From assembly GCA_015472025.1 (NCBI GenBank), contig BNHL01000001.1:3956001-4020000 (forward strand): 64,000 nt of DNA, in the 5' to 3' direction. The position numbers and the translations under genes are program-made. Position 1 is the stretch's first letter; each line of letters starts with the position of its first letter. The stretch comes from Cytophagales bacterium WSM2-2. GTDB taxonomy: Bacteria; Bacteroidota; Bacteroidia; Cytophagales; Cyclobacteriaceae. Of this stretch, positions 1 to 64,000 are shown one piece after another. The notes under the pieces are model-generated. The model was not told where the DNA came from, did not search any database, and worked only from the letters and a program-made list of their open reading frames with translations.

Positions 1-584
1 TGCTTCAAGGCATCAGCAACACTGTTAGCAGAAATGGTTGAAGGCTTGTTGTTGATCAGCACTTTTACGTTAGAGCTTCCGCGTAACGAGACATTGCCGT
101 CTACATCCACCGTGAGCATGGGCACCCGCTTGAGGACATCGGTAGCGTCACCTCCTTTGGTAGTGGCATCTTGCTCCGCGTTATAAATGGTGCGATCTAC
201 TTTCTCTTCGACCAGTGTCTTCTGGCCTTCGACTACCACCTCGCGCAACACTTGCATGGATGGACTTAGCGCAATTGTACCTACGTTGATTTCACTTCCC
301 TTGTCAGGAATCTGAATGCTCATTTTTTTTGTGGCATATCCGACAAAAGAAATCGCCAGTTGATAGTTGCCTTTAGGCATTTTACTGATGACGAAACGGC
401 CATGGTCATCACAAAGTGTTCCGTTGACGGCCTTGCCGGAAGGGTCAAGAACTGTGATCGTAGCGAATTCCACTGGTTTTGAAGTCAAGGAGTCAGTGAT
501 TACTCCGGAGATGCCGCTCCCTTTTTGGGCAGTAGCCCATACAGAGCACATTATGAAAGTGAAAACGAGAAATAAGTTCTTCAT
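1..584 (-). CDS. TonB-dependent outer-membrane receptor, N-terminal part (cut by window edge)
   Basis: About 194 N-terminal residues are visible; the beta-barrel lies beyond the left edge. The start is the ATG at 584-582 and is followed by a signal peptide ending near SVWATAQ. A carboxypeptidase-regulatory-like domain follows (GVITDSLTSKPVEFATI, roughly residues 24-105), then a plug domain with RVPMLTVDVDGNVSLRG and VKVLINNKP, the pattern of Bacteroidota receptors with an OMP_b-brl_3 type barrel. Such proteins take up or sense ligands at the outer membrane using TonB energy. The substrate cannot be told from this part. No SusD partner is visible in the window. Confidence 0.9.
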   Translation of the reverse strand, partial: MKNLFLVFTFIMCSVWATAQKGSGISGVITDSLTSKPVEFATITVLDPSGKAVNGTLCDDHGRFVISKMPKGNYQLAISFVGYATKKMSIQIPDKGSEINVGTIALSPSMQVLREVVVEGQKTLVEEKVDRTIYNAEQDATTKGGDATDVLKRVPMLTVDVDGNVSLRGSSNVKVLINNKPSTISANSVADALK

Positions 585-792
585 CGGTAGTTAAAGAAGC
601 CACAAATAACTCTCTCAATTTTGAAGAAATTCTGCTTAAATGATGAACGGTAGAGGTTTTGATGGGTCAACGCGGACTAATCCTGGCCATCCAAACAGCC
701 CACTACATCATTCCTACACTTCACTCCAAACTCTTTGTACGGCCTGAATCCCTGACCCACCTTTGTGTCGTTGTATTGACAAAATCTATTTT

Positions 793-2217
793 ATGAAAAA
801 GCTTAATTCCTTTCTCGCCCTTTGCTTCCTGTTGACCTCATTGGCTCTTTCAGCCCAGACGGAGGTCTACAGCAGTTCTTCCAACAACGGCTTTTCACGT
901 ATTACTTTTAACCGTGGCGGTCTCAATAGCTTTAATGTAGAGTTGCGCGGCAAAATCGAATTGACCGATGACGACAAAGACATTAAAAGCATATCCTCTG
1001 ATGGCTATCTCGAAATCACGAAAACCACTTTTGGAGGTAAACGCACACTTGTATTTACTCCGCAGGCAAATGGCATTAAGCGTGAATACTATGAAGGGCG
1101 CGAAAAAATGGATTTTGAAAAGGAGGGCAGACAATGGATGGGTGAAATACTTCCGGAGCTTGTCCGCAGTACTACGATTGGTGCCGAAACACGGGTGGCA
1201 CGTTTCTTTAAACAAGGCGGTGCCACTGCGGTGATGGCAGAGGTTAAGCGCCTGGAAAGCGATCACGTAAGAACAGCTTATGCCAAATTGCTGATGGAGC
1301 AGAATATCCCGTCAAAGGATTATGCCATGATCATTACACAGTTCACTTCAGCGGTCAACTCTGATCATTACAAAACCGAATTCCTGAAAGCGAGGATTGA
1401 TAAATTTCTTGAAACAAAAGAATCAGCCGATGCCTTGTTTGCCGCTACGGCTAGAATGGAATCAGACCATTACAAGACAGTGGTGATCAAGGAGGCATTA
1501 GACCAGCAAAACCCTTCACTGGAATCGATCAAATCCATTCTTCTTGCTTCAAGCAAAATGAATTCTGATCATTATAAAACAGAAGTGCTCACGGCATTGT
1601 TGAGAAAGGATAATCTTTCCGATGCGATCATTAGTGAAATGATCAATGGTACTATGAATCTGCAGTCGGATCACTATCGTACCGTGGTATTGACTAAAGC
1701 ATTGGTTAAATCGGGCCTTTCAACTGCTTCGTTTCAGAAAGTACTTGAGTCTGTGAAAGGAATGGATTCAGACCATTACAAAACAGAGGTGCTTACCTCT
1801 TTACTCAACAACAAACTTTCGAATGAATTGAATATGCAGTTGGTAGACCTGAGTACTGCTATCAACAGTGACCATTATGTGACGGTTGTTCTTAATGCAA
1901 TCATGAAGAAACAGGAATTGAATGACGAAGCTTTCAGAAAAGTGGTGACCCGCGGAGGTAATTGCAATAGCGATCATTACGCGACTGAAATACTGACCTA
2001 CGCTTTACAGTCTAAAAATATGTCGTCCAACGCCCGTCTTTTAGATGTCATCAATGCGGCCACTAATATTAATTCTGATCATTACGTAACGTCAGTATTG
2101 ATGAAGGCAGCTCCTCGTGTAAAGGGTGATGCTACGTTGAGCGAAGCGTATCGCAAGGCGGCCAAGAAAATCAGTTCAACTCATTACTACGGACAGGCAC
2201 TTCGTGCTATCGACTAA
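793..2217 (+). CDS. Secreted protein with ten SDHYKT helical repeats
   Basis: A 474-residue protein of unknown function. I chose the ATG at 793 because it begins a clean signal peptide (MKKLNSFLALCFLLTSLALSAQ); a start at 763 would place ten polar residues before it. Residues about 22-150 form a beta-rich N-terminal region. From residue 155 to the end there are ten tandem units of 33-35 residues, each opening with a version of (N/E/D/Q)SDHY(K/V)T(E/V)VL; the first (ESDHVRT) and last (SSTHYYG) are degenerate. The spacing suggests a two-helix solenoid. I recall similar repeats attached to M56/BlaR-type peptidases in Cytophagales, but no peptidase domain is present here. It stands alone upstream of the LytS-type genes. 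Confidence 0.85.
   Translation: MKKLNSFLALCFLLTSLALSAQTEVYSSSSNNGFSRITFNRGGLNSFNVELRGKIELTDDDKDIKSISSDGYLEITKTTFGGKRTLVFTPQANGIKREYYEGREKMDFEKEGRQWMGEILPELVRSTTIGAETRVARFFKQGGATAVMAEVKRLESDHVRTAYAKLLMEQNIPSKDYAMIITQFTSAVNSDHYKTEFLKARIDKFLETKESADALFAATARMESDHYKTVVIKEALDQQNPSLESIKSILLASSKMNSDHYKTEVLTALLRKDNLSDAIISEMINGTMNLQSDHYRTVVLTKALVKSGLSTASFQKVLESVKGMDSDHYKTEVLTSLLNNKLSNELNMQLVDLSTAINSDHYVTVVLNAIMKKQELNDEAFRKVVTRGGNCNSDHYATEILTYALQSKNMSSNARLLDVINAATNINSDHYVTSVLMKAAPRVKGDATLSEAYRKAAKKISSTHYYGQALRAID
1255..2208 (+). repeat. Tandem coding repeat, about 100-bp period, SDHYKT units
   Basis: Ten consecutive units of about 99-105 bp inside the preceding gene encode the SDHYKT motif. The amino-acid motif is much better conserved than the nucleotides (for example tctgatcattac, tcagaccattac, agtgaccattat). 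This indicates old duplication kept by selection on the protein rather than recent expansion. Confidence 0.85.
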
Positions 2218-2265
2218 CAATCAGAAATCATCCGGCCATTGGACGAAATTAGATAACTTCGTTCT

Positions 2266-3300
2266 ATGGCCGGACTGTCAGAAACCACATCAACCGATTT
2301 CGTGAGAAAGATCCTTCTGATCGCTGCGATATGCACTCCGCTGGGAGTGCTTTTCCTGATGTACCTCCACTTCAGTGCATCCGGGCGCCTGCCTTACCTG
2401 ATTGAACATTACGCTTCCAGTATTCTGATCATGAATGTATTCGGTGGAATTGTCTACGTCATAGACTATTGGCTTGATGGTAAAATTTCATGGAGAGAAG
2501 CCTTTCTTTCCCGTTTGATCTGCGGCCTTGCAGCTAACGTGGCCATTGTCATTCCTTCCGCTATATTTTTATCGGCAAATTTTACTTCAGACTTCAGACC
2601 AGATACCGCTAAAATTGCTGTTTTACTGATAATTTCTCTTTTCATCTACGAAATCGCTTATGGCTGGTTTTACTCATTCAGGTACTATGCCCACACGCAG
2701 GTAGAGCGGTTAAGACTTGAGCGTTGGCAGCTGGAGCTGCAATTCGAATCGCTCAAAAACCAAATCAGCCCTCATTTTTTATTCAACTGTTTGAATACGA
2801 TTTCCTCGTTACTCTATAAAGATGTTGCCCTTACCGAAGAATTTATCCGCAGGATGGCGGATACGTTCCGGTACGTTTTGAAAAACCACAAGGAGCGGTT
2901 CGTTTCACTTAAAGAAGAGATCGAGTTTGTCAAATCATATCACTATTTGCTGAGAGTTCGGTTTGAAGATAATTTCAAACTGGAGATCAATGTAGCCAAG
3001 GACCTGATGAGTTCACCTGTGCCGCCACTCACGTTGCAACTGCTGGTGGAAAATGCAGTGAAGCATAATAAAGTCTCAAAAGACAATCCGCTTACCGTTA
3101 CCATTTCTTCACCAGAAAATACGCGACTGGTTGTGGCAAATACCAAAACCGATACGGTTGTTAAAAAAGCGGGCTTCGCTATCGGGCTTGAGAATATTAA
3201 AAAACGCTATGCTTTTTTTACAAAGGAACAAGTAGTTGTAAAAAACGAAGATGAGTTTTCAGTTCAGCTTCCTATTTTAAAATCCGGTAGCAACGCATGA
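2266..3300 (+). CDS. LytS-family sensor histidine kinase
   Basis: A 344-residue inner-membrane kinase of the His_kinase (PF06580) type. The N-terminal half has about four hydrophobic segments (near residues 17-35, 52-70, 84-104 and 117-137). The phosphoacceptor box is NQISPHFLFN with H170; the ATP-binding region has LQLLVENAVKHN and a C-terminal GIGLENI-type glycine box seen as IGLENIKKRY. It starts 48 nt after the repeat-protein gene and its stop overlaps the next start (ATGA), so it is translated together with the two following genes. The presumed partner is the LytTR regulator at 4355. The stimulus is unknown. Confidence 0.92.
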   Translation: MAGLSETTSTDFVRKILLIAAICTPLGVLFLMYLHFSASGRLPYLIEHYASSILIMNVFGGIVYVIDYWLDGKISWREAFLSRLICGLAANVAIVIPSAIFLSANFTSDFRPDTAKIAVLLIISLFIYEIAYGWFYSFRYYAHTQVERLRLERWQLELQFESLKNQISPHFLFNCLNTISSLLYKDVALTEEFIRRMADTFRYVLKNHKERFVSLKEEIEFVKSYHYLLRVRFEDNFKLEINVAKDLMSSPVPPLTLQLLVENAVKHNKVSKDNPLTVTISSPENTRLVVANTKTDTVVKKAGFAIGLENIKKRYAFFTKEQVVVKNEDEFSVQLPILKSGSNA

Positions 3301-4358
3301 AAAAACTGTTCATCAATAACACAGTCTTTCGGATATGCGCACCAATGCTTTACGGAGTATTGGTTTATTTGCTCATCCTGTTGGTGAATAATAATCTTAA
3401 CGAGCTCGTCACCAGCTTCAGCAACAAGGAACTTTACGTTTGTATTGCGCTGAGCTATCTCTCACTTGAAAGTATTCGCGCCTCTATCATTTTTTTAGGA
3501 AAATGGTTTGAAAAACTACCACAAAAGTACCGGGCTATGGTTCAAACCTTATTGAGCCTTTGCATCTCATTGCTGATCGTTTACGCAGGTGTCTTTTCCT
3601 ACTTTAAGTGGGTAGAGGGCTACACGGTTGGCTGGTATGACCTGCGTAACTTCTTCGTTATTTTTGGTTTCACAGCAGTTCTTTATAATATTCTTTACTC
3701 AAGTAATGCGTATTTGCTTCGTGAAAACACGGTTCAACTCAACCTGGAGAATAAACTGCGAGAGAAGGTCGAAGCCGATTTCGCTACATTCAAAAACAAC
3801 ATCAATCCTGACTTTTTATACGAGAGCCTGGAGTCCATTCTCCAATCGTTGTATGTCGATGTGAACGATGCTGAAGACCAGGTCGATTTGCTGGCCAGCA
3901 TTTACCGGTACCAACTGATGCACCGCGATAAGGAGTTGGTAAGCCTCGCTGATGAATTGAATGCACTCCGTAATTTGGTTGCGCTTTTCAATTTCAGAAA
4001 CAACGACCGGATTCAATTGAACTCCCGGCTGGATGCTATGTTCGATGCTCATGTTGTGCCCGGTTCCCTGCTCATCGCTGTCGATGCGATTATTCGCAAT
4101 ACACTCATGTCACGTGATCAGTCCTTGCTGGCGATCACTCTTTATGAAGAAGAGGACGGTTACATCGTATTGCAGCACAAACTCAACGATAAACTTATTT
4201 TGCATGAGGAAAGTCTTCAGGCATTTGCCCGCATACAAAGAGTGTATTCTTTCTTCAGCGATATTCCTTTTGTTCAGGTAAAGGCTTACGGAGAGAATTA
4301 CATTAAATTTCCGGCCGTAAAAATAACTGAAGCCTCAACCGTTGCTAACGAAGGATGA
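3297..4358 (+). CDS. Degenerate LytS-like histidine kinase (probable pseudokinase)
   Basis: A 353-residue membrane protein with the same plan as its upstream neighbour: about four N-terminal hydrophobic segments, then a His_kinase-like cytoplasmic part. The phosphoacceptor position is changed: NINPDFLYES has D172 where active relatives have PHFLFN. The ATP-binding N-box is also lost (AIIRNTLMSRD instead of VENAVKHN), and no glycine box is visible. The frame is intact for the full length and overlaps both neighbours by 4 nt, so it looks selected rather than decayed. A regulatory heterodimer partner for the intact kinase is the natural inference. Confidence 0.85.
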   Translation: MKKLFINNTVFRICAPMLYGVLVYLLILLVNNNLNELVTSFSNKELYVCIALSYLSLESIRASIIFLGKWFEKLPQKYRAMVQTLLSLCISLLIVYAGVFSYFKWVEGYTVGWYDLRNFFVIFGFTAVLYNILYSSNAYLLRENTVQLNLENKLREKVEADFATFKNNINPDFLYESLESILQSLYVDVNDAEDQVDLLASIYRYQLMHRDKELVSLADELNALRNLVALFNFRNNDRIQLNSRLDAMFDAHVVPGSLLIAVDAIIRNTLMSRDQSLLAITLYEEEDGYIVLQHKLNDKLILHEESLQAFARIQRVYSFFSDIPFVQVKAYGENYIKFPAVKITEASTVANEG

Positions 4359-5143
4359 ATTCAACCCTGACTTTACGCGTCCTTATAATAGAAGACGAAG
4401 TGCCGGCAGCTGAAAAACTGGAACGTCATCTCCGTAAGTACAGCCCGGGCATTTCCATCGTAGCTAAAATTCAGTCGGTGAGCGATGCTGTGCAATGGCT
4501 GCGCGACAACCAGTCACAGGTCGATCTCATTTTCATGGACATCCAATTACTGGATGGGCAGAGTTTTGAGATCTTTCAGCAGGTGAATGTGGAGAAGCCG
4601 GTAATCTTCATAACTGCATTCAATGATTATGCCCTGGAGGCGTTTAAAGTGAAGGGCATTGACTACTTGCTGAAGCCGGTGTCTTTCGGAGATTTGAGTG
4701 CAAGTCTCGATAAATTAGAGGAATTACGGGCAAAATTGGCCTGGGACAAAAAACTGGACACCATCCGTGAAACGGTTTCGGCACTGCCTGCAAAGGTCTA
4801 CAAAAACCGGTTTATGGTGAAGTTAGGAGATCATATCCGGTCCATCACCGCTGAACAGATCGGCTTTCTCTTTGCTGATGGCCGTGATGTCTACTTGATC
4901 ACTTCAGACAATAAAAAATTCATTATCGATTATACATTGGAAAACCTGGAAGAACTTCTTGATCCCAAAATGTTCTTCCGTGCCAATCGTTCTTATATTT
5001 TGAATATCCATTTCATCCAGGATGTTGTTGTCTACTCTAACAGCCGCCTGAAGATTATACCTGGCCCCAAATGGGAGCAGGAGATTATTGTGAGCCGTGA
5101 AAAAGTCAATGAATTCAAGCTTTGGTTCGATGGTAGCCATTAG
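4355..5143 (+). CDS. LytTR-family response regulator
   Basis: A 262-residue cytoplasmic regulator. The receiver domain (about 8-125) has the acidic pair IIEDE, phosphoacceptor D62 in LIFMDIQLLDG, and the conserved ITAFNDYALEAF and KPV segments. A linker leads to a LytTR DNA-binding domain (about 155-260) with FMVKLGDHIRSI and FFRANRSYILNI. It overlaps the pseudokinase gene by 4 nt and closes the three-gene operon. LytTR proteins bind direct repeats in target promoters; the targets cannot be told from the sequence, though the upstream repeat protein and the downstream DUF5916 gene are possible. Confidence 0.94.
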   Translation: MNSTLTLRVLIIEDEVPAAEKLERHLRKYSPGISIVAKIQSVSDAVQWLRDNQSQVDLIFMDIQLLDGQSFEIFQQVNVEKPVIFITAFNDYALEAFKVKGIDYLLKPVSFGDLSASLDKLEELRAKLAWDKKLDTIRETVSALPAKVYKNRFMVKLGDHIRSITAEQIGFLFADGRDVYLITSDNKKFIIDYTLENLEELLDPKMFFRANRSYILNIHFIQDVVVYSNSRLKIIPGPKWEQEIIVSREKVNEFKLWFDGSH

Positions 5144-5321
5144 AGCTTTCCAAAAATCTTTCATGAAGTGAAAATTTTTCCGACGATTCCCCGTTAAAGA
5201 GCTTCAACAGGAATTAACTGTTTAATTAAAGTTGGTAAGAATTGCTTCGCTAGATTCGAAGGCAATGCATTAAGTGCCTTAAATTGCCTGATTAATAGAA
5301 TTTAAAAGCTTATTCTTAGTT

Positions 5322-7982
5322 GTGCAGTCGATTCGTTATAAACTAAATCTCACCGCAGTTATTTCATTGCTGGTAGGCGGCTTCTGTGATCTGTATGGGC
5401 AGGATGACTCCGTCAAAACTAAATCCTACAAATCGCGGATTGATTCCACAAAGTCCTATACTACTGCCCACGTTCAGGGTGAACCTCCTAAAATTGATGG
5501 TGTTCTTAATGACCCTGCCTGGGAGCAGGTTCCCTGGGGTGGTGGCACGTTCAGACAACGGGATCCTGATGCAGGTGCCGATCCGTCGGTACAGACTTAT
5601 TTCAAAATTCTGTACGATGCTAAAAATCTCTATGTAGCATTCAGATGTGTTGACCCCGAACCCGATAAAATTGTCGAACGCATGTCGCGAAGAGATGGGT
5701 TTGATGGTGACTGGGTGGAGATCAATATTGATAGTTATGCAGATAAGCGATCGGCTTTTTCTTTCACTTCTTCAGTTTCCGGAGTGAAGGGAGACGAGTA
5801 TGTTTCTAATAATGGCGATAACTGGGATGCCAGTTGGGACCCGATCTGGTACCTCAAGACAAGTATCAACAATGAGGGGTGGGCTGCCGAGTTACGTATC
5901 CCGCTTAGTCAGTTGAGGTTCACAAATAAACCTGAACACACCTGGGGCTTCCAGATTATGCGGAATTTTTTCAGGAATCAGGAGCGTTCTATTTTCCAAT
6001 ACATTCCACCAACAACACCTGGTTATGTGCACTTGTTTGCTGAGTTAAGAGGAGTCAAGGGGATCAAGCCGCAAAAACAATTGGAGATACAACCGTATGT
6101 TGTCACTAAGGCTGAGACTTTTCAAAAAGAAGAAGGCAACCCTTTCATGACTGGCCAGTCTTCCAACGCAACTGTTGGTCTTGATGCTAAGATAGGGATC
6201 ACCAGTGACGTGACTTTAGACCTTACAGTGAACCCGGATTTTGGCCAAGTGGAGGCTGATCCCTCACGGGTTAACCTAACAGCCTTTGAACTTTTTTTCC
6301 AGGAACGAAGGCCTTTCTTCATTGAAGGGAATAACACGTTAAATTATCCACTCACTGATTTCAGTACCAACAATCTCTTTTATTCAAGGCGGATTGGAAG
6401 AAGCCCGCAGGGATCAGTGGAAACAGGTCCGAATGATTTTGTAAACGTCAAGAGTAGGACTACTATTCTTGGAGCGGCTAAGCTCACTGGTAAAAATAAG
6501 AAAGGATTTTCCTGGGGTATACTGGAATCAGTTACAAAACCGGAACAAGCCCAGATCAGTAATCTGGGGGTCTCACGCTATCAAACTGTTGAGCCGATGA
6601 CGAACTATTTTGTGAGCCGGGCCCAGCAGGACATCAACAAAGGCAATACCATTATCGGTGGAATGTTCACGGCTACCAACCGCAAAATAGATAACAAGGA
6701 ATTAGACTGGCTGCGTACTGATGCCTACACCGGCGGACTCGACTTCATTCATAACATGAAGAATCGCAAGTACTATTTAAGTGCGAAAACATTTATGAGT
6801 CATGTGGAAGGAAGCAGGCAAGCTATGCTAGAAACCCAAACGTCTTCTGAACGGTATTTTCAGCGCCCGGATAATCACCATGTCGGGCTGGATTCAACGC
6901 GAAGATCACTAACGGGAACGGGCGGAGCGGTGCTCATTGGAAAGAGGAGTGGAAGGCTTGTTTATGACTTTGGGTTTAGCTGGCTTTCGCCACAACTGGA
7001 GCTCAATGATATCGGGTTCTTATTGCAAACAGACCTCATAAAACAATGGAGCCTTTTACAATATCGGGTGCCAAACCCTGCAGGCATTTTCCGTTCACAG
7101 TATTATAATTTTTATCAATCGCATTTGTGGGATTTTGGGTGGCGAAATCTATCAATGGACCAGGAAGTAAACTGGGAGTGGCAGTTTCAGAATTTGTGGG
7201 GCTTTGGTGGAGGTGTAGCATACAACGAGCACAGTGTTTCAAATGCAGATCTCCGTGGTGGTCCAGCGCTTTTATATCCGGGAAATATTCAAAGCTGGAT
7301 GTGGGCAAGCACTGACCGAAGGAAGAAATTCTACATTAACGTAAGCCCTTCGTGGCTGTGGGGTAATAACAATTATTTGCAAAACACGAATCTTGATGTG
7401 ACCATAACTTATAGACCTACCAATGCACTGAACATTTCTATTGCACCCAGTTACAGTTATAACCGAAATGAGATGCAATATGTAGCTACAGCGGCCGTAG
7501 CTGGCGATCCCCGTTTTTTGGTAGGTGAAATCAACCAGACTACGATCCGGGTAGCGTTGCGCATGACATATATGATCACACCTAATTTATCAATCCAGTA
7601 TTGGGGACAACCTTTCGGAACTTCCGGTGCCTACAGCAACTTTAAATATATTACCGATGCCTCTGCCGCAGAGTATCATAACCGGTATACCACTCTTCCT
7701 ACCAATTCGTTGACACTGAATGACACGAACTACCAAGTGGATGAAAACAATAAGGGAAGTGTTGACTATACTTTCAGCAAGCCTGATTTTAATATTGGCC
7801 AGTTTCGATCCAATATGGTGATGCGTTGGGAATATATCCCCGGCTCCACATTGTTCCTGGTGTGGACGCAGGAAATAAATGGAGCATTTTATGATCGCTC
7901 AAACCCGTTGCAAGCCTTTGATTTTAATCAGCAGGCACACAATGTTTTTGTAATGAAATTCACTTACCGGTTTGTATTGTAG
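5322..7982 (+). CDS. DUF5916 outer-membrane protein with N-terminal CBM9-like domain
   Basis: An 886-residue protein exported to the outer membrane. The start is a GTG; an in-frame TGA 33 nt upstream and the absence of any earlier ATG support it. A signal peptide ends near CDLYGQ. Residues about 45-245 form a CBM9-like beta-sandwich (PPKIDGVLNDPAWEQV, LYVAFRCVDPEP). The remainder is a DUF5916 beta-strand-rich region with the family block SRVNLTAFELFFQERRPFF, ending in an aromatic C-terminus (MKFTYRFVL), as for an outer-membrane barrel. Function is unknown; family members sit among carbohydrate and protein utilisation genes. Downstream is a two-way terminator shared with a convergent gene. Confidence 0.9.
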   Translation: MQSIRYKLNLTAVISLLVGGFCDLYGQDDSVKTKSYKSRIDSTKSYTTAHVQGEPPKIDGVLNDPAWEQVPWGGGTFRQRDPDAGADPSVQTYFKILYDAKNLYVAFRCVDPEPDKIVERMSRRDGFDGDWVEINIDSYADKRSAFSFTSSVSGVKGDEYVSNNGDNWDASWDPIWYLKTSINNEGWAAELRIPLSQLRFTNKPEHTWGFQIMRNFFRNQERSIFQYIPPTTPGYVHLFAELRGVKGIKPQKQLEIQPYVVTKAETFQKEEGNPFMTGQSSNATVGLDAKIGITSDVTLDLTVNPDFGQVEADPSRVNLTAFELFFQERRPFFIEGNNTLNYPLTDFSTNNLFYSRRIGRSPQGSVETGPNDFVNVKSRTTILGAAKLTGKNKKGFSWGILESVTKPEQAQISNLGVSRYQTVEPMTNYFVSRAQQDINKGNTIIGGMFTATNRKIDNKELDWLRTDAYTGGLDFIHNMKNRKYYLSAKTFMSHVEGSRQAMLETQTSSERYFQRPDNHHVGLDSTRRSLTGTGGAVLIGKRSGRLVYDFGFSWLSPQLELNDIGFLLQTDLIKQWSLLQYRVPNPAGIFRSQYYNFYQSHLWDFGWRNLSMDQEVNWEWQFQNLWGFGGGVAYNEHSVSNADLRGGPALLYPGNIQSWMWASTDRRKKFYINVSPSWLWGNNNYLQNTNLDVTITYRPTNALNISIAPSYSYNRNEMQYVATAAVAGDPRFLVGEINQTTIRVALRMTYMITPNLSIQYWGQPFGTSGAYSNFKYITDASAAEYHNRYTTLPTNSLTLNDTNYQVDENNKGSVDYTFSKPDFNIGQFRSNMVMRWEYIPGSTLFLVWTQEINGAFYDRSNPLQAFDFNQQAHNVFVMKFTYRFVL

Positions 7983-8022
7983 GCACGACCTCTTGTAGTC
8001 TCATCAAAAATTGATAAAACTA

Positions 8023-8051
8023 AAGAGGGAGCACTCTTTGCACTCCCTCTT
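8023..8051. terminator. Bidirectional hairpin between convergent genes
   Basis: AAGAGGGAG and CTCCCTCTT form a 9-bp stem with an 11-nt loop. It lies between the stop of the DUF5916 gene and the stop of the convergent PEBP gene, where a terminator for either strand is expected. There is no long T-run. Confidence 0.65.
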
Positions 8052-8072
8052 GAAACAACCATTTACCAGATT

Positions 8073-8615
8073 TTATCGCTGATAATAAAATACCATTGAC
8101 GATTTTTGAATCAAATTTTGATTTAGCATAAACCCGACTAATGCCGGATTAGCATTGGCATCCAGTCCAAGTTTTTCTGTTTTCAAGGCATGAACAGTGA
8201 TCACGTACTTGTGCGGCCCGTGCCCCTCGGGAGGACATGGACCACCATATCCCGTTGTTTTGAAATCGGTGACGCTTTGGATAGCACCTGCCGGAGCTAG
8301 TTTTTGATTGACATTACCTGCTCCGGATTTTAACTCTGCTGCACTGGCCGGGATGTCAAAGATGAGCCAGTGCCACCAACCGCTCCCCGTGGGTGCATTC
8401 TCGTCATGTATTGTAACTGCGAAACTCTTTGTTCCCGCCGGAGCATTCTCCCATGATAGTTGGGGTGAAACATTTTGTCCCGTACATCCGAACCCGTTGA
8501 GGAGCTGTTTACTGGTAGCTTGCCCTCCGATTTCGTTGCTTCGAAGTGTGAATGTTTGCGCAGAAGCAAAACTGAAACTCAGCATGACTGCGATAGTAAT
8601 TAATAGATTTTTCAT
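8073..8615 (-). CDS. YbhB/YbcL-family PEBP-like secreted protein
   Basis: A 180-residue protein with a signal peptide (MKNLLITIAVMLSFSFASAQ). It matches the phosphatidylethanolamine-binding-like family: ENAPAGTKSFAVTIHDENAP, GWWHWLIFDIP, and GYGGPCPPEGHGPHKY. Bacterial members have a small anion-binding pocket but no settled physiological role, and this one is periplasmic or secreted. It lies 46 nt downstream of an AraC regulator on the same strand and may be co-transcribed with it or be its target. Confidence 0.93.
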   Translation of the reverse strand: MKNLLITIAVMLSFSFASAQTFTLRSNEIGGQATSKQLLNGFGCTGQNVSPQLSWENAPAGTKSFAVTIHDENAPTGSGWWHWLIFDIPASAAELKSGAGNVNQKLAPAGAIQSVTDFKTTGYGGPCPPEGHGPHKYVITVHALKTEKLGLDANANPALVGFMLNQNLIQKSSMVFYYQR

Positions 8616-8661
8616 ACGTTTTTCTTTTGTGCAAAAATGAGAAATGATGAAAAAAATAGGC

Positions 8662-9528
8662 TTACGCTACCGGCTCAAATACTTTCGCGATTGGGTCAAG
8701 TTGAAATTGCTTGGGAGAAATACCGAAATGTTTCTTGAACTCCGTACTGAATGCAGAGAGATTTTCGTAACCCAATTGTTCATAAATATCGGAGGGCCGC
8801 TCTCCAGAAATGAGCATACGTTTGGCCCGCTTCATTTTGTAATCCGTAAAGTACTTTTTTGGTGATGTTAGAAACGTCTCGGAAAAATGCCACTTGAAAG
8901 TAGACATACTCATGTTGCACAAGAATGCGATCTCTTCAACGGTAAGATTTTTATCGATGTTATGCTGAACGGTTTGTTTTAACCGTAACATGGGTTGTTG
9001 AGTAATGATGGCCTGGATGAATGCTTTTATTTTTGCAGGATATTGGTAAAGCAGGTACAACAGGAGCTCCTCCAGTTTGATCGATTGAAGAACATTACCT
9101 GGAGATAAACTCTTCAATAGCTCCAAAGAAGATTCGAAGTGATGCAGGAAGCGATCCTTTGAGAGCGCGACAAGCCCGGTAGAACTTGTTTTTGAACTAG
9201 GTTCAATTCCATGTTTCAGGCAAAAATCGCTGAGAAATTGGTCTGAAAAGAATAAGAGAATACTCTTGAACTGGCTTTTTTTAGCCATGCGCTCGGACAT
9301 CAGCATGCTGCCGGAAGGCAACAGGAGTAATTGCTGCTCATCTATAGTAGCGCTGTCATTGGAAGTGTGAACTTGCTTATGACCTTGTTGAAGAAAGCAA
9401 ATTAGGTTCTTTGAAAAGACAACTTTGTTTTTTGTCGTAGGCTTATTGGTCACGTAAAAATGAAAGTAGACATCGGAGGAGGGGTTGTCGTCAAAGGATT
9501 CCGGAAGGCGATAAATTCTTTCTTTCAT
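8662..9528 (-). CDS. AraC-family transcriptional regulator
   Basis: A 288-residue cytoplasmic regulator. The ATG at 9528 is preferred to a TTG at 9561. The N-terminal about 180 residues resemble a cupin-like ligand-sensing domain (CFLQQGHKQVHTS, LLLLPSGSMLMSERM). The C-terminal about 100 residues hold two helix-turn-helix motifs: LTVEEIAFLCNMSMSTFKWHF and PSDIYEQLGYENLSAFSTEF, ending in the typical KKHFGISPKQFQ. The PEBP-like gene follows on the same strand. The ligand is unknown. Confidence 0.9.
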   Translation of the reverse strand: MKERIYRLPESFDDNPSSDVYFHFYVTNKPTTKNKVVFSKNLICFLQQGHKQVHTSNDSATIDEQQLLLLPSGSMLMSERMAKKSQFKSILLFFSDQFLSDFCLKHGIEPSSKTSSTGLVALSKDRFLHHFESSLELLKSLSPGNVLQSIKLEELLLYLLYQYPAKIKAFIQAIITQQPMLRLKQTVQHNIDKNLTVEEIAFLCNMSMSTFKWHFSETFLTSPKKYFTDYKMKRAKRMLISGERPSDIYEQLGYENLSAFSTEFKKHFGISPKQFQLDPIAKVFEPVA

Positions 9529-9648
9529 TCGATTAGCAAAGATAGGAAACGTCCTGCTCAAAGATATTTGTTGTCAGGCCTATCCCTATTTGTGGTATGG
9601 ATTCTGGCTCAATTTTTAGCACTCGTGTTGCAAAGTCAATTTCAACAT

Positions 9649-9684
9649 GGGGAAATTCCCGTGTTGGATACGGGGATTTCCCCG
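9649..9684. promoter_or_regulatory. Pair of GGGGA-type palindromes, candidate operator or attenuator
   Basis: Two related dyads lie in the 292-bp gap between the AraC gene (minus strand) and the gene at 9821 (plus strand): GGGGAAATTCCC at 9649-9660 and CGGGGATTTCCCCG at 9671-9684. Their repeat-to-repeat distance is about two helical turns. CCCGT and ACGGG between them could form a competing stem. A third partial copy (AAATTCCCG) follows near 9698. They could be operators for a dimeric regulator or a folded leader; the sequence does not decide. Confidence 0.4.
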
Positions 9685-9820
9685 TGCATCTTCAAGAAAA
9701 TTCCCGCCCACTTGCACATGATGCCAACAGGACTATGTTTGCGAAAGATTAAAGTCGACTCAATGGCTTAAAAGCTAAAAAGACTTATCATTTTATTTTA
9801 ACCAACCAAATTAATTTTCT

Positions 9821-10186
9821 ATGGCACGTGAGTTGAAACCAACGGATGGCGCACCAATCGCTAAAAATCTGGCAGATCAGTGGATGAAGAATTACCAGCA
9901 TGAACATCCTGAAAAGGACAGGATTAATGCACATTTTTTTGGCAGAGACATTATCGAACGCATTCTTGCTCAGGACAAATGCATTGGTATTCGCATTTAC
10001 TATGGGCTGGATGATAAGCAGCAAAAGCAATTGCTCCTGGTTGGTGCCTGCGCTGATGGAAGCAATATCTGGCCAAAAACTGTGAATGCTAATATAATCG
10101 CACTGACCGATGATGATGGTGGAGTTATTGGAGATGCTTCAATGCCGTGCCCTCCGTATTGTCCTCCAGAAGTCACGCAGAACTAA
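9821..10186 (+). CDS. Small orphan protein with Cys/Pro-rich C-terminus
   Basis: A 121-residue soluble protein that I do not recognise. It has no signal peptide or membrane segment. The central part (IGIRIYYGLDDKQQKQLLLVGACADGSN) looks like an alternating strand/helix fold, and the end carries the unusual segment MPCPPYCPPEVTQN with two Cys flanked by prolines. The next gene starts 25 nt later on the same strand, so the two are probably one transcript. Two GGGGA palindromes lie 137-172 nt upstream. No function can be assigned. Confidence 0.72.
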   Translation: MARELKPTDGAPIAKNLADQWMKNYQHEHPEKDRINAHFFGRDIIERILAQDKCIGIRIYYGLDDKQQKQLLLVGACADGSNIWPKTVNANIIALTDDDGGVIGDASMPCPPYCPPEVTQN

Positions 10187-10211
10187 CCGCTCGCTATAAC
10201 GGTCGGTTAGG

Positions 10212-10874
10212 ATGGACTTCAAAACCTTTGACCTCATTGCTATTTCGTCTGCATTGTCGGTAACGATTCCATTGTTCTCGTTTTTCCTGTCATTGGGGTC
10301 GAAAAGGGCAACTTATGCCGTGAAATTGCTGGGCGCTTTGCTCATCAGTTCGGGCCTTTCGGATTTACTGAGTCGTCTATTCTATAATTTGAAGCTGAAT
10401 CCTAACCCCGTCATCAGCGTTTACATCATTTCGCAGTTTGCACTGGTGAGTTTAATCTATCACGATTCATTCCGCAAAAAAATATACAAACGCGTCATAA
10501 TTGGTGGGGTGAATGTCTTCATTGTCTTTGCTACTGTCAATATGCTTTTTGTGCAAGGCCTGAGCGGGTTCAACTCCAATATATTCACAGCTTCCAGTGT
10601 TGTGTTTGTAATCTATGCCTTTGTATTTTTTCATCAACTACTGGCTGATGTTCAGGAAATTAAGCTTGAGTTCATGTTCATATTCTGGTTTAATTGCGCT
10701 GTGATTATGTATTTTGGTGCCAGCATCTTTATCTTCTCCACCATATCTTTCCTGATCACAACAGCTAATGACCAGGCACTTTTGTCATGGACATTCCATA
10801 ATATTTTTAACATCATTAAGAATCTGATCCTTGCGTGGGCACTTTACATCTCCTGGAAACACGTACGAAAGTGA
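10212..10874 (+). CDS. Multi-pass membrane protein, unknown
   Basis: A 220-residue protein with about seven predicted hydrophobic segments spread over its length (for example near residues 9-27, 35-52, 74-91, 97-118, 128-150, 155-180 and 198-215) and a short basic tail (WKHVRK). Nothing resembles a known transporter or enzyme motif. It follows the orphan protein at 9821 by 25 nt and is followed by a hairpin, so these two genes form a small operon. Function unknown. Confidence 0.75.
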   Translation: MDFKTFDLIAISSALSVTIPLFSFFLSLGSKRATYAVKLLGALLISSGLSDLLSRLFYNLKLNPNPVISVYIISQFALVSLIYHDSFRKKIYKRVIIGGVNVFIVFATVNMLFVQGLSGFNSNIFTASSVVFVIYAFVFFHQLLADVQEIKLEFMFIFWFNCAVIMYFGASIFIFSTISFLITTANDQALLSWTFHNIFNIIKNLILAWALYISWKHVRK

Positions 10875-11207
10875 ACCTGTCTTATATTCCCTGATAAAAA
10901 ATTAAACCCGATTACTGATCGGGTTTAATAAACCTAAAATCAAGCAAGAACAAGAATAAAAACGTTGCAAACGTAAAGCCTTGTTTTAAAGTGAATGAAA
11001 AAACGATGATATGTTATCGTTATCAAAATCACTTTGATTTAAGGAAAGGTTAAAAGAAGGCTTCTGAGCTGTAAATATCCCTCTGCGCAACAATTGTCGC
11101 ATGTCTGTATCAAAAATACCTTTGCTTGAATCACAATTACAATGAATAGCTAGTGTGTGAAGGTAGGTTTACAGAAATTTTAATCACACACAAAACAATT
11201 AAAAAAG
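10875..11207. other. Intergenic region, 333 bp
   Basis: Contains the hairpin at 10903-10927 and otherwise AT-rich sequence leading to the Tat-signal gene at 11208. There is a near-palindrome (AACGTTGCAAACGT) near 10962-10975. I see no RNA gene or open frame of interest. Confidence 0.5.
10903..10927 (+). terminator. Hairpin after the 9821-10874 gene pair
   Basis: TAAACCCGAT and ATCGGGTTTA form a perfect 10-bp stem with a 5-nt loop (TACTG) 29 nt after the stop at 10874. The following T-run is weak, so this is a likely but not textbook terminator. Confidence 0.6.
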
Positions 11208-11903
11208 ATGAGCGACAAGAAAAAACAAACCCGGAGAAATTTCATTGGCACGTTAGCAGTTTCCGGGGCGGCAGGTCTGTCTTTAATCTCAAATCCGTTG
11301 AAAGCGAACTTTTTGACAAGTGACGAAAAAGCCACCTCATTCGCTGATCCGGAAATAGCCGCAGATGCAGAATCGTGGCTGAAAACCTTGCAAGGCAAAA
11401 AATTCCCTGTGGTGTATGACATGCACGAACACAAGGATTTCTGGGCAGGAATCTGGAGTAACATTTACTTTATGACGAATGCCGGTGTAAGCGACATCGG
11501 TGTTGCGGTAGTCATGCGTCATGGCGGATTTCCGTTTGCACTGAATGACTCCATGTGGTCAAAATACAAACTCGGTGAGTTCTTTAAAGTCAATGATAAA
11601 AATACCGGAGCACCAACGGTACGCAACATGTATTGGGAACCAACCGGTAAGGATTATCCATTGCCGGGACTTGACGGCATTAAAGCCCTTCAGCAAAAAG
11701 GAGTTGGTTTTTGCGTATGCAATATGGCATTGAAAGTTTACAGTGGCGTTATAGCGGGAGCTAACGGGCTGACAGCAGATGCGGTGTACAACGACTTCGT
11801 AGCGAATATTCTCCCAGGCGTTCAAACTGTTCCGTCTGGTGTTTGGGCACTTGGACGTTTTCAACAGGCGCCTTTGAGTTACGGATACATTAACGCAGGG
11901 TAG
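11208..11903 (+). CDS. Tat-exported DsrE-like protein
   Basis: A 231-residue protein with a twin-arginine signal (TRRNFIGTLAVSGAAGLSLI), which predicts export of a folded protein to the periplasm. The mature part (VVYDMHEHKDFWAGIWSNIYF, VAVVMRHGGFPFALND, LQQKGVGFCVCNMAL, and a C-terminal GVWALGRFQQAPLSYGYINAG-like end) resembles the DsrE/DsrF-like fold, with a Cys pair at FCVCN. Members of that superfamily handle sulfur or act as small redox proteins; a role here is only inferred. The gene is monocistronic, with a strong terminator just after. Confidence 0.75.
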   Translation: MSDKKKQTRRNFIGTLAVSGAAGLSLISNPLKANFLTSDEKATSFADPEIAADAESWLKTLQGKKFPVVYDMHEHKDFWAGIWSNIYFMTNAGVSDIGVAVVMRHGGFPFALNDSMWSKYKLGEFFKVNDKNTGAPTVRNMYWEPTGKDYPLPGLDGIKALQQKGVGFCVCNMALKVYSGVIAGANGLTADAVYNDFVANILPGVQTVPSGVWALGRFQQAPLSYGYINAG

Positions 11904-11930
11904 AAGTAGCCTATATCTGTAAAGGTGATC

Positions 11931-11958
11931 AGGCCTCTCGTTATGGGAGGCCTTTTTT
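11931..11958 (+). terminator. Rho-independent terminator
   Basis: AGGCCTC and GAGGCCT form a 7-bp stem followed by a T-run (CCTTTTTTG), 28 nt after the stop of the Tat-signal gene. Confidence 0.85.
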
Positions 11959-12024
11959 GTAGTATATACTTTTTATATACCAGAGATACACTTCGTATTA
12001 TCCCGCATGCAAATTCGTTTGCGG

Positions 12025-12032
12025 TACCTTTG
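12025..12032 (+). promoter_or_regulatory. Probable Bacteroidota -7 element before the thioesterase gene
   Basis: TACCTTTG matches the TAnnTTTG -7 consensus of this phylum and lies 24 nt before the ATG at 12057. A convincing -33 TTTG at the expected distance is not obvious. Confidence 0.4.
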
Positions 12033-12056
12033 CCGTTCTAATTCATCAGAATAAAT

Positions 12057-12467
12057 ATGACTGATATGGTCGAAACCTACCGTGGTACTGTCTATCCGTG
12101 GCATTGTGATTTCAACGGTCACATGAATGTGATGTATTATGCAGGAAAATTTGACGAGGCCACCTGGCATTTCCTTTCCCAAAAAGGCATTACCCGGGTT
12201 TACCTGAGCGAGCATAACCGCGGCATGGTGGCTGCTGAGCAGAACATGAAGTATTATAAAGAAGTGTTTGCCGGTGATCTTGTGTTCGTGCGAACAGAAC
12301 TGCTGGAACTAAAACCGAAAGCGATTATTTTTCGTCACCTGATGTTCAATGCAGAAACAAATGAACTTGTTGCAGAGGGGAGAATGGTAGGAATTCATCT
12401 CGATATGAAATCCCGGAAAGCGGTACCGTTTCCTGACTCACTGTTAGCACAACTGACTCAGCCTTAG
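12057..12467 (+). CDS. Hotdog-fold acyl-CoA thioesterase (4HBT family)
   Basis: A 136-residue cytoplasmic protein. The diagnostic segment WHCDFNGHMNVMYYAGKFDEATW corresponds to the 4-hydroxybenzoyl-CoA-thioesterase-like active site, with the Asp and the HMN loop. These enzymes hydrolyse acyl-CoA thioesters; the acyl chain is not predictable. The start may be Met1 or Met4 (12066). Its last 4 nt overlap the end of a convergent lipoprotein gene. Confidence 0.9.
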   Translation: MTDMVETYRGTVYPWHCDFNGHMNVMYYAGKFDEATWHFLSQKGITRVYLSEHNRGMVAAEQNMKYYKEVFAGDLVFVRTELLELKPKAIIFRHLMFNAETNELVAEGRMVGIHLDMKSRKAVPFPDSLLAQLTQP

Positions 12468-12910
12468 TTTGACTTGACTGGTCTTAATGCTTCCGCGCAT
12501 TCATAAATGTCACTGAATCTTCGCCTGTTGATTACTGAACGGCTCGCGCTTTCCTCCAGTTCTATTGAATGCTTTTTGAATTGAATTCGTATGAAACTGG
12601 TTCCTTTGTCATGCACGATCGAATGCTTCCGCATATGGATCCCTTCAGGATGTGAACTCTTGATTACCCGGGCAAGGTTGTCCAATTGTGCTTGAGTTGG
12701 TTTGAAATGCGTGATTTCCTCCTGTCCCATGCGTTTCAATTTGTAAGTGGCACTGTCGCCATGTATGCGGAGTTCCCACGATTCGGGAGTATGTCCACAG
12801 CATTTACCAATAGTGAGATCCAAATCGCTATTCCACTTGTCCGGCCATGGGATGCAGGAAACAGCAACAACGGAGAGAAGAATGATGATGCAGCGCTGAA
12901 AAATTCTCAC
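12464..12910 (-). CDS. Small lipoprotein, unknown
   Basis: A 148-residue protein with a lipoprotein signal (IIILLSVVAVSC, cleavage before the Cys). The start is a GTG at 12910; an in-frame stop lies directly upstream and there is no ATG alternative. The mature part includes a Cys pair (IGKCCGHTP) and a C-terminal region rich in basic residues. It converges on, and overlaps by 4 nt, the thioesterase gene. Function unknown. Confidence 0.72.
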   Translation of the reverse strand: MRIFQRCIIILLSVVAVSCIPWPDKWNSDLDLTIGKCCGHTPESWELRIHGDSATYKLKRMGQEEITHFKPTQAQLDNLARVIKSSHPEGIHMRKHSIVHDKGTSFIRIQFKKHSIELEESASRSVINRRRFSDIYECAEALRPVKSN

Positions 12911-12929
12911 AACTTATGAATGATAAAGA

Positions 12930-13142
12930 TTAAAGTTTTCCGTTGCTTTTCACCTGGCTTATAACCAAATCCAACAGGCGGTCGCGCTTCGTTACCCAAT
13001 CGGAAATCTTAGCGCGAAGAACCTCGTATGTCTTCTTATCCCTTTCATCAATTTGGCTCTGCTCCATTTTAGTGACAGCCGCTCTGGCATTTTCGATTTT
13101 GATGTCGAGTGATTCAATTTCCGTTTTAATGAAATCTTTCAC
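12930..13142 (-). CDS. Small coiled-coil protein
   Basis: A 70-residue charged protein, mostly predicted helix and coiled coil (IESLDIKIENARAAVTKMEQ). The start would be a GTG at 13142; no ATG is available upstream before a stop. It lies between two lipoprotein genes on the same strand, 28 nt after the gene at 13171-13680, which is consistent with an operon. No family recognised; moderate doubt that it is a gene. Confidence 0.5.
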   Translation of the reverse strand: MKDFIKTEIESLDIKIENARAAVTKMEQSQIDERDKKTYEVLRAKISDWVTKRDRLLDLVISQVKSNGKL

Positions 13143-13170
13143 AATGCCGTTCTGTGATTCAATTCAATGG

Positions 13171-13680
13171 TCAATCTCCGTCTGTTGACTCTTTCCAATA
13201 GTACTTGGGAGCAAGCTTCTTCGTATCAAACGAAATGAACCCATCAATAGCATCATCATCTTTTAGTTCGAAGACTTTGAATTTAAAAATGATCTCACTG
13301 CCAGAAGCGCTAAGCAATGGCATGGTGACCTGGTAAGCATCGATCGCCACAATCTTCCCGGGATATCCCCAACTGTCGCGAGTTACCGAATCGGAGAGCA
13401 GCATTTTTTTATTGCTGTCGGCAATGGTCACAATGCACTTATAAGTTGGTCGGCTTAAAGTGTCACCCTTGGCGGTAGCCTGTTCTGTGAGATCGAACTG
13501 TTTGACGTTAACCTTGAATTTCTGGCCATCGATTGTAAATGTGGAGTCGATTTCTGCATACAAAGAAGATTCCTGATCTGCAGTTTGCACCGTGTCTGAA
13601 GTTGACTCGTCTTTGTTTTTACTTGAGTTACAAGAAAAGAGTGAGGCAGTTACCCAAAAAATTAGAGCGATTTTTTTCAT
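13171..13680 (-). CDS. Lipoprotein, unknown (DUF4738-like guess)
   Basis: A 169-residue protein with a lipobox (FWVTASLFSC). The ATG at 13680 begins a normal signal peptide. After a Ser/Asp-rich spacer it has alternating strands (IDSTFTIDGQKFKVNVKQFDL, KCIVTIADSNKKMLL), probably a beta-sandwich, and ends in YYWKESTDGD. It looks like a small Bacteroidota lipoprotein of the DUF4738 kind, but I am not certain of the family. It heads a minus-strand group with the two small genes downstream. Confidence 0.8.
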   Translation of the reverse strand: MKKIALIFWVTASLFSCNSSKNKDESTSDTVQTADQESSLYAEIDSTFTIDGQKFKVNVKQFDLTEQATAKGDTLSRPTYKCIVTIADSNKKMLLSDSVTRDSWGYPGKIVAIDAYQVTMPLLSASGSEIIFKFKVFELKDDDAIDGFISFDTKKLAPKYYWKESTDGD

Positions 13681-13951
13681 CAATAATGGATTTGAAATAG
13701 CGTTTCAAATTTACATCCTTAGGCATTCATTTCTTTGGCACTTTTGATGCAAATGATAAAAATCCCGTCTGTTTAAAACTTAATCACTAATCAAACGGCA
13801 CGATCACAGCATTCAATACTCTCGAATGCTATCCCTTCTTCACGTTTTAATATAAAAATCTTGAAGTAGCATAACACGTATATGGCATTCTGTTCGCTTT
13901 TCTGCAACCAATTTTTTAGATTAAATTGGTGCCATAACCGAACCCGTTTAG

Positions 13952-14623
13952 ATGAAAAACCTGAAAGACCTCTTCATCAAGTCGGATGATGAAGAAGAGG
14001 CAAAAACCCTACAAAAAACCGAAAAACCCAGCTTTCCGATCAACGAGCCTGTTTCTAAGCCTTCCTTTGAGACAAACAAGTCAAATAACCCGTATTTGGC
14101 CGAAATCATTGAGATTTATGAAAAAGGGCTGGAGAGCATCAACATGCCCGGCTACGATTTTTATGATTTCTATGTAGCAGTAAAAGCTGCCGGTGCACAT
14201 AATGAGACCGTCTATAAGATGGCTTTCCAAATGGGTAAAACTTTGGACTCCGGTATTACTTCGCAAAAGCTTGCCGTAGATGCCGAGTACTACATCAGTA
14301 AAATAAATGAAGTGTACCAGAAGTATGCTGATCAGGGAAGGCAAAAGATCGATGCCTTGGCCAGTCAGCAACGCAATGAAAGCTCGACACTGTCAAGTGA
14401 AGTATCCCAGATCGAATCAGAGATCAACAAGCTGAAGCAGCAAATACAAACCCTCGACAGAAAATTGTCGGAGACCAAAGCGACCTTGTCAAAAGTGGAC
14501 GAAAAGTATAAGCCTCAGCAGGAGGTAGTACAACAAAAACTGGTAGCCAACGATCAGGCCATGCAAATGAGCGTGCAAAAGATAAACACGATCAAAGACG
14601 GCATCGGCACTTTTCTGAAATAA
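13952..14623 (+). CDS. Coiled-coil cytoplasmic protein, first gene of ABC/OmpA operon
   Basis: A 223-residue protein without signal or membrane segments. An acidic, Ser/Pro-rich N-terminus (about 1-50) is followed by a small helical domain (IYEKGLESINMPGYDFYDFY, about 55-110) and a long coiled coil (about 115-205: SQIESEINKLKQQIQTLDRK). I do not recognise the family. It begins a tight plus-strand operon (gap 24 nt to the next gene) with a membrane coiled-coil protein and an ABC importer. A cytoplasmic scaffold or regulator of that complex is inferred only from position. Confidence 0.82.
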   Translation: MKNLKDLFIKSDDEEEAKTLQKTEKPSFPINEPVSKPSFETNKSNNPYLAEIIEIYEKGLESINMPGYDFYDFYVAVKAAGAHNETVYKMAFQMGKTLDSGITSQKLAVDAEYYISKINEVYQKYADQGRQKIDALASQQRNESSTLSSEVSQIESEINKLKQQIQTLDRKLSETKATLSKVDEKYKPQQEVVQQKLVANDQAMQMSVQKINTIKDGIGTFLK

Positions 14624-14647
14624 GACAAACACCCTTAATTATAAACT

Positions 14648-15766
14648 ATGAGTAATCTTCCCACGGAAACTCCTAAGGTATTAGAGTTGCCGATTCTCAA
14701 GCATTTTGAGAAATCTGAAATATCACTTAACCCGCAGAACTGGCGCAAAGGCGAAAAAGGTATCGCTGGTGTGCTTGGGCTCGCATTGCTTGCCGTGGCA
14801 GGATGGGGAATATTTACGTACGTTCTTCCGGTAGTTCTCACCATGGTGGGAAAAGTTCTGGGGGCTATTCTCTCGGCTGTGCTGGTGATTGGATTTTTCG
14901 TGATGCTGCCGGTGATTATTAAGGCACTGAAAAAGCTCGCACGCCTCTTTCATAAAATGCTTATCAGGTATGATCCTTTCGGTGAATTGGAGGAACAGAA
15001 AAACCGCATGGTTCAGAACCGTCAGCATTTTAAGGATGCGAAGGCGAAGATCCGGTCTATCAAAACTACCATGGAAGGGGAATCTGCCAAATCAGAAAAG
15101 GAAGCGGAAGAATACCAGCAGAAAGTGGTGCTTCTTCAGGAACGTGCTGCTAAAATGAAAGCTAAGATTACACAGCTTGATCAAACTAAAGGTGAAGCTG
15201 CAAAAGAAACAGACGAGTATGTGGATTTGCAAACAGAGCTGATGAAGACCTTGTCAGATGCCCAACGTACCAGTCACCTGCTGAATCAAAGCACCGGGTT
15301 GGTAAGAAAATATGGGACACGCGCGCACGTAATCGGTAAACTCGATCGCAAACTGAATGTTGTGGCTACTGCCATCGACATTAAGATAGCCGACTTCGAA
15401 GTGTCAATCGATATGCTGAAGAAAGAAAGCGCCTTTGCTCAAGCCGCTCGCAATGCAACAGAACAGGCGAAGTCTGCGATGTTGTTTACGAAAGGATGGG
15501 AGCTTGACTACGCATTAGATGTGGTGACTTCCACGATCGCCATGGATCTGGCTACGACTCGCGAAAACCTGCTTGACATTGACTCACTCACCAGTCAGTA
15601 TTCATTGGATAGCGATGAACTTTATTCCAAGCTTGAAAAACTGGCGGATCAGATTAAAACCGATACGTACGATGTTCCTGAAGCGAAAAAGTACGCGAAT
15701 CCGAATTACAAGCTCAGCGAGCAAGACAAAACCGAGACTCAGGGTTTCGGTGATATTTTCAAATAA
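14648..15766 (+). CDS. Membrane-anchored coiled-coil protein of ABC/OmpA operon
   Basis: A 372-residue protein. Two close transmembrane segments (about residues 38-60 and 66-88) leave a long C-terminal part, probably cytoplasmic. That part has a coiled coil (about 115-190: SEKEAEEYQQKVVLLQERAAKMK) and a helical domain (KGWELDYALDVVTSTIAMDLATT), and ends GFGDIFK. The helical part loosely recalls PspA/IM30-type proteins, but no signature allows assignment. Gaps are 24 nt upstream and 33 nt downstream within the operon. I infer an inner-membrane partner of the ABC transporter. Confidence 0.84.
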   Translation: MSNLPTETPKVLELPILKHFEKSEISLNPQNWRKGEKGIAGVLGLALLAVAGWGIFTYVLPVVLTMVGKVLGAILSAVLVIGFFVMLPVIIKALKKLARLFHKMLIRYDPFGELEEQKNRMVQNRQHFKDAKAKIRSIKTTMEGESAKSEKEAEEYQQKVVLLQERAAKMKAKITQLDQTKGEAAKETDEYVDLQTELMKTLSDAQRTSHLLNQSTGLVRKYGTRAHVIGKLDRKLNVVATAIDIKIADFEVSIDMLKKESAFAQAARNATEQAKSAMLFTKGWELDYALDVVTSTIAMDLATTRENLLDIDSLTSQYSLDSDELYSKLEKLADQIKTDTYDVPEAKKYANPNYKLSEQDKTETQGFGDIFK

Positions 15767-15799
15767 AACAGTAACAAACCTAAATTAACTTCAATCAAT

Positions 15800-17593
15800 A
15801 TGTGGTCTAAACTTACATTCTTTGCCAAAGCGATAATCGTTATTGTCGTAGCGGGTGCTATCGGGGCAGCGGTCTATTATTTGTCTCCGGGATTGCGCGT
15901 GGGCGAGTCGAAACAAATGCAGGGACTCGAGGTAACAGACAAGGATGTTAACAATATGAGTAGCACGAAAGAGCTGCCGCTCCCCAGTGGTGATATTTCC
16001 TCGGATGTTTCAAGTAAGCCTTTGGCACGCATTGGTGCCTATGCATGGAATGCACAGTCAGGTATCATCGTGGCCAATGGTGGTCCTCGTACGACCAAAG
16101 GTTCACTAATGGAGAGAAACGGTGTGAACCTTGAAATAATTCGTCAGGACTGGTTGTCTGAATTGAGAAATCTTCACCTCAAATTCATTGAGGAATTGGA
16201 TCGCGGTAATGCCAATCCTCAGGAAGGAGTTTTTGCTGTGATGATCATGGGTGATGGCGCTCCGTATTATATCAGTTCAGTACAACAAGCGCTTGACGAC
16301 AAGTTTGGCGCAAACAAATACAATCTCCAGGTAGTGGGTGCAGTTGGTCTGAGTTATGGTGAGGACAAACTGATCGGCCCTCCAAGCTGGAAACTTGAAC
16401 CACAATCAATGAAGGGTGCTTTGATTTCTTCAGTAATCGGTGATGGCGACTGGGTAACAGCAGTGAACTACGCTTCTATCAACGGAGTGAAAGTAAATCC
16501 TGATCCTTCTACTTACGATCCTGAGGCTATTAACTTTCTCCCCTCTGCCAATGATGACTATATAGAGTCTGCAAAAGAATTGATAAAGTCTCAGAAGGCA
16601 GGATGGACAGTGCCATTGAAAGAGGTGAAGAACGGAGAACTGACAGGTAAGACTATTAATAAAAAAGTGGACGGCTGTACTACATGGACGCCTGGTGACA
16701 AAATGGTATTCGATGAACTTTCAGGTTATACCGATATCATCTCTACCAAAGAATTCAACAACCAGATGGCGACTACAATCATTGCTGTAAAGCAGTGGGC
16801 TGAAAAGAACCCTGACCTGATTACGAATATTCTTCGTTCTGCATTCATTGCTTCTGATCAAGTGAAGCAGTTTGAAAATTGGAAACACAAAGCTTCCGAG
16901 TGTGTGAGCAAGACCTACAATCTTGAGACTGCCGAATATTGGTACAATATGTTCAAAGGTCAGAAAGGTGAGAAGAATGGCATTACCTACAACATGGGTG
17001 GATCGCGTGTATTCAACTTTGCGGATGCTAATCAGTACTACGGAATTACAGACGGTGTCAACCGTTACAAAGCGGTATACGATCAGGTGTCACGTTATTT
17101 GAAAGACCTTGACCCAGCCGGATTTAATGAAAACGTAAAACGTGTCGTTCCTTACGAGGAAGCGGTTAACCTCTCTTTTATGAAGAGCATTACCGACATC
17201 GCTTCCGGGGAGGCATATGCAGCCGATTATTCCAAGAAGGCAACGACTGTGTTGGCCTCAGGTGAGTGGCACATTACTTTCGAAACTGGAAGAGCCGTGT
17301 TGAGACCGGAAGCCAAAGACGTTGTAGAACAGATTTATAACCTATTGATTGAGGCAGAAAATTCAAAATTGGAACTCATTGGCCATACAGATAACACTGG
17401 AACGCGCGATGGAAACTATTCACTTTCATTAGCACGAGCAGAAGCAGTAAAAACTTATCTCATGCAGAAAGGAATTCCCGGCACACGTTTCCAGAAAGTA
17501 GATGGAAAAGGGCAGGATGACCCGGTAGGAGATAATAAAACCGATGCCGGAAGAGCACGCAACCGGAGGGTAGTGGTAACACTGCTCAAATAA
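15800..17593 (+). CDS. ABC substrate-binding domain fused to OmpA peptidoglycan-binding domain
   Basis: A 597-residue protein: N-terminal anchor (about 9-30, AKAIIVIVVAGAIGAAVYYL), a periplasmic solute-binding-like domain (about 50-460, with IGAYAWNAQSGIIVANGG and GDWVTAVNYASINGVKVN), then a full OmpA-like domain (about 480-597). The last has ELIGHTDNTGTRDGNYSLSL and DAGRARNRRVVV, including the Asp and Arg residues that bind diaminopimelate. The same operon encodes the permease and ATPase. A binding protein tethered both to the inner membrane and to peptidoglycan is unusual. The substrate is unknown; the transporter resembles the NitT/TauT class. Confidence 0.9.
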   Translation: MWSKLTFFAKAIIVIVVAGAIGAAVYYLSPGLRVGESKQMQGLEVTDKDVNNMSSTKELPLPSGDISSDVSSKPLARIGAYAWNAQSGIIVANGGPRTTKGSLMERNGVNLEIIRQDWLSELRNLHLKFIEELDRGNANPQEGVFAVMIMGDGAPYYISSVQQALDDKFGANKYNLQVVGAVGLSYGEDKLIGPPSWKLEPQSMKGALISSVIGDGDWVTAVNYASINGVKVNPDPSTYDPEAINFLPSANDDYIESAKELIKSQKAGWTVPLKEVKNGELTGKTINKKVDGCTTWTPGDKMVFDELSGYTDIISTKEFNNQMATTIIAVKQWAEKNPDLITNILRSAFIASDQVKQFENWKHKASECVSKTYNLETAEYWYNMFKGQKGEKNGITYNMGGSRVFNFADANQYYGITDGVNRYKAVYDQVSRYLKDLDPAGFNENVKRVVPYEEAVNLSFMKSITDIASGEAYAADYSKKATTVLASGEWHITFETGRAVLRPEAKDVVEQIYNLLIEAENSKLELIGHTDNTGTRDGNYSLSLARAEAVKTYLMQKGIPGTRFQKVDGKGQDDPVGDNKTDAGRARNRRVVVTLLK

Positions 17594-17606
17594 AATTTTT
17601 CAAGCC

Positions 17607-18386
17607 ATGAATTTCAAGGCGTGGATCAGACCATTTGAGTCTCTCACTAAGAGAGACTCATTTGCTATAAAAGCCATTTGGCTTTTGTTGATCATCGGGT
17701 ATTGGTTTATTGTTACCTCGGGATCAAAGAAACTTTTCCCCTCACCGGAGCAGGTGTGGCATGGATTTGTTTCCTTGTATGAAGAAGGATTGGTAGTACA
17801 TATTGGAAGCTCCTTGTGGTTGTGCTTGCAGGCTACAGTGATTTCTATCGTGGTATCATTGCTCATCGCTTACTCTTACCCGATCCCGTTGCTGCAGCCG
17901 ATCTCCAAAACCATGACCCGGCTGCGCTATCTTCCGTTGACGGGTATTACGTTTTACCTTACCATTCTCGTTACCAATGCCAGGACAATGCAGGTGTGGG
18001 TATTGGTTATCTTCATGAGCTTGTATTTCATCACTTCGCTATTAGCTGTGATCAAAGATGTATCACAGGAAGAGATCGATCACGCCCGCTCTTTGAAATG
18101 CAACCGCTGGGAAATTCTCTGGGAAGTGATAACCAAAGGAAGGTTTGACTACGTCATAGATGTGTTGCGTCAAAACCTGGCTATCACTTGGATGATGTTG
18201 GTAACTGTAGAGTCAATTCTTGTAGCAGCGGGTGGACTTGGTGTGCTGATCAAGAACAGCGATAAGTTCATGAACCACGGTCGCATCCTTGCGCTACAAA
18301 TTGTGATACTCCTGGTGGGATTGGGGATAGACTTCACTCTCAATGCCGTGAGAAAAACATTGTTCCGTTATTCCAAATTCAATTGA
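17607..18386 (+). CDS. ABC transporter permease (NitT/TauT/SsuC-like)
   Basis: A 259-residue inner-membrane protein with about six hydrophobic segments. The cytoplasmic coupling loop is present in a diverged form: EEIDHARSLKCNRWEILWEV in place of EAAxxxGAS. Start ATG is 13 nt after the binding-protein gene and the stop is 2 nt before the ATPase ATG, so translation is coupled. Length and order fit the taurine/nitrate/sulfonate importer group. The altered loop suggests a specialised ATPase partner. Confidence 0.9.
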   Translation: MNFKAWIRPFESLTKRDSFAIKAIWLLLIIGYWFIVTSGSKKLFPSPEQVWHGFVSLYEEGLVVHIGSSLWLCLQATVISIVVSLLIAYSYPIPLLQPISKTMTRLRYLPLTGITFYLTILVTNARTMQVWVLVIFMSLYFITSLLAVIKDVSQEEIDHARSLKCNRWEILWEVITKGRFDYVIDVLRQNLAITWMMLVTVESILVAAGGLGVLIKNSDKFMNHGRILALQIVILLVGLGIDFTLNAVRKTLFRYSKFN

Positions 18387-18388
18387 AC

Positions 18389-19234
18389 ATGGCTGCATAC
18401 GAACAAAAAGATATTATCCTTCATGTAGAAAATCTGAGTATTGCCTATGGCGAACAGGTAATCATTAAGGACGTTAACCTGATGGAGCGCAACGTCACCC
18501 GGACGGATGTGGTTCAGGGGCAGATCATTGCGGTACTAGGCCGTTCAGGACGCGGAAAATCAACATTGTTTAAGGCGTTGACCGGACTTGTTCCACCCAC
18601 TACGGGACGCGTTCTGATTCCTGATTATTCACAGCAGCCGACCAACGGCACACAGCCTGCAAAACATGTTACGGAAGGCGATGTTGGGTTTGTAGATCAG
18701 AAGTACACGCTCTTCCGTCATAAGACAGTGCTTGATGCAGCAATGTACGCACTCAGAAACGCTGATTTGAAGACACAAGAGAAGCATGATAGAGTCATGA
18801 GCTATCTCACAGACTGGGGACTCGAAAAAGTGAAGAGCCAATACCCGAACGAATTGTCGGGAGGGCAGAAGCAGCGAGTGGCGATCATTGAACAGCTTTT
18901 ATCTTCAGGACACTACATCGTTTTGGATGAACCATTCTCCGGTCTCGATGTGGGCAATATTTACAATGTGAAGAAAGCCTTCAAATTGATTGAAAACAGC
19001 CACGAACTGAATACGATTATTTTCAGCACACATGACATTGAACTGGCTGCTGAGTTGGCTGACTCTATTTATGTCATGGGCTACCCGAAAAAAGAGGATG
19101 GATCATTGACATCCACCGGCACAATTATCAAGCATTTTGATTTGAAAGCCATGGGCATTGCCTGGCAGAATGAGTTCACTTCGAGTCACCTTGATGTGGT
19201 CAGGGAGATTAAGTCAGTGATGATGAACAGTTGA
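18389..19234 (+). CDS. ABC transporter ATP-binding protein (NitT/TauT type)
   Basis: A 281-residue ATPase, the last gene of the operon. Motifs are complete: Walker A GRSGRGKST (51-59), Q-loop Q104, signature LSGGQ (156-160), Walker B HYIVLDE (175-181), H-loop His215 in FSTHDIE. The ATG at 18389 is used; an in-frame TTG 6 nt earlier is less likely. It should energise the permease at 17607. An insertion between Walker A and the Q-loop (about 75-97, PDYSQQPTNGTQPAKHVTEG) is longer than usual for SsuB/TauB-type proteins. Confidence 0.93.
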   Translation: MAAYEQKDIILHVENLSIAYGEQVIIKDVNLMERNVTRTDVVQGQIIAVLGRSGRGKSTLFKALTGLVPPTTGRVLIPDYSQQPTNGTQPAKHVTEGDVGFVDQKYTLFRHKTVLDAAMYALRNADLKTQEKHDRVMSYLTDWGLEKVKSQYPNELSGGQKQRVAIIEQLLSSGHYIVLDEPFSGLDVGNIYNVKKAFKLIENSHELNTIIFSTHDIELAAELADSIYVMGYPKKEDGSLTSTGTIIKHFDLKAMGIAWQNEFTSSHLDVVREIKSVMMNS

Positions 19235-19374
19235 TTTTCAGCTTACTTTCGTCAGGGTATTTACGGATGTAATTAGTCAATTCACTACATCCTTTTTTCA
19301 ATTCGCTACATAATTCCATTAGCGAACGTAACTATTTTCGTTTGTCGTGGTATCATTATCAAAGAAAGACCCCT

Positions 19375-21774
19375 ATGCTCAAAAATTACCTTGCCATTGC
19401 TATCCGGAATATCCGGCAGAATAAGCTTTATGCATTTATCAATATTTTCAGCCTGGCGATCGGCTTGGCGGCATGTATTGTTATCTACCTTTTTATCTCG
19501 GATGAGAAGAGTTTTGATGATTTTCATTCTAATAAGGATCACATCTATCGATTAGATGAGGTGCAAAGCTTCCCTGGTACCAATGAGCAAAAGGTAGCGT
19601 TGACGATGCCTGGTATGGGGCCGGCATTGCTTCGCGACTTTCCGGAAGTGAAATCTTATGTCAGGCTCTGGACCCGCGGACAACAACTGGTTATGAGGGG
19701 GGATACCCGAATACTGGTCGACAAGGTTTTTGTTGTTGATAGTACTTTCTTCCAGTTTTTTGATTTTCCGCTCTTGCAAGGAGATCGCGCCACGGCCCTC
19801 AATGAACCTAATACACTTCTCGTCACAGAAAAGACCGCCAAGAAATTTTTCCCCAGTGTAAGTGAGGCTATGAATAATACGCTGACCTGGGACGGTAAGG
19901 AATTTAAGATCACCGGTATTTTGAAAGACTGCCCTGAGAATACGCATATCAAATATGAAATGCTCATTTCGTTGCCTACAGTCACGAGTACTAACAAGGA
20001 GTTCAATAACCGCTGGGGTGGCAATTTTATGCAGACCTATCTTTGGCTTCAGCCTAATACCGACATCAAAGCAATGGAGAGTAAGTTCCCCAAATTTCTC
20101 TCCAGCCATATGGACAATCCTGACATCAATAAGTTTTACAAGATGTATTTGCAAAAACTTTCAGATGTGCATCTTGGATCAATCGACATTGAACACGACT
20201 ACGTCAATTACCGTAAGTTCAATGGAGAGTACCTCGACTTGTTCTACATCATTGGAGGATTCATTCTCCTGATTGCCGGAGTCAATTTCATGAATGTGAC
20301 TACTGCCAGGGCTTCGCACCGATGGAAAGAGATCGGAGTGCGCAAGACAATAGGAGCGAAGAAGCTTCAACTCTTCAGTCAATTCATATTTGAGTCATTG
20401 TTGCTAGCTGTTATGGCGCTTGTATTGGCGTTCCTTTTGGATATCACACTTATTCCTCTTCTTAATAAAATCATTGGCAGGCAGCTCTCGTTACTCACGC
20501 TATTACAATGGCAAACCATTACTCCGTTACTGGTAATCACATTCTTGCTTGGGATTCTTACAGGGATTTACCCGTCATTTTATATGACGTCTTTCAATAT
20601 GTCTAAGGTCCTCAAAGGAGGAGGAAAGACGGAGGGCAGATCGATATTCCGCAGTGGATTAGTGGTTGTACAATTCGGACTGGCTCTGGCTATGATCGTC
20701 AGTACCCTGGTTGTGATTCAACAGCTTTCATTCATGAAGAATACAGACATCGGCTTCGACAAAGATCAAATGATGCTCATTAAGATGAATAAAGAGGTCA
20801 ACTCGAAATTTGAAACGATGAAAGCCGAATTACTTCGAAGCTCCATCATCCAGGGTGTAACTGCCAGTGGCCAGCGTTTAGGGAATAATTTTCACCAGTG
20901 GGGATTTAAGATAAAAGCAGATACAGGAGTGATGAGCATCACACCTTCGAACGTAAATGTGGATTATGACTACCTCAAGGTTTATGGGATAGAATTGAAA
21001 GAGGGCCGCGGTTTCTCCAAGGACTTTGCTACCGACAACGGAATGGCTTTCGTGATCAACGAGACCTTTGCAAAAGAGTTAGGACTCAAAGAAAAAACAG
21101 TTGGTACGCGAGCCGGTCACGGTTGGTATAAAAATGATTCACTCGGCACTATCATTGGTGTCGTCAAGGATTTTAACTTCAATTCACTTCACTATAAAGT
21201 CAACACGCTGGAGATGGTGGTGCACCCTGATTGGGGTTATGATGAGATGTCTGTTAAAATCCAGAAGGGTAAGACCACGGAAGGAGTGGAATTGGTAAAG
21301 AGCCTTTGGGACAAAAACATCACGGGCTTCCCAATGGACTACTCCTTTCTGGATCAACATTTTGAAGTGCTCTATCAATCCGATAAGCAGATGGGATCTG
21401 TAGTCACGATCATGGCCGGACTTGCAATCCTCATTTCGTGCATGGGATTGTTTGCATTGGCCGCCATTACTACTGAAAAGAAAACCAAGGAGATCGGGAT
21501 CCGCAAAGCATTGGGTGCTTCGGTAAGCCAGATCACCGTATTGTTGTCGCGTAATTTTGCGTGGCTGATTGTGCTGTCATTTGTTATTGTAAGTCCGATC
21601 ACCTACTACGTTTTGTATAGTTGGCTTCAGCATTTTGCTTATCGCATCGGCATCAATCTCTTTGTGTTCGGCCTTGGAGGAATACTGGCGATGGCCATCG
21701 GTCTTTTCACTATTGGATTTCACACATTGCGCTCAGCCAGGGCAAATCCTGTCAAGTCGCTGAGGTACGAATAA
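19375..21774 (+). CDS. MacB/FtsX-type ABC transporter permease
   Basis: A 799-residue inner-membrane protein with the MacB-PCD plus FtsX layout repeated twice. The start at ATG 19375 gives MLKNYLAIAIRNIRQNKLYAFINI, the usual beginning of this large Bacteroidota family; a TTG at 19342 is rejected. Two MacB periplasmic domains alternate with FtsX membrane parts; each has the RWKEIGVRKTIGAKK / KTKEIGIRKALGAS hallmark. Such permeases work with separate MacB-like ATPases, none of which is adjacent, in efflux or lipoprotein/peptide export. A strong terminator follows. Confidence 0.92.
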   Translation: MLKNYLAIAIRNIRQNKLYAFINIFSLAIGLAACIVIYLFISDEKSFDDFHSNKDHIYRLDEVQSFPGTNEQKVALTMPGMGPALLRDFPEVKSYVRLWTRGQQLVMRGDTRILVDKVFVVDSTFFQFFDFPLLQGDRATALNEPNTLLVTEKTAKKFFPSVSEAMNNTLTWDGKEFKITGILKDCPENTHIKYEMLISLPTVTSTNKEFNNRWGGNFMQTYLWLQPNTDIKAMESKFPKFLSSHMDNPDINKFYKMYLQKLSDVHLGSIDIEHDYVNYRKFNGEYLDLFYIIGGFILLIAGVNFMNVTTARASHRWKEIGVRKTIGAKKLQLFSQFIFESLLLAVMALVLAFLLDITLIPLLNKIIGRQLSLLTLLQWQTITPLLVITFLLGILTGIYPSFYMTSFNMSKVLKGGGKTEGRSIFRSGLVVVQFGLALAMIVSTLVVIQQLSFMKNTDIGFDKDQMMLIKMNKEVNSKFETMKAELLRSSIIQGVTASGQRLGNNFHQWGFKIKADTGVMSITPSNVNVDYDYLKVYGIELKEGRGFSKDFATDNGMAFVINETFAKELGLKEKTVGTRAGHGWYKNDSLGTIIGVVKDFNFNSLHYKVNTLEMVVHPDWGYDEMSVKIQKGKTTEGVELVKSLWDKNITGFPMDYSFLDQHFEVLYQSDKQMGSVVTIMAGLAILISCMGLFALAAITTEKKTKEIGIRKALGASVSQITVLLSRNFAWLIVLSFVIVSPITYYVLYSWLQHFAYRIGINLFVFGLGGILAMAIGLFTIGFHTLRSARANPVKSLRYE

Positions 21775-21859
21775 AGAACTTGGGTAGGCAGTTTAGGTAT
21801 GTGAATCGGAGTTTGCTGTACTCCATAAATTAGATTCTCGTATAAACAACCCCGGAGAG

Positions 21860-21886
21860 CCAGCAGTCAAAAGCTGCTGGTTTTTT
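21860..21886 (+). terminator. Rho-independent terminator
   Basis: CCAGCAG and CTGCTGG make a 7-bp stem with a 7-nt loop, followed directly by TTTTTT. It ends the transcript of the MacB-like permease and lies just before the stop of the convergent flavoprotein gene. Confidence 0.88.
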
Positions 21887-21897
21887 CATGTTACTGA

Positions 21898-23127
21898 TCA
21901 ACGGCTTAGATTTTCACAGAGGCTTTTGGCAGCTACGTATGCTGTAGTCCACGCAGATTGAAAATTAAAGCCCCCGGTTTCACCATCAATGTTTAGTACC
22001 TCACCGGCAAAATACATTCCGCGTACGACCTTACTTTCCATCGTCTCAAGTTCAATGGATTTCAGATCGATCCCACCGCACGTCACGAACTCCTCCTTGA
22101 AAGTTGTCTTGCCTTTGATCTCAAATGGACAGCGGATGAGAAACTCCACAAGTTTATTCTGACTCTTGCGTGGAAGAATGGCCCAGGTACAATCCTCATC
22201 GATTTCCGCTAAGTCACACAGCCGAACCCACAGACGCGAAGGAATTTTATATAACGGGTTGTTAACTATTTTTTGTTTTCCATGATTGGCGTTGAGATCA
22301 GCGAAGTCCTTACGAACAATTTCTTCCGAAGCCGTGCCCGTCCAGTTGACCAAGGCAGTGAACTCGTATTTTCTTTCGTATAAATACTCCGCTGCCCAGG
22401 CGGAGAGCTTGATAACGCCCGGTCCGCTCAATCCCCAATGTGTGATAAGCACCGGGCCTGTTTCCGAAAATTTTGCCCCTGCTATTTTTACCTCCGCATT
22501 GGCTACCGACACGCCCATCAAATCCTTGAAAAGTTTTCCGGAGTCATTGAAGGTGAAGAGCGATGGGATGGGAGGGACGACATTGTTAGATTTAAGCCAG
22601 CCGTAGTTTTCTAGATGGTTGTATCCGCCAGCAGCGATCAGGATTTTGCTGGCGTGAAGTTCATCGTTATTGATGGAAAAGCCATTTTCCACCGGAGTAA
22701 TGTTCTTCACTTCACTTTGCAATCTCACCTCAATTCCCAGGCGCTTTGCTTCATACAAAAAACAATCAACGATCGTCTGCGAATTATCGCTTACAGGAAA
22801 CATTCGCCCGTCTTCTTCGGTTTTGAGTTTTACTCCTTTTGATTCAAACCAGGACACAACGTCTTTCGCCTGGAATTTTCTAAAAAGCGATTTTAGTTCT
22901 TTGTTGCCACGCGGATAGTGCCTGGATAGGGGAGTGGGCTCAAAGCAATGGTGAGTGACATTGCATCGACCGCCTCCTGAGACTTTTACCTTGGAAAGAA
23001 GCTTGGTAGTCTTCTCAAGGATAAGAATAGATAGACTGGGATTCATTTCGGCTGCGCAGATGGCACCAAAGAATCCTGCAGCACCGCCACCAATAACGAC
23101 CAGGTCAAAATGATTTTTAGTTTTCAA
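21898..23127 (-). CDS. NAD(P)/FAD-dependent oxidoreductase, BaiN/HI0933 family
   Basis: A flavoprotein of about 409 residues. The Rossmann dinucleotide motif VVIGGGAAGFFGA lies at the N-terminus, with KVSGGGRCNVTH and a C-terminal MYFAGEVLNIDGETGGFNFQ block, all typical of the YhiN/BaiN (HI0933-like) family. No ATG precedes the motif: a TTG at 23127 gives the usual short leader (MKTKNHFDL), and a TTG at 23145 would add six residues. The physiological reaction of most members is unknown. Confidence 0.92.
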   Translation of the reverse strand: MKTKNHFDLVVIGGGAAGFFGAICAAEMNPSLSILILEKTTKLLSKVKVSGGGRCNVTHHCFEPTPLSRHYPRGNKELKSLFRKFQAKDVVSWFESKGVKLKTEEDGRMFPVSDNSQTIVDCFLYEAKRLGIEVRLQSEVKNITPVENGFSINNDELHASKILIAAGGYNHLENYGWLKSNNVVPPIPSLFTFNDSGKLFKDLMGVSVANAEVKIAGAKFSETGPVLITHWGLSGPGVIKLSAWAAEYLYERKYEFTALVNWTGTASEEIVRKDFADLNANHGKQKIVNNPLYKIPSRLWVRLCDLAEIDEDCTWAILPRKSQNKLVEFLIRCPFEIKGKTTFKEEFVTCGGIDLKSIELETMESKVVRGMYFAGEVLNIDGETGGFNFQSAWTTAYVAAKSLCENLSR

Positions 23128-23241
23128 GCAGGAGATAAGGGGCAAAACTAAGAAAAAGGAGTAAGTGTGATTTGGACTCTACATGAGCCCGGGATTGTTC
23201 GAAATTTTGGCATTTGATTCGACCTAATTGAAAATCTCGGC

Positions 23242-23249
23242 TATATTTG
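23242..23249 (+). promoter_or_regulatory. Probable -7 element of the tRNA transcript
   Basis: TATATTTG fits the Bacteroidota TAnnTTTG consensus and lies 64 nt before the first tRNA. A clear -33 TTTG at the ideal spacing is not seen. Confidence 0.42.
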
Positions 23250-23312
23250 CACTCCTTTTTACGTCCAAAAGGGATTATTTTGTCAATCTTGAAAGGTTGG
23301 TAAAGTGCTAAA

Positions 23313-23427
<115 letters not shown>

Positions 23428-23435
23428 AAAATTTA

Positions 23436-23509
23436 GGTCCGGTAGCTCAACTGGATAGAGCATCAGATTTCTAATCTGACGGTTCGGGGTTCGATTCCCT
23501 GCCGGATCA
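23436..23509 (+). tRNA. tRNA-Arg (anticodon UCU)
   Basis: Acceptor GGTCCGG pairs with CCGGATC (one G-U pair). Anticodon stem TCAGA/TCTGA holds loop TTTCTAA with anticodon TCT, reading AGA. The D arm GCTC...GAGC and T loop TTCGATT are intact. No CCA is encoded after discriminator A at 23509. Confidence 0.97.
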
Positions 23510-23567
23510 CGAAAAATAAGTTGGAGGTAGAGAATCTTTTTATACCTTCGCGCCTCCAAAGAAAGTT

Positions 23568-23641
23568 CGGGGTGTAGCGTAGCCCGGTATCGCGCTTGGT
23601 TTGGGACCAAGAGATCGTCAGTTCGAATCTGGCCACCCCGA
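23568..23641 (+). tRNA. tRNA-Pro (anticodon UGG)
   Basis: Acceptor CGGGGTG pairs with CACCCCG. The anticodon stem CTTGG/CCAAG holds loop TTTGGGA with anticodon TGG. The T loop is GTTCGAATC. No CCA is encoded after discriminator A at 23641. A terminator hairpin follows 3 nt later. Confidence 0.97.
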
Positions 23642-23644
23642 CAA

Positions 23645-23673
23645 AAGGCTTCATCATTTGATGAGGCCTTTTT
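23645..23673 (+). terminator. Rho-independent terminator of the tRNA cluster
   Basis: AAGGC...TCATCA TTTGATGA...GCCTT folds into a stem with a small loop and is followed by TTTTTC. It directly follows tRNA-Pro. Confidence 0.82.
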
Positions 23674-23927
23674 CTTTTCAAATCTTTAGCCTGTATTTTC
23701 CATTTTGATCCCTTCTGATTTCTCGGATTACCGAATGCTTGCTGGGGTGTCAAAGCCGCGGGGACCTCTTTTGTGCCCAAGATTATTGATTCAAAGAGCA
23801 AGCAAATTTCGACGAATGAGCCTTTTAAGCAGTTTTTATAACATATTTATGTGATAATCAGCTAAATCTATGGGTTTGCCTCGGTTACTTTTTCTATTAC
23901 CTTTGGATTCCCTACAAACCAACCGTC

Positions 23928-24059
23928 ATGAAAAAGTTTATAGCTGCTGTAATCGTCACAGCTTTATTGGCTAGCTGTGCAGGTGGTCATTACTGTCCAT
24001 CTTATGGAAAGGCATCTGTCGTAAAGAAAACGGCTTACAAACCCAAGAAGCCTAAATAG
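23928..24059 (+). CDS. 43-residue lipoprotein
   Basis: A short reading frame with ATG at 23928 and TAG at 24057-24059. It encodes a lipoprotein signal (MKKFIAAVIVTALLASC), then a 27-residue basic mature peptide with a second Cys (AGGHYCPSYGK) and a Lys/Pro-rich end (YKPKKPK). The signal peptide quality and the lipobox argue for a real gene. Small lipoproteins with a CPxY motif are common in Bacteroidota, but no role is known to me. Confidence 0.72.
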   Translation: MKKFIAAVIVTALLASCAGGHYCPSYGKASVVKKTAYKPKKPK

Positions 24060-24064
24060 GTCAT

Positions 24065-25147
24065 CTACATTTTTTCTGCGATTGCATTGAAAAGGCTCGG
24101 CCAGTCCATTTCCTTTTCTCCCAATCGAACGATAATCACATTCTTTTTCGGATTGACGTAAATGAATTGCCCGAGAATTCCTTCGGCCCAGTAGCAATTC
24201 TTTCCAAACCACCATTGGTATTTATAGAACGGGCGTCCTCCTTCTTCTGTAGTTGGCCGTAGAGACTCTTCAACCCACTTTAGAGGAACGAGTTGTTGGC
24301 CATTCCAATTACCCTTGTGCAAATAAAGTCTACCGAACTTGGCAAAATCCCGGGCCTTCGCATTGAGACAGCAAAACGTCTTTTCTATCCCGTTGTTTTT
24401 CCGGTCAATGCTCCAACTGGCATCGTACTCAGCGCCCAAGTGTTGCCAGATTTTGTCGTTGAGATAGGCGGTGATGGATTTACCTGTTGTTCTTTCCAGG
24501 ATGAGACCCAGAAGCTCGGTGTTGATGCTGGAGTAAGTCCACTTGGCGCCTGGTGCTTCGTCGGTTTTAATTTTCAAATGCAAGAGGAATCTCCGCATGT
24601 TTCTGCCATAATACAACTTGGCAGCATAGCCAAACGGATTCCAGTAACTTTCCGGGCCACGGATGCCGCTTGTCATTTGAAGGAGATGGAGAATTTTTAT
24701 TTTATCAAACCCCTTCCTGTTTTTCAGTTCAGGAATATAGTTGATGATAGGCTCTTCAACACTTTTAATGAAACCATCGGCAATGGCGGCTCCGACTAAT
24801 GCCGAGGTATATGATTTGGCCATGGAGAATGACGCAACCGGTGATGATTTGTCATAGCCCTGGTAATAGCGTTCGAAAAGCAATGAATCGTTCCTTATGA
24901 TTAAGAAAGCAACGGATTTATTTGCAGAAGCAATGCTGTCTATTTTTCGGACGCTGTTCTTTCCTATTTTATCTTTTGCAAGAGCTTCAACAAAACGAAA
25001 AGGCTTGTCAGACTTGGGTAAAGGTCTGGAGGGGAAAATCTTATAGTCCTTAATTCCGGCAAAATTGTACCACACGAATCGCCCTACGAGGCATGACTGG
25101 AGAACAAGAGCTAAGATAAGAAGCCCAATAAGTGCACGAAGTTTCAT
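24065..25147 (-). CDS. Serine hydrolase, class C beta-lactamase-like
   Basis: A 360-residue envelope protein; ATG at 25147 starts a hydrophobic signal with a lipobox-like LALVLQSC. The beta-lactamase/transpeptidase-like (PF00144) domain has the nucleophile motif S108-M-A-K111 in VASFSMAKSYTSALVG, the Tyr motif around Y205 (TYSSINTELLG), and C-terminal YKYQWWFGKN. Members are esterases or D-aminopeptidases rather than true beta-lactamases. An AraC regulator gene lies 93 nt upstream on the same strand and may control it. Confidence 0.9.
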   Translation of the reverse strand: MKLRALIGLLILALVLQSCLVGRFVWYNFAGIKDYKIFPSRPLPKSDKPFRFVEALAKDKIGKNSVRKIDSIASANKSVAFLIIRNDSLLFERYYQGYDKSSPVASFSMAKSYTSALVGAAIADGFIKSVEEPIINYIPELKNRKGFDKIKILHLLQMTSGIRGPESYWNPFGYAAKLYYGRNMRRFLLHLKIKTDEAPGAKWTYSSINTELLGLILERTTGKSITAYLNDKIWQHLGAEYDASWSIDRKNNGIEKTFCCLNAKARDFAKFGRLYLHKGNWNGQQLVPLKWVEESLRPTTEEGGRPFYKYQWWFGKNCYWAEGILGQFIYVNPKKNVIIVRLGEKEMDWPSLFNAIAEKM

Positions 25148-25240
25148 AAGTTTTTCGTGCAAAAGTGATTTCTGTCAAGCGGTTTTGCGACCTGCTACAT
25201 TAAAATTAAGGCAGCCGGACACCTGATGAGCCCGGATTAC

Positions 25241-26374
25241 CTATTTGTGAGACTTATTCTGGTTTTTAAACCCTGTAGGAGTTGTGCCGGAATATTTTTT
25301 AAATGCAGAATTGAAAGTGGATTTGGAGTTGAAGCCCGATTCAAGACCTATGGCAAGTATGGAATAATGACTGAATTTAGGATTGACTAGGATTCTCTTG
25401 GCTTCTTCTACACGGTACTTATTGACAAAATCGTAGAAACTGATTTCTTCTTTTTTGTTTAGGATTTGAGAAAGATAGCCTGCACTCAAATCAATTTCTT
25501 TAGCCATACTTTCTAAGCTTAGCTCAGGATTCAGGTATGGTTTTTTAGTACTCATGAAATGGATAAGCTGCTGGTGGTATTCGTCTGTTTTATCTGAAAG
25601 TTTTGATTTTTCACCGACCGGCTCGCGTTCGATAAAAACAGGAGCCTGAAATATCTCAGCACGGCTGAAAGCGGAATACCCGATCCAGTAAACGACAACG
25701 GACATCCCGATCCAAAGCGGGTAGTGATGCCATTGAAGAAAGTCATGACTGAAAACTTCGTAGATATAAGGAGCGCTCCACAGCACCCACAGTCCAAACA
25801 AGGCGATCACCAGATTTCTAAGCCAGCTTAGAGACTTGTTTTTTAAAGTTGAGAAATTGTCTTTTAGTCTCCGTTCATATTGTGTCAGTTCTGTAAAAAC
25901 GATCAGGAGTACGATAAGACAATACACAATTGAGGAAAATTCCAGGGTTACGGAAGTATCTCTGAAAACCTTGAAGTGTCTCTGAAGAAATGTTGATTTT
26001 CTGATAAAAAGTATCAATTCCAGTAACTGAAATGAAATGTGGAAAAGGAAAGGGACAAGCATCCAATAGATTTTCCTCCCCATTCGATATCCAGGGTTGA
26101 TTAAGTATTGCAAAAAGAAATAGAACACGACAGGCATAAGTAGCCCAAACGTGAGTGGCAAAAACCATACTACCTGAAATGACCTCGGTAAATTCAGATC
26201 AATAGCAACCTGACGGAAATTGCTTAGAGAAAAACTTAGAATGAGAATGCCAAGGAAAGCATTGGATTTTTTCTTGAATCGGCTGTTTCTTAACAATAGA
26301 ACAGATAGCAGCATTCCCTGGATACAACCAAGCAGAATCAGGATGTTGAAAACATTAAATGACAAATTCTCCAT
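25241..26374 (-). CDS. Membrane-bound AraC-family regulator
   Basis: A 377-residue protein with about seven transmembrane segments in residues 1-235 and a C-terminal AraC DNA-binding domain (about 275-375). The two helix-turn-helix units are LSLESMAKEIDLSAGYLSQILN and SILAIGLESGFNSKSTFNSAF, closed by FKKYSGTTPTGFK. The 7TM-plus-AraC plan is frequent in Bacteroidota and suggests direct sensing at the inner membrane. It precedes the serine hydrolase gene on the same strand. Confidence 0.93.
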   Translation of the reverse strand: MENLSFNVFNILILLGCIQGMLLSVLLLRNSRFKKKSNAFLGILILSFSLSNFRQVAIDLNLPRSFQVVWFLPLTFGLLMPVVFYFFLQYLINPGYRMGRKIYWMLVPFLFHISFQLLELILFIRKSTFLQRHFKVFRDTSVTLEFSSIVYCLIVLLIVFTELTQYERRLKDNFSTLKNKSLSWLRNLVIALFGLWVLWSAPYIYEVFSHDFLQWHHYPLWIGMSVVVYWIGYSAFSRAEIFQAPVFIEREPVGEKSKLSDKTDEYHQQLIHFMSTKKPYLNPELSLESMAKEIDLSAGYLSQILNKKEEISFYDFVNKYRVEEAKRILVNPKFSHYSILAIGLESGFNSKSTFNSAFKKYSGTTPTGFKNQNKSHK

Positions 26375-26531
26375 GTATTGTCAGCCAAAGACGGTAAAGT
26401 AAGTCAATTCTCAGGTCATCGGCATACAGATTTGAGATCCTTGTCGATTTAGCTCCGTTTTTGTAATTCGACAGTCGGGGCATCATTTTTATAGAAAACA
26501 TTATTTACATTGACACCCAGTTTTCTAATCC

Positions 26532-27398
26532 ATGAAAAAAATTTCCGGGATCGTTAGTTGGACAATCACTATTGTTAGTTGTGTCAGCGGGTTTTACTTT
26601 TTCTATGAAAGTAAGAAAGACCGGGAGCCTACGTTTGTGGTTGACCCGATTCGCCCCACCCTCGTTGATAAAGAGCTCTTCAAGAACAAACCACTTCGAA
26701 TTGTTGACTCTACAGGGCGCGAGGTAAGCGAAAATGTGTGTGTTCTTACTTTCTATTTCTTCAATCAAGGCAACGAATCGATCAAGAAAGAAAATATTCT
26801 GCAGCCCCTGAAGCTCCGGATGTCGAAGGGCTGTAAAATCCTGGACTACAAACTTCTGAAGGTATCACGCGGTGTAAGTCAGATCAGGTTAGGGAACTAC
26901 AATCCGGCAGACGAAAGCATTGACTTCGATTTTAAAATACTGGAGCACGAGGACGGATTTACCGGCCAGATCATTTATACCGGTGATGTCAATGCTACGC
27001 TCAGCGTGGATGGCGTCATTGAAGGTGTGAAGATCTTTAGCGACCACTATGCCTTACTGAATCCGCGCACTATTCTATTCCTGGCAATTTTCATTGCACC
27101 CTTCGCGATAATTCTGGTTTTTATTTTGCGATCTATGTTTGGAATCCGGTCGAGATCGGAGGGGTCTACCCGGAAGAAGTCGTGGTACAAACGCCTGACC
27201 ACCCGTTACCGCATGATCGTGGTTGATGCTACCAACAATAATCAGAGAAGCTCGATGACCTTCTCTTATTTTAGATTGTTGATTGTATTTGCGGTCATTT
27301 TTGGATTAGTACTGGTCTCTTCAATTCTATTAACAGAAAGGCTGAAGCCGATGATTAAAGAGAACAAAGCGATCGTTCCGATGGGCCTGTTACCATAA
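26532..27398 (+). CDS. Membrane protein with extracytoplasmic beta domain, unknown
   Basis: A 288-residue protein with hydrophobic segments near residues 5-24, 178-200 and 250-270. Between the first two is a beta-rich domain (KILDYKLLKVSRGVSQIRLGNYNP, GFTGQIIYTGDVNATLSVDG), probably periplasmic. Between the last two is a basic cytoplasmic stretch. I do not recognise a family. It is alone between a divergent regulator and the next plus-strand gene. Confidence 0.75.
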   Translation: MKKISGIVSWTITIVSCVSGFYFFYESKKDREPTFVVDPIRPTLVDKELFKNKPLRIVDSTGREVSENVCVLTFYFFNQGNESIKKENILQPLKLRMSKGCKILDYKLLKVSRGVSQIRLGNYNPADESIDFDFKILEHEDGFTGQIIYTGDVNATLSVDGVIEGVKIFSDHYALLNPRTILFLAIFIAPFAIILVFILRSMFGIRSRSEGSTRKKSWYKRLTTRYRMIVVDATNNNQRSSMTFSYFRLLIVFAVIFGLVLVSSILLTERLKPMIKENKAIVPMGLLP

Positions 27399-27493
27399 AC
27401 TTCTCTTCCCGCACTTTTAGGGATTTAGACTTCATAAACGGGTTCTGTGTAAAACGACTCCCGATTTTGTTTTCGTGGTGATATATTAGATCG

Positions 27494-28648
27494 ATGAAGA
27501 GACTTTCAAATATTGACTTCACCCGCGGAATAGTCATGGTGATCATGGCACTTGACCATGTACGAGATATGGTCCATGTGACAGCCATTACGCAAAACCC
27601 AACGAATCTTCAGACTACAACACCTTTGTTGTTCTTCACCCGCTGGATCACTCATTTGTGCGCACCGACTTTCGTATTCTTGGCGGGTGTTTCAGTCTAC
27701 ATCCAGTTGAAAGAAAAGGGTGTGCAATCCACAAGGAGTTTCTTATTGAAACGTGGGCTGTGGCTCATCGTTCTTGAGCTTACGGTTGTAAATTTTGCAT
27801 TGTGGTTCGACATTCGTTTCCGTACGTTGATCTTTGAAGTAATTGCTGCTATAGGTTTTGGATTTGTTGTGTTGAGTCTTTTGGTGAAGCTCTCTTCTCG
27901 GAATATCGGCATAATTGGTATTTCAATCATTACCCTTCATAATCTGTTCCCTTTGATTCCGTTCGGGGAAGGGTCACAACTGGGTGTTGCTCTTCGACCT
28001 TTATTTTTACCCAATGCTTTCCCAACAGGAGCACAATCATTTTTTATCATTGGCTACCCACCAATTCCGTGGCTGGGAATTATGCTTGCCGGATTTTCTA
28101 TTGGCAATTGGTTTTATATGCAGGAGAACGAAATGCAAAAACGTTTTCTTAAAGCAGGGCTTATCGTTCTGCTTCTGTTTGTTGTTATACGCTTTCTTAA
28201 TTTTTACGGAGATTTTCCATGGTCGCCTCAAAAAAATGCCGTGTTTACATTTTTGTCTTTTAACAATATCACAAAATACCCTCCATCGCTTTTATTTGTA
28301 TTATCCACAATTGGCATTTCATTGTTGATTCTTGCATACACGTCTGTTCCAAGGAAATTTGAAAGCATCTTTTTAACCTATGGCAAAGTGCCTCTTTTTT
28401 ATTTTGTGGTTCACTTGTTTCTCGTTCACGCTGTTACCCTGGTTATTCTCCTACTTCAGGGATTTGCCTGGAGCGATCTGAATTTTGGAACATTTGCATT
28501 TGGGAGACCTAAGGAGCCAAGCGGATTGGAATTGTGGGCTGTGTATCTGATGTGGATCTTGGTGGTGATATCACTATACTATCCGTGCCGGTGGTATGCC
28601 AGGTTCAAAGAGAGTCACCGTGACTGGAACTGGCTTCGTTATTTGTAG
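27494..28648 (+). CDS. DUF1624/HGSNAT-like polytopic membrane protein
   Basis: A 384-residue protein with about ten transmembrane segments. The N-terminus NIDFTRGIVMVIMALDHVRD is the signature of the heparan-alpha-glucosaminide N-acetyltransferase-like family (PF07786/DUF1624), with the conserved D and H; a second block is TRWITHLCAPTFVFLAGVS. Such proteins are thought to transfer acyl groups across the membrane; the acceptor here is unknown. Single gene. Confidence 0.9.
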   Translation: MKRLSNIDFTRGIVMVIMALDHVRDMVHVTAITQNPTNLQTTTPLLFFTRWITHLCAPTFVFLAGVSVYIQLKEKGVQSTRSFLLKRGLWLIVLELTVVNFALWFDIRFRTLIFEVIAAIGFGFVVLSLLVKLSSRNIGIIGISIITLHNLFPLIPFGEGSQLGVALRPLFLPNAFPTGAQSFFIIGYPPIPWLGIMLAGFSIGNWFYMQENEMQKRFLKAGLIVLLLFVVIRFLNFYGDFPWSPQKNAVFTFLSFNNITKYPPSLLFVLSTIGISLLILAYTSVPRKFESIFLTYGKVPLFYFVVHLFLVHAVTLVILLLQGFAWSDLNFGTFAFGRPKEPSGLELWAVYLMWILVVISLYYPCRWYARFKESHRDWNWLRYL

Positions 28649-28660
28649 TTGACGATGTTT

Positions 28661-29401
28661 TTAATTCGTTGTCTTGATCCCGGCTTTCATTTGTTCGGCT
28701 TTTTCACGTGCAGCCTGGTTGGCAGGGTCCCACATAATTGCTTTGTCGAGAAGTGCAACAATAGTTTGTAAATGCTGAGCACTGTCTTCCGTGCGGAGTT
28801 TGGCCAATTCAAAGTAGGCAAAACTCACAATGCGAGGATTGTGCATTTTTGACCTTTGATGAGATTTCATGACAATAGAATCAAAATCTCGTATGGATTT
28901 CCGTTTCTTCGTGATGAAATACCATGGTAGGTTTAGAAATGCTTTACCTCTCAGGTATTCTGGCAGTAACGATTGGTTGCTGAATTGATCAACGGAGCGA
29001 TCGAAGAAAGCCAGGCCTTTGCGCAACTCGGAAAATCGCTGTGTGGTAATTGCCATCATCATATAGGAAGAGGCGATATATGCGCTGATAACAGGTAGTA
29101 ATTCTTTGCCTGGTGATGATAGGTTTAACTGGATCAATTGAAGTTGAGAACCTTTAGAGTAGTCATAAGCTTCACGGATATTTCCACTGATTAAATAATG
29201 CATGGCTGCTTCGTGCAGTACAATCCCCTTTCTTAAAAAACCGATCGGAGAAAATTCTGAATTATCGTTTTCCCTGTTGTATTCATTGACTTTAAATTTG
29301 AGGAGAATAGGGTCAGAGATTTCTATAACATCATCCAGTTGTTGTTCGACTTCGAAAACACTTTCCAGACTTATTGTTTCGATTTCCGATGATGAATTCA
29401 T
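28661..29401 (-). CDS. Helical (TPR-like) cytoplasmic protein, unknown
   Basis: A 246-residue protein without signal peptide. It is largely helical, with helix pairs resembling tetratricopeptide repeats (LHEAAMHYLISGNIREAYDYS, FAYFELAKLRTEDSAQHLQT, LLDKAIMWDPANQAAREKAE). It converges on the DUF1624 gene (12 nt between stops). No enzyme motif is visible; a scaffolding role is a guess. Confidence 0.78.
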   Translation of the reverse strand: MNSSSEIETISLESVFEVEQQLDDVIEISDPILLKFKVNEYNRENDNSEFSPIGFLRKGIVLHEAAMHYLISGNIREAYDYSKGSQLQLIQLNLSSPGKELLPVISAYIASSYMMMAITTQRFSELRKGLAFFDRSVDQFSNQSLLPEYLRGKAFLNLPWYFITKKRKSIRDFDSIVMKSHQRSKMHNPRIVSFAYFELAKLRTEDSAQHLQTIVALLDKAIMWDPANQAAREKAEQMKAGIKTTN

Positions 29402-29565
29402 TTGTCGTTATGATCAGCATTATGGTTATGAACGGGCACTGCTGCTACACAGTGCCCCGTTCTGACACAAACCAACACGTTCCTGTAAGTTTAACTTACC
29501 CTAAAGCCCCAAGCAATTAAGTGAATGTATTGCAGGATTGCCGTCTGATGTTGATTAGAAAAGAA

Positions 29566-30942
29566 TTAAAATCCGGAAAGCATCTTCAAGGCGACAGAGA
29601 CTTCCGTGCCTACACCCGGGCTGGAATTAATTGCAATTGTCCCCTGGTGAATTGAAATGATCCGTTGAGCCAGTGGAAGCCCGATTCCGTGACCTCTGAC
29701 TTTTGAAGTGTTGTTGGTCCTATAAAAAGGTTGAAAAATCTTTTCTAAATCATCTTTCCTGATACCCGGCCCTTTGTCAACGACTCTGATGATGACTCGC
29801 TTGCTTTCGCAGGAGAGGAATACAAAAGCAGTGTGATCCGACGAAAATTTGCACGCGTTTTCGATGATATTCGTAAGTGCTGTCTTTAGCAATTGTGGAT
29901 GAGCTTGCGTGCAGAGCTCTTCTTGATTTTCCGGCATCTTATCGATATGTATTTGCACGCGATAGTCCCTGGTCGTAGATGTGATGTCTTCGCGGGTTTC
30001 CCACAGAATTTCATCTACACGAACAGCACTCATAGTGAAATTCTGACTGCCCTGGTTAAGGTACGCCAACTCAAGCAAACTTGACGACAAGCGATTAAGG
30101 TCACGAATGTCCTCGAGCACGGAAAGCAAAATCTTTTTATAATCTTCATTATCTCTTTCACTAAGCAGAGTGACTTCGAGCTGCGATGTGATTTTGGTCA
30201 GCGGATTGTTTAGTTCATGTGACACACTGGAGACGAATGACTTCTGGAGCTGAAAAGCATCCTCAATCCGATCCAGCAATTGATTGAAAATGGAGATTAG
30301 TTTTCCGATCTCATCCGGATTATCACTACCAGTAAGACGCTGACCCAACTCTGTGGGCGACATCTCCTGTACTTCTTTCATTACCCGGACAATTGGCTTT
30401 AGCGCCTTGCCTGCAAATATCCAGCCTGCCAAGCCAACTATTGCTACCAGCAGTGGTGTGAGAATGTAAATAAGACCTCGCAATGCTGCCAGACGCGCGG
30501 TGCCATCTTTGTCAATTGCCCCGGAAAGAACCACATATTTACTTCCTTTATATTCGTAAGGAATTCCGACAACATCGAAGTCACCGTGTTTAAAAAACAA
30601 TTCCTTTCCAGAAAGTACTGAGCGATAGTCCGCTTTTGATACATGGAATTCAAGAGATTCGTCATTGGTATAAAGCTCACGGTAACTTGAATCGTATACT
30701 GAAATGTTTTCCTTGTAGAGAACATCTCTTTTCGAAAGATCAATGATTTTCAATAACGCAGAATCGACCTGGTCTACTTTCAATAATAGAATAGCTGAAG
30801 TAAGGGCTTTATCATGAAGCCGTTTGCGGAATGCATCGTGGTTGTTTTGCCAAACGAGCGTATACAGAATAGAAAAAGCCGCAATCAGAATGGCACTGAC
30901 AAGCACTGTAAATTGAAGAGTCAGACGGCTTCTGATTTGCAT
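29566..30942 (-). CDS. Sensor histidine kinase (HAMP/HisKA/HATPase)
   Basis: A 458-residue inner-membrane kinase. Transmembrane segments near 10-30 and 155-178 enclose a periplasmic sensor domain of about 125 residues. A HAMP domain follows (about 178-230), then HisKA with H242 in SSVSHELNNPLTKI, and HATPase_c with NIIENACKFS, VVDKGPGI, and RGHGIGLPLAQRI. Its start is 2 nt after the response regulator stop, so the two are co-translated. Layout resembles CusS/ArlS-type kinases, but the signal is not evident. Confidence 0.95.
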   Translation of the reverse strand: MQIRSRLTLQFTVLVSAILIAAFSILYTLVWQNNHDAFRKRLHDKALTSAILLLKVDQVDSALLKIIDLSKRDVLYKENISVYDSSYRELYTNDESLEFHVSKADYRSVLSGKELFFKHGDFDVVGIPYEYKGSKYVVLSGAIDKDGTARLAALRGLIYILTPLLVAIVGLAGWIFAGKALKPIVRVMKEVQEMSPTELGQRLTGSDNPDEIGKLISIFNQLLDRIEDAFQLQKSFVSSVSHELNNPLTKITSQLEVTLLSERDNEDYKKILLSVLEDIRDLNRLSSSLLELAYLNQGSQNFTMSAVRVDEILWETREDITSTTRDYRVQIHIDKMPENQEELCTQAHPQLLKTALTNIIENACKFSSDHTAFVFLSCESKRVIIRVVDKGPGIRKDDLEKIFQPFYRTNNTSKVRGHGIGLPLAQRIISIHQGTIAINSSPGVGTEVSVALKMLSGF

Positions 30943-30944
30943 TT

Positions 30945-31625
30945 TTATAGGTCAGCCTTAAGAATGTAACCGAGGCCAAATTGGGTATGGATCATTTTTT
31001 TTTCAAATCCTTTGTCAATTTTATTCCGCAGATAGTTTACATAGACCTCGACCATGTTAGTGCCGGTATCAAAGTCAATGTTCCATACATTTTTAGCAAG
31101 TTCGGATCGCGGGATGACACGTCCTTGATTTTTGATAATGTATTCGAGCAAGGCGCACTCTTTACCCGTAAGTGAAATCTCTTTACCGGCTCTTACAGCA
31201 GTTCGTGAATATACATCCAGTGATAAATCTCCTACGGTCAGCACGCCTGAAGTCTTACTGCCTGAAGTTCTCTTCAGTAGTGATTTGATGCGGACAATCA
31301 GCTCACGAAATTCGAACGGCTTCACCAGGTAGTCATCTGCACCTAAATCGAAACCTTTTACTACATCGTCTGTTGTGCTCATGGCGCTGAGCATCAAAAT
31401 TGGGACTTCATTTTTACGACTCCTGATTTCCTTACAGATCGACCACCCGTCTTTTCCGGGCAATACGATATCAGTGATAATGATATCAAATTGCTCTTGA
31501 AGAGCCATGTGAAGTGCCGTGTCGCCATCGTTAGCCAGGGCCACATTGAAATTGTTTTCCTCCAGCCCCTTTTTTATGTAGTAAGCGGTCTTTTGTTCAT
31601 CTTCTATCAGAAGTATCCGGATCAT
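30945..31625 (-). CDS. OmpR/PhoB-family response regulator
   Basis: A 226-residue regulator. The receiver has the acidic pocket IEDE, phosphoacceptor D52 in IIITDIVLPGKDG, and LMLSAMSTTDDVVKGFDLGADDYLVKPF. The C-terminal winged helix (about 130-226) includes LTGKECALLEYII and VEVYVNYLRNKID. It is the first gene of a two-gene operon with the kinase at 29566. Similar regulators handle metal or envelope stress; no target is visible nearby. Confidence 0.96.
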   Translation of the reverse strand: MIRILLIEDEQKTAYYIKKGLEENNFNVALANDGDTALHMALQEQFDIIITDIVLPGKDGWSICKEIRSRKNEVPILMLSAMSTTDDVVKGFDLGADDYLVKPFEFRELIVRIKSLLKRTSGSKTSGVLTVGDLSLDVYSRTAVRAGKEISLTGKECALLEYIIKNQGRVIPRSELAKNVWNIDFDTGTNMVEVYVNYLRNKIDKGFEKKMIHTQFGLGYILKADL

Positions 31626-31741
31626 CTTTCAAACATAACCGGTTTTCAATTAAATACATTCCAATGACAAGTTAGAATGTAATTAGAAGGCTTCGGTGGA
31701 AGCGAACGTTTTGGTTAAATTTAGTTCATTAACATGATCAC

Positions 31742-31999
31742 ATGAAGCCTTTTATAAGTAGGCATTTTCTGATAGGGATTTTTCTGGAAATTTTTGCACT
31801 TATTTTTTATTGGCGTGTCACAGAATATTTCTACTACGGAGGAGGTTGGCCATTCGTTCCTATTTTATCGGCCATCATTTACTTTGCGGGCACGTACTAT
31901 ATTTTCCGAAGCGAGATACACTATTTTGCCAAGGTGATTCTTGGATTTTGGTGGGTGGCAGCTGTTGTGGTCCAGATTGTTATCTCTGTTGTTTGGTAA
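31742..31999 (+). CDS. Small membrane protein
   Basis: An 85-residue protein with three hydrophobic segments (about 8-25, 38-55 and 64-84) separated by aromatic-rich loops (YWRVTEYFYYGGGWPF). It is divergent from the OmpR-type operon and 117 nt from its start, so it could be a target of that system. No family recognised. Confidence 0.68.
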   Translation: MKPFISRHFLIGIFLEIFALIFYWRVTEYFYYGGGWPFVPILSAIIYFAGTYYIFRSEIHYFAKVILGFWWVAAVVVQIVISVVW

Positions 32000-32005
32000 G
32001 AGAAC

Positions 32006-34480
32006 CTACCTGTAATAAATCACTTTACATTCCTGATGGCTTGATATGAAATTTTCGATCGTACGACTGGATATTCTTGTATTGAAACATTTTAATATTT
32101 TTAAGTGCAGATAGTCTAATGGAGCAAGTTTGCTTACGTTAGTGTTTGAGCAGTCGAGATGTTCAAGATTTAATAGTTTTTCGATTGCGTCCAGTCGCTT
32201 GATCTGTGTCCCTGAACAATTGAGGTTTTTTAGTTTTTGCAACGTCCAAAGCGGATATAAATCTTCGATTGGTGTGTTTGATATATCAAGGTCTTCTAAT
32301 TCTGTCAGCTGACCTAATGATTCGATTTTCTGAATGGGGCTACCCACAGCTCGAAGCGATCTCAACTCTTTGATACTTTCAATAGGGGAAACGTCAGTAA
32401 TCGAAGTGCCTGAGAAGTTCAATTCTTTAAGATGTATAAATTCACTTAGGCCCGACAGGTCAGAGACAGGAGAATCTTTGAAATGAAATTTATCCAGTTC
32501 TATCAGACGGTGAAGGCTTTCTCTTGTTGTGTCGGGAATTTGTTCCAGGAATATTGCCTTCCATGATGAAGTAATGTTTCTCCACCACCTGTAAAGGTGC
32601 ACAGTTTTATAAACGAGAAGGCATTTTGGATTGACAGATAAAAATTCACGGGCATTGATGTCATTGACCCCACTTTCATCAACATATATTTTTTCAAGTC
32701 CGTTTATTTTTTGCAAAGGCTCAAGAGAAGTGATTTGACAGCGATCGGCCAATACGATCTTCAATTGATTAAGCAATCGAAGCGGTGTGAGGTCGTTTAC
32801 ACTTGTATTGCAAATATTAAGCAGCAGCAGTTGCTTGTGATCACGAATAGGAGAGAGGTCGCGTATAGCCGTGTTATTGGCAATAATGACCGACAGGTTT
32901 TGCAGTTTGCGCAGCGGCTCTAAATCAGTAATCAGTTTATTTGAGCCGAAATTAATTGAGTCGATGTTTCCAATTCTGGCTAATTCTTCTTTGGTGGGAT
33001 CGGAATTTATTTTTGCAATCTTACTGATAATTTCTTTCCAGCCGGGAGTGAGTGCGCTCCACCAGGTTTTCAAATCGTGCGAATCATATATAACAAGTGT
33101 CTTAGGGCATAAAAGCATAAACGATTCTGCAAGTTCTTTTTTAACGGGGGTCTGATCGCAATAGATTTTCTCAAGGTTCGGAAGTTTTTGCAATGGCTTC
33201 AAATCAGAGATGAGGGAATAATTAGCGTTCAGTTGTTTCAGGTTCTCCAGTTTTGATAGTGCGCTGATATCCTGCACTTGTGTACTGTCAATTGTTAGCA
33301 TCTCCAGTTTTTTTAGGCCTCCCAAGGTGGCGAGTTCACGAACTTGTGTTTGGGCAATATTTAGCTCATCGAGGTTGTTAAGTTTTCCAATAGAGGAAAT
33401 GTCTGAAAAAGCCGTATTCTTCAGATTAGCTGAAACAAGTTGACTGAGAGAAGATACGGGCGTGAAATCAGCTATGGCTGTACTCGCGAGATTCAATGAT
33501 TCAAGAAGCGGCATTCGCTGCAATACCGCTATGTCTTTAACCTTGGTGCCTTTGATATTGAGTCGTGTAAGTTTGTTGGCGTACTTGAGGTACGAAAGAT
33601 CCGAAACAGAAGTTTGAGATAGATTAAGCTCAATCAACTCACTTAGGTTTCTGAGTGGAGATATGTCAGAGAAATTAGTACCTGAGAGATTGAGCCGTTT
33701 GATAGTTTTCAACTGTGACAATGGCTCGAATGTTTGTAGAATCCGGTTGCCACTGAGATCGAGTTCCTCAAGTGATACAATCTTTTTAATGTCATTTAAA
33801 GTAACACTATCCTTTAATCCTAATTTTTTCCTGAAAACGGACTTCCATTCGAGCGACAATTGATTCCACCAATTCACGAGGACTTCTTTCTCATTGAATT
33901 CGTGAGTGTAGATACTGACAATCTTCAGGTCTTGCTCTTTTGGATTGTAGTTGACTTCAACAAATCGTGGGATGATGTTGCTCACTGGCTTTCCATCGGC
34001 TGACTTCCCACTCAGGTTCCTTTGCAATGACACTTTATAAAAGATCAGGCCTTCTGCATTCAGCCCCTTCTCAATTTTGTCAATTGAAAACTCGAACTTT
34101 ACATCTTCGAAAAAGAAACTGATGTCCTTGAGATAGGAAACTACATCTTTGTTGGTGACTACTTCTCTTTCCTCGTCAAGGTCATCTTCCACCTGGACTT
34201 TGGCATCACGGAATATTTTGGAATAACTCTCGGAAATAACGACATCTTTGTCTCTCGAGGATGTGCTACTGTTGCCCAAGGTATTCAATACGAATTCGAG
34301 GAACGCTACAATTTCCCTTACTTTATTTTCGTCAGATCCTGCATCTTTATCCTCTTTAGGTTGCTCTTTCTTTTTTGGTTCGTTTGGTACAGATGGTTTT
34401 GGAGGCTTCTGCTTTTGAGCAAAGGCCGGGAGAAATAGCATTGTCAGAATAACAAAAACGTAGAGTTTATTTCGCCTCAT
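32006..34480 (-). CDS. Secreted leucine-rich-repeat protein with three WW-type spacer modules
   Basis: An 824-residue protein with a signal peptide (ending PAFAQ), a Lys/Pro/Glu-rich linker (about 22-50), an N-terminal domain (about 50-205) similar in plan to the product at 35339, and about 22-residue LRRs of the SDS22/internalin type (LxxLNLSxTxxSDLSPL). The LRR blocks are separated by three modules that each begin with two Trp (W204-205, W473-474, W632-633) and continue WK(S/E/A)I. It overlaps the upstream gene by 14 nt and is last in a four-gene operon. Such LRRs bind proteins; the partner is unknown. Confidence 0.9.
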   Translation of the reverse strand: MRRNKLYVFVILTMLFLPAFAQKQKPPKPSVPNEPKKKEQPKEDKDAGSDENKVREIVAFLEFVLNTLGNSSTSSRDKDVVISESYSKIFRDAKVQVEDDLDEEREVVTNKDVVSYLKDISFFFEDVKFEFSIDKIEKGLNAEGLIFYKVSLQRNLSGKSADGKPVSNIIPRFVEVNYNPKEQDLKIVSIYTHEFNEKEVLVNWWNQLSLEWKSVFRKKLGLKDSVTLNDIKKIVSLEELDLSGNRILQTFEPLSQLKTIKRLNLSGTNFSDISPLRNLSELIELNLSQTSVSDLSYLKYANKLTRLNIKGTKVKDIAVLQRMPLLESLNLASTAIADFTPVSSLSQLVSANLKNTAFSDISSIGKLNNLDELNIAQTQVRELATLGGLKKLEMLTIDSTQVQDISALSKLENLKQLNANYSLISDLKPLQKLPNLEKIYCDQTPVKKELAESFMLLCPKTLVIYDSHDLKTWWSALTPGWKEIISKIAKINSDPTKEELARIGNIDSINFGSNKLITDLEPLRKLQNLSVIIANNTAIRDLSPIRDHKQLLLLNICNTSVNDLTPLRLLNQLKIVLADRCQITSLEPLQKINGLEKIYVDESGVNDINAREFLSVNPKCLLVYKTVHLYRWWRNITSSWKAIFLEQIPDTTRESLHRLIELDKFHFKDSPVSDLSGLSEFIHLKELNFSGTSITDVSPIESIKELRSLRAVGSPIQKIESLGQLTELEDLDISNTPIEDLYPLWTLQKLKNLNCSGTQIKRLDAIEKLLNLEHLDCSNTNVSKLAPLDYLHLKILKCFNTRISSRTIENFISSHQECKVIYYR

Positions 34481-35327
34481 TGTACAAATACCTTTTGAGT
34501 AATTCTCTTTCTGAGGTGTTATTGAGCTTAGTCAAATTGGAAATCAACCATCCCGTATTGTAACCTGGTCTGTTAAAATCGGCTACTTCAAAATACCAGC
34601 CATCCACCTGAAAGAAGTGAAACCTGACTGACTCGACGGATTTGAATTTGATGTTGCCCCGCCGGGTTTCGTAGAGTACTACAGACAAGTGATCGGGTTT
34701 GAACTCCCTGCTGGTAAACTGACTGACGCTGTCTGCATTAGCAAAGGCTTTTCGCAGATTCATAAAATCAAGCTCGTGGCTCATGGGATGCAGAAAACGG
34801 CCAACGCGGACTGTGTCTTTTGAATAGTAGGGATCAAGCCATGGAGCTCTCATTTTGGAGATGACCCATTTGTGACCCAGGTGGCTCCTTTCTAATTCCA
34901 TGTAAAGTGTGACGCTTTGGTCTTTGCCACCGACTTGAAACAATGCTTGTACTTCTGCAAACCAATTGCCCCCATGGAAATCGATGATTTTGGATTTGTT
35001 AAGTACATCTTCAGCGAACTCCTTCTTCAGCGGGTCTAACCCGGTATTACCTTCATTGAAAAGAATTGACATGTACTTTTTTCTAAGCTTCATATTCCGG
35101 TACTGTTTGTCACCGGGATAATACCGATTGCCTTTCTCATCCTCTTCGCCATTGAACCTCCGAAAAAACTGATTGACCTGCTTGGACTCCGCATAAAGCC
35201 TGGTCTCATCCAGCTCCCCGATGAGCTGCGCGCGGGCAATAGCAGAGAACAAAATGATGATTAATATCAACAGGAGAATAAGGCCCCACTTCAATACATT
35301 GTATCTTATATATTGCTTGCCAGTCAT
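34467..35327 (-). CDS. Secreted or membrane-anchored protein, unknown, LRR operon
   Basis: A 286-residue protein. The ATG at 35327 gives MTGKQYIRYNVLKWG followed by one strong hydrophobic segment (LILLLILIIILFSAIARAQ), either an anchor or a signal peptide. An upstream start would overlap the preceding gene. The rest is extracytoplasmic (VTLYMELERSHLGHKWVISKM, WYFEVADFNRPGYNTGWLIS) and looks like NTF2-like or lipocalin-like beta structure. It lies 11 nt after the gene at 35339 and overlaps the LRR gene by 14 nt. Confidence 0.8.
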   Translation of the reverse strand: MTGKQYIRYNVLKWGLILLLILIIILFSAIARAQLIGELDETRLYAESKQVNQFFRRFNGEEDEKGNRYYPGDKQYRNMKLRKKYMSILFNEGNTGLDPLKKEFAEDVLNKSKIIDFHGGNWFAEVQALFQVGGKDQSVTLYMELERSHLGHKWVISKMRAPWLDPYYSKDTVRVGRFLHPMSHELDFMNLRKAFANADSVSQFTSREFKPDHLSVVLYETRRGNIKFKSVESVRFHFFQVDGWYFEVADFNRPGYNTGWLISNLTKLNNTSERELLKRYLYNEAK

Positions 35328-35338
35328 GACCGTGACAT

Positions 35339-35920
35339 TTAAGCGCTGGTTTCTGTTACGCGTATATCGCCCAGAAGAACATCCCAAAATTCAACCACCC
35401 TTCCTTGAATCTGAGTCACCTTCCGTTCGACATATATGGTGATGTCTTTCTTGGTTGTATCCTTGTACTTCATTCCGTCCTTCGATTCCCCTTCAAAGCG
35501 TTGGTAGATCGTGACTACTCCAACGTAACGGCCGTCGGGCTGTCGCTCAAGATCGCTGATGTAATGAATATCGTACCATTTAATATTGACACGGTCGTAG
35601 TTGAGCGCCATCAAGTGCTCAAAATACTTACGCACCTTGTAGTATTTAACTTCTTTTTGATTGAGCGCTGACACACCCATTTCGCTATCGGGGGCAAACA
35701 GTTCCTCTGCACGGTCCATTACCCGAGTAGCTTCAGAGTATTGTGTTTTCTTGTTGCCTATAATTGAAATGTATTTGCTCAGATCCCTTACTTTCTCGAG
35801 GGCCAAGGAGTCAATCGCCTGCTTTCGCGCAGGACTTATACTTTCAGTTTGTGCAATCACCCCACCTGATACAATACACACAAATACCAACGTAGACACA
35901 AATTTATTTGCAGTAGTCAT
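35339..35920 (-). CDS. Secreted NTF2-like protein, unknown, LRR operon
   Basis: A 193-residue protein with a signal peptide (FVCIVSGGVIAQ). A helical part (ATRVMDRAEELF) is followed by YFEHLMALNYDRVNIKWYDIHYI and a series of strands (GRYVGVVTIYQRFEG, KDITIYVERKVTQIQGRVVEFW). This order resembles an NTF2-like fold and repeats in the N-terminal domain of the LRR protein two genes downstream. The operon gap is only 4 nt upstream. Function unknown. Confidence 0.8.
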   Translation of the reverse strand: MTTANKFVSTLVFVCIVSGGVIAQTESISPARKQAIDSLALEKVRDLSKYISIIGNKKTQYSEATRVMDRAEELFAPDSEMGVSALNQKEVKYYKVRKYFEHLMALNYDRVNIKWYDIHYISDLERQPDGRYVGVVTIYQRFEGESKDGMKYKDTTKKDITIYVERKVTQIQGRVVEFWDVLLGDIRVTETSA

Positions 35921-35924
35921 AAGC

Positions 35925-36431
35925 TTAATTTAATTTTCGTAACTCAACTTCCGTAATCTTTCCAGAGTCGTCCATCTTTATACTTTCGACGCGGTTGTTA
36001 TTCTTTTTTTGATCTTTCACGTAATTGAGATAAGCGCGAATGGTTGTTGGCCTGTCGTAGTCCTTCTGCCCGCCTTCTTCACTGATGACGACCAAGACTG
36101 GAGTTCCTGGTGATGCAAACAATCCAAGCGCTTCGTTGATGCTGTTGTTTGCGGAGGTGATATTTCCAGACGCTGCAATTTCATCAAAGTATTGCGTAAG
36201 CCTTGCTTTGTAGGTATCGCTTTTCATAGCATCAAGCTTTGCTTGTTCTACTGCCTCTTTCCCTTTTAAGTCCTTTTGACTGAGGCTATGCTCTTGGGAC
36301 GGTTTGGTTTTTTCTGTAACCACATTAGGGTTGGTAATAGCCGCAACCTTTTTTTTGCTTTTGCATGCAGATACGATTAATAGTGAAGTGAAAGCCAATA
36401 AGACAAATCCTGACAAATTTCTCCGCCTCAT
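35925..36431 (-). CDS. Lipoprotein, first gene of LRR operon
   Basis: A 168-residue protein with lipoprotein signal (LLAFTSLLIVSAC) and a Lys-rich start of the mature chain (KSKKKVAA). The C-terminal half has helix (SDTYKARLTQYFDEIAASGN) and strand (PVLVVISEEGGQKDYDRPTTIRAYLNYV) segments, without a family I can name. It opens the minus-strand operon that ends with the LRR protein, and is divergent from the TSUP transporter. Confidence 0.82.
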   Translation of the reverse strand: MRRRNLSGFVLLAFTSLLIVSACKSKKKVAAITNPNVVTEKTKPSQEHSLSQKDLKGKEAVEQAKLDAMKSDTYKARLTQYFDEIAASGNITSANNSINEALGLFASPGTPVLVVISEEGGQKDYDRPTTIRAYLNYVKDQKKNNNRVESIKMDDSGKITEVELRKLN

Positions 36432-36652
36432 ATTTCCATTCTTTTGATATTACTAAGAACGAAATGCGCGCTTTGAAACTCAGCCTTAACTCGGGTAATA
36501 TGTTCGTTGGTCGACATTTTCGCTATTTCTTCTATGCTTTTGAATTTGCTTATCTTGCGCCACATTTTTTTGTCATCATCTTAATTACATACATCTGCTC
36601 AACTTCTCTGAAAATTTTTAAACTCCCTTCGATAACTTTTTGATCTTAACTC

Positions 36653-37429
36653 ATGTCTGACGTTTGGCTTTACTTCTTTCTTTGTGCAGGTGCTGCCTTT
36701 GCCGGTTTTATTGATGCTGTTGTAGGAGGGGGTGGCCTCGTGCAGGTTCCACTGCTCTTCATTTTATTTCCCGAGCTTTCGCATGTTCAGGTCATTGCGA
36801 CCAACCGGTTTGCTTCGATCGCGGGTACTGCGGTTGCCTCAGTGCAATACATCAGAAAAATCGGAGTGGATACTACGCTTGTTTTCTGTGCCGGCATCTC
36901 ATCGGCAGTGACTTCTTTTGCAGGAACCTTTGCGATGACTTTCGTTTCCCCGCAGGTGTTTAAGCCCATGCTGCTGTTGATTATTACAGCGCTCGCCATT
37001 TATAGTTTTGTGAAAAAAGACATGGGTACGGAACATGCTCCCCGCTTTGAAGGAAAAGCATTCATCGCTGCAGCAATACTCACCGGAGTTGTGCTCGGAT
37101 TTTACAATGGATTTGTCGGGCCTGGTACTGGAACTTTGCTGGTATTCGCATTTGTAACCGTATTGCAACTCAGCTTTCTTCATGCATCAGCAAGTGCCAA
37201 GCTCATCAATGCGATTGCGGATCTTGCATCACTTGTCAGTTTCTTCCTGATGAAAGCTATTGTTTATAAAATTGCGCTTCCCATGATGGTTTGTAATATG
37301 GCTGGCGGATATATTGGAAGTAAAGCCGCGATATTGAAAGGCAACAGGTTTGTTCGATATATTTTCCTCGCGGTATTAGTGTTGCTAATCCTGCGGCTTA
37401 GCTGGGACGTCTTTGGCTTGCGATTATAA
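36653..37429 (+). CDS. TSUP-family (TauE/SafE) membrane transporter
   Basis: A 258-residue inner-membrane protein with about eight hydrophobic segments. Family blocks are AGFIDAVVGGGGLVQVPLLF near the N-terminus and GFYNGFVGPGTGTLLVFAFV in the middle, which are the two inverted halves of TauE/SafE (YfcA-like) proteins. These export or import sulfur-containing organic anions; the substrate cannot be predicted. Single gene, convergent with the PEGA protein. Confidence 0.95.
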   Translation: MSDVWLYFFLCAGAAFAGFIDAVVGGGGLVQVPLLFILFPELSHVQVIATNRFASIAGTAVASVQYIRKIGVDTTLVFCAGISSAVTSFAGTFAMTFVSPQVFKPMLLLIITALAIYSFVKKDMGTEHAPRFEGKAFIAAAILTGVVLGFYNGFVGPGTGTLLVFAFVTVLQLSFLHASASAKLINAIADLASLVSFFLMKAIVYKIALPMMVCNMAGGYIGSKAAILKGNRFVRYIFLAVLVLLILRLSWDVFGLRL

Positions 37430-37436
37430 GCGACCA

Positions 37437-38639
37437 TTACCGGGTCTCCATCACCCATGCATCGGCTCCTGTCATAGCTACAACTTCAACGGATACGTGT
37501 ATTCCATTCTTGGCCGAAAGATTCTTCACACCAAGGTAATAGCTCCCGCTATTGCAACACATAACTTTAACATTTCCGGAGACAGTGCCATTTCTGGATA
37601 CATCAGGAATCGGTTGTACCTGATCGTCAGTCAGCGATTCAAACAAAGGCCCTTGCTCGTAGGGAAGAAAAAGGACATCACATAAATCCTTGCCAGGTGG
37701 TGCCAAAAGACTTTCGAATGAAAATGCAGTGTTAGAGCCTCGTACATTCATACGACTGATGATTTCAGATAAAAGATTGTAGCTCTTCATGAAGCTTTGT
37801 ATGTCTTCCTGATTTTTTGAGGCGGTAAAGCGGTAGTACCACTCTATTGTGTTCTCAGGCAATGTCAAAGGGATCATCAGTCGTACCAGTCCAGTTGTGT
37901 CAGTGGGGCCGTTGATGAAGTAGTCCATTGGTGCAGCTACAGAAACCGGTGTCAGTATTTTTTTGAGCGCTACTTTGCTATTGAAATTTACTGTTTCAGT
38001 ATTCAGCGGTTTGCGACTAATACTCAATGTCATCTTGCGGGAGAACACGTAATTGGTACTCAGTGAGAAGCGATAGATCGACCGGTCAGAAACTTTGATG
38101 TGGAGATTGCTCAGGTCGGCAAAAGATGTATTGGAGTATCTTTCAACCCCATCGGGATAAGTGGATACGATCAATTGGTTAGAGCCGTTTTTATTAGCCA
38201 TCGTGATATTGATAATAATCTCATCACCAGCTTCGAACGCATAGAAGAATTCTTTCTGAGGACCATGTTTAAAATTGTTACTCTTCGGGTCGCTTAAACC
38301 ACCAGCTAGTTCGATGTCAAGCGAGGCAATAGCAATCGGATCGAGAGAGACTGCAACTGACTCTTCGAAGACGATCTTAAGTATCTTCTGTTTGCCCGTC
38401 TCCAACTGCACTATTTCTCCCTTGATTATCCCATCTGTACTTTGTGCTTCAACATAGTGCTCACCTTTACTGGCAGAAATACGGAATGCAGAACCTGCTG
38501 TGGTTTTGCCCTTTTCTATTCCATCGATCGATACTTTAGCGTCAGCATCGGTGACAACGATAACAACGGCATCGTCCTGCGCATGGATCTCGATGGGAAG
38601 GAGTAGAAGGTATACAATACCAATGAGACTGAATTTCAT
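37437..38639 (-). CDS. Secreted PEGA-domain protein
   Basis: A 400-residue protein; the ATG at 38639 begins a signal peptide (MKFSLIGIVYLLLLPIEIHAQ), and earlier starts are unlikely. Residues about 22-95 resemble a PEGA domain (VSIDGIEKGKTTAGSAFRISASKGEHYVEAQ). The remainder (about 95-400) is beta-rich with FFYAFEAGDEIIINI and a C-terminal GNVKVMCCNSGSYYLGVKN, suggesting lectin-like or jelly-roll modules, unassigned. It faces the TSUP gene tail to tail. Confidence 0.82.
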   Translation of the reverse strand: MKFSLIGIVYLLLLPIEIHAQDDAVVIVVTDADAKVSIDGIEKGKTTAGSAFRISASKGEHYVEAQSTDGIIKGEIVQLETGKQKILKIVFEESVAVSLDPIAIASLDIELAGGLSDPKSNNFKHGPQKEFFYAFEAGDEIIINITMANKNGSNQLIVSTYPDGVERYSNTSFADLSNLHIKVSDRSIYRFSLSTNYVFSRKMTLSISRKPLNTETVNFNSKVALKKILTPVSVAAPMDYFINGPTDTTGLVRLMIPLTLPENTIEWYYRFTASKNQEDIQSFMKSYNLLSEIISRMNVRGSNTAFSFESLLAPPGKDLCDVLFLPYEQGPLFESLTDDQVQPIPDVSRNGTVSGNVKVMCCNSGSYYLGVKNLSAKNGIHVSVEVVAMTGADAWVMETR

Positions 38640-38788
38640 AGGTACAATTGAATCATAAATATAAGATACCGTAGCTGATTTTTGACTTCTCAACCCCTGA
38701 TCTCAACTGCTCACCGAAGATTTACCCATGGTAATTAATCTCATTCCAATAAAAACGTTCTTATGTCACGAATCAAAACTAAAGGATC

Positions 38789-39304
38789 ATGAAAGCAAGG
38801 GGATTTTTCTCAAGTGCTATGGGTGGCTTAATCCTAGTAGTTGCAATGACTCTGAATGTGAATGCACAGTACTCTACAGCCATTGGCTTACGCTTCGGAG
38901 GAACAAGTGGCGTTGATGTAAAATATTTCTATCAACAGGAGAAAGCATTTGAAGGAATTATCGGCACGTTTGGAAATGGTGTAAGTTTTACCGGCCTCAT
39001 TGAAAAATATGTACCGGTATATAATGCCAAGGGGCTTTACACTTACTACGGAGGCGGTGCTCATCTTGCCTTTTACAATGGCAAGGACAGGGACTTCAGT
39101 TATTTCGGAAGACAATCGGATTACCACCGGAATAATGATGTGGGGTTGGGTATTAATGGCATTGTCGGAATTGAATATCACTTGCCCGAAGGTATTCCCA
39201 TTTCATTCAGTCTTGATCTGAAGCCCTTCATAGAATTTGGAACGGGGGGCTATGTTGTTGTAGCCCCGGACCCGTCATTTGGTGTAAAGTTCATCATCAA
39301 ATAA
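38789..39304 (+). CDS. Small outer-membrane beta-barrel protein
   Basis: A 171-residue protein with a signal peptide (ending TLNVNAQ). The mature chain alternates polar and hydrophobic residues with many Tyr/Phe/Gly (AIGLRFGGTSGVDVKYFYQ, LYTYYGGGAHLAFYNG), typical of an eight-stranded porin-like barrel, and ends FGVKFIIK. Role unknown; a single gene. Confidence 0.85.
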   Translation: MKARGFFSSAMGGLILVVAMTLNVNAQYSTAIGLRFGGTSGVDVKYFYQQEKAFEGIIGTFGNGVSFTGLIEKYVPVYNAKGLYTYYGGGAHLAFYNGKDRDFSYFGRQSDYHRNNDVGLGINGIVGIEYHLPEGIPISFSLDLKPFIEFGTGGYVVVAPDPSFGVKFIIK

Positions 39305-39395
39305 AACTGGCGTCATTATTTAACCAGTTTTTGCAACGTAGTTATCATTGATCAAGCGAGTGACACGGTAAATTTGTTGGAGAGTTTTAATTTAA

Positions 39396-40184
39396 ATGAT
39401 GAAAAATTTCCTGCTATTGACTGTGATCGCATTTGCGTTGGCAGCTTGCCATTCACCTTCCGGCACAACCCCGGTCAGTCCGGTACAAGCAACGTTGGCT
39501 ATTGGCGTAAGTGCAGCACAACAACATGCTTACAGGCTCGCACCTCAGTCAGGAATTATTAATACTGATCCTGTTGCTACTGCGTCTTCTGGATCTGTGA
39601 TCCTTACAATGATTGGCCGGGGAACGTGGAGTGCCAGTCCAAACGCTACAGGCGACAGCTATCATAATACTTTCCAGCTCTCCGGCCAAACGCATGCGTA
39701 CCAGGCATGGCCCGAAAGCCAGACTGGTCTCTACGTAAAGACTGCGGCCGCAGGTGGAAGCAATCATTCATTTACGGCATCTTTCGGTGCAGTGGGTTCC
39801 CAGAGTACAGATGGCGATGAGGTTTCGCTTTCTGTTGTTGAGATAAAAAATGGAGCGAAGGTTCAGGACGTATCATTTGTAGAGAAAACTCTTCCTGGTG
39901 GTTCGACTACATTAACAAGTAATGCTGTCACTACAACTGGCCCGGCAATACTTGTAGCCTGGTGGTGGGGAACAGCAGGAATTCCTCCCGTTGGACAGAA
40001 TCATGTTGCTACTCCCGAGGCGTCATTCACGTTACTTCCGGATGCGACCAGAACAATACGTCTTCATTCCAATGGCTATGTACAATTTGCGGCAGCTTAT
40101 CGCAAGGTCAGTATTGCGGGCACATACACGGTGACATGGACAACCACCGAAGGAGCTCAGCTTTACCTGGTTGCTGTGCAGTAA
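39396..40184 (+). CDS. Lipoprotein, unknown
   Basis: A 262-residue protein with lipoprotein signal (LTVIAFALAAC). The mature chain is low in charge and rich in Ser/Thr/Ala/Gly with regular strands (SGSVILTMIGRGTWSAS, SLSVVEIKNGAKVQDVSFV, AGTYTVTWTTTEGAQLYLVAVQ), suggesting a beta-sandwich surface protein. The start may be either of the two adjacent ATGs. No family recognised. Confidence 0.8.
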   Translation: MMKNFLLLTVIAFALAACHSPSGTTPVSPVQATLAIGVSAAQQHAYRLAPQSGIINTDPVATASSGSVILTMIGRGTWSASPNATGDSYHNTFQLSGQTHAYQAWPESQTGLYVKTAAAGGSNHSFTASFGAVGSQSTDGDEVSLSVVEIKNGAKVQDVSFVEKTLPGGSTTLTSNAVTTTGPAILVAWWWGTAGIPPVGQNHVATPEASFTLLPDATRTIRLHSNGYVQFAAAYRKVSIAGTYTVTWTTTEGAQLYLVAVQ

Positions 40185-40475
40185 CATTGCCTTAACGTAT
40201 GTTGAAACCGTTACAACGAATGACGATTTGTAAAATCAGTTGTACGTATAGCAAGTTCCAATGAAAGGAAATGCGCACACCAAAGGTGGGTGACCGTAAA
40301 GTCAATCTACCTTTCATCAAATTACAAGCCTCTTCTCCGCATCAGCATAGTAAATTGTGCCCGATTTAAATATTCTAATAAAAAAATATTGACCTCTTTT
40401 CACACAAGAGCGTTTGAAGACTATCTAGCTGTCCAGCTCGAGGCGCGAGTTGAGGGTTAGGTTTTTAGGTTAAAC

Positions 40476-40501
40476 AAAAAGGGGGAGAGGTCCCCCTTTT
40501 T
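40476..40501 (+). terminator. Rho-independent terminator
   Basis: AAAAAGGGGGA and TCCCCCTTTTT form an 11-bp stem with a GAGG loop, ending in a T-run. The A-run on the other arm makes it able to work on both strands. It is 292 nt after the lipoprotein stop. Confidence 0.85.
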
Positions 40502-40560
40502 ACTTTTAGAAATTCGTGCCGAATTTTACATTCGCTTAATATTCCAGCTTGCGCTAATAA

Positions 40561-40592
40561 AAAAAACCTCCCCGAGATCGGAGAGGTTTTTT
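40561..40592 (-). terminator. Terminator of the giant T9SS-protein gene
   Basis: AAAAAACCTC pairs with GAGGTTTTTT with an inner CCGA/TCGG stem. It lies 49 nt past the stop of the minus-strand gene at 40641; on that strand it ends in a T-run. Confidence 0.85.
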
Positions 40593-40640
40593 TTATGGAG
40601 GAGAACTAGTCTTTCTGTAATGACCAATCAGTAACGTCTA

Positions 40641-43600
40641 TCAATGAATGGCTATGGCCTTGTGATCAGTATGATCTTTCCAGTTGATAGTCATGTAGTA
40701 CATACCTTTAGCCAACTGGAGATCGTATTCCTTGCTTAGGATTCCTGATTTTTCGCCAGTGGCGATATCAATCACTTTCCCAAGCGCATCATAGATTGTT
40801 ACTTTGAATGGACCTGTTCTTTCAGCATCCTCAATCAGGAGAGTAAAGCGTCCCGAAGAAGGGTTAGGATAAATGGACGTACCAATGCTTTCAGATTGTA
40901 ACTCACTTACAGAAGTTGTACTTGTACTTCCTGCTGGTTCCGTTCCATAGATCAACTGACCTTTATAATAGAGGGTGATCTTCGAATTTTCTGCTGATGC
41001 ACCGGCCTGGTAAGAATGGTCATTCAATTGATTGAAGTTCGACCAATTGCTCTTCGACACACGGTATTGAATGGTTCCTGTGGAAGATAACGGGAAGAAT
41101 GTCGATTGTGTTGGTGTTACTTTCAGTTCCAAGTATGTATCGGCATTCGTTCGGATGGGGCTTACAGTTACAAAATGTCCGCTTACAGCACTGTTGCCGA
41201 TTTTTGCATAGTCGAGCCAGAAGTTAAGCGGTGAAGAGCCATCAGCAGTAAACCAGTAACGCGCACTGAGGTCTTTATAGTCAATTGGAGTGTTCCCTTC
41301 ATTGCTGATGTTTACAAAAGTACTGATCGTATTAGTCGTAGCCGGATTTTTAGATTCAGCAGTAACTTTTAAACTAAGAACTTGAGCTTCGGCAGCAGGT
41401 TCAGTTCCCCAGACAAGTGTGCCATTGATATAAAGTGTGATGTTGCTATTGTCGGCATAGCTTGAATTGGTTCCGACAGAATAGTCATTGGCTTCGTTGA
41501 AGTTTGTCCAATCACTGTTGGCAAAGCGCGACTGTATTTCTCCGGAATTTCCTCCTATACCAAGTGAACCTGCTGTGGCAGTGAACCCATATTCAATGTA
41601 TCCGAATGCCTTTACCCTAGGGCTACTGAGTTGCACGTATTTCGTAGTCACTTTGTTATTGCCGAGTTGAGCATAGTCAATCCAGATACCGAGACTGCCG
41701 GTAAAATTTTCCTGAGTGATCCAATAACGAGCGGTAATCTGACTGTAAGGAACGGTCACACTTCCCGTATTCTGAATTTTTAAATATGGTTTGCCTTCTG
41801 TGTTAGTCATCGAACCATCGGCATTGCGATACTGCGCTTTCAATGCAATAGGTTGAACGATCGTTAAAGTACCAGATGCAGGTGCTGCATTATAATTGGT
41901 GTTAGTCAAAGTTGCAACAACAGCATACGTTCCGGCTGCTGAGGGTACGGTAGCCGATCCATTGTAAGTAACTGCCACTGCAAGTCCAGTGGGAGTGGTT
42001 GTTACTGTCACTGCTTTCGGTGCTCCGTCAAAATTCTGGGTAAGGTTGCTGAGTGTGATAGTTGCAGCTGCTTTATTTACAACAAGAGTCTGAGAAACAT
42101 TGGGAGCTGCATTGTAGTTAGCATTCCCGGTTTGCGATGCGGTAATCGTTGCAGTGCCAGCGCCAACGATATGAACATTGCCACTGACAACCGTTGCGAC
42201 AGAAATATCCGAACTGGTGAATGTCACTGGATTACCTGAAGCTCCTCCGGTTGCCGTCAGGGTGAAGTCAGCGTCTGCGTAAGTTTTCGCAGGAAGAGCA
42301 GAGAAAGTAATAGCCTGGGCCGTCTTCGTAATGACAAACAAGGCAGTGTCTACAGTCAGTGTGTAGTTATTGTTGAGTGCGAGAGTTCCCTGGCTAATAA
42401 TGTACGCGCCCACATTTTCACCTGGCTCGCGTGTAAGTGCACCTGTAAATGCATCTCCGCTTACCAATGAAGGAGTGTTAATAAAAGTCAATGCGGGATC
42501 AACAGAACCGAAAATTTTTGTTTTAAAATCTGCTTTTGCAGCAATTGCTTTTTTAGTAATAGAGAAGATGGCAGAATCGAAAGTTAACGTGTAATTGTTG
42601 CTCAACGAAAGGGTCCCCTGTCTTATCGAATAGGTACCTGCATTCTCTCCAGCAGTACGCGTCAATGTACCGGTGAATGAATCGCCATTGACCAATGCTG
42701 GAGCAAAAGTATAAGTTAAGGCAGGATCAGCACTTCCGTACTCTTTCGTTTTCGCATCTGCCACTGCAGTAATTGCTTTAGGGGCAATCGTAAGCAAAGC
42801 AGAATCGTATGTCAAAGTGTAATTGCTGCTTAACGCAAGAGTACCCTGCCTGATAGCATAAGTTCCGATATTCTCGCCTACAGTTCGTGTGAGTGCACCG
42901 GAAGCTGAATCACCACTGACCAGGTTTGGAGTAAATGAGAAAGTCAATGCAGGATCAGCGCTGCCATATTCTTTAGATTTCGGATCGGCTTTCGCCAGAA
43001 CAGCTTTCTTCGTAATGGAGAATACAGCAGTATCGAACGTTAATGTGTAATTCGCGTTGAGAGTAAGAGTTCCCTGGTTGATGATATAGCTTCCTGCATT
43101 TTCCCCGGCATCACGGCTAAGCGCACCGGTAAATGTATCACTGTTAACTAATGAAGGTGTTACAGTATACGTAAAAGCAGGGTCACTGGTGCCATACTCT
43201 TTTGTTTTCGCATCGGCAAATGCAGTTACAGCTTTAGTCGCAATAACGAGCGACTGACTCTTCGGAGTTGCCGGCTTGAATAAGTTATTGCCACTCTGAT
43301 TCGCAGTAATAGTTACACTTCCTGCTTTCAGGATATGCAATTGCTGACCTGCTACTTTCACAATGGTCGTGTCACTGCTGCTATAGGTAACAGGAATGGT
43401 GTTGTTTGAGCTTGATGCACCAGGGCCGAAGTCCGGGTCTCCGTATGTCCTTGAAGCAATCGGATTAAAGGTGATTGTTTGTTCTGTCTTCAGAGAATCA
43501 TTGCGTGTGTACCAGATCGGTGAGGTGATAATCCTTCTTCCATCGGCTTCGGTAATATCAGCATAGTAGTAGCCGGTAGAGAGATGAGTGAGCGTGCTGT

Positions 43601-46600
43601 CAGAATAATTCAATGTTCCGGTTGAACTGCTTGTGAGCGCTGTAGCAAAAACACCACTGCCTGGAGTTCCATGCATAATCGTAATGTTAGTCACAGGACT
43701 CGTTGTTGAGCCACTTACTGAAATCTGCGGTCGTCCATTTCCGCTGAACACGCTACCGATCAATTGACTATTGATTGTGAAACTGATTCGGGCTGCTGAG
43801 TCTTCGCTGGCATAGAAACGCATTTTCTTCATAGCATCCAGCAAGTCATTTTCAGTGAGAGCGGGGGCGAGCACAACCAGGCGTGCGCGTGTATGTCTTC
43901 CAAATGTCATGTTATGATTATCATGATCCATGGTGGCTCCCAAATGATATCCTCTCGACAACATGCGTTGGTAGTAACTCAAATAGGACATCGAACTTGC
44001 CTGATCTGAATAAGTTGTGTTAGTAGAAAAAGCTGGCCCGCTTTCCAATGCTGACCCAACTATCGCGCTATCGGCAAGCGCATTATAGGCGGCTCCGACA
44101 TTATTAAAGTCAGTAGTATTAGGGTGAGCCAGAGTAGCAATGGCATTCAGACCATGACGATTGATTACATTAAACAAACCGGTACTTCCGGTGTAAGTGC
44201 TCTTCGGTACGAAGATCTGGTACTCACCCGGCTCCCAGCCAATCAGAGAGTCAATACCATATACCACAACGTGACCGCCACCGCTGATTACGCCCCACTC
44301 CATACCGTGCATAGCTACAAAGTCAGAAGTAGTGGCATTCTTCGCAGCCAAAATACCAGGCGCCCAGTTAGCTAAGCGCATTCCTGCTTGCGTGTGGTTA
44401 TGTTCAGATATACCAAGGAAGTCCATGGCCAGAGAGTTCTTAGCAAATGCATAATCGTCTTCCGGTTTTTTACTGGTGTCGTCTTTGTTGCCATCCGAAT
44501 AACTGCTGTGTGCATGCAGGTTTCCAAAATAGAAATTCAAAGCATTGCTGTTGAGGATACCGGTTTTCTGTTTCCCTGTCAGTGGCGTAGTAGTAAGGTA
44601 AAGAGGACCTCCACTGCAATTACTGTTTAATGAGAAAATGAAGAAATAATAAGTGGTGTTCTGTGCGAGTGCGCTGCGGTTGAATGAACCTTGCGTACCG
44701 CGTTTGATGACAATTCCGCCTCCGATAGAGTCGCCTACCGAATATACTGTTTGATTCACAGGGGATGCACTCAAAACACTGTCTTTACTCATGATCACAA
44801 GTGATTCATCAGCCCCGCCAGCAGGAGTGAAAGTTCCCTGGATTACATTGTAATTGGAGAACGTCACCAGGAAGTTCGTAGGCTGTGCAGAAGGAGTTAC
44901 ACAAACAGGGAGAGGGTCTGTTGCTTGCGCTCCAGACAACGGATTTGAAGTCAGGTAGATCGGACCACCGTCACATTCGATACTGTTTAGGGCAAAGATG
45001 AAATAATAGAAAGTTGTGCCGCTGGCCAGGTTGCTGTCTATGAAGCTCGTTCCGGCGATGCGACTTGCCACAACTCCGCCACCAAGGCTATTCCCTCCAT
45101 TATATATGATGCCATTCACAGGAGTAGCACTAAGAGTATTATTTAAACTGCGGACGATCAGGTATTCGTTGGCATCTGCCGATGCTGTGAAATTCAATGT
45201 AATGGTTTTCGTGCCTACAGCGCTGAATGACAAAGCAGTTGGTTGGCTGGTAGGGCTTGCGCAAGGGGGGAGTTCCGGTTGAACATGAACGCCAAGCCGG
45301 TCCGGGTCATCAAGGTCTGCTGCATTTTGTACAACATCCAATGGAGTGCGCGTCCAATCGGTAACAATAAATGAAGCAGAAGGAGTCACTGCATCCTGGT
45401 CTCTTACATAGCTCACATCCTTTGCGTTCACACCTGTGCCGAAAGCATCGATAATATTATTGGCAGCATCAAGGAGAGCTACTCCATCATTTCCATTGAA
45501 ATTGATAACAGCGTTGTTGCTTTGTTGCGCACTGGCAGCAGTGAGGTAAGGTACTTCAGCTCCATTGCCAGTATTAGCAATCAATACACTGCTCTTTGCA
45601 GGAATTGTAATACTTAGATTCATCACTTGTGAAGGAGCTCCCGAGATCACAATATTTCCTGCATCACCAGAGATTGTATACAAAGCCAGCTTCAGTTGGG
45701 GAGAGGCCAGATTCACAGGCGAGCTGGTAGGATTAGTAAGCTCAATCCATTTGTTTACCGAAGTGCCCTCATAATATTGACTGATAAATATCTTTGACTT
45801 TTCAGCCAGTGTAATCGTTACCGTTGCGTCATCGCTGAGGTTGAGGGTATTCGTAGCACGGTAAGTAAAGGTTTGTGTCGTTGCACTTCCTTCTACTGAC
45901 TGGTAAGAAAATGTTCCATCTGAATTAAAAGTTAAAGTTCCCGAAGCCGGATCGGTAAGTTTGGTATAAGTCAAGGTCAGCGATTGCGGATCAGTATCGT
46001 TCGCGGCAACGCTTCCACTTACAACATCGCCAAACGATCCACCAAAAGAATCATCATTGGCTACTGGTGTGAGGTTAACTCCGGTACCGGTAAGTGACAC
46101 ATTCGTTGAACTTGATACTCCACCGCCAGAATGACTAATTGAACCATTGACAGAGCCCGTTGCTGTGGGGTTGAACACACTATATATAGTTGTAGATGAT
46201 CCGCTTAATTCCGCAGCAGTGTAAATCAGGTTTGAAGTGAAAGGTCCGCCCGCGGATTTTGAAATTGAAAATGGAGTAGCGGTTGAGACAGTGACATTGC
46301 TGCCGTCAAGATTAGCATAGTTTAAAGTGTAGGATTGAGCTGCACTGGTGGTACCAATGGCTTGGTTGCCGAATGCAATCGAAGTTGGATTAACTGACAA
46401 CGTTGGTGTAGGTGCAATTCCCGTATTATAAGTCAATGAAAAATCATCGATCGCAGAAGAAGCCCTGTTACCGCTTCCGGTGCTAGCGGCTATTGCCACG
46501 ATCCTGATCCAAACATCATCGGGTCTGTTGTTAAGCGCACTTCCAAAGTCAACATTGATAGTGTTGTTTGTGAATAAACTGCCTCCGGTGGTTAATGTAC

Positions 46601-47096
46601 CTGTTGCCGTGGCTGCTGTAAAAGAAGCAGGCGTTGGGCCGAAGCCGTAATCCACACGCCAGGTAGTGACGCGCGGAGAAGTGTTGTCGAGTGATTGAAG
46701 TTTAAAAGCCAGCTTGAAATCTTTCAGCGCAGCCGTGTTGGCAAGCTGAAGTACGAAAGCAGCACCAGGATCACCCAGTGTTCCGGTCTGACGAATGCCA
46801 AGACTGCGGTTAGTGGATGCATTTTGTTGAGCACTTGTTGCGGAAGAAGGAAGGTCGCTTCCGGAAGCAAAGTTCTTGAATGCTCCGCTCGTGTTATTCC
46901 AGGCTACAGCTCCAGTGCCGAATGCCTGAGACGCGCCTAGTGCAGTTGCCGTTGCGCCTGTCCGGATAGTGAATCCGGAGGGAAGGCCTGTACCAATTAA
47001 GTTAAAATCCTGAGAGAGAGGAGAGGGACCTAAGGTCACTTGAGCAAAAGCTAAACTAAAAGAAAAGACAAAGCAGAGAAGTAGAAGTTTCTTCAT
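40641..47096 (-). CDS. 2151-residue T9SS-secreted PHP/MBG/CBM3 multidomain protein
   Basis: Signal peptide (ending FSLAFAQ), then in order: N-terminal beta-sandwich regions (about 22-340); VCBS-like repeat (about 340-430, PVANDDSFGG); lamin-tail-like domain (about 430-600, KIFISQYYEGTSVNKWIELTN); Fn3-like segments (about 610-845); a PHP metallohydrolase domain (about 855-1150) with NLHAHSSYSDG (H861, H863) and GISEHNH; four MBG-type repeats (about 1287-1590) and two further Ig-like units; two CBM3 cellulose-binding-like domains (about 1748-1890 and 1900-2050, ending LYINGTLVWGTEP); and a type-A T9SS sorting domain (about 2070-2151, SIYPNPSSGRF). It is probably a cell-surface or secreted hydrolase that binds polysaccharide; the substrate is unknown. 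Confidence 0.92.
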   Translation of the reverse strand: MKKLLLLCFVFSFSLAFAQVTLGPSPLSQDFNLIGTGLPSGFTIRTGATATALGASQAFGTGAVAWNNTSGAFKNFASGSDLPSSATSAQQNASTNRSLGIRQTGTLGDPGAAFVLQLANTAALKDFKLAFKLQSLDNTSPRVTTWRVDYGFGPTPASFTAATATGTLTTGGSLFTNNTINVDFGSALNNRPDDVWIRIVAIAASTGSGNRASSAIDDFSLTYNTGIAPTPTLSVNPTSIAFGNQAIGTTSAAQSYTLNYANLDGSNVTVSTATPFSISKSAGGPFTSNLIYTAAELSGSSTTIYSVFNPTATGSVNGSISHSGGGVSSSTNVSLTGTGVNLTPVANDDSFGGSFGDVVSGSVAANDTDPQSLTLTYTKLTDPASGTLTFNSDGTFSYQSVEGSATTQTFTYRATNTLNLSDDATVTITLAEKSKIFISQYYEGTSVNKWIELTNPTSSPVNLASPQLKLALYTISGDAGNIVISGAPSQVMNLSITIPAKSSVLIANTGNGAEVPYLTAASAQQSNNAVINFNGNDGVALLDAANNIIDAFGTGVNAKDVSYVRDQDAVTPSASFIVTDWTRTPLDVVQNAADLDDPDRLGVHVQPELPPCASPTSQPTALSFSAVGTKTITLNFTASADANEYLIVRSLNNTLSATPVNGIIYNGGNSLGGGVVASRIAGTSFIDSNLASGTTFYYFIFALNSIECDGGPIYLTSNPLSGAQATDPLPVCVTPSAQPTNFLVTFSNYNVIQGTFTPAGGADESLVIMSKDSVLSASPVNQTVYSVGDSIGGGIVIKRGTQGSFNRSALAQNTTYYFFIFSLNSNCSGGPLYLTTTPLTGKQKTGILNSNALNFYFGNLHAHSSYSDGNKDDTSKKPEDDYAFAKNSLAMDFLGISEHNHTQAGMRLANWAPGILAAKNATTSDFVAMHGMEWGVISGGGHVVVYGIDSLIGWEPGEYQIFVPKSTYTGSTGLFNVINRHGLNAIATLAHPNTTDFNNVGAAYNALADSAIVGSALESGPAFSTNTTYSDQASSMSYLSYYQRMLSRGYHLGATMDHDNHNMTFGRHTRARLVVLAPALTENDLLDAMKKMRFYASEDSAARISFTINSQLIGSVFSGNGRPQISVSGSTTSPVTNITIMHGTPGSGVFATALTSSSTGTLNYSDSTLTHLSTGYYYADITEADGRRIITSPIWYTRNDSLKTEQTITFNPIASRTYGDPDFGPGASSSNNTIPVTYSSSDTTIVKVAGQQLHILKAGSVTITANQSGNNLFKPATPKSQSLVIATKAVTAFADAKTKEYGTSDPAFTYTVTPSLVNSDTFTGALSRDAGENAGSYIINQGTLTLNANYTLTFDTAVFSITKKAVLAKADPKSKEYGSADPALTFSFTPNLVSGDSASGALTRTVGENIGTYAIRQGTLALSSNYTLTYDSALLTIAPKAITAVADAKTKEYGSADPALTYTFAPALVNGDSFTGTLTRTAGENAGTYSIRQGTLSLSNNYTLTFDSAIFSITKKAIAAKADFKTKIFGSVDPALTFINTPSLVSGDAFTGALTREPGENVGAYIISQGTLALNNNYTLTVDTALFVITKTAQAITFSALPAKTYADADFTLTATGGASGNPVTFTSSDISVATVVSGNVHIVGAGTATITASQTGNANYNAAPNVSQTLVVNKAAATITLSNLTQNFDGAPKAVTVTTTPTGLAVAVTYNGSATVPSAAGTYAVVATLTNTNYNAAPASGTLTIVQPIALKAQYRNADGSMTNTEGKPYLKIQNTGSVTVPYSQITARYWITQENFTGSLGIWIDYAQLGNNKVTTKYVQLSSPRVKAFGYIEYGFTATAGSLGIGGNSGEIQSRFANSDWTNFNEANDYSVGTNSSYADNSNITLYINGTLVWGTEPAAEAQVLSLKVTAESKNPATTNTISTFVNISNEGNTPIDYKDLSARYWFTADGSSPLNFWLDYAKIGNSAVSGHFVTVSPIRTNADTYLELKVTPTQSTFFPLSSTGTIQYRVSKSNWSNFNQLNDHSYQAGASAENSKITLYYKGQLIYGTEPAGSTSTTSVSELQSESIGTSIYPNPSSGRFTLLIEDAERTGPFKVTIYDALGKVIDIATGEKSGILSKEYDLQLAKGMYYMTINWKDHTDHKAIAIH
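42325..43242 (-). repeat. Four tandem MBG-type repeats, about 228-bp period
   Basis: Four successive units in the giant gene encode K(A/T)xxAxADxKxKEYGxxDPAxT...GExxGxYxIxQGTLxLxxNYTLTxD. Nucleotide similarity between units is visible (for example the agtgtaattgctgctcaacg-like and ccctg-rich segments), so duplication is fairly recent compared with the SDHYKT repeats. The fourth unit is most diverged (KIFG for KEYG). Confidence 0.85.
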
Positions 47097-47460
47097 GGGG
47101 TTGTTTGTGTTTTGGTAGGGGCGAAGGTAAGAATCGTGTATTAAATTAATGTTAGTTAGCAGAAGTGAATGTGAGAAGGATACCCGAAACCGGGGATAGG
47201 AAAATAATCATCATATAGAACTCAATAGTGATAGAATTCTAATAATCATTGAGTTATGAAGCGCAATTGATGTTAATCGATTTTTGTAAGTTATACCACA
47301 TCATCGACTCGTTTTCAGTGAGTTACTGGTTTCTATAGCTCACATATCCCGAACTTGAAGAAGTTCAGTTGACCGCCAGCTAATGCGACTTTGTCGATTG
47401 GTGATGGATATTTAAAGATTATATAATTGATAATCGAATTATCGGTTGTTACTTCGCACC
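47097..47460. other. Intergenic region, 364 bp
   Basis: Divergent spacer between the giant gene (minus) and a small membrane protein (plus). On the minus strand TACCTTCG (47129-47122), 26 nt before the giant gene start, is a near match to the -7 consensus. A dyad GATAAT-CGA-ATTATC lies at 47429-47443 just before the small gene. No RNA or coding feature is seen. Confidence 0.45.
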
Positions 47461-47655
47461 ATGTGGTGGGGGTATCAGTTGTTGATTGCCATTTTTGTTG
47501 CACATGTTATTCTTGCAACCCTTTCTATCCGCGATCTATATAGCGTAAGTCGCAGGTCTAATAAAAGAGGCTGGATGTTTTTTCTCGGGTTGATTCCATT
47601 TGCCTCGGTTATTGCCTATCGAATGACAATGAAGCGTAAGCAACTTCATTTCTAA
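47461..47655 (+). CDS. Small membrane protein
   Basis: A 64-residue protein from ATG 47461 (MWWGYQLLIAIFVAHVILA). Two hydrophobic segments (about 3-22 and 37-55) flank a basic loop (SRRSNKRG), and the end is basic (RMTMKRKQLHF). It looks like a phospholipase_D-nuclease-N-like small membrane protein, without certainty. A dyad symmetric element lies 18 nt upstream. Confidence 0.6.
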   Translation: MWWGYQLLIAIFVAHVILATLSIRDLYSVSRRSNKRGWMFFLGLIPFASVIAYRMTMKRKQLHF

Positions 47656-47677
47656 AATATGCCGAGATCGATCGAGC

Positions 47678-48217
47678 CTATTTTGTCTTAAAAGGAACAG
47701 TGACGTTGATTTTCTCCCAATGTATTGATAGAAGGCCCTTGGTATCAGACTTGCTAGTTATGCTATAGGCTAGCCTTTCCTGGTGAGCGGCAATCTGAGG
47801 AGTGACTTCTACCCGGATAACATCATCTTCTTGATTGTAATCATCCGACAGATGCTGATTCCAGTTTTTATTGAGTATCAAAGTCCATTTTTCTTTTCCG
47901 GGGATGGTGAAGATCGCATACTTCCCTGCAGTTATTGTTTTGCCATCGATAACCAGGTCTTTGTTAAACTCCCATGAAGTAGCCGAGTGCGCACCTGTAA
48001 CCCACACTTCTCCATAAGGAACAAGCCCACCCCAGATCACCCTTCCCCGAATTGCCGGAGCGTAATACTTAATCATCAGGTGAGCATCACCCATTTGCAC
48101 GTGCACTTCTTTCGGAATGCTTTTCTTGAGTGTGTCGGCCGGAGGTTCAGTAGTTTTGTGCTCATGTTGCGCAAAACAGGCTGAGCTAATTAGAAGTAGT
48201 GTGACTATTGATTTCAT
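47678..48217 (-). CDS. DUF2911 secreted protein
   Basis: A 179-residue protein; ATG 48217 begins a signal peptide (MKSIVTLLLISSACFAQ). The family core is IKYYAPAIRGRVIWGGLVPYGEVWVTGAHSATSWEFNKDL and AGKYAIFTIPGKEKWTLILN, diagnostic of DUF2911. Family function is unknown. A His-containing stretch (HEHKTTEPP) directly follows the cleavage site. A perfect 25-bp palindrome lies in the divergent upstream region. Confidence 0.92.
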   Translation of the reverse strand: MKSIVTLLLISSACFAQHEHKTTEPPADTLKKSIPKEVHVQMGDAHLMIKYYAPAIRGRVIWGGLVPYGEVWVTGAHSATSWEFNKDLVIDGKTITAGKYAIFTIPGKEKWTLILNKNWNQHLSDDYNQEDDVIRVEVTPQIAAHQERLAYSITSKSDTKGLLSIHWEKINVTVPFKTK

Positions 48218-48565
48218 AAGAAATTTTATAAAAATACGAATTAGTAGATAGTCCCGAATTAATTCAGATTTTATAAAACTCCAGCCTTTGTCTTGAAAAC
48301 GCAGAGACAACGATCTTAAAGAGTAATTGTTGACAAATAAAAAAATCGCGCAGTTTCCCACGCGACTTTCAGATTACGCCAACTCCCACATCTATCAGAT
48401 ATCTTCAGTCATCACTTTCAAAGTGATGACTATTGTTTTCGTTTTGATATCACAAAGGTGAGGTACAGGCAGGTGTTAAACATCAGTAAAGCGCTGATTT
48501 TGGAATATCAGGTTCTTGCTGAGTGATGAAGGACGCCACTATGTTTCAATCCGTATCTTTACATC
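48218..48565. other. Divergent intergenic region, 348 bp
   Basis: Lies between the DUF2911 gene (minus) and the gene at 48566 (plus). It contains a weak hairpin (TCGCG/CGCGA near 48346-48365) and the perfect palindrome at 48407-48431 listed separately. TATCTTTA at about 48552-48559 resembles a -7 element for the plus-strand gene. No coding feature is supported. Confidence 0.5.
48407..48431. promoter_or_regulatory. Perfect 25-bp palindrome, candidate operator
   Basis: AGTCATCACTTT and AAAGTGATGACT are perfect inverted repeats around a single central C. The site lies between two divergent genes, where an operator for a dimeric regulator would be placed. It could also fold as a 10-bp hairpin with a 5-nt loop, but no T-run follows on either strand. 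Confidence 0.5.
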
Positions 48566-48844
48566 ATGTACACAAAAAGCTGGCTGATCATCCGTGACGA
48601 CACCAAACGCACTTTCGAGGTTGTAACACAGAATGAAAGCGAAAATTCATTCTCTAATAAGGTTATTGCCATGCAACGCGAAGGAATGCTGGTAACGAGC
48701 GTGATTCTACCAGTCACCAACAAAAACGCGAGCAAAAATCACATTACACTGACAGGCTATATTAAAGAAACAGGTCTGTATGAGAGATTGCTAAAACGGC
48801 ATCAGGAAATCAATCGGCAAAATAGTGGTGAATTCGAGGAGTAG
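48566..48844 (+). CDS. Small protein, unknown
   Basis: A 92-residue soluble protein (MYTKSWLIIRDDTKRTFEVV). It is mixed alpha/beta, with central strands (MLVTSVILPVTN) and a helical charged C-terminus (LYERLLKRHQEINRQN). No signal peptide or known motif. It is divergent from the DUF2911 gene across a perfect palindrome. Confidence 0.72.
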   Translation: MYTKSWLIIRDDTKRTFEVVTQNESENSFSNKVIAMQREGMLVTSVILPVTNKNASKNHITLTGYIKETGLYERLLKRHQEINRQNSGEFEE

Positions 48845-49096
48845 GATTCCGGATGCAGGATTCTCGTTACTGAATAAAAGATATAGTTACTTATCATGCC
48901 TGTGGTCTGTGGCGTGTTCTTCAAAGACATTAAGCCCTCATAAAAATCTTGCTATGAAGTTTTGGTACGGGAAAAATCCCCCTCGCTCCGGGTTTTTTCC
49001 CGGTTGACTGGCTACTGAATTATAGCCACTTTGTGCTGGAGGTATGAACTGCATATCGTAGGAAATACTCCCACTACCCAACACAAACCAAACCTT

Positions 49097-50581
49097 ATGA
49101 AAAAAACAAAGTTGTCTGCTCTACTCGTTCTGCTGACTGCAGTGACGATGATGATCGTTGCCAGTTGCGAGAAAAAAGAAAGCAAAGGCGATTATGCTGC
49201 AGCGGAAATATGCAATTGCCAGGCGAACTGGTTTCCTCACACCACGACTCCTGCTCCGTTGGAAGGCAAAGGCAGTCCGTTTGATACGTCAAGCACGACT
49301 AACTGTATTTTTCACCAATGGTCATGGCAAAAGTTTCTGTGGCTCACTCGGCCAATGGCCAGTGGCCATGCTTTCTTTCAAGACAGCCTGATTGAAGTTG
49401 ATTCAAAACTTTCAAGAGTACTTCCTGCACTCACAGGTGGTAAAGTGCTCATTCCGCTGGTACTCGAGGATTCAGCTCAGGCTGGTTCAGGAGGAACACT
49501 GCATGCCAACCCCGGGTTTAGTAAGAAACCCTACCTGGTTTACTATTCCATCTTCACTGACAAGACTCTGTTCAACTATGCCGACTCGATGAGAAAAGTA
49601 CTCCAGGCTGATACGTTACAACTAAACAATCTTTATACTTTCCCAATCCATTCACTTGAACTCAAAATTTCTTGGGTCGATGTAAATTCCATTCCTCCGG
49701 ATCAGCAAGCTTCTTATTACGCAACAGACGCGGCAATTAAAATTGGCAAAGGCTATAAGCTGATCAGGGTAGCCTTACTGGGTATGCATGTGGTAGGCAG
49801 GGTGATCAATCACCCGGAATTTATCTGGGCTACTTTCGAACATCAAACAATGGCACCGCTGTATAACTGGAGTGCAACAACTCTGCAACAGGATGCACCC
49901 ATTACTTCTGGTTCAGGTACTTTACTGTTTGCCAAAGGCACCACCACCGGATTAGGTGGGATCACCTGGAACAATAATACCAGAAGACCGGATAGCTTGT
50001 ATCGGGCCTATTCGCTTTACAAGTATGGAGTGCCTCGCGTTGCTTACGACAGCTTCATGACCGGCACCAGCCAATCTGAACCCATTAACTATAACAACAT
50101 TGACGGGTTGAACACCTGTGTGGCCGCAGGTCTTGCCAATACTGATGTCTGGAGAAATTATTTCTACAACGGATCAATATGGATCAATACGGACGGACTC
50201 ACAGAACAACAACAAGCTAAATTAATCGACAGCCTGAACTTCAATATCGGCAACGTTACGACAGGATCAAGCGCAAGAGGGTCGCTCAATGGTGCTAATC
50301 TTACGATGGAGACATTTGTACAGACAGGAGCACAAGACTCAATCAATAATATTCACAAGATCAATCTGGGTGACCTTGTGAATTGCCTGAGTTGTCATAC
50401 CGGTGGCACTAACCTTACGATGAACAAGAAGACCTTTAGCGATAAGAAGTCTCCCTTGTATATGAGTCATATCTTCAAAAATTCACTCGATACAAAGACT
50501 ACGATCACCGAAGCCAAGCGGCAAGGGATCCTGCATTTCCTGAAAATGCAGGAAAGGAAAAAAGGAGTAAGAAGGCGATAG
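49097..50581 (+). CDS. Lipoprotein with one c-type heme motif
   Basis: A 494-residue envelope lipoprotein (LLTAVTMMIVASC; start ATG 49097). A Cys pair follows early (ICNCQANWFPH), then FHQWSWQKFLWLTRP, which I recall from a family of poorly described cytochrome-like proteins. Near the C-terminus is a single CxxCH heme-attachment motif (CLSCH, residues 430-434). This suggests a mono-heme electron-transfer or oxidase-associated lipoprotein in the periplasm. A partner is not evident in the neighbourhood. Confidence 0.82.
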   Translation: MKKTKLSALLVLLTAVTMMIVASCEKKESKGDYAAAEICNCQANWFPHTTTPAPLEGKGSPFDTSSTTNCIFHQWSWQKFLWLTRPMASGHAFFQDSLIEVDSKLSRVLPALTGGKVLIPLVLEDSAQAGSGGTLHANPGFSKKPYLVYYSIFTDKTLFNYADSMRKVLQADTLQLNNLYTFPIHSLELKISWVDVNSIPPDQQASYYATDAAIKIGKGYKLIRVALLGMHVVGRVINHPEFIWATFEHQTMAPLYNWSATTLQQDAPITSGSGTLLFAKGTTTGLGGITWNNNTRRPDSLYRAYSLYKYGVPRVAYDSFMTGTSQSEPINYNNIDGLNTCVAAGLANTDVWRNYFYNGSIWINTDGLTEQQQAKLIDSLNFNIGNVTTGSSARGSLNGANLTMETFVQTGAQDSINNIHKINLGDLVNCLSCHTGGTNLTMNKKTFSDKKSPLYMSHIFKNSLDTKTTITEAKRQGILHFLKMQERKKGVRRR

Positions 50582-50627
50582 AGGTGATGCGTCTCGTATG
50601 GTGCAAATGGAGGTCGTGTAGAATCAT

Positions 50628-51524
50628 CTATTTCGAAAATGACTCCTTTGCTTTAGCGGCCCATTCTTCTTTCACTTTTTTAAAGTCTTCTATGAACTTC
50701 TCATTTTGGAATAACTTATTGACAAACTGCCTGGCAAAAATTCTCGATGATTCTGAATCACTTGGATAGTGAACACCAAGAATCTCGCGGGAGTGGGCCA
50801 TATCGTAAGCGTCTTTGATAAAATAGTCGGTAAACTCAGGTGCAAGTTCCTGGTAAATGAATGCGTTGACATAAGAGTTAGCTGCATGACCACTAGGATA
50901 AGCCGCCCAATCCGTGTTTTCCAGGTTTTTCAGAGAGGGGTCAATTATATATGGCCGGATACGCGCGTACTTGAATTTCAATGACCAGATAAAATAACTG
51001 GCATCCTGCCAAACTCTGGCCATAAAGTCGGCAGTAACCGGAAGTGTTTCTGGATTAAACCATGACCCGATTGAACGACCGATTTGGAAAAGGTTTTGTC
51101 GAAAACGCCCATAAGTGGAGTCTGTTGCCTTAACACGAAGATTATAGTAGACATTAGCCATGTAGAGACTTGTTCGTACATCCTCCTTGCTTCTGGTCTT
51201 CTGCAATGCGAGCAGGTAGTTAATTTCCATGCGGGTTTGCTCAGAGCTATTAGCTGGTACATCGGGTATCTTGAAATCATCAACAGTTACGCTTTGGAGG
51301 TAGTTGGGTTTGAGGCTCAATCTTCGCTCAACTGTTACCTGGTCGGTTATAAATTTTTGTTTGTCGATTGCCTCATTTGCAGATTTAGGCTTTGAGCTGA
51401 AAGCAGAAAGTTGCTTGTAGTGCCCCCGCGCAGGTGTGAGCTCGCGTTGCGTACCTGTTTTTTGAGAAAAAACAACTGTGAACGATACTAGAATTACAAT
51501 TGCTGTTATAATATTTTTTTTCAT
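50628..51524 (-). CDS. PAP2-family (class A acid) phosphatase
   Basis: A 298-residue exported enzyme with a signal peptide (ending VVFSQ). The three acid-phosphatase motifs are complete: KFKYARIRPY (KX6RP), YPSGHA (PSGH) and SREILGVHYPSD (SRX5HX3D). It should hydrolyse phosphomonoesters or lipid phosphates in the periplasm. A TTGCGTC-N16-CGTCTTA promoter-like element shared with the nearby ECF sigma gene lies 16-46 nt before its ATG, so it may belong to that regulon. Confidence 0.94.
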   Translation of the reverse strand: MKKNIITAIVILVSFTVVFSQKTGTQRELTPARGHYKQLSAFSSKPKSANEAIDKQKFITDQVTVERRLSLKPNYLQSVTVDDFKIPDVPANSSEQTRMEINYLLALQKTRSKEDVRTSLYMANVYYNLRVKATDSTYGRFRQNLFQIGRSIGSWFNPETLPVTADFMARVWQDASYFIWSLKFKYARIRPYIIDPSLKNLENTDWAAYPSGHAANSYVNAFIYQELAPEFTDYFIKDAYDMAHSREILGVHYPSDSESSRIFARQFVNKLFQNEKFIEDFKKVKEEWAAKAKESFSK

Positions 51525-51540
51525 GAAGTGTTTTATGATC

Positions 51541-51570
51541 TAAGACGAGGACACGTCTTTAAAGACGCAA
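51541..51570 (-). promoter_or_regulatory. ECF-type promoter before PAP2 gene: TTGCGTC-N16-CGTCTTA
   Basis: Read on the minus strand, TTGCGTC (51570-51564) is followed after exactly 16 nt by CGTCTTA (51547-51541), with the PAP2 ATG 16 nt further. The same two heptamers with the same 16-nt spacing precede the sigma factor gene. Confidence 0.65.
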
Positions 51571-51578
51571 TTTTTGGT

Positions 51579-51606
51579 TTGCGTCTTTATTGGATCATCG
51601 CACGTC
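51579..51606 (+). promoter_or_regulatory. ECF-type promoter before Cys-rich peptide: TTGCGTC-N17-CGTC
   Basis: TTGCGTC at 51579-51585, 17-nt spacer, CGTC at 51603-51606, then 62 nt to the ATG of the 26-residue peptide. The -10 part matches only CGTC, so this copy is weaker than the two minus-strand ones. With 51541-51570 it forms a back-to-back divergent pair. Confidence 0.55.
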
Positions 51607-51668
51607 AGTAGGGGCGAGTGATCGGATGATCAACTTGATAAATAAATGTTTAACTAAATTTTAAGACG

Positions 51669-51749
51669 ATGGAAAATCAATTTGATCCTGGTAATTGTTG
51701 CGGTGGCAACACCGACTGTTGCGGTGGAGTTACTTCAGGGTGCTGCTAG
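51669..51749 (+). CDS. 26-residue cysteine-rich peptide
   Basis: ATG 51669 to TAG 51747-51749. The peptide has six Cys in 26 residues, arranged as CCGG near residues 10-13, DCCGG near 16-20 and a terminal GCC; it has no signal peptide. It is metallothionein-like in composition, or could be a precursor of a modified peptide. It lies between the PAP2 gene and the ECF sigma gene, whose tail is also Cys-rich, and just upstream in the region of an arsenic-resistance cluster. A candidate ECF promoter precedes it. Confidence 0.6.
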   Translation: MENQFDPGNCCGGNTDCCGGVTSGCC

Positions 51750-51860
51750 TCAGTAAAAGACGGGGCTTAATCGCCCTGTCTCTTTCTGGAGAAGACTACT
51801 TATTCATGAACCATGATGGTTCTGAGAATGACGCTGCAAAGTGAGAACTAACAATCTTCT

Positions 51861-52421
51861 TCAACAGGCCTCTTTGAAGCTCTCAGCGCATTTACAAGGC
51901 ACACGGTTTTCGCATACCGTTACATTTCCGTACGAGTCCATTTTGATTTTGTAATTCTCGTCCATTTTATTTTTAAGCATTTGACGGGCGCGCTGTACTC
52001 TTGATTTTGCTCCCGAGTATGAAATACCCAACTTCGAAGCTAATTCCGTCTGTGATAAGTTCTGTAGCTCGGTCAATTCCAGAGCTTGACGGTATTTTTC
52101 GGGCAGGGATAAGAGCATTTCATTCATGCAATACAAAACGCAATCGTTAAGGACGTTGTGGTCACTTTCCCACTCAAGGTCATGTGCGTTGATGACTTTT
52201 GATTTTTGCCTGAAATGATCGGTGATTGTGTTTGCTGCAATCTTGTAAATCCAACCAGTAATTTTTTCATAGTCATGTAATTGGTCAATCTTACTCTGGA
52301 CTTTCAGGAATACGTCTTGAACAATATCGTTCGCCAGTTCCTTGTCCTTTACGCGTTTGTAAACAAAGCCCTTGAGTTCGTTACTGAAAAAACTAATGGG
52401 TGATGATCCGGGTGTTTCCAT
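51861..52421 (-). CDS. ECF sigma factor with Cys-rich C-terminal tail (SigZ-like)
   Basis: A 186-residue sigma factor; the ATG at 52421 gives METPGSSPISFFSNELKGFV. Region 2 (about 12-75, NDIVQDVFLKVQSKIDQL and ITGWIYKIAANTITDHFR) and region 4 (about 105-152, SLPEKYRQALELTELQNLSQTELA and LGISYSGAKSRVQRAR) are complete. A tail of about 30 residues carries Cys at 170, 176, 178 and 186. No anti-sigma gene is adjacent. The tail could bind metal or arsenite and thereby control activity, as in zinc-binding C-terminal ECF groups. It is divergent from arsR. Confidence 0.88.
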   Translation of the reverse strand: METPGSSPISFFSNELKGFVYKRVKDKELANDIVQDVFLKVQSKIDQLHDYEKITGWIYKIAANTITDHFRQKSKVINAHDLEWESDHNVLNDCVLYCMNEMLLSLPEKYRQALELTELQNLSQTELASKLGISYSGAKSRVQRARQMLKNKMDENYKIKMDSYGNVTVCENRVPCKCAESFKEAC

Positions 52422-52442
52422 TTTGATATAAAATACCTTGCT

Positions 52443-52472
52443 TAAGACGGATCGGACTGGAAAAAGACGCAA
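52443..52472 (-). promoter_or_regulatory. Autoregulatory ECF-type promoter of the sigma gene: TTGCGTC-N16-CGTCTTA
   Basis: On the minus strand, TTGCGTC (52472-52466), 16-nt spacer, CGTCTTA (52449-52443), then 21 nt to the sigma ATG. It is identical in both heptamers and spacing to the element before the PAP2 gene, while the spacers differ in sequence. Confidence 0.68.
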
Positions 52473-52551
52473 TTTCCACGGGCGACTTCCGGGATTTTTA
52501 TTTCTGAATAAAAACGATAAAGGCGGACAACCTGTTTTAATCTTTATCGTA

Positions 52552-52563
52552 ATATTGCAATAT
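52552..52563. promoter_or_regulatory. Probable ArsR operator
   Basis: ATATTGCAATAT is a perfect 12-bp palindrome ending 10 nt before the arsR ATG. An overlapping dyad TCTTTAT/ATAAAGA (52541-52568) surrounds it. The position suggests autorepression. Confidence 0.6.
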
Positions 52564-52573
52564 AAAGATATTT

Positions 52574-52903
52574 ATGGGAGCTACAAAGACAGAATTCTTC
52601 ACTGACCGTCAGAATACAGTTGCAACAATGATCAAGGCGTTGGGTCACCCGGCCCGCATTGCCATTGTGGAATACCTGATGAAGGTCAATGAATGTATTT
52701 GCGGAGATATTGTCAATGAACTTCCGCTTTCGCAGCCAACGGTATCTCAACATCTGAAGGAACTGAAAACTGCCGGGCTCATCAAAGGAAGTATAGAAGG
52801 TAATGCTATCTGTTATTGTATTGATGAAAAGGCGATTGTTAAGCTTCGCGATTACTTTGAAAATATCTCTGCCAAGCTGGAGAAGAAGAGAGAATGTTGT
52901 TAA
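52574..52903 (+). CDS. arsR: ArsR-family metal-sensing repressor
   Basis: A 109-residue winged-helix repressor. The DNA-recognition region is LPLSQPTVSQHLKELKTAGLI, and the sensor site has C41 and C43 in VNECICGDIVN, comparable with the ELCVCDL arsenite site of ArsR; further Cys are at ICYCI and the terminal CC. It should bind As(III)/Sb(III) and release DNA. It heads a plus-strand cluster with ArsI-like, ArsN-like and ArsC genes, with a palindrome directly upstream. Confidence 0.93.
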   Translation: MGATKTEFFTDRQNTVATMIKALGHPARIAIVEYLMKVNECICGDIVNELPLSQPTVSQHLKELKTAGLIKGSIEGNAICYCIDEKAIVKLRDYFENISAKLEKKRECC

Positions 52904-52919
52904 ACTAAAATGATTTAAT

Positions 52920-53432
52920 ATGAGTCAATTTCCTCGAATGCATGTTAGCTTATATGTGAGCGACATCAAGAAATCAGTTGATTTTTATTCCAGGTTTTTC
53001 CGACAACCACCTGTAAAAGTACGCCCCGCATATGCGAAGTATGTTTTAGAGAATCCTTCCCTGATAATCTCCTTTGTTGAAAACAAAGAGCGCGTTCAGT
53101 CGAATTTTGGCCATCTGGGCTTCCAGGTAGAAACGCCTGAAGAATTGAACTCAAGGCTTTTAGAAGCTAAAGCAGAGGACCTTGTACAACGTGAAGAAAT
53201 TGGAACGAATTGCTGCTATGCAAAACAGGACAAATTCTGGGTCAATGACCCGGACAATGTTCAATGGGAAGTGTATTACTTTCACGCGGATGCAGAGTTT
53301 AATGACCCACACTACGAATTGAAAGAAGCATCTGCCTGCTGTACCGTTTCATCAGCGGAAGTGAAATCGGGTTGTGGTTGCAATGCAGATGTTACAGAAG
53401 AACTATCAACTCGAAAGGTTGCATGCTGCTAG
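52920..53432 (+). CDS. arsI: ArsI/CadI-family glyoxalase-fold protein with extra Cys-rich tail
   Basis: A 170-residue VOC-fold protein. The predicted ferrous ligands H8, H65 (NFGHLGFQV) and E117 (VQWEVYYF) and the vicinal Cys pair C98-C99 (TNCCYAKQDKFWV) match the ArsI C-As lyase, which demethylates trivalent organoarsenicals; the related CadI group is metal-induced. A C-terminal extension (about 136-170) adds Cys at 140, 141, 152, 154, 169 and 170, probably binding metal. It is 16 nt after arsR. Confidence 0.88.
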   Translation: MSQFPRMHVSLYVSDIKKSVDFYSRFFRQPPVKVRPAYAKYVLENPSLIISFVENKERVQSNFGHLGFQVETPEELNSRLLEAKAEDLVQREEIGTNCCYAKQDKFWVNDPDNVQWEVYYFHADAEFNDPHYELKEASACCTVSSAEVKSGCGCNADVTEELSTRKVACC

Positions 53433-53434
53433 CG

Positions 53435-53923
53435 ATGAAAATACACCCACTCCTTGAACAACATTACAAGGCGGTGGCCGATATTTATACCGAAGGCATA
53501 AATACAGGTAATGCTACATTTGAAACTGGTGCTGTCGATTGGAGTACATGGGACAAAAACCATTTGTCACACAGCCGATTGATAGCCCAGGAAGAAGATA
53601 AGGTCATTGGTTGGGCTGCAATTTCTCCGGTAAGCGGCAGGTGTGTTTATGGTGGAGTCGCAGAAGTAAGTGTTTATGTGAGGCAAGATCACCGGGGCAA
53701 AGGAGTGGGCAAAGCACTGTTGTTGGAACTGATTCGTCAAAGCGAAGCCAACGGAATCTGGACACTTCAGTCGGGAATATTTCCCGAAAACGCGTCAAGC
53801 ATAAAAATTCATGAGCAATGCGGGTTTCGCATTGTAGGCTACCGGGAGAAGGTGGGAAAAATGAATGGCATCTGGAGAAACACTGTTTTACTTGAAAAAC
53901 GAAGTGCGGTAGCAGGCATTTGA
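53435..53923 (+). CDS. arsN: GNAT acetyltransferase, ArsN-like
   Basis: A 162-residue acetyltransferase; ATG 53435 is 2 nt after the stop of the ArsI-like gene. The GNAT acetyl-CoA loop is VRQDHRGKGVGKALLLELI; FETGAVDW and GWAAISPVSGR identify the phosphinothricin/methionine-sulfoximine acetyltransferase group. In arsenic clusters ArsN1-type enzymes acetylate arsinothricin, so that is the favoured role, but general amino-acid analogue acetylation cannot be excluded. Confidence 0.88.
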   Translation: MKIHPLLEQHYKAVADIYTEGINTGNATFETGAVDWSTWDKNHLSHSRLIAQEEDKVIGWAAISPVSGRCVYGGVAEVSVYVRQDHRGKGVGKALLLELIRQSEANGIWTLQSGIFPENASSIKIHEQCGFRIVGYREKVGKMNGIWRNTVLLEKRSAVAGI

Positions 53924-53937
53924 AACACATAAGCGAC

Positions 53938-54363
53938 ATGAAGAGAATACTTGTATTATGCACGGGCAACAGTTGTCGGAGCCAATTAGCCGAAGGATAC
54001 CTGCGACACTTTGCCGGTGATAAAGCTGAAATTTACAGTGCAGGAATTGAAACGCATGGCGTAAACCCACGGGCTATCGAAACGATGAAGGAAGATGGAA
54101 TTGATATATCCGGACACACATCAAACAATATTGACGAATATCGTGACAAGGATTTTGATTTTGTAATTACTGTCTGTGATAATGCCCGGGAACGGTGCCC
54201 TGTCTTCCCGACAAAAGCCAAACAATTTCATCATGACTTCCCTGATCCCGCAAAGGCTAAGGGAACAGACGAAGAGATCAAATCACAATTCAGGAAAGTT
54301 AGGATGATGATAAGACAGTATTGCAGCGATTTTGTTCGACAAAACATTGATAGTTCTGTTTAG
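53938..54363 (+). CDS. arsC: Thioredoxin-coupled arsenate reductase ArsC
   Basis: A 141-residue low-molecular-weight phosphatase-fold enzyme (ATG 53938; a TTG at 53920 is less likely). The P-loop C8-TGNSC-R14 and the redox relay Cys C80 and C87 (ITVCDNARERCPVFP), with the catalytic Asp in HHDFPDPAKA, match the thioredoxin-type ArsC that reduces arsenate to arsenite. It closes the ars cluster. No ACR3 or ArsB efflux gene follows within the window. Confidence 0.93.
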   Translation: MKRILVLCTGNSCRSQLAEGYLRHFAGDKAEIYSAGIETHGVNPRAIETMKEDGIDISGHTSNNIDEYRDKDFDFVITVCDNARERCPVFPTKAKQFHHDFPDPAKAKGTDEEIKSQFRKVRMMIRQYCSDFVRQNIDSSV

Positions 54364-54380
54364 AAAGAACCAGGTACTTT

Positions 54381-54599
54381 ATGAGATTCTTCATATCCTC
54401 AACGATCTCCTTATGTCTATTTCTTTCATGCGATGGCAAAAGGGATAAGAAAGATAATAATAGAATGGAGGCAACGTCCTCATTGACACAAAACACATCT
54501 GTTATTTATAATTCGACAGATGGAGGGAAGAGCTGGACGCCTTATAGCAATGGAATTCCCGAGAACGCTACCATATTCAACGGCTTTCATGACTCTTGA
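54381..54599 (+). pseudogene. Truncated BNR-repeat lipoprotein remnant
   Basis: A 72-residue frame with lipoprotein signal (SLCLFLSC) and one exo-alpha-sialidase-like motif (NSTDGGKSWTPYSNGIP), then an early stop. Full-length relatives have many such repeats. Another frame just after (from 54589) continues with a short peptide (SGLIAGIGLRKR) and may be the broken end. It is 17 nt after arsC. A deliberately short lipoprotein is the alternative. Confidence 0.5.
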
Positions 54600-54657
54600 A
54601 AATACAAGAAGTGGATTGATTGCTGGAATCGGACTGAGAAAGAGATAGATATAGAGA

Positions 54658-55107
54658 TTATTTTCTCATGACAAAGTAGACGCCTATAATCATCAGGATG
54701 ATACCCGCCAGCCGACCAAGATCAATAGAGCGGACTTGTACACTAAACAAACCGAAGTGATCGATTGCAACAGCACAGAGGATTTGCCCGGTGACAATCA
54801 AGCCAATGGCAGTCCCCACGCCAATGCGCGGAACCAGAATCGTGATCATGACTACGTAAGTGGCCACTATTATTCCTCCCAGGTAACCATACACCGGAGC
54901 TGATGAAAGTTGCTGTAAGGTTGGCCAGTTTACTCTCATGGTCACGGCTAAGACGGCCATTGCGGCAAGCCCGACAACGAAAACCATAAGGCCTGTAACT
55001 AATGGGTTACCGGTACTTTTACTGAATGCTGCGTTGGTTGATGCCTGGATAGGAATAAGTGCACCCGTAAGCAAAGCAAGTGTGAGATAGATCATTGTAT
55101 TCTTCAT
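54658..55107 (-). CDS. YdcZ-type (DUF606) DMT-family transporter
   Basis: A 149-residue inner-membrane protein with five hydrophobic segments and the family's opening ALLTGALIPIQASTNAAFSK and central GYLGGIIVATYVVMI. This is the half-size EamA/DMT relative (PF04657), which probably works as a dimer. It lies 30 nt downstream of the PLP decarboxylase on the same strand, so export of that enzyme's product is a possibility. Confidence 0.9.
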   Translation of the reverse strand: MKNTMIYLTLALLTGALIPIQASTNAAFSKSTGNPLVTGLMVFVVGLAAMAVLAVTMRVNWPTLQQLSSAPVYGYLGGIIVATYVVMITILVPRIGVGTAIGLIVTGQILCAVAIDHFGLFSVQVRSIDLGRLAGIILMIIGVYFVMRK

Positions 55108-55137
55108 CGCTTTTTTATTGAATATGTAAATCGGATA

Positions 55138-56523
55138 CTAAAGTCGATCTTTTGCTACCACAAACGATTTTACACTAAGCGAAATATCTTCTGGGGTTGT
55201 TGCCCAGGAGCAAACGCTTAGACGAATTACTTTTTTGCCATGCCAGGAAGAACCACCACACCAGCATACACGTTGTTCTTGTACGTCCTTCAAAATCTCC
55301 ATAGTGGCTTCGTCATTCTTATAGTATACTAATACCTGGTTAAATACAACTTCGTTGAGGATTTCAAAACCATGAGTTTTGAGTTCGTCAGCAAACTGCC
55401 TGGCCCGTTGACATAACCCAACAAGCATTTCATCAATACCTGCTTTGCCCAAATATTTCATAACGGCCCAAAGTTCAATCACACGCGCGCGTCTCGACAT
55501 TTCCGGTGTATAGAACATTCCATCGCGTTCGTCACCCAATACGATATAACTGCCACTCATGTGAAGAGCTGATACCAGTGCCTCACCATCGGCACAAAGA
55601 ATGATACCACAATCGTAAGGAGTGTTGAGTGCCTTGTGCCCATCGACAGACCAGGAGCTTGCAAGCTCCATTCCTTTAGTCAGATGTTTTAATGAAGCGA
55701 CAGCGCTTGCCCACAGCCCGAAGGCTCCATCGACATGGACCCAGGCATTCGCTTTATTTGCCATAACACAAATCCTTTCAAAATCTTCAAAGCATCCGGA
55801 GTTTACATTGCCTGCCTGCAGAATGAGGATAGTCTTGTCATCGAGTGCGGGAATCTTTTCAGGTATAATTCTTCCCTGGTCATCCACGTCTATCATTTCA
55901 ATGTTTTCTCTTCCAAGGCCGATCAATGCAATCGCTTTCAAAACCGTGGAGTGTGTTTGTACACTAGTAACTACGCGAATTGGAGGTGCATTCATCAATC
56001 CTTTTTCACCCACGTCCCAGTTTTGCCGTTTCAATATTCTATAGCGTGCCGCCACCAGCCCACAAAAAATGGCCGAGAACGAGCCACTGACAAATCCTGC
56101 TACAGTTGAAGCCGGAAGCCCGAGTAACTCTCGAAGCCAGCGTTCAACTACCACTTCTAGCTTTGAAGCAATCGGAGAGATCACTTGCATCGCTGCATTC
56201 TGATCCCAAAAGTCGGCCATCCATTTGGCAGCTAAGCCTGCGGGAACTGCTCCTCCGTTAACAAAGCCGTAATATCTACCTCCGAGGATAGTTGTTGTTG
56301 CCGGTGCACCGTATTTCTCCAATTGCCTAATAACATCGCTTGCTTTGGACGGTTTAACAGGCAGATCTTCCTCGAAATTCTTCAAATCTCTAAGCGCGTC
56401 AGCAGTAGGATAGACGTTCCGCGCCCTTACACCTTCCTGGTACTTGTAAGCAAATTGTTTAGCCAGTTCAAATATCTCCTTCGATTCGAGTTCTTTGAAC
56501 ATTTCATTTTGAATGCCTGACAT
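55138..56523 (-). CDS. PLP-dependent group II amino-acid decarboxylase-like enzyme
   Basis: A 461-residue cytoplasmic enzyme of the pyridoxal-dependent decarboxylase family (PF00282). Visible elements are GAPATTTILGGRYYGFVNGG, the substrate/PLP region AGFVSGSFSA, the DGAFG Asp (WVHVDGAFGLWA) and the Schiff-base Lys in SWSVDGHKALNTPYDCG. Relatives decarboxylate glutamate, aromatic amino acids or diaminobutyrate; this one is not classified further. The YdcZ-type transporter follows 30 nt later. Confidence 0.92.
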   Translation of the reverse strand: MSGIQNEMFKELESKEIFELAKQFAYKYQEGVRARNVYPTADALRDLKNFEEDLPVKPSKASDVIRQLEKYGAPATTTILGGRYYGFVNGGAVPAGLAAKWMADFWDQNAAMQVISPIASKLEVVVERWLRELLGLPASTVAGFVSGSFSAIFCGLVAARYRILKRQNWDVGEKGLMNAPPIRVVTSVQTHSTVLKAIALIGLGRENIEMIDVDDQGRIIPEKIPALDDKTILILQAGNVNSGCFEDFERICVMANKANAWVHVDGAFGLWASAVASLKHLTKGMELASSWSVDGHKALNTPYDCGIILCADGEALVSALHMSGSYIVLGDERDGMFYTPEMSRRARVIELWAVMKYLGKAGIDEMLVGLCQRARQFADELKTHGFEILNEVVFNQVLVYYKNDEATMEILKDVQEQRVCWCGGSSWHGKKVIRLSVCSWATTPEDISLSVKSFVVAKDRL

Positions 56524-56801
56524 GATTATGAATAAGATTTGAATTTAACACTGGGGATTTGATTTATTGTTGCCAACGAATAAGGTTTACATAACACAAT
56601 TATTCAATGACATTGTAATCGAACAACAAGTTAGCTGGCTAAGTTTTTTTGCTTTGATAATATTTGTTGCAATTGATCGCATTTTTGAACCATTGGTAAT
56701 AGTGTCCTTAACACAAGCACACAATTCATACCTGAGCACTGAAACGTTGCTCAATCGTTGTTTGAATTTATTATGTCATCTTTGATAAAGAATACTTTCC
56801 C

Positions 56802-57263
56802 ATGAATAAATTGATTTTACTGGTCTTCGGAGTCTTTTCGGCTACTGGACTACAGGCGCAAGAAACAGCCTCTTTCAATTTGACACTAAACCACGCAGCG
56901 ATTTCAGTTAAAGATGTAAATCAGTCTGCCGAATTTTACAGAGATGTTTTAAAATTTCAAGAGATAACAAACAGAACAAAGAAAGAAGGTATAAGATGGT
57001 TTTCGCTTGGCGAAGGAAAGGAGCTGCACCTCATTTCAACAGTGAAAGAAAATGTATCGCTAAACAAGGCTGTTCATCTGGCGTTTACAACAACCAACTT
57101 CGATACTTTTGTCAAGACGATTGAGAAAAAGAACATCGTCTATTTCGACTGGGAAGGCGCCAGGAATAAAGTAAGCGTACGGGCTGATGGTATCAGGCAA
57201 ATCTTTTTTCAGGACCCGGATGGCTATTGGATTGAAGTAAACAGCGTGGCACAGCAGAAGTGA
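56802..57263 (+). CDS. Secreted VOC (glyoxalase-fold) protein
   Basis: A 153-residue protein with a signal peptide (VFGVFSATGLQAQ), unusual for this mostly cytoplasmic fold. VOC features are LNHAAISVKDVNQSAEFYRD, GKELHLIS and the C-terminal FFQDPDGYWIEVN with metal-ligand positions His and Glu. The substrate is unknown. The next gene starts 17 nt downstream, so they may be co-transcribed. Confidence 0.9.
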   Translation: MNKLILLVFGVFSATGLQAQETASFNLTLNHAAISVKDVNQSAEFYRDVLKFQEITNRTKKEGIRWFSLGEGKELHLISTVKENVSLNKAVHLAFTTTNFDTFVKTIEKKNIVYFDWEGARNKVSVRADGIRQIFFQDPDGYWIEVNSVAQQK

Positions 57264-57280
57264 TTGGGTCAAATGTGTTT

Positions 57281-57679
57281 ATGAAAACATTAATTCCAGT
57301 ATTGCTGATAGTCATTTCGAAGGGAGTAGTCGGACAAATTCCTGGTAAGGAGTATACAAAGTGGGTCAGGAAGGCTGAAATTTTTTACCATAGGCATGAC
57401 TATAAGGGTTCAGCGCTGGCCTATTCACTGGCATTCAAAACATTTGGCTGGAGAGGTTATGAAATGGACCGTTACAATGCTGCTTGCTCCTGGGCATTGG
57501 CCTCAGTTCCTGACAGTGCGTTTGCGAACTTGCAAAGAATTGCAAACAAAACAAGCTACTCCAATGTCGATGAGATTACCAATGACAAAGACTTCGCCGG
57601 CATTCATGGTGATCCCCGCTGGATGCCGTTGATTGATAAGATCAGGAAGAATAAAGAAAAGGAAGGAGAGAAAAAGTGA
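57281..57679 (+). CDS. Secreted TPR end-of-group domain protein
   Basis: A 132-residue protein with ATG 57281 and a short signal peptide (ending GVVGQ). The rest is a single TPR-like unit with the end-of-group pattern: KGSALAYSLAF, DRYNAACSWALASVPDSAFANL, and a final DKDFAGIHGDPRWMPLIDKI. Family members are scaffolds or appear at the end of peptidases and hydrolases. It is separated from the VOC gene by only 17 nt. Confidence 0.85.
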   Translation: MKTLIPVLLIVISKGVVGQIPGKEYTKWVRKAEIFYHRHDYKGSALAYSLAFKTFGWRGYEMDRYNAACSWALASVPDSAFANLQRIANKTSYSNVDEITNDKDFAGIHGDPRWMPLIDKIRKNKEKEGEKK

Positions 57680-57694
57680 ACCTGGTTTGAAGTA

Positions 57695-58555
57695 CTAAAG
57701 GTAGGACTTGAGCAGGTTGCTTCGCATGTTGTTTCGCAGTTTACGGGTAGCCTTTTCTTTGATCTGACGTACTCGCTCACGAGTGAGTGCAAACTTGCTG
57801 CCGATTTCTTCTAATGTCATCGCGTCTGACCCGTTCAGCCCAAAGTAGCAAATCATAATCTCTGATTCCCGGTGGGTAAGTGTTGCGAGTGAACGAGCGA
57901 TTTCCTTTTTGAGGGAACCATTCATTAAGTTCTGATCCGGTGTTTCCTGGCTATTGTCAGCAAGGGTATCGAGCAGTGAATTGTCTTCACCTTGTACAAA
58001 AGGAGCATCAACAGATATAGACCGCGAAGCCAAAAGTTTATTGTCTTCTATTTCACTGGCGCTCATTTCCAAAACACCGGCCAATTCTTCTGCAGAAGGC
58101 TCTCGTTCAAATTTCTGCTCGAGTGCAGCAGAAGCTTTTGCTATTTTGCTTAGAGAAGATACGCGATTGAGCGGCAACCGAACCAGGCGTGATTGCTCGG
58201 CCAACGCCTGCATGATAGCCTGGCGTATCCACCACACGGCATACGAGATAAATTTGAAGCCACGGGTTTCGTCAAAACGGGAAGCCGCTCTGATGAGCCC
58301 TACATTTCCTTCATTGATAAGATCTCCCAGCGTCATTCCGTGATTTTGATATTGCTTGGCAACCGAAACCACGAATCGCAGATTGGCCTTTGCTAATTTT
58401 TGCAAAGCAATTTCATCACCTTCCCTTATTCTCCTGGCTAATTCCACTTCTTGTTCCGCTGTGATAAGCTCCACCTTGGCGATTTCCGTCAGGTATTTAT
58501 CAAGCGATTGACTTTCACGATTAGTTATTTGCTTACTGATCTTAAGCTGCCTCAT
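57695..58555 (-). CDS. rpoD: Primary-type RNA polymerase sigma factor (RpoD/SigA family)
   Basis: A 286-residue sigma-70 factor, the compact type of Bacteroidota lacking the long region 1.1. ATG 58555 gives [22 protein letters not shown]; a second ATG two codons upstream is possible. Region 2 has [20 protein letters not shown] and [15 protein letters not shown]; region 4 has [17 protein letters not shown] and [19 protein letters not shown]. It directs housekeeping promoters with TTTG/TAnnTTTG elements. Confidence 0.95.
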
Positions 58556-58570
58556 ACTCATAGCCGGGGT

Positions 58571-59617
58571 TTATAAAGTCGTACCCATTTTGCGGAGGTA
58601 CGAGATATGAGAAATGATGGCATCAAACATGGAAGCGTACTCGTTGTAGGTCACATTGAATTCTTTGCATGTCTCTTTAACCAGCTTGCTTATTTGCGGA
58701 TAATGAATGTGGCTGATCTTTGGAAAGAGATGGTGTTCAATCTGAAAGTTGAGTCCGCCCAGCAGCCAACAGATGACCTTATTGGTGGTGGCGAAGTTTG
58801 AAGTGGTACTGACCTGGTGCACGGCCCAATCTTTTACAATCTTTTTTTCAGAGGGAAATTCTGTCACCTCTACTACGTGGGCGAGTTGAAAAACAATACT
58901 GATGAAGAGGCCAGTTACAAAGGTAATCATGAAGAATCCGATCATCGTATTTAGCCATCCTGTAAAAATTACGGGGATGACCAGGAATACGGTAACATAG
59001 ACAATCTTCGTAAGCCAGAAAACAAAGTGCTCCTTTAGTGACATTGACATCGGCTTCATATGCAAAGCGATTCTGTTGCGAAAGTATTTGACGAAGTCTT
59101 CATAGAAAACCCAGGCGAGATACGAGATGCCGTAAAGCAGGCCCCCGTAAATGTGCTGGTACCGATGAATACCTGTCAAAGGCTGGTTGGGATGAAGGCG
59201 CATAAATGGCTGTACGTCAATATCCGAATCAATGCCTGCAATGTTTGTGAAAGTGTGGTGATTGATATTGTGCTTGACTTTCCAGAAATAGATATTCCCA
59301 CCCAATGCATTCAAACTATAACCAGCCAGCGAGTTTAGCCACTGATATTTGGAGAAACTCTGATGCCCGCCTTCATGCATGACATTGAAGCCAAGAACTG
59401 CAAGATTAATACCCAGCAGGAGGCATAAGAAAATAGAAACCCACCACGGTGGTGAGAGAAAAACCAAAGCGATGTAGGTCGATAGCGCTGTCGAAATCTG
59501 GAATGCGCTTTTCAAATAAAGCCTGCGCTCTCCGGTTTGAGAAAGACGGTTTTCAAGAAAATAGTAGTCAACTTTTTCTTTAAGTGCACTAAAAAAAGAC
59601 ACATTTTCATTGACCAC
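58571..59617 (-). CDS. Membrane fatty acid desaturase (acyl-CoA/front-end type)
   Basis: A 348-residue membrane protein. It has the three His boxes for the di-iron centre: HEGGHQ, HNINHH and a Gln-type third box QIEHHLFP, which is typical of delta-5/6 front-end-like desaturases, although no cytochrome b5 domain is present. The start is a GTG at 59617; no in-frame ATG is available. It lies 16 nt before the sigma factor gene on the same strand, so the two may share a transcript. It probably adjusts membrane fluidity, fitting the neighbouring cold-shock genes. Confidence 0.93.
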   Translation of the reverse strand: MVNENVSFFSALKEKVDYYFLENRLSQTGERRLYLKSAFQISTALSTYIALVFLSPPWWVSIFLCLLLGINLAVLGFNVMHEGGHQSFSKYQWLNSLAGYSLNALGGNIYFWKVKHNINHHTFTNIAGIDSDIDVQPFMRLHPNQPLTGIHRYQHIYGGLLYGISYLAWVFYEDFVKYFRNRIALHMKPMSMSLKEHFVFWLTKIVYVTVFLVIPVIFTGWLNTMIGFFMITFVTGLFISIVFQLAHVVEVTEFPSEKKIVKDWAVHQVSTTSNFATTNKVICWLLGGLNFQIEHHLFPKISHIHYPQISKLVKETCKEFNVTYNEYASMFDAIISHISYLRKMGTTL

Positions 59618-59641
59618 TATTTCCTGGATTTAAGTTTTTGA

Positions 59642-59836
59642 TTACTTGATCACCTGCACGCGTACCGCGTTGATGCCTTTACGGCCACGTTCAGTTTCAA
59701 ACTGAACACGATCGTTGTCCTTTATTTTGCTCGACAAGCCAGACTCGTGAACAAAAACGTCTGCAGTTCCGTCATCAGGTGTGATGAATCCAAATCCTTT
59801 TGTGGAGTTAAAGAATTTTACCTTTCCTTCTTTCAT
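59642..59836 (-). CDS. cspA: Cold-shock domain protein
   Basis: A 64-residue OB-fold nucleic-acid-binding protein with RNP1 KGFGFIT and RNP2 DVFVHES. It is close to CspA-type RNA chaperones. It lies 24 nt upstream of the desaturase gene and 31 nt downstream of the small basic protein gene, on the same strand. Confidence 0.95.
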   Translation of the reverse strand: MKEGKVKFFNSTKGFGFITPDDGTADVFVHESGLSSKIKDNDRVQFETERGRKGINAVRVQVIK

Positions 59837-59867
59837 AAATAATTAATTATTGAGTTGTAAAAAAATG

Positions 59868-60068
59868 TTATTCAAGTTCTGTTTTTTTCTTCAGGGGTGG
59901 GGTAGAAGTAATGTTACCGTTCTCATCCACATAAGCCATCATATTTTCCAGGTCACCACCCGGAGAGTTCTTTTTACGCTCCAGCTTCTTTTCCATTTTC
60001 TCCTTCTGTTTCTTCTTTCGATTTTGCTCTTTTTGCTTTTTGATAAAAGCGTTATTCGACTTTGCCAT
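59868..60068 (-). CDS. Small Lys-rich protein of cold-shock cluster
   Basis: A 66-residue protein from ATG 60068 (MAKSNNAFIKKQKEQNRKKK). It is extremely basic through about residue 40, then has an acidic segment SPGGDLENMMAYVDENGNIT. I recall this pattern as a conserved small protein found beside cold-shock genes in Bacteroidota; it is probably an RNA-binding factor. A longer frame from 60158 would overlap the helicase gene and is rejected. It lies between the helicase and cold-shock genes. Confidence 0.78.
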   Translation of the reverse strand: MAKSNNAFIKKQKEQNRKKKQKEKMEKKLERKKNSPGGDLENMMAYVDENGNITSTPPLKKKTELE

Positions 60069-60081
60069 TGGACTCCGTGGT

Positions 60082-61296
60082 TTAGTTGATAAACGTAAAT
60101 GCTTTTCCGCCTTTCCCAGCTCTTCCGGTACGACCGATACGATGGATATAGCTATCAAAATCGCGAGGCTGCTGGTAGTTGATTACGTGGGTGACCTCCG
60201 AGATGTCAAGTCCGCGAGCGGCTACATCCGTAGCGATCAATACCTGGATTCGTCCTGATTTGAAATCATTAAGTGCTTTTAGTCTGTAGTTTTGAGATTT
60301 ATTCCCGTGAATCTCGTCAACCTTGATTCCGGATTGGTGCAATGACTTTCGCACGTTGCTTACACCACGCTTGGTTTCCGCAAATACGATTACTTTCTGA
60401 AAAGACCGGTCACGAACCATTTTCAGGAGAACTTCCATCTTGTTTTCACCTGCTCCTACACGAACAACTTCCTGATCAATATGGTCCCCAGTTACTTTGC
60501 CATTGCTTACGTGTACTTCAACAGGCTGGCGGAGAAGTTCGTCAATCAGTTTGCGTTGACTCTTTTCTTCCGTTGCTGAGAATAGAATGGTTTGTTTACG
60601 ACCACTCATTCCTTTTACGATAAATTGAATATCGCGCGCGAACCCCATATCTAACAAGCGATCAAACTCATCTAATATAAGTGTGTTGAAATTGGTCAGA
60701 CGCAAAGCCCCTTGACGAGCCAGGTCAGTCAACCGACCGGGAGTGCCAATGACGATGTGCACAGGCCTACGTAACAGGCCAATGTCTTTGCCAACACTGG
60801 TGCCGCCAATAAAGCAGGCACTAAACATGGAAAGACCTTTAACTATACTTTTGAACTCCTGCTCTACCTGAACAGCAAGTTCACGTGTCGGTACTACTAT
60901 TAATACCTGGAATGCAGGCTTTGAATTAATCAATCTATGGATAACAGGAATTAAAAATGCTCCTGTTTTTCCTGTACCTGTCTGGGCAATTCCCATCAGG
61001 TCTTTTCCGCTTAAAATCGACTCCAGTGTTTTATCTTGTATCTCTGTTGGGCTTAAGTATCCTTTGCTTAAAAGATTATTTTTGATGCGTTCATCCACGG
61101 GCAAATCCTGAATAGCTCTAGGGGATTCATAACGATTTTCTGTTACGGGGATTGCTTTTTTTACGAATAAACGCGGGTCTATGGTGCTAACTTGTTGATT
61201 CCCTTTTCCTCTTCCTCTTGGGGGTTGTGATTGGTTGGGTCTTTGCCGGTAATTACCTTCTCTTCTTTTCTTGTTGTTCTGTTTTACTAAATTCAT
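60082..61296 (-). CDS. DEAD-box RNA helicase (DEFD variant)
   Basis: A 404-residue helicase; ATG 61296 is preferred to one 54 nt upstream. Motifs: AQTGTGKT (I), PTRELA (Ia), GTPGR (Ib), DEFD in LILDEFDRLLDMGF (II; a DEFD rather than DEAD sequence), SAT (III), ATDVAARGLDI (V) and HRIGRTGR (VI). A basic N-terminus (about 1-50) may help RNA binding. It leads a minus-strand group with the small basic protein, cold-shock protein and desaturase, suggesting a cold-adaptation unit. Confidence 0.95.
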   Translation of the reverse strand: MNLVKQNNKKRREGNYRQRPNQSQPPRGRGKGNQQVSTIDPRLFVKKAIPVTENRYESPRAIQDLPVDERIKNNLLSKGYLSPTEIQDKTLESILSGKDLMGIAQTGTGKTGAFLIPVIHRLINSKPAFQVLIVVPTRELAVQVEQEFKSIVKGLSMFSACFIGGTSVGKDIGLLRRPVHIVIGTPGRLTDLARQGALRLTNFNTLILDEFDRLLDMGFARDIQFIVKGMSGRKQTILFSATEEKSQRKLIDELLRQPVEVHVSNGKVTGDHIDQEVVRVGAGENKMEVLLKMVRDRSFQKVIVFAETKRGVSNVRKSLHQSGIKVDEIHGNKSQNYRLKALNDFKSGRIQVLIATDVAARGLDISEVTHVINYQQPRDFDSYIHRIGRTGRAGKGGKAFTFIN

Positions 61297-61630
61297 TTCT
61301 TGTTTAATTATTATAATGTCAAGCACGCAACTCACCCGAGTTTTCGTCACCTTATATCCAGAATTAAAGGAACGACAACGGCAATCCGTGCCCGTGATTT
61401 TCAGCTAAAATTATTGGGAGTAGAAAGGGCTCTCAGAGGGAGACGGGACTTGCTATTGCGGAATGATTCTGCTAAAAACGTCTGCAAGGTACGATTCTTT
61501 GAGGTGATAACCTAATTAGCCAGGTCATCACCGGAAGTAATGGGATAAGAAACGGGATTGACCTCAGGCTTTCTGTGACAGCCGGCTGCCGACTTTTTAA
61601 TTAGTTTTGGATAAGAATAAGGGCATAACC
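61297..61630. other. Divergent intergenic region, 334 bp
   Basis: Lies between the helicase gene (minus) and the LuxR-type gene (plus). A perfect 10-bp palindrome CAGCCGGCTG is at 61579-61588. Cold-shock helicase genes often have long leaders, but no conserved structure can be assigned here. No coding feature is supported. Confidence 0.4.
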
Positions 61631-62107
61631 ATGACTTTTCTAAAACAGCTATTCCGGAATTCACAGCATATTATTCTCTATGCCGCCTTGATGGGGGGAA
61701 TGGTATTCATTTTGAAATGGCTGCAATGGAAGTATTTAATAACAGATAATTCCTCAGACATTTATATTGCACTGATAGCGCTCCTGTTCACATTCCTGGG
61801 CGTTTGGTTGGCCAATCAGACTGCCAAGACCAAAATGCAAACCGTAGTGGTGGAAAAAGAAGTCTATCTGGATACGAACTGCCTTGTCATCAACGAAACT
61901 GAGCTTAAAAAGCTGAGTCTGAGCAACCGTGAATACGAAGTTCTGCTATTGTTAATGAAAGGGCATAGCAATGCGGCAATTGCGGAAAGCCTGTTCCTTT
62001 CCCTGAGCACTGTAAAGACCCATGTATCAAATCTGCTGGTAAAAATGGATGTGAAAAGCCGTACGCAAGCGATCGAAAAGGCTCGGCGATTGAGAATTGC
62101 ACCTTAG
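61631..62107 (+). CDS. Membrane-tethered LuxR-type HTH regulator
   Basis: A 158-residue protein from ATG 61631. Two transmembrane segments (about 12-31 and 44-63) are followed by a coiled linker and a C-terminal LuxR/GerE helix-turn-helix (LSNREYEVLLLLMKGHSNAAIAESLFLSLSTVKTHVSNLL). There is no receiver domain, so it may be controlled by membrane state or proteolysis. The DUF4199 protein starts 106 nt downstream and is a possible target or partner. Confidence 0.88.
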   Translation: MTFLKQLFRNSQHIILYAALMGGMVFILKWLQWKYLITDNSSDIYIALIALLFTFLGVWLANQTAKTKMQTVVVEKEVYLDTNCLVINETELKKLSLSNREYEVLLLLMKGHSNAAIAESLFLSLSTVKTHVSNLLVKMDVKSRTQAIEKARRLRIAP

Positions 62108-62212
62108 GAGTTTCCTACTTTAGTATTGAAATACCTGCAGAGGAGCAGATTGATACTTAAGTATGAGCCCAACGACTCAACACGATTCTAGATTTGCCCG
62201 AAAAAACAAATC

Positions 62213-62746
62213 ATGAAACGAAACGTACTGATTTTCGGACTGGTACTTGGAACTTTCCTTGCTGGTCACGCGCTCTACATTGTAAATATTGTTTATCATA
62301 ACCCTGACTTTAAAAGCAATGATGTAGTAGGTTATGCTGCTATGATCATTGTTTTCTCACTCACCTTTTTCGGGATCCAAAACTACCGCAACAAAGAACT
62401 TAATGGGTTTATTTCATTTGGAAGCGCATTTAAGACAGGGGCGCTTATCGCCTTGTTGGGTTCAACCATGTATGTGGTGGCCTGGCTATTTTACTACTAC
62501 CTGTTTGTTCCTGACTTTATAGACAAATATACTTTGCATGTGTTGGGTGAGGCTACACGGAATGGCGCATCCGCTGCAGAACTGGCTAAGAAGGCCGAAG
62601 AGATGAAGCAGTTTAAAGAGATGTACAAAAGCCCTCTCTTTGTGGTCGTGATCAGCTACGCAGAAGTATTACCGGTTGGTCTCATCGTTGCTTTGATTAG
62701 CTCCTTTATTTTGAAGAAAAAGCAACCGGCAACGACTATTGCTTGA
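62213..62746 (+). CDS. DUF4199 membrane protein
   Basis: A 177-residue protein with about four hydrophobic segments and the family block GIQNYRNKELNGFISFGSAFKTG, diagnostic of DUF4199 in Bacteroidota. The family has no known function. It follows the LuxR-type gene, with a gap of 105 nt that leaves room for its own promoter. Confidence 0.9.
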   Translation: MKRNVLIFGLVLGTFLAGHALYIVNIVYHNPDFKSNDVVGYAAMIIVFSLTFFGIQNYRNKELNGFISFGSAFKTGALIALLGSTMYVVAWLFYYYLFVPDFIDKYTLHVLGEATRNGASAAELAKKAEEMKQFKEMYKSPLFVVVISYAEVLPVGLIVALISSFILKKKQPATTIA

Positions 62747-62816
62747 AGATCCTTCCGCCCATACGGAATCACTTTGATACTTAGCAGGAGGTTGTCTATG
62801 TTGCTCAAAAAATCAC

Positions 62817-63197
62817 ATGAGCAGAAAGAATTTCAATACTTCGAAAGTACCTCGCATGAGCGAATTATTTCCTCAAGCCGTAATTGCCGACAACCTGGTT
62901 TATCTTTCTGGTATGCCTGGATTGGACAAGACAACGGGAAAAGTAGTGAGCGATGATTTTGAAGCACAGGCAAGACAAGCCTTCCTGAATATAAAGACTG
63001 TTTTAGAAGAAGCCGGGAGCAGTATGCCAAAAATCATAAAGACGACAGTGTTCATGGTTACAGGTAATGATTTCAGTGTCCTGAATAAAGTGTATCAAGA
63101 GTTCTTTCCTGAGAATCCTCCGGCCCGCAGTGCGCCTCAAGTAATGCCATTTCCCGCGGGAATTCTTATTTCGGTGGAATGTATTGCACAGCTGTAA
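62817..63197 (+). CDS. RidA-family enamine/imine deaminase
   Basis: A 126-residue protein with the YjgF/RidA fold: PQAVIADNLVYLSGMPGLDKTTG, QARQAFLNIKTVLEEAGSSMPKIIKTTVFM and the C-terminal PARSAPQVMPFPAGILISVECIAQ with the conserved Arg and Cys. Such proteins remove reactive 2-aminoacrylate-type intermediates in the cytoplasm. It is 71 nt after the DUF4199 gene. Confidence 0.93.
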   Translation: MSRKNFNTSKVPRMSELFPQAVIADNLVYLSGMPGLDKTTGKVVSDDFEAQARQAFLNIKTVLEEAGSSMPKIIKTTVFMVTGNDFSVLNKVYQEFFPENPPARSAPQVMPFPAGILISVECIAQL

Positions 63198-63320
63198 TGT
63201 ACAAGCGACTCAGCTGAGAAATAAATCTCACAGGTATTCCCAGGCAACCAGGAAATCCAGAATTTCTACAAAATTGACTTGTTAGTTTGCTTCATACCAA
63301 ACAATTAAAACAAGTCAGTT

Positions 63321-63776
63321 ATGAAAAAACTAATCGCATTATTGATCCTTGGCGTGGTTGTGCAAGGGTTTGCTCAAAAGGCAAAAGATGCTGTTCCTCA
63401 GTCCGTTAAAGATGCCTTCGTAAAGGCCTATCCCAATGCCAAAGGAGTTAAATGGTCAAAAGAGGAAAGCGACTTTGAAGCCAGCTTCAATCAGAACAAA
63501 GAAGAGATGTCGGTGGTACTTGATGCATCAGGCAATGTGAAAGAAGTAGAGACCGAGATTGCACAGAGCGCATTACCGGAAGCAATAAAAAGCGTCCTGA
63601 CCAAGGAGTACAAAGACTACAAAGTGACCGAAGCTGCGAAGATCACGGCCGGAGGAGTTACCAGTTATGAAGCAGAAGTGAAAAAAGGAAAAGAAGAATT
63701 CGACTTCATCTTCTCGGCAGACGGTAAGCTCCAGAAGAAAGTAGAAAAGAAAAAAGAGGAGAAGGACAAGGATTAA
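63321..63776 (+). CDS. Secreted PepSY-like (PF11396) protein
   Basis: A 151-residue periplasmic or secreted protein with signal peptide MKKLIALLILGVVVQGFAQ. Two PepSY-like repeats are visible: VKDAFVKAYPNAKGVKWSKE with DFEASFNQNKEEMSVVLD, and IKSVLTKEYKDYKVTEAAKI with SYEAEVKKGKEEFDFIFS. The C-terminus is Lys/Glu-rich. Family members are small and common in Bacteroidota; role unknown. The next gene begins 26 nt later. Confidence 0.92.
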   Translation: MKKLIALLILGVVVQGFAQKAKDAVPQSVKDAFVKAYPNAKGVKWSKEESDFEASFNQNKEEMSVVLDASGNVKEVETEIAQSALPEAIKSVLTKEYKDYKVTEAAKITAGGVTSYEAEVKKGKEEFDFIFSADGKLQKKVEKKKEEKDKD

Positions 63777-63801
63777 GCGAAGCAAACCAACCGAAATACA
63801 T

Positions 63802-64000
63802 ATGAAAAAATTAATCACACTGTGCCTGTTGTTGGAGTGTATTACATTCATGGGCCAAAGCCAGTCTACCTCGAAATTTCAATTGATCAAAAAAACGGTC
63901 ATTGGTGGTGAAGGCGGATGGGATTACCTGAGTGTCGACTCGGAAGAGCGGAGACTTTACATTTCACATGCCACGCAAGTGGAAGTACTCAATGCCGATA
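63802..64000 (+). CDS. YncE-like beta-propeller protein, N-terminal part (cut by window edge)
   Basis: About 66 residues are visible from ATG 63802. A signal peptide (LITLCLLLECITFMGQ) is followed by GGEGGWDYLSVDSEERRLYI and SHATQVEVLNAD, the opening blade of YVTN/YncE-type beta-propellers. It begins 26 nt after the PepSY-like gene, suggesting co-transcription. Confidence 0.85.
   Translation, partial: MKKLITLCLLLECITFMGQSQSTSKFQLIKKTVIGGEGGWDYLSVDSEERRLYISHATQVEVLNAD

Follow-up and report, generated by a model that had tools for sequence, protein, structure and literature searches.

Gene content and layout of the operon

In the window, by which we mean the whole 64,000-nucleotide stretch of Cytophagales bacterium WSM2-2 DNA that was analysed, we found five plus-strand genes, A-B-C-D-E, at positions 13952-19234 with intergenic gaps of 24, 33, 13 and 2 nt (Table 1). 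An earlier note on this DNA had read them as an operon for a coiled-coil protein, a coiled-coil protein with two transmembrane (TM) helices, a binding-protein/OmpA fusion, a permease and an ABC ATPase, and our domain and sequence analysis confirmed these parts; its idea of a wall-anchored ABC complex was also right. The comparisons below draw on two sets of loci: a one-genome-per-species scan for the C binding domain, which gave 239 relatives, the best 80 of which were analysed, and a viral set of 61 loci made up of LR756500.1 and 60 IMG/VR contigs, with records of up to 462 kb.

Table 1. Genes and features of the operon (positions within the window)
Feature	Position	Strand	Description
Gene A	13952..14623	+	223 aa; no membrane helix; a conserved stretch of helix (GYDFYxFYxA...) followed by a coiled coil
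Gene B	14648..15766	+	372 aa; two membrane helices at the N terminus, then a long helical hairpin (about residues 109-280) and a conserved GGFGDxF tail at the C terminus; putatively PspA/ESCRT-III-like
Gene C	15800..17593	+	TM helix, TauA-like binding domain and peptidoglycan-binding OmpA domain
C N-terminal helix, residues 7-28	15818..15883	+	read as a membrane anchor; lacks a lipobox cysteine
C TauA/SsuA-like binding domain, about residues 72-462	16013..17185	+	
C OmpA-like domain, residues 484-596	17249..17587	+	D531 and R546 invariant
Gene D	17607..18386	+	259-aa TauC-like permease, diverged
D diverged EAA (coupling) loop	18067..18139	+	placed by eye
Gene E	18389..19234	+	281-aa ABC ATPase; catalytic motifs intact; short insertion ahead of Walker A
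E Walker A motif GRSGRGKST	18539..18565	+	from sequence

A tethered binding protein and its ABC core

The OmpA domain (PF00691) was found in all 16 C proteins scanned. The motif pattern with its Asp/Arg pair is found in 78/80 bacterial and 55/61 viral C proteins; in the window's protein this is the D531/R546 pair, which presumably binds diaminopimelate. By structure comparison, the binding domain has the fold of the sulfonate and taurine binders, and its nearest structural chain is one bound to 2-aminoethylphosphonate; a search for PDB sequence relatives gave none at E values up to 1, the fold being recognized by structure only. Across 43 proteins, 29 residues of this domain are invariant, 20 of which lie at or just past strand ends, a location expected for 32% of positions (binomial p 5e-5); this concentration fits a conserved binding cleft. 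C has the TauA/SsuA-like substrate-binding domain that is characteristic of TauT/NitT-class importers. The permease D, a homologue of which is present in 79/80 bacterial loci, is closest to TauC, yet its match to the TauC model (1e-16) stays under that model's cut-off, it reaches 22.2 bits against a cut-off of 26.4 with the Pfam permease model, and its EAA loop is diverged. All four ATPase motif patterns are found in 72/78 bacterial and 49/55 viral copies of E; the window's copy, on its motifs, is predicted to be a catalytically complete ATPase. PHROGs has families for both D and E and assigned nothing informative to the other three proteins, A, B and C.

The main rival to the role that we propose below starts from these features: C-D-E would import a solute resembling a sulfonate, taurine or a phosphonate, C being attached to the wall and A and B being an accessory scaffold, and would serve as an auxiliary metabolic transporter in phages. 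We think this rather improbable, even though the TauA-like fold with its 2-aminoethylphosphonate-bound nearest chain, the TauC-like permease, the intact ATPase motifs and the 10/80 bacterial loci in which C lacks adjacent A and B genes all speak for it, because the permease scores too low for the Pfam model and its EAA loop is diverged, because B and A accompany C in 60/61 and 54/61 viral loci, respectively, and because a binding protein fixed at both membrane and wall would be an unusual arrangement for uptake. The earlier note's "rather than nutrient uptake" does not follow from these data: both the binding domain and the ATPase look functional.

The TauABC/SsuABC systems resemble the window's operon in the fold of the binding domain and in the superfamily of their permease and ATPase; they differ from it in that the window's binding protein is tethered to membrane and peptidoglycan and is encoded together with two coiled-coil partners and a diverged permease. 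The cyanobacterial CmpABCD/NrtABCD systems, whose CmpA and NrtA are among the nearest folds to C, likewise use a binding-protein-like domain in a second role, but that extra domain sits on an ATPase subunit (by chain titles), whereas the fusion in the window is to OmpA.

Genes A and B and a possible kinship with the PspA/ESCRT-III superfamily

Besides its viral copies, A has a homologue in place in 69/80 bacterial loci, and the one viral locus that lacks B begins at the start of C. The B proteins of the window's clade and of a divergent clade form one family (Prob 100, E 6.7e-40), and the evidence that this family belongs to PspA/ESCRT-III is mixed and inconclusive. Of 37 B-family proteins, three are matched by the PspA_IM30 model (PF04012; best 2.5e-7); the 37 include the lone B-like gene L056 (0.0037 to PspA_IM30 in a separate scan). 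A separate genome search matched the B protein of genome G047 to the same model at 9.5e-8, below gathering. With B as the query, the top three Foldseek matches are VIPP1, with E values of only 0.1-0.15, and in VIA-align, VIPP1 is tied with unrelated coiled coils. An hhalign comparison of B with nine PspA proteins of relatives was not significant, and the same held for A. Kinship between A and B themselves was also considered and set aside, the weak match between them being taken as generic coiled coil.

Conservation and gene neighborhoods in bacteria

The five-gene set is a real unit: among the best 80 of the 239 bacterial relatives, 68 loci have A-B-C-D-E in this order on one strand and 10 are limited to C-D-E; of the remaining two, L132 has A-B-C-D, its contig ending after D, and L067 has C alone, its contig ending after C. 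The same order is found in 49/61 viral loci. In ten bacterial loci, A and B are not adjacent despite about 9 kb (L063, L064, L066, L070, L076, L082, L092 and L099) or 3.2-3.5 kb (L065 and L067) of upstream sequence; L117, which is cut at the start of C, is not counted among these ten. The loci without adjacent A-B are by title mostly from Saprospiraceae, and nine of the 10 genomes with C-D-E-only loci have relatives of B at another place. In all four such separate B regions that were read (L242, L243, L244 and L245), an A homologue adjoins B (E 1.4e-20 to 9.8e-26), and L245 represents a second operon type, with A', B', C' (plain NMT1, 1.2e-11, and OmpA, 2.9e-18), one other gene and then a permease.

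All five genes are under purifying selection, with pN/pS against the same-genus copy L048 of about 0.12-0.15 for B, C and D, 0.21 for E and 0.33 for A (synonymous sites saturated). By title, 77 of the best 80 loci are Bacteroidota-type, and the other three are contigs of metagenome-assembled genomes titled Thermoanaerobaculia, Leptospirales and Limnohabitans, which are perhaps mis-binned. Among same-genus genomes, C occurs in 2 of 35, one of them on a truncated contig, and no match was found among 72,556 plasmid records (E 1e-5).

We also compared the genes within about 9 kb on each side in 83 loci (the 80 bacterial ones, the phage locus L139, L049 and L055). An AAA+ ATPase of ~500 residues that bears an AAA_lid_6 domain (domains checked in two examples) lies near the operon in 51/83, and a ~166-residue hydrophobic protein in 17/83; a relative of the latter adjoins the lone B of genome G045 (L054; 27% over 135 residues, 2e-12). 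In the window's own genome, the AAA+ gene has no relative adjacent to the operon, the closest (47% over the AAA part) being about 1.5 Mb off, and among 15 viral records the gene was not convincingly found. None of six window flank genes, searched at 1e-10 in the loci from L048 on, recurs, save for an FtsX-like gene in L077 (32%). The frequent AAA+ neighbor and the phage copies, both beyond the view of the earlier note, are the two most telling facts about the operon.

The earlier note had also listed defense among the possible roles. PADLOC gave no specific model hit that covers these proteins, and its partial matches, including ZorB (OmpA, 6.8e-9) and mad3 (1.2e-25, over ~120 residues of E), would be anticipated for any proteins with coiled coils, an OmpA domain or an ABC ATPase; the defense reading was rejected on this ground. 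The patchy distribution of C, found in 8/395 genomes of the phylum with the window's counted, would suit a bacterial anti-phage system, but the ATP-synthase genes upstream of the operon in 26-28/83 loci (labels by eye) and the presence of the whole module in phages themselves argue against one, in addition to the nature of the PADLOC matches, and we consider it very improbable.

Carriage by huge phages

Only one of 50,697 annotated phage records has a C relative, the 462-kb LR756500.1, with all five genes in order; the other 60 viral loci come from an IMG/VR scan of 2.9 million contigs. By profile, the viral loci that depart from the complete A-B-C-D-E order are eight that are cut by the contig end and four with B-C-D-E and no detectable A. 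Several lines of evidence indicate that most of these records are indeed phages. First, phrog_2, which we take to be the terminase large subunit, is matched in 14/20 viral records examined, 11 of these with all five genes and 3 without detectable A, and Pfam Terminase_6N is above its cut-off in all four proteins checked. Second, ribosomal protein L14 is absent from 30 of 30 viral records, the control genomes being positive in 14/14. Third, 550 tRNA genes surround the 61 viral loci as against none at the 80 bacterial ones. The six examined records without a terminase match are those of L145, L146, L158, L185, L189 and L191. L145 and L146 also have no tRNA genes, and L188 has none and clusters with bacterial sequences; these three may be bacterial rather than viral. 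Three pairs of viral records look like near-duplicates (L166/L183, L193/L199 and L158/L159).

The viral carriage of the operon is new here: we found no earlier report of it in phages in the open-access literature that we searched, including passages of PMC7162821, PMC12363816 and PMC13212656. In those of PMC13212656, the sole match is a "Pspac" promoter.

Huge-phage carriage, the envelope location and the placement of 41/61 viral loci beside at least three tRNA genes might together point to a phage superinfection-exclusion or counter-defense module, which would bar the entry of rival-phage DNA or shield the host membrane from membrane-damaging abortive infection. Neither PADLOC nor PHROGs, however, links the proteins by sequence to a known exclusion or defense protein, and the shared gene clusters include no phage-like gene that is found repeatedly next to the bacterial copies; such a role seems to us distinctly unlikely.

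Relationship of the phage and bacterial copies

In a tree of 148 C proteins, with C' as the outgroup (on a long branch, 3.1) and the best 80 of the 239 relatives as its bacterial part, the main bacterial clade (82 sequences, the window's among them, plus the doubtful viral L145 and L146) is nested within viral branches. Outward from it branch, successively, 14 viral loci as its sister (support for the joint clade 1.0), 31 viral loci (0.90) and L180 (0.99), and a deeper clade mixes 13 viral loci, mostly without tRNA genes, with four bacterial ones. At least six changes between phage and bacterium labels are needed on this tree, and an earlier midpoint-rooted version gave the same picture. The nesting and the label changes suggest, short of proof given the best-80 sampling and the long outgroup branch, repeated transfer between phages and bacteria, with the wider diversity apparently held by the phages.

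We tentatively raise the further possibility that huge Bacteroidota phages encode, often with the genes set among tRNA arrays, a complete ABC/OmpA complex that reaches from membrane to wall and has a PspA/ESCRT-III-like scaffold, and that this complex is a machine dedicated to host-envelope control. On this view, bacteria, including the window's, would have taken up the operon on several occasions from phages of this kind and retained it for coping with envelope stress.

A predicted role in envelope maintenance

The gene set is not wholly new in type. Operons of the same kind, with PspA/TM-Snf7, AAA+, an ABC ATPase, a permease and a PBPB-OmpA protein (e.g., OGG56892.1), are described in brief by Ravi et al. 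2024 (mSystems, PMC11237479), who propose ATP-dependent membrane remodeling for them. Compared by description, their operons and ours have in common the coiled-coil proteins (TM-Snf7-like in theirs, putatively so in ours), the ABC ATPase, the permease and the protein joining solute-binding and OmpA domains, and differ in the AAA+ gene, which is part of theirs and is not adjacent in the window, though it is near in many of our loci. In the main text of PMC11237479, the words "phages", "bacteriophage" and "viruses" have no occurrences. Of the functions floated in the earlier note, "envelope sensing or remodeling" is the best supported and matches the suggestion of Ravi et al., while defense is left without positive evidence.

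Taking together the shared gene order, the OmpA domain of C, its binder fold with a cleft, the intact motifs of E, the PspA/VIPP1 matches of B, the nearby AAA+ gene and the proposal of Ravi et al. 2024, we favor, at about an even chance, an envelope-maintenance complex in which C senses a ligand, a D2E2 core couples binding to ATP hydrolysis, and A and B form a PspA-like scaffold on the cytoplasmic face that is thereby controlled. C would be held by its N-terminal helix in the inner membrane and by its OmpA domain on peptidoglycan, with the TauA-like domain kept at a set position between the two, where it would sample a small and probably anionic ligand. Ligand-loaded C could then dock on the D2E2 ABC core and so control ATP hydrolysis, and the ATPase cycle would in turn set the assembly or position of a scaffold made of B (a membrane-anchored helical hairpin) and A (a cytoplasmic coiled coil), as in membrane maintenance of the phage-shock (PspA) type. 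In bacteria, such a complex may stabilize or remodel the envelope under stress, and in huge phages it may preserve the envelope of the infected host or bring it under control.

Phage-shock systems are usually viewed as a host response, and how huge phages keep the host cell intact and productive during infection is an open question. The same gene order in dozens of huge-phage contigs and in scattered Bacteroidota offers a defined, testable candidate for a phage-encoded envelope function, and the phage copies hint that huge phages may bring their own kit for managing the host envelope. The operon is also a probable instance of genes passing between huge phages and bacteria, and for the operon type of Ravi et al. 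it supplies the gene order, the class of the binding protein and the distribution. Another point of comparison is the Jug huge phages (preprint, PMC12363816): "ABC transporter" and "OmpA" have no occurrences in its main text, in which respect they differ from our records, and the apparent likeness lies in their being huge Bacteroidota phages with a PspA-like stress-related gene, a terD gene adjoining the pspA-like gene in their case.

The A-B pair and variants of the operon

Homologues of the coiled-coil protein A and the two-TM coiled-coil protein B are also found as a pair at a distance from the C-D-E genes (binding protein-OmpA fusion, permease and ABC ATPase), namely at the loci L242, L243, L244 and L058, and the A-B pair may therefore have a function of its own. 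A second, paralogous operon type is displayed by a member of the Saprospiraceae (G482), which has C-D-E in the same genome; no ATPase gene was found in the stretch of this locus (L245) that was read.

Some copies of the operon are interrupted, either by unrelated ORFs at several junctions (L138) or by a single ORF on the opposite strand, which we take to be REP-associated-transposase-like (L049). In four viral loci (L158, L159, L164 and L178), a stop codon occurs within the script-assigned extent of gene A, at its start, reflecting either a wrong choice of start or a real break.

Genomic surroundings of the chromosomal and viral copies

The chromosomal operon lies ~4 kb upstream of a tRNA cluster, and many of the phage copies are likewise situated amid tRNAs, a shared proximity that may be coincidental. 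The same bacterial genome additionally codes for an ordinary PspA, ~200 kb from the operon. In the near-identical viral contigs G463 (locus L214) and G466, the match to the terminase large subunit is split and contains internal stop codons, as an intron or a change of frame would give. In a 416 kb viral contig (L211), the operon adjoins several enzyme genes, including a protein kinase, assigned from a match slightly below the cut-off, and a phosphatase, a pairing reminiscent of TerY-type stress modules.

Coordinates of the operon variants and neighboring features
Feature	Location	Content
tRNA cluster	window 23313-23642	Ser-Arg-Pro
Ordinary PspA gene	G000:C1:4179699-4180343	E=1e-30
Second operon type	L245:8083-14505	A', B', C' with plain NMT1 and OmpA domains, less diverged permease
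Interrupted operon	L138:5017-15917	ORFs at B/C, C/D and D/E junctions
Inserted ORF (G047)	L049:7301-7795	between D and E
Split terminase match	G463:C1:131000-134000	
Genes beside the operon	L211:9747-15804	protein kinase, PP2C phosphatase, isochorismatase-like, 8-oxoguanine glycosylase
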